NCBI GenBank assembly: GCA_016839635.1
Contig: JAEOTV010000009.1
Span: 1-8,568, forward strand
Direction of reading: 5' to 3'
Origin: Promethearchaeota archaeon
Lineage (GTDB): Archaea; Asgardarchaeota; Lokiarchaeia; Sigynarchaeales; SOKP01
Length of the DNA stretch: 8,568 nucleotides
Below are positions 1-8,568 of this stretch, piece after piece. Below the pieces are notes generated by a model. It did not search any database and was not told the DNA's origin. It was given only the letters and a program-made list of their open reading frames with translations. How positions within the stretch are numbered: position 1 is the first letter of the stretch; each line of letters starts with the position of its first letter. The translations under genes were made by a program, and so were the position numbers.

Positions 1-1
1 A

Positions 2-193
2 TTAAAGGATACTTGGAACTATAAGACTATAATTTCCAAGCTTAGAAAACTTCATAAATTTGTGTTATATGATTATCTATTAAATGGTTCTCTTATTATG
101 TATAACGATGAATATATTGGTTGGGATTTAAAAATTTCTATGCTAGTGGATTTTAATTTGACAAATAATAAGGAAACAAATCAAATTATATAG
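2..193 (+). CDS. 3' end of an unrecognised gene (partial)
   Basis: An open frame enters from the left edge of the window and runs 63 codons to a TAG. The visible residues begin LKDTWNYKTI and end TNNKETNQII, with aromatic-rich stretches such as HKFVLYDYLL and NDEYIGWDLK. There is no membrane segment and no motif I recognise. The frame has no stop over its whole visible length, which is not trivial in such AT-rich DNA, and the composition looks like a soluble protein. The start and most of the gene lie outside the window, so no function is assigned. It faces the minus-strand beta-helix gene tail to tail across about 118 bases of T-rich spacer. Confidence 0.55.
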   Translation, partial: LKDTWNYKTIISKLRKLHKFVLYDYLLNGSLIMYNDEYIGWDLKISMLVDFNLTNNKETNQII

Positions 194-259
194 GAAAGCT
201 ATCAAATAGAGCACAAATATAATTATCAAGTTCAAATTTAATATAAGAGTGCAAATAAG

Positions 260-284
260 AATTTTTTATTATTATATATTTTTT
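260..284 (+). terminator. T-rich tract after the partial gene
   Basis: Two runs of six T separated by AT sequence lie about 70 bases downstream of the TAG at 191-193. Archaeal RNA polymerase commonly terminates at such plus-strand T tracts without a strong hairpin. The assignment is by composition only. Confidence 0.35.
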
Positions 285-290
285 CAAGCA

Positions 291-311
291 GCTCTTTTAA
301 AAAAGAAAGAG
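291..311 (-). terminator. Inverted repeat with T tract after the beta-helix gene
   Basis: Immediately after the TAA at 314-312, the minus strand reads CTCTTT, then a T-rich loop with a run of six T, then AAAGAG (arms 306-311 and 292-297). A six-pair stem with a U-rich tract directly after a stop codon is a plausible archaeal terminator. Confidence 0.4.
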
Positions 312-1388
312 TTAAAGATTGATTTTTAACCTTTTTCTAACTGCAATTATTGATATTACAAATAGACTTCCGATAATAATTACTAAGTCAAAACCTAGAA
401 TTGCACCTCCAGATGGTGGTTTATATCCACATACCATAACTGGAAAGTTATCTTGAGTTCCAGCAGTACCAGAAATGCTATGAGGATCATCTCCAATGTT
501 ATTTCCATCATCATCTAAACCAGTATAATCATCCCAAAAATTACCATATCTTCCATTGTCCCATCGATTAAATTGTCCATTATCTCTAGCATTCATCCCA
601 TTATTAATAAAACAATTACCCAATACTAGATTCCCATTTGCTGTTGTAGTAATATCTAAACCAATTTGTGTGTTATTTTGAATTATATTATCTGAAATTG
701 TATTATTAAGACTATCTTCTTCAATAATTATGCCATATTCATCATTATAAGATACATTATTTCTAATGACTAGGTTTTCCTTATTCTCTCGAAAGATATA
801 TATCCCATCATAGTGATTTTTCACAAATTTATTGTCCGATATCGTATTATGCTCACTGTACCTAATTAGAATCCCATTGTAATAATTTTCTGAAGCTAAA
901 TTTTCTGATATAATATTTTTATGGCAGTCTTCCAACCATATTCCTGTATGTCCTGCAAAAGAACAATTATTCCGCAGTAATTTAGAATTATTTACGTTAT
1001 TTAGCCTAATTCCCGCTGAGATAATTCCATTAGCTATACAAGTACAATTTTCAATTTCAAAATATACATTAGAATCACTAATGTAAATACAATTGCCTGT
1101 GCGTTCGATATACACATTTCTAATTATATATGGATCATAAACTGTTCCCGATCCAGAACACCAATCATTTTCCAAAGCTGTTTTACTCCAGTTATAATCA
1201 TTATTATCGTCATCGATATAAATTCCTGTTGCTGATAGATCCCAGAAATCAGCTGATTTTATATAACTTTCATCTGAAAATTCATTTAAATTAGCGTCAA
1301 TATCATCATTGTAAGGATTGATCATTATAATCATAGTAAGAAAGATTAAAATAGGGATCAAAAATTGAAATGGTTTTGCTTTATACAT
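312..1388 (-). CDS. NosD-like right-handed beta-helix surface protein, membrane anchored
   Basis: This is a predicted secreted or surface protein of 358 residues. After a short basic N-terminus, a hydrophobic segment (about residues 7-25) acts as a signal peptide or anchor. Residues about 78-93 carry the motif SGSGTVYDPYIIRNV, which commonly precedes beta-helix repeats in archaeal surface proteins. Residues about 98-265 are parallel beta-helix coils, seen as repeated units of the form N-x-I-S-x-N-x-x-x-x-N-x-x-G-I-x-I. They end in the NosD-type closing motif GNFWDDYTGLDDDGNNIGDD. A second hydrophobic helix (about 328-349) followed by RKRLK forms a C-terminal stop-transfer anchor, as in many Asgard surface proteins. 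Several N-x-S/T sequons suit an outside location. The fold is clear, but the ligand (often a polysaccharide) cannot be read. The start is the ATG at 1388; an in-frame TTG lies just before it at 1391. A GAGG lies 9 bases before the ATG. Confidence 0.85.
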   Translation of the reverse strand: MYKAKPFQFLIPILIFLTMIIMINPYNDDIDANLNEFSDESYIKSADFWDLSATGIYIDDDNNDYNWSKTALENDWCSGSGTVYDPYIIRNVYIERTGNCIYISDSNVYFEIENCTCIANGIISAGIRLNNVNNSKLLRNNCSFAGHTGIWLEDCHKNIISENLASENYYNGILIRYSEHNTISDNKFVKNHYDGIYIFRENKENLVIRNNVSYNDEYGIIIEEDSLNNTISDNIIQNNTQIGLDITTTANGNLVLGNCFINNGMNARDNGQFNRWDNGRYGNFWDDYTGLDDDGNNIGDDPHSISGTAGTQDNFPVMVCGYKPPSGGAILGFDLVIIIGSLFVISIIAVRKRLKINL

Positions 1389-1445
1389 CAATTCCAGCCT
1401 CTAAATAGTGATAAAATAAATGTGTAAGAATTAAGTATGTTAAGG

Positions 1446-1453
1446 TATATAAA
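1446..1453 (-). promoter_or_regulatory. TATA box for the beta-helix gene
   Basis: The minus strand reads TTTATATA, close to the archaeal TATA consensus, preceded by an A-rich BRE-like AAAAG. Transcription would start near 1424, giving a leader of about 35 bases that contains the GAGG. The complementary plus-strand reading, TATATAAA, could also drive transcription rightwards, but no plus-strand gene follows. Confidence 0.5.
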
Positions 1454-1511
1454 CTTTTATGTAAATTTCAAAAACAGAATGTTTAATCATCAAAATATAC
1501 TTAGAAATTTT

Positions 1512-1525
1512 AAATCTTAAGATTT
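1512..1525. repeat. 14-bp perfect palindrome
   Basis: AAATCTTAAGATTT reads the same on both strands. It lies about 60 bases upstream of the beta-helix TATA box and downstream of the broken reading frame. It has no spacer, so it would be a poor RNA hairpin. A dyad protein-binding site is possible, but AT-rich palindromes of this size also arise by chance. Confidence 0.3.
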
Positions 1526-1596
1526 TAAGCTAGAAAGAAGGGACGAGAAGTTGCAAATGAATCCCAAAAGGTTTTCATAAGCAAGCGGTATTGTTG

Positions 1597-1616
1597 TTTT
1601 TCACTTTCGTGAAAAA
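1597..1616 (-). terminator. Hairpin with GAAA loop after the broken reading frame
   Basis: Directly behind the TAA at 1620-1618, the minus strand has a T run and then an eight-pair stem, TTTTTCAC / GTGAAAAA, closed by a GAAA tetraloop. Read as minus-strand RNA this is a GNRA hairpin; on the plus strand the loop is UUUC. Its position right behind a stop codon fits a transcript end or a 3' stabilising structure. It could equally be one helix of a larger structured RNA. Confidence 0.35.
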
Positions 1617-1617
1617 A

Positions 1618-1911
1618 TTACAAAACATTATATCTTTTTGCATCGTGAAGAGAAATACCAAACATTGAATAATTTCTTACTCTTTGAATGGTGTTATCGT
1701 TTGATAACCTTACTAATTCTTGCGAGTTAGCCAGATCGAACACCGAATATAAACCTAATGGCTTACATTTTAGTTCAAATTATGTTTTTACACATAACCT
1801 CTTTTCATATCGCAATAGATTACCTTGCGGTGCCAATGCTTTGAGGTAGCAATACCTCTTCTCGACGTTCAAACCGTTAGGAATGAACAATATATGTTTT
1901 GAAGGTTTCAT
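1618..1911 (-). pseudogene. Reading frame of 98 codons interrupted by one in-frame TAA
   Basis: On the minus strand an ATG at 1911 opens 43 codons (MKPSKHILFIPNGLNV...) to a TAA at 1782-1780. The same frame then continues without a break for 53 more codons, including GLYSVFDLANSQELVRLSND and MFGISLHDAKRYNVL, to a TAA at 1620-1618. In DNA this AT-rich a random frame should meet several stops over that length. Third positions are often G or C (AAC, GTC, GAG, AAG, AGG, TGC, TAC, CTC in a row near the start), unlike the neighbouring genes. A TATA-like box sits about 29 bases upstream, fitting a leaderless start. I recognise no family. The likeliest reading is a recently inactivated and perhaps acquired gene. 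A sequencing error, stop readthrough or a non-coding structured RNA (several inverted repeats overlap it) remain possible. Confidence 0.45.
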
Positions 1912-1936
1912 ATTTAAATCACACTATTAAGGGATT

Positions 1937-1944
1937 ATTATATA
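1937..1944 (-). promoter_or_regulatory. TATA-like box upstream of the broken reading frame
   Basis: The minus strand reads TATATAAT centred about 29 bases before the ATG at 1911. That would place the transcript start almost on the ATG, as in leaderless archaeal genes. No Shine-Dalgarno is visible between them. Confidence 0.35.
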
Positions 1945-2026
1945 TTTTTGTCGATATATAATAATTCATTAAATTTTTATGTCGGAATTAGAAAAATAAG
2001 TTTCTTAATCATAGGTATCGCTTCTA

Positions 2027-2046
2027 AAATAAAAAAAGAAAAGAAG
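2027..2046 (-). terminator. T-rich tract after the small membrane protein gene
   Basis: Beginning a few bases past the TAA at 2053-2051, the minus strand reads TTCTTTTCTTTTTTTATTTT. This is a pyrimidine/T tract typical of archaeal termination, with no clear stem. Confidence 0.4.
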
Positions 2047-2050
2047 AGAT

Positions 2051-2419
2051 TTAGAATGGCCATATATTAATTGTTACATGCAATAAGGCACTAAGTAAGA
2101 CAACAACAAGAACATATAATAGAAAAGCTATGACTGTTATAACAATTGCACTTAAAAAGCCTACATTATGGATGACACAAATAAGTAACCACGCTACGAT
2201 TAAAGCAACCAACCAAGCGATCAAACCTCCTAAAAACAAAAAAACTAAAGCAAAAGTTACAGTAATTAAGAACGCTGTTAAAAAAACATTACCAAAATTA
2301 GTATTCCTCGCTTTACTAAAAAAACTCAAGGCAAGTTTCAAGAAAATTGCCATTACTAACAGTACTATGAGGTAAAAAACTAAAAACCACATAACTTCTT
2401 CAATTGTTTGGAAAATCAT
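2051..2419 (-). CDS. Small polytopic membrane protein of unknown function
   Basis: This is a very hydrophobic protein of 122 residues with about four predicted membrane helices. In the 122-residue numbering they lie near residues 10-32, 43-64, 66-84 and 88-112. The first loop (about 33-43) carries the few charges, in SFFSKARNTN. The sequence is rich in Leu, Val, Ile and Phe with no catalytic-looking residues, and I do not recognise a family. I prefer the ATG at 2419 over an in-frame TTG at 2428, because a TATA-like TTTAAAGT at 2455-2448 would start transcription near 2426 and leave only a few bases of leader before that ATG. Its promoter region is shared back to back with the SnoaL-like gene. 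An A/K-rich frame on the opposite strand here is only its shadow. Confidence 0.65.
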   Translation of the reverse strand: MIFQTIEEVMWFLVFYLIVLLVMAIFLKLALSFFSKARNTNFGNVFLTAFLITVTFALVFLFLGGLIAWLVALIVAWLLICVIHNVGFLSAIVITVIAFLLYVLVVVLLSALLHVTINIWPF

Positions 2420-2447
2420 AATGTTCAAAACTGAATTTATTAGTAGT

Positions 2448-2455
2448 ACTTTAAA
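2448..2455 (-). promoter_or_regulatory. TATA-like box for the small membrane protein
   Basis: The minus strand reads TTTAAAGT about 32 bases before the ATG at 2419. It is a weak match in an AT-rich spacer, supported mainly by its distance. Confidence 0.3.
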
Positions 2456-2501
2456 TTTTAAGAATATTTTATTTTGAATAGAATAAGAAAATTACTATGT
2501 A

Positions 2502-2509
2502 ATATAAAA
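2502..2509 (+). promoter_or_regulatory. TATA box for the SnoaL/NTF2-like gene
   Basis: ATATAAAA is centred about 34 bases before the ATG at 2540, which predicts a leader of about 9 bases. There is no Shine-Dalgarno (the bases before the ATG are GAGATTTACA). It shares a 120-base divergent spacer with the minus-strand membrane protein. Confidence 0.45.
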
Positions 2510-2539
2510 TAATCCTTTTTAAGTGAATAGAGATTTACA

Positions 2540-2905
2540 ATGAATTTAAAAGATCCAAAATTAATAGCTCTTCAGTTTAATGAATATATTAATAATCAGA
2601 ATATCAACGGATTATCCAAGCTGATGACAGAAGATCATATTTTTATTGATAGAGCAAATGAACAATATGGGAATATGGTTAATGGATGGAAGGAATTTTT
2701 TCACAATTTTCCTACATATAAAAACTATTTTCATAGAGTTGAATCACGAGATGATCTAGTTATTCTCATGGGGTATGCGAAATGGTCAAAAGATTCTTTA
2801 AAAAAGGATTATGCAATTTGGACGGCTAGGATTGAAAAGGACCTTGTTTCTGAATGGCGTATTTATGAAGATACCGAAGAAAATAGAAAATTATTTGATC
2901 TCTAA
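2540..2905 (+). CDS. SnoaL/NTF2-like small protein
   Basis: This is a predicted cytoplasmic protein of 121 residues with the layout of the NTF2-like superfamily (SnoaL-like branch). It opens with a helix (ALQFNEYINNQNINGLSKLM) followed by the characteristic turn TEDHIFIDRANEQYGN. A second helical part, GWKEFFHNFPTYKNYFHRVE, follows. The later strands are DLVILMGYAKW, YAIWTARIEKD and VSEWRIYEDTEENRKLF, where W/Y/D residues line the usual cavity. Members of the fold bind or transform small molecules, or serve as dimerisation modules. The residues seen here do not identify the substrate. Length and ending are normal for the family, with no signal peptide or membrane helix. It seems to be transcribed alone, with the next plus-strand gene far downstream. 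Confidence 0.75.
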   Translation: MNLKDPKLIALQFNEYINNQNINGLSKLMTEDHIFIDRANEQYGNMVNGWKEFFHNFPTYKNYFHRVESRDDLVILMGYAKWSKDSLKKDYAIWTARIEKDLVSEWRIYEDTEENRKLFDL

Positions 2906-2910
2906 AAAAA

Positions 2911-3015
2911 CTATGTAAATATACCTGCGATTAATATAAAAACAAGACATAGACCAGCTAAACTTGAAATTCCTATAATAGCTAGTAGAACTTGATACAA
3001 ATCTTTAACAGTCAT
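2911..3015 (-). CDS. Small single-helix membrane protein (34 residues)
   Basis: A short minus-strand frame begins at the ATG at 3015 with MTVKDLYQVL and ends in VFILIAGIFT before a TAG. After a short polar N-terminus with two Lys and one Asp, about 24 residues form one uninterrupted hydrophobic helix. A TATA-like ATTATAATTA lies about 30 bases upstream, as expected for a leaderless gene. The AAAGG upstream is too far from the ATG for a good Shine-Dalgarno. The frame lies tail to tail with the SnoaL-like gene, with stop codons 5 bases apart. Codon choice resembles the neighbours. Function is unknown; a small regulatory or accessory membrane peptide is possible. A 34-codon frame can arise by chance, so confidence is moderate. 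Confidence 0.45.
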   Translation of the reverse strand: MTVKDLYQVLLAIIGISSLAGLCLVFILIAGIFT

Positions 3016-3040
3016 AATTTTATATTTCGCCTTTATTCTT

Positions 3041-3050
3041 TAATTATAAT
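3041..3050 (-). promoter_or_regulatory. TATA-like box for the 34-residue membrane ORF
   Basis: The minus strand reads ATTATAATTA centred about 30 bases before the ATG at 3015. It lies in a very AT-rich spacer, so the match alone is weak. Confidence 0.25.
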
Positions 3051-3200
3051 TCAATATATACTTATATCCACTCTTATATATAAAAGTATATATTTAAAAG
3101 TTATGATTAAGACTTATTTGTTTTGTTTTTATATACACTTTTTTATATCGAACTTACCAGTATATATTTATATATACTCTTATATATTATTAGTAGTATT
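3051..3200. repeat. AT-rich spacer with direct and inverted TATA-type repeats
   Basis: This stretch carries no convincing gene. The 12-mer ACTCTTATATAT occurs at 3070-3081 and again at 3176-3187. An inverted repeat, AGTATATA / TATATACT with a TTTA spacer, occupies 3159-3178. The overall composition is almost only A and T with short CACT/CTCT islands. It may be promoter-like or simply low-complexity DNA between transcription units. Confidence 0.4.
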
Positions 3201-3233
3201 AGGGTGTATTAATAAAAACCTCACTTAACATCA

Positions 3234-3249
3234 TCTAAAAAATAATAAA
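3234..3249 (-). terminator. T-rich tract after the EamA transporter gene
   Basis: Directly behind the TGA at 3252-3250 the minus strand reads TTTATTATTTTTTA, a T tract suited to archaeal termination. No stem is visible. Confidence 0.35.
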
Positions 3250-4203
3250 TCAAAATAAAATAATTAAGACTCCTAATAATGTTACGATTATTCCTATAAA
3301 ATCATTTTTCGAAATTGATTCTTTATTTATTAAATAAGAAAATGGGATAGTGAATAAGGGTAAAGCTGTTGAGATGATAGACATAACTGCAGCACCTGCT
3401 GTATGAACAGCTTCTCCAAAGAAAAAACTTCCAATTGAGTAACTAAGCAAAGCAGATATAACCAATATAATCCAAGTATTTTTTTTTTTAGGGATTGGTG
3501 TTTTGGTGCTTTCTATTAATGCAATAATACTTAAAGAAATAGATGCGAAAAGAAATCTTACCATCATGGCGATCATTGTGCTTAAAATTCCTAAATGTAA
3601 TATTTGATCAACTTGACCAATAGAATAATCTGTAAGAGCAATTCCAAGTGCCCAAGAAATTGCTGTAATTAATGCTAAAAGTGTTCCTTTAATGTTCTTA
3701 GAGTATTTATATTTTTTAAGTCCATCTTGATTACAGTTACTATTTGTTGGATCAAGATCCTTTTCATTCTTAGAATTATTTTTTCCTCTGGTAATTATTA
3801 TTACTCCAATTCCAATTAATATTGTTGAGAATACCATTTGAATCATAAATGGGCGATTTAAAAAGAAAGTAGCAAAGAATAAAGTAAAAAATGGAGTGGT
3901 TGTCGTAATAGCTAGAGCTTTAGCAGGACCTAACATTTTCTGTGATTGAAGATATACAGTGTCTCCTATAATAACTGTGAATAAAATACTCATCATAAGT
4001 ATTAATATAATTATAATAGGGAGTGAAAATGTTTGTAAAAAGATGCCGAGGGATAAACAAATAATTAGAAATGTAATAAATCCAATAATCGAGCGAATTG
4101 TACTTTGAAAAATCGGTGTTGCGTCATTTTCGATCCTTCTTGCTAATACAAATGAAATCGCAAATGAGATATTAGTAAGAATTGCCATTATTTCTCCATA
4201 CAT
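3250..4203 (-). CDS. EamA/DMT-superfamily transporter
   Basis: This is a ten-helix inner-membrane permease of the drug/metabolite transporter superfamily, 317 residues, the usual length. It consists of two EamA repeats of five helices (about 1-140 and 171-317), joined by a charged, Asn/Lys-rich linker at about 141-170. The first repeat has the family pattern IGDTVYLQSQKMLGPAKALA (79-98), followed by TTTPFFTLFFA. The second repeat has the equivalent GEAVHTAGAAVMSIISTALP (263-282), the LINKE turn after helix 9 and a closing glycine-rich helix, FIGIIVTLLGVLIILF. Family members export or import metabolites, amino acids or drugs. Nothing here fixes the substrate. It is divergently transcribed from the longin-like gene, with a TATAAATT box about 41 bases upstream and no Shine-Dalgarno. 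The ATG at 4203 gives the normal N-terminus. Confidence 0.88.
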   Translation of the reverse strand: MYGEIMAILTNISFAISFVLARRIENDATPIFQSTIRSIIGFITFLIICLSLGIFLQTFSLPIIIILILMMSILFTVIIGDTVYLQSQKMLGPAKALAITTTTPFFTLFFATFFLNRPFMIQMVFSTILIGIGVIIITRGKNNSKNEKDLDPTNSNCNQDGLKKYKYSKNIKGTLLALITAISWALGIALTDYSIGQVDQILHLGILSTMIAMMVRFLFASISLSIIALIESTKTPIPKKKNTWIILVISALLSYSIGSFFFGEAVHTAGAAVMSIISTALPLFTIPFSYLINKESISKNDFIGIIVTLLGVLIILF

Positions 4204-4240
4204 GTCTCGTCAAATCTTTTGATTGGTTTTTAAATTCTCA

Positions 4241-4248
4241 AATTTATA
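4241..4248 (-). promoter_or_regulatory. TATA box for the EamA transporter
   Basis: The minus strand reads TATAAATT, preceded by AAAAG as a BRE-like element. Transcription would start about 15 bases before the ATG at 4203. Confidence 0.4.
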
Positions 4249-4353
4249 CTTTTAAATTTTTACTATTTTCATAATTTATTTACCTCTCTTACATTTTTAA
4301 AGAGAATTGTGTTTTTAATTGTTTATGCTTTAAATTTAAGATTGTTTATAACA

Positions 4354-4357
4354 GGAG
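4354..4357 (+). promoter_or_regulatory. Shine-Dalgarno that fixes the start of the longin-like gene
   Basis: GGAG lies eight bases before the ATG at 4366. The frame is open further upstream to a GTG at 4309, but that start has no ribosome site and would add a hydrophobic stretch unlike the rest of the protein. TATA-like candidates are TTTTTAAA at 4294-4301, which leaves this site in the leader, and TTTAAATT at 4329-4336, which would start transcription at or just past it. Confidence 0.5.
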
Positions 4358-4365
4358 TCTCTCGA

Positions 4366-5148
4366 ATGGAAACTAGTCCAAATGGTTTTTATCCAAGAAG
4401 TGATGAAAAAAAAGGGAATGTAAAAAGAAATGTAGATAAAATTTTGACTAATAATGCATATACATCATGTAATTTTAATAAGATTCCTCCTATAATTGGT
4501 GTTCAAATTGGAGATCAATATGGAAATACATTGATGGTAATTGAGTATGATTCAAATGAAAAAACCAACTTTAAACCAATAAAATCTTATTTATCTGAAA
4601 ATGAAAAGAATCTTTTAGAAATGGACTTAATTTCAATGTATTTTAGCTCATTAAGGACATTTGCAGGACAAACGAATATTCAGAATTTATCGAATTTGGA
4701 GATCCATGGTTCTAATATAAAGGTCCAAATCTTCTTTCTTTTTGACAAATACATGATTATACTCTTTTTAAATTCTAAAACTGATTTGAATCTAAAAGAG
4801 AAAAAACTAATTGTTAAGTATTTTGAAGAAAAATTAAATAAATATGAATTTGAATTTGAGCATTTTAATGCAGCAAAATCTAGAAAAATTATCAGATTGT
4901 TAGAAACTAAAGGGAAAGTGTGGCTTAAACAATTGAATATTAACCATTTACAAAGTTTCGAAAATACTTACTTAAAAAAACATGAAATCATTGATGAATT
5001 AACAAGTGAAATTGAACCTGTAATTAAAAAAGTGCTTTTAGAATATCTAAAATACATTCCAGAAGAGATTCTTCAGAATATATCTAAAGAGATTAACACT
5101 AAAATTCAAGATTCATTATTTGGATTTGATTCTAATTTTAATTGCTAA
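4366..5148 (+). CDS. Longin/roadblock-like domain protein with helical C-terminus
   Basis: This is a predicted cytoplasmic protein of 260 residues. After a polar, Lys/Asn-rich N-terminus, residues about 41-163 have the strand-helix pattern of the longin/roadblock fold. A first hairpin reads IIGVQIGDQYGNTLMVIEYD. A helix follows, LLEMDLISMYFSSLRTFAGQ, then strands around IHGSNIKVQIFFLFDK and MIILFLNSKTDLN. A final helix runs to about residue 165 (KKLIVKYFEEKLNKYEFEFE). Such domains bind or regulate small GTPases in eukaryotes and are expanded in Asgard archaea next to GTPases. The rest, about 165-260, is charged and helical (coiled-coil-like) with no family I recognise. The fold is assigned from pattern and memory of Asgard proteins, so the exact subfamily is uncertain. 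It is divergent from the EamA gene and ends 7 bases from the convergent NTF2-fold gene. Confidence 0.65.
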   Translation: METSPNGFYPRSDEKKGNVKRNVDKILTNNAYTSCNFNKIPPIIGVQIGDQYGNTLMVIEYDSNEKTNFKPIKSYLSENEKNLLEMDLISMYFSSLRTFAGQTNIQNLSNLEIHGSNIKVQIFFLFDKYMIILFLNSKTDLNLKEKKLIVKYFEEKLNKYEFEFEHFNAAKSRKIIRLLETKGKVWLKQLNINHLQSFENTYLKKHEIIDELTSEIEPVIKKVLLEYLKYIPEEILQNISKEINTKIQDSLFGFDSNFNC

Positions 5149-5155
5149 GTAAGTA

Positions 5156-5536
5156 TTATTTAATTGGATGAGAGAGTTTATGAACGATCCACCAATTTCC
5201 GTCTATTTTCATCAGATGAAAGTAATCTATAAAGCCCACTTCTTCACATTCGATTTTGAGTTTTACAGCAGCATTATTTCCAGTTACATCAATATTATAG
5301 AATTCAGTATTCCACGTTAATTTTTCATTCACATTTTTTGGATCATACCATGACATATATTCCTCTCTATCTACGATTCGGAATTGCCCATCCTTATCAT
5401 AGAAGAAAAACTTCCATTGATTATGTAAAATCTTTTTATAAAGCTCTGGATCACTTTTCACATGCCCTTCATGATAATAATCTAGAATTTTTTTTTTTAT
5501 TACTCCCGCTTCTTCTTTTTGGATATTATCTTGCAT
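5156..5536 (-). CDS. NTF2-fold, lumazine-binding-like protein
   Basis: This is a predicted cytoplasmic protein of 126 residues resembling the putative lumazine-binding/DUF4440 branch of the NTF2-like superfamily. The first helix contains KKILDYYHEGHVKSDPELYK, where the DYYxGxxxxDxxxL pattern is typical. Next come ILHNQWKFFFYDKDGQ and the short helix REEYMSWYDP. The paired strands are TWNTEFYNIDVTGNNAAVKL and VGFIDYFHLMKIDGNWWIVH. This last segment, DYFxLxKxDGxWxIVxK, is the most recognisable signature. Proteins of this kind are small-ligand binders of mostly unknown role; the name does not prove lumazine binding. The ATG at 5536 gives a normal N-terminus. It is tail to tail with the longin-like gene and downstream of the large GTPase gene on the same strand, separated by 106 bases that contain its own TATA box. 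Confidence 0.75.
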   Translation of the reverse strand: MQDNIQKEEAGVIKKKILDYYHEGHVKSDPELYKKILHNQWKFFFYDKDGQFRIVDREEYMSWYDPKNVNEKLTWNTEFYNIDVTGNNAAVKLKIECEEVGFIDYFHLMKIDGNWWIVHKLSHPIK

Positions 5537-5591
5537 TATTCTCTATTTTTTCTTATTAAATTTAATTATTGAAAGTGAAAAGTAATAAGAA

Positions 5592-5600
5592 ATATATAAA
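5592..5600 (-). promoter_or_regulatory. TATA box for the NTF2-fold gene
   Basis: The minus strand reads TTTATATAT about 60 bases before the ATG at 5536, predicting a leader of about 34 bases. A weaker alternative, TTAAATTTAA near 5562, would give a leaderless start. Either way the gene need not depend on readthrough from the large GTPase gene. Confidence 0.4.
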
Positions 5601-5642
5601 TTTTGCTTACATAAAGCTATAAAGATTCGATATTGAGATTTT

Positions 5643-8498
5643 TTAGTATAAATAATATTGGATCTTCTTATGTTGCCAGGCCCTAAGCAGAAAGAATAAT
5701 AAAATTAAAACACTAGTTAATATCAACGAAACAAAATCGTTCCAATAAGATACAATCCATATTATAACAATACTACCTAGTATTAACAAAATGTAATAAT
5801 AGAAGTACTTTTTTTTCATTTTATTAATCTCCCAAATAAAGATAGATGATCCTATAATAACTCCAAAATTATAACCAAGATCTAGGAATGGTTCCAGATT
5901 ACTATAATTCATAATTGCGAGAGATAGGGCTCCAAATAAACCCAGAAGTAGAAATAACCATAAATTTTTATTTGATTTTTCATCAAATATGGTTTTTCTT
6001 ATATGACCAAAACCATTTCGATATAATGCCCAGAAAACGAGAGCGATACTAAATATTTTTAAATAGAAATGTCCAAAAAAGAGGTCTGTGTTTTCTAAGA
6101 AAGTTAAACTTTGGTTATAACCTAGATTAACTAGAAAATTTACCATCCATTGTGGAACAGAGACTTCAAATAGAAAATTAACTGATGGAATTATCTCGAT
6201 TGATGAAACTGATTTTATTAAAGCACGAATTGCCCAAATAAAATAAAATACAACAAATACATCAAAAATTTTTATAATTTTTTGAGTGAATACTATTGAA
6301 GAAACTTTGATATAACTTGATATACTGGCAATAATGCAAGTCCCTATCAACGTATTTATAAAAAATGCTAAAGCAAAAAGTGACCATATTGTAATATCAA
6401 GTGCCTGAGAATTGATTTGGAAGGAAAAAAAAGTTAGTAATCCTAGAAATGCCACAATACTAGCATAAATTAGGGATTTTAAGACATTTCCTATTTTTCT
6501 TTTACTTTTTATATTTTTTTGATCTTCTTCTTCTTGTTTACAAATTTCAGAGAGTTGTATCAGTCTCTTATATTTTACACCTTTAGATTTTAGCGCCAGT
6601 GCTTTAAATTTTTCTGAAGCCTTTTTTCGTAGTGGATTATTGGATATATGTAGTTGTTTCAAATTTAAAAGGTCTCCAATTGAATCTGGGAGGAATTTTA
6701 ACATGTTATCATTTAAATTTAAAATTTCTAACATCTTTAAGTTTCCAAATGTTTCTGGGAGGGAAACTATATTATTATCATAAAGATCTAATATCTTAAG
6801 TGCTTTAAGATTCCCAAATGATTCGGGGAGATACTCTAATTCGCATGAACTTAAATCTAATATCTCAAGAAATACAAGATTTCCAATAGAATATGGTAAT
6901 TCTTTTAAAGCACCCTTATAAAAATAGGATGGTGCTTCCAAATATAATTTCTTTAGAGTGTGCATATAACCTAGCTCATCTGGAAGAAATTTAACAGGAT
7001 TGTTTTCTAAATGTAATTCTTCTAGAACTGTAAGGTTTGCAATCGATCTTGGTAAAGTAATTAGAGAATTATTTTCAAGAAATAAAAATTGTAAATTTGT
7101 GAGATTTCCAACAGATTCCGAAAGAGATTTTAAATCAGTTAAAGCAAGATCTAGCCATTCAAGTGTTTCTATACTCATAATGATCTCCGGTAGTACAGTT
7201 AGTTGGTTACAACGCAAATTTAATTTTTTAAGATAAATAAAAGAGAAAAAAGAATCAGGAAGTATCGTTAAATAACAATTGAATAATCCTATTCCCACAA
7301 CATGACCCTCTTCAATTTTAATTCCAAAAGATAAGTGATCAATTTCATAGGCTAAAGGAATTCCACTTTCCTCAACTTCTTCTGCTAATCTTTTCATGGG
7401 GCCTCCTTGAATATTTAAACCTTCAATTAATAGTTTTTCTAAGTCTTTTAATGCAGTAATCTCTTCTAGAGTTAAATAATAACCCTTGTATTTTTCAGTT
7501 TCTTCAATTACTCCATATTGATTTTTTTCTGTTTTTAAGCTGATGCTTTTGTAAATTAATTCAAAAAATATTTCATCTACTCCCTCTCTACTTTTTGCTG
7601 AAACTAAGAAGTACTCAATTCCATAACTTATTAGGGATTTTTCAATTTCATCCAAATCAATATTATTATCTCCACTACCTAGATCATTTTTTGTTATGGC
7701 TACAACTATTGGTATTTCTTGATTTAAACAGCTTCTAATTTCACTAATCCATTTTTTTATACTTTTTAAAATATTTTGATGTGTTTTATCAACAACAACA
7801 ATTACAGCGTCAGCAAAATTAAAAATCTTTTCTTTTGTTGGAGAAATTTGACTGGAAAATCCCCCTGTATCCCATATTGCTAAATTCATAATAACTTTAT
7901 CATCAATATTTAAAATCTTCTTATATACATTAAATCCAACTGTAGAATTTAAATTAGCTTTAAATTCTTTATCCGTGAATGCATTTATTAGTGTCGTTTT
8001 TCCCACTCGATAATCTCCAACAATTACAATTTTAATAGATAAGTTATTTGCAGAAATTTTAGCATTTTTAACCTTTGAAAACATTCTTATTATCCCTGGA
8101 ACCTTAAACTTTAGACCTTCTAAAGTCTTTTCCTCTTCAAGTCGTTCTAATTCATTCGCAATGTGAGTAGAATATATTTTTAATTCAATATCCGAAGTTT
8201 CATTTGATGCAATGGTTATTAGAATGTAATTAATTCCCAAAGAACAGGAAACCACTTTCTTTCCAGATTGTTCTTTAATTATTAGGAAATCTTTATCTAA
8301 TCCATATTCAAGAATGAGATTATTAATTAAATCACCAATAAAACTATAATTTGCATAAATTTGAGGTTCCTCAATATCAGGATTTATAATCTCTTCAACT
8401 AAAGATGATTCTCTTCTTTTATATACTAGAATAGCTAAGATACCTTTTACGTTTTCCCCATATTGAGATAATAGGTATCTTATATGAGAATTTTTCAT
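5643..8498 (-). CDS. Membrane-bound roadblock-GTPase-LRR fusion protein (Roco-like)
   Basis: This is a 951-residue multidomain protein. Residues 1-125 have the roadblock/LC7 pattern (VKGILAILVY; helix FIGDLINNLILEYGL; strands KDFLIIKEQ, KKVVSCSLG, YILITIAS; helix IYSTHIANELERLEE). Residues 154-320 are a Ras/Roc-type GTPase. Its motifs are P-loop GDYRVGKTT (161-169), switch I STVGF (185-189), WDTGG (209-213), TKND (269-272) and SAK (300-302). The Gln-61 position is Phe214. Residues 321-398 are a linker. Residues 399-634 hold ten LRRs of 23 residues (LxxLxLxxNxLxxLPxxIGNL), the sixth with a six-residue insert. A Lys/Glu-rich stretch (635-669) precedes about eight membrane helices (670-940). No COR or kinase domain is seen. 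Roadblock proteins regulate GTPases (MglB acts on MglA), so self-regulation at a membrane is inferred. The start is ATG with no Shine-Dalgarno. The domain calls are strong except the roadblock, which rests on pattern. Confidence 0.9.
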   Translation of the reverse strand: MKNSHIRYLLSQYGENVKGILAILVYKRRESSLVEEIINPDIEEPQIYANYSFIGDLINNLILEYGLDKDFLIIKEQSGKKVVSCSLGINYILITIASNETSDIELKIYSTHIANELERLEEEKTLEGLKFKVPGIIRMFSKVKNAKISANNLSIKIVIVGDYRVGKTTLINAFTDKEFKANLNSTVGFNVYKKILNIDDKVIMNLAIWDTGGFSSQISPTKEKIFNFADAVIVVVDKTHQNILKSIKKWISEIRSCLNQEIPIVVAITKNDLGSGDNNIDLDEIEKSLISYGIEYFLVSAKSREGVDEIFFELIYKSISLKTEKNQYGVIEETEKYKGYYLTLEEITALKDLEKLLIEGLNIQGGPMKRLAEEVEESGIPLAYEIDHLSFGIKIEEGHVVGIGLFNCYLTILPDSFFSFIYLKKLNLRCNQLTVLPEIIMSIETLEWLDLALTDLKSLSESVGNLTNLQFLFLENNSLITLPRSIANLTVLEELHLENNPVKFLPDELGYMHTLKKLYLEAPSYFYKGALKELPYSIGNLVFLEILDLSSCELEYLPESFGNLKALKILDLYDNNIVSLPETFGNLKMLEILNLNDNMLKFLPDSIGDLLNLKQLHISNNPLRKKASEKFKALALKSKGVKYKRLIQLSEICKQEEEDQKNIKSKRKIGNVLKSLIYASIVAFLGLLTFFSFQINSQALDITIWSLFALAFFINTLIGTCIIASISSYIKVSSIVFTQKIIKIFDVFVVFYFIWAIRALIKSVSSIEIIPSVNFLFEVSVPQWMVNFLVNLGYNQSLTFLENTDLFFGHFYLKIFSIALVFWALYRNGFGHIRKTIFDEKSNKNLWLFLLLGLFGALSLAIMNYSNLEPFLDLGYNFGVIIGSSIFIWEINKMKKKYFYYYILLILGSIVIIWIVSYWNDFVSLILTSVLILLFFLLRAWQHKKIQYYLY

Positions 8499-8525
8499 CG
8501 AGTTTATTTTGTTTTAATTAATAAC

Positions 8526-8533
8526 AATATAAT
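8526..8533 (-). promoter_or_regulatory. TATA box for the roadblock-GTPase-LRR gene
   Basis: The minus strand reads ATTATATT centred about 32 bases before the ATG at 8498, so transcription would start within about 10 bases of the ATG. The leader (ATAAACTCG before ATG) has no ribosome site, fitting a near-leaderless archaeal gene. Confidence 0.4.
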
Positions 8534-8568
8534 AGTCCAGAATTATAAATTCAATGCTAAGAATAGAA

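Follow-up and report, generated by a model that had tools for sequence, protein, structure and literature searches.

The locus described here raises the question of what a single archaeal polypeptide might do when it carries, one after another, the parts of a small-GTPase system and those of a polytopic membrane protein, and whether such a chain is real. The window, that is, the whole 8,568-nucleotide stretch of Promethearchaeota archaeon contig JAEOTV010000009.1 (assembly GCA_016839635.1), encodes a protein for which a sequence-only reading had proposed the order roadblock, GTPase, LRRs and membrane domain in one chain; frame, coordinates and strand were all correct (Table 1). All four parts are complete in 15 homologues besides the window protein, so the joining of residues 640-951 to the remainder is not a local assembly error. 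Pfam analysis of the 951-residue protein identified Ras at residues 156-316 (E 5.1e-29) and LRR families with their best stretches between residues 531 and 637; COR and roadblock models are absent among the 19 Pfam families with E up to 1. An AlphaFold2 model of the whole chain, based on 28 sequences, has a mean pLDDT of 73.9 and a pTM of 0.44, which is low, and the packing of the domains is therefore not readable from it.

Table 1 Features of the family gene in the window.
Feature	Positions	Strand	Remarks
Whole gene	5643..8498	minus	single ORF, ATG start, 951 aa, stop codon included
Roadblock domain, residues 1-122	8133..8498	minus	assigned by transitive homology and predicted secondary structure, without a direct Pfam match
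Ras-type GTPase domain, residues 153-320	7539..8042	minus	motifs GDYRVGKT, TVGF, WDTGG, TKND, VSA
Phe214, at the Ras Gln61 position	7857..7859	minus	Phe/Leu in 25/25 members
GTPase-LRR linker, residues 321-385	7344..7538	minus	COR domain not found
LRR domain, residues 386-637	6588..7343	minus	ten units, one enlarged (about 519-546)
Helical connector, residues 638-672	6483..6587	minus	basic near its end
Eight-helix membrane domain, residues 673-951	5646..6482	minus	predicted N-in, C-in
TM3-loop-TM4 core, residues 741-828	6015..6278	minus	highest conservation among the ten blocks compared

A search with residues 640-951 gathered 27 proteins, the window's own counted, and a search with residues 1-150 added P0028. 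The nearest relatives of the window protein include P0003, which is the protein of locus L001 (Lokiarchaeia MAG ABR05), and P0028, named Hermodarchaeota; the closest relatives are Asgard metagenome proteins, in agreement with an Asgard origin. The N-terminal domain is present in 18 of the 28 aligned members, P0006 being cut inside this domain and P0028 ending before the membrane domain. Seven of the 28 (P0015-P0019, P0021 and P0025) begin directly at the GTPase, without a roadblock, and three (P0020, P0026 and P0027) comprise LRRs and membrane domain without a GTPase. Each of the 27 aligned members that extend as far as the membrane domain also has LRRs, with the GTPase optional. Thus, the roadblock is not required for the core function. 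The seven roadblock-less members nest among roadblock-bearing ones in the tree, at weak support values (81-93 / 33-81), which suggests that they lost the roadblock secondarily. Six named family loci were found in GTDB contigs, with one long frame apiece. The membrane-domain profile matches 6 of the 227 genomes of the phylum, in single copy each, among the up to 18 candidates scored per genome; up to 19 candidates were scored for the N-domain profile and up to 10 for the GTPase-linker-LRR profile, and a missing match is no proof of absence. The family thus exists, but its distribution is narrow. The wide spread in Asgard archaea that had been entertained is not what the candidates scored reveal, and so restricted an occurrence speaks against a direct part in the ancestry of eukaryotes.

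The identification of the N-terminal domain required indirect routes. No direct Pfam match to Robl_LC7 (PF03259) was obtained for any of 13 family N-domains, and the N-domain profile has no significant PDB sequence match, the best being a dynein roadblock chain (E 0.15). The same profile matches roadblock-GTPase relatives with E values down to 4.6e-33. It matches 81 of the 227 genomes at E up to 0.01, many strong matches lying in frames of ~320-370 aa; the 81 include the six family genomes and weak matches (E up to 0.01), some of them in frames about as long as a roadblock alone, and the strong matches that were fetched are roadblock-GTPase proteins. Five of these relatives were scanned with Robl_LC7, of which two pass the 23-bit cut-off (L084 with 29.0 and L087 with 27.1 bits) and three fall below it (L083 with 20.6, L088 with 15.7 and L074 with 13.2), the place of L083 having scored 23.2 in the genome search. 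Profile-profile comparison connects the family N-domains with those of the relatives (3.5e-35), and the latter with standalone Asgard roadblocks (E 4.2e-10, probability 96.7). The direct comparison of family N-domains with the standalone set yields E 6.5e-5 (probability 64); that set comprised 25 candidates and includes L039 and L041, which resemble wrong-frame ORFs. The AlphaFold2 model of residues 1-122 contains helix 2-16, strands 20-27 and 32-38, helix 51-65, strands 71-77, 80-86 and 91-98, and helix 103-122. The sections of PMC10933270 on roadblock structures describe the same order of helix, two strands, helix, three strands and helix, and report that two Asgard roadblock proteins form homodimers in crystals. 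Transitive homology and predicted secondary structure thus agree on a roadblock fold for the first 122 residues, as the sequence-only reading had it, where Pfam is blind directly.

Among the roadblock-GTPase relatives, proteins of ~600-670 aa (L074:3-2012, L075:3613-5547, L076:3116-5116, L077:11999-13951 and L073:10041-11831) have an N-terminal P-loop domain followed by a roadblock and a Ras-type GTPase, apparently two GTPases flanking one roadblock; the P-loop domain of L074, the one of the five that was scanned, is Arf-like by Pfam. Adjoining pairs of genes for 525-547-aa roadblock-GTPases occur in L088 (3799-5382 and 5504-7078) and L079 (4526-6166 and 6399-8033). These pairs carry an extra C-terminal stretch and are reminiscent of paired Rag-like genes.

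The five nucleotide-binding motifs (G1-G5) noted in the window protein are confirmed in 25 of 25 GTPase-bearing family members. The P-loop, the switch I threonine, WDTGG, [NTS]KxD and SA are kept throughout, with L004 showing WDIGG. G3 of the window protein reads WDTGGF, and the glutamine expected there is absent, which had gone unnoticed in the first reading. At the position of Ras Gln61, directly after the second glycine of G3, each of the 25 members has Phe or Leu, and the 42 roadblock-GTPase rows from outside the family all keep the glutamine; these 42 derive from the fetched loci alone, with only identical copies removed. Both counts exclude L007-L012, cut family loci marked '?' because the motif search gave no result there, and L043-L047, whose 'other' F/L rows are cut copies of family members. 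Eight non-family rows without a roadblock have Glu (4), Asp (1) or Gln (1) at this position or are unread (2). The contrast therefore holds within the roadblock-GTPase group, glutamine not being universal in Asgard GTPases. Three residues further on (+3) a Gln occurs in 22 of the 25 family members and in 21 of the 42 roadblock-GTPase rows.

In a GTPase tree of 75 rows the family forms one clade (100/100) among the roadblock-GTPases. The tree was midpoint-rooted, and the placement among roadblock-GTPases assumes that the root falls by the single-domain Ras rows; a 208-aa frame labelled RAS (L095) groups with the roadblock-GTPases. Locus rows repeating family proteins already present were dropped, three being restored, as were domains shorter than 140 residues, and a long-branch warning applies to P0025, L019 and L025. 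Among the matches listed, a profile of the GTPase, linker and first LRRs is covered in full by the six family loci alone; the next best of these matches are mostly roadblock-GTPases, matched in the GTPase part. Since the family is one clade and full-span matches among those listed are confined to its loci, a single joining of a roadblock-GTPase to an LRR-membrane protein is the most likely origin of the chain. In L006 a row of four single-domain Ras-like GTPase genes (L006:9474-12051, minus strand) lies a short way downstream of the family gene.

The fused roadblock invites comparison with MglB and MglA, and a self-contained switch of that kind had been suggested, with the roadblock as GAP or GEF on the neighbouring GTPase in cis. 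The roadblock directly precedes the GTPase in 18 of the 28 aligned members and in the roadblock-GTPase relatives, and the Gln at +3 could in principle substitute for the missing one. However, according to PMC4316618, MglB works by positioning two residues of MglA itself, a glutamine and an arginine. With that glutamine replaced in 25 of 25 members, an MglB-type GAP acting in cis is unlikely. Moreover, the roadblock is among the least conserved parts of the chain, and it is absent from seven members that retain the same kind of GTPase. Regulation of the GTPase by its own roadblock, whether as GAP or as GEF, is on balance an improbable account of the fusion.

Replacement of Gln61 in Ras leads to slow hydrolysis, and a comparably slow hydrolysis may apply to the family because the change is the same. 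The loss argues for a long-lived GTP state. On the other side, loss of the residue need not mean slow hydrolysis, since some Asgard GTPases outside the family also do without it, and the Gln at +3 might help catalysis. The missing glutamine could also belong to a GTPase that does not cycle, with the nucleotide as a structural cofactor and partners organised at the membrane through the LRR and roadblock domains. Such a scaffold would accommodate the loss of Gln61 in 25 of 25 members and the absence of the roadblock or of the entire GTPase from some; all 25, however, retain the switch I threonine together with intact G4 and G5, which is more than a mere scaffold would need and leaves it with little probability.

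About 65 residues separate the GTPase from the LRR domain, in which the window protein has seven strict pattern matches. To reach the ten LRRs counted previously, one has to include the first unit, with its strand at about residue 400, and two units of irregular form whose strands lie at 517 and 615. Matches to solved structures start at about residue 410, Leptospira LRR proteins and SHOC2 being the closest. Like Roco proteins (LRR-Roc-COR), the family combines LRRs and a Ras-like GTPase in one chain. It is nevertheless not Roco, as had been argued, because COR has no match, the LRRs lie on the opposite side of the GTPase, following it, and eight membrane helices are predicted. The likeness to SHOC2 is a property of the LRR class and no proof of Ras binding. 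SHOC2 is reported to bind MRAS, so that docking of the cis GTPase on the LRRs is a fair guess, no more. The family shares with SHOC2-MRAS an LRR domain of the same class alongside a Ras protein, and differs in that the two are in cis and membrane-bound, the binding being putative. The sensor role originally proposed for the LRR domain is putative.

The polytopic nature of the C-terminal part was borne out. Eight strong hydrophobic segments extend from residue 675 to 940 of the window protein; the hydrophobicity scan also flags residues 400-418 inside the LRR domain, a false positive. Twelve members were scanned, of which seven have eight segments, two have seven (P0021 and P0025) and three have nine (P0023, P0026 and P0027), the extra segment lying between TM3 and TM4. 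The mean number of Lys and Arg residues, each from 34-39 of 39 rows, is 5.7 before TM1, 0.7, 3.1, 1.4, 5.4, 0.5, 3.0 and 0.0 in the successive loops, and 2.5 in the tail. The positive charges alternate in the pattern expected of eight helices with both termini inside, and a topology of eight helices with both ends cytosolic is predicted. P0026 (Promethearchaeota, partial) and P0027 (Helarchaeota) lack the GTPase and carry LRRs both before and after the membrane domain. These flanking LRRs would fit an even number of helices if both were cytosolic, yet both proteins are nine-segment cases.

Mean pairwise identity among the 16 full-length members, calculated for ten author-chosen blocks, is 73% for TM3-loop-TM4, 72% for TM5-6, 63% for the LRRs, 62% for TM1-2, 54% for the GTPase, 50% for TM7-8 with the tail, 42% for the roadblock and 36% for the linker after the roadblock. 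Eleven residues do not vary across the 27 members that can be compared: N715, K731, D746, R758, E768, N803, D805, H810, K814, N828 and R939. All are charged or amide residues in or beside helices, and the TM3-loop-TM4 core holds eight of them (D746, R758, E768, N803, D805, H810, K814 and N828). As TM3-TM6 is the best conserved part of the chain, the membrane domain is probably functional, its conservation exceeding what a mere anchor would show.

FeoB carries a GTPase before a polytopic domain and LRRC8 has an LRR domain on a channel; the family combines domains likewise. The main rival to a membrane-wired switch is therefore a GTP-gated transporter or channel, in which the eight-helix domain would move a solute and the cytosolic GTPase-LRR part would gate it. 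That TM3-TM6 rather than the GTPase is best conserved agrees with this reading, as do the invariant charged and amide residues and the constant pairing of LRRs with the membrane domain where the GTPase is optional. However, no sequence relation to the membrane domains of these proteins was found: the FeoB membrane-domain model of Pfam has no match, and FeoB_N remains below its cut-off. Neither Pfam nor PDB sequences provided a relative outside the family, and the model of the domain (pLDDT 67, pTM 0.61) has no confident PDB fold match. Moreover, a comparison of the ORFs by eye reveals no transporter gene shared by the window and all six loci; the window and L003 have an EamA-type gene, and L004 and L005 have ABC-type ATPases. 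We consider a gated transporter rather unlikely.

The reading that we favour, tentatively, is a membrane-wired, hydrolysis-impaired Ras-type switch. It starts from the observed domain content, the single origin from roadblock-GTPases, the loss of the glutamine and the conservation of the membrane core. In this proposal the LRR, GTPase and roadblock domains would lie in the cytosol, tethered to the membrane by the eight-helix domain. The GTPase would bind GTP and, with its catalytic glutamine gone, hydrolyse it slowly and rest in the GTP-bound form. Its state would then change through nucleotide exchange or with the help of a partner supplying a catalytic residue of its own. The roadblock might serve in pairing or recruitment and not as an MglB-type GAP, and the SHOC2-class LRRs might offer a GTP-dependent docking site to the switch or to a partner, passing the state to the membrane core or reading it from there. 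A nine-segment count would place the C-terminal LRRs of P0026 and P0027 outside, which counts against this switch, as does the lack of the roadblock in seven members and of the GTPase in three. Possible too, though doubtful, is an Asgard-specific membrane receptor or transporter with a GTP-tilted Ras switch in the chain, a SHOC2-like LRR domain and eight helices of a new fold, dispensing with lipid anchor, GAP and separate effector. If that were true, Ras signalling would be fixed at the membrane without any of these three.

In eukaryotes, lipid anchors or Ragulator-type roadblock scaffolds bring Ras, Rab and Rag to membranes. The family represents another route in archaeal relatives of eukaryotes, a switch that forms one chain with a polytopic membrane domain, the fusion being accompanied by loss of the catalytic glutamine. 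It shares with MglA-MglB the pairing of a roadblock with a small GTPase and differs in being one chain with the glutamine used by MglB replaced. It offers a testable example of how a roadblock may act on a GTPase where the usual MglB mechanism is unavailable. The presence of regulator and GTPase in cis, which had been set against the separate proteins of bacteria and eukaryotes, is not new, because Asgard fusions are in print: the relevant sections of PMC10933270 mention the RB-GTPase order for Asgard archaea and give 26 of 74 MK-D1 GTPase sequences as combined with roadblock or longin domains. The family likewise has a roadblock and then a small GTPase, and its GTPase groups with these proteins in the tree. 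In contrast to the family, the Asgard roadblock-GTPases that were fetched keep the glutamine (42/42) and have neither LRRs nor membrane domain, many being about 320-330 aa long. No report of an LRR-membrane fusion was found among the listed papers of the open-licence literature. The new part is the fusion of a roadblock-GTPase to LRRs and an orphan eight-helix domain.

The genes after the family gene on the same side are alike in the window, L001 and L003, as judged by eye: a lumazine-binding-like protein, a protein of 260-280 aa, a SnoaL-like protein and a 125-aa membrane protein, with two further genes interposed in L003. The other four loci have different neighbours, so there is no fixed partner. 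Family scans covered the window proteins and the 260-280-aa ones. The latter (window 4309-5148, plus strand; L001:9128-9910; L003:7565-8404) are conserved in the three loci; they have no significant Pfam match, the window copy has none in NCBIfam, and profile comparison indicates that they are not roadblocks. Elsewhere in the window, positions 1392-2050 span about 650 bases with no ORF of 80 aa and no Rfam match, and contain a 19-nt AT-rich inverted repeat at 1927-1972.
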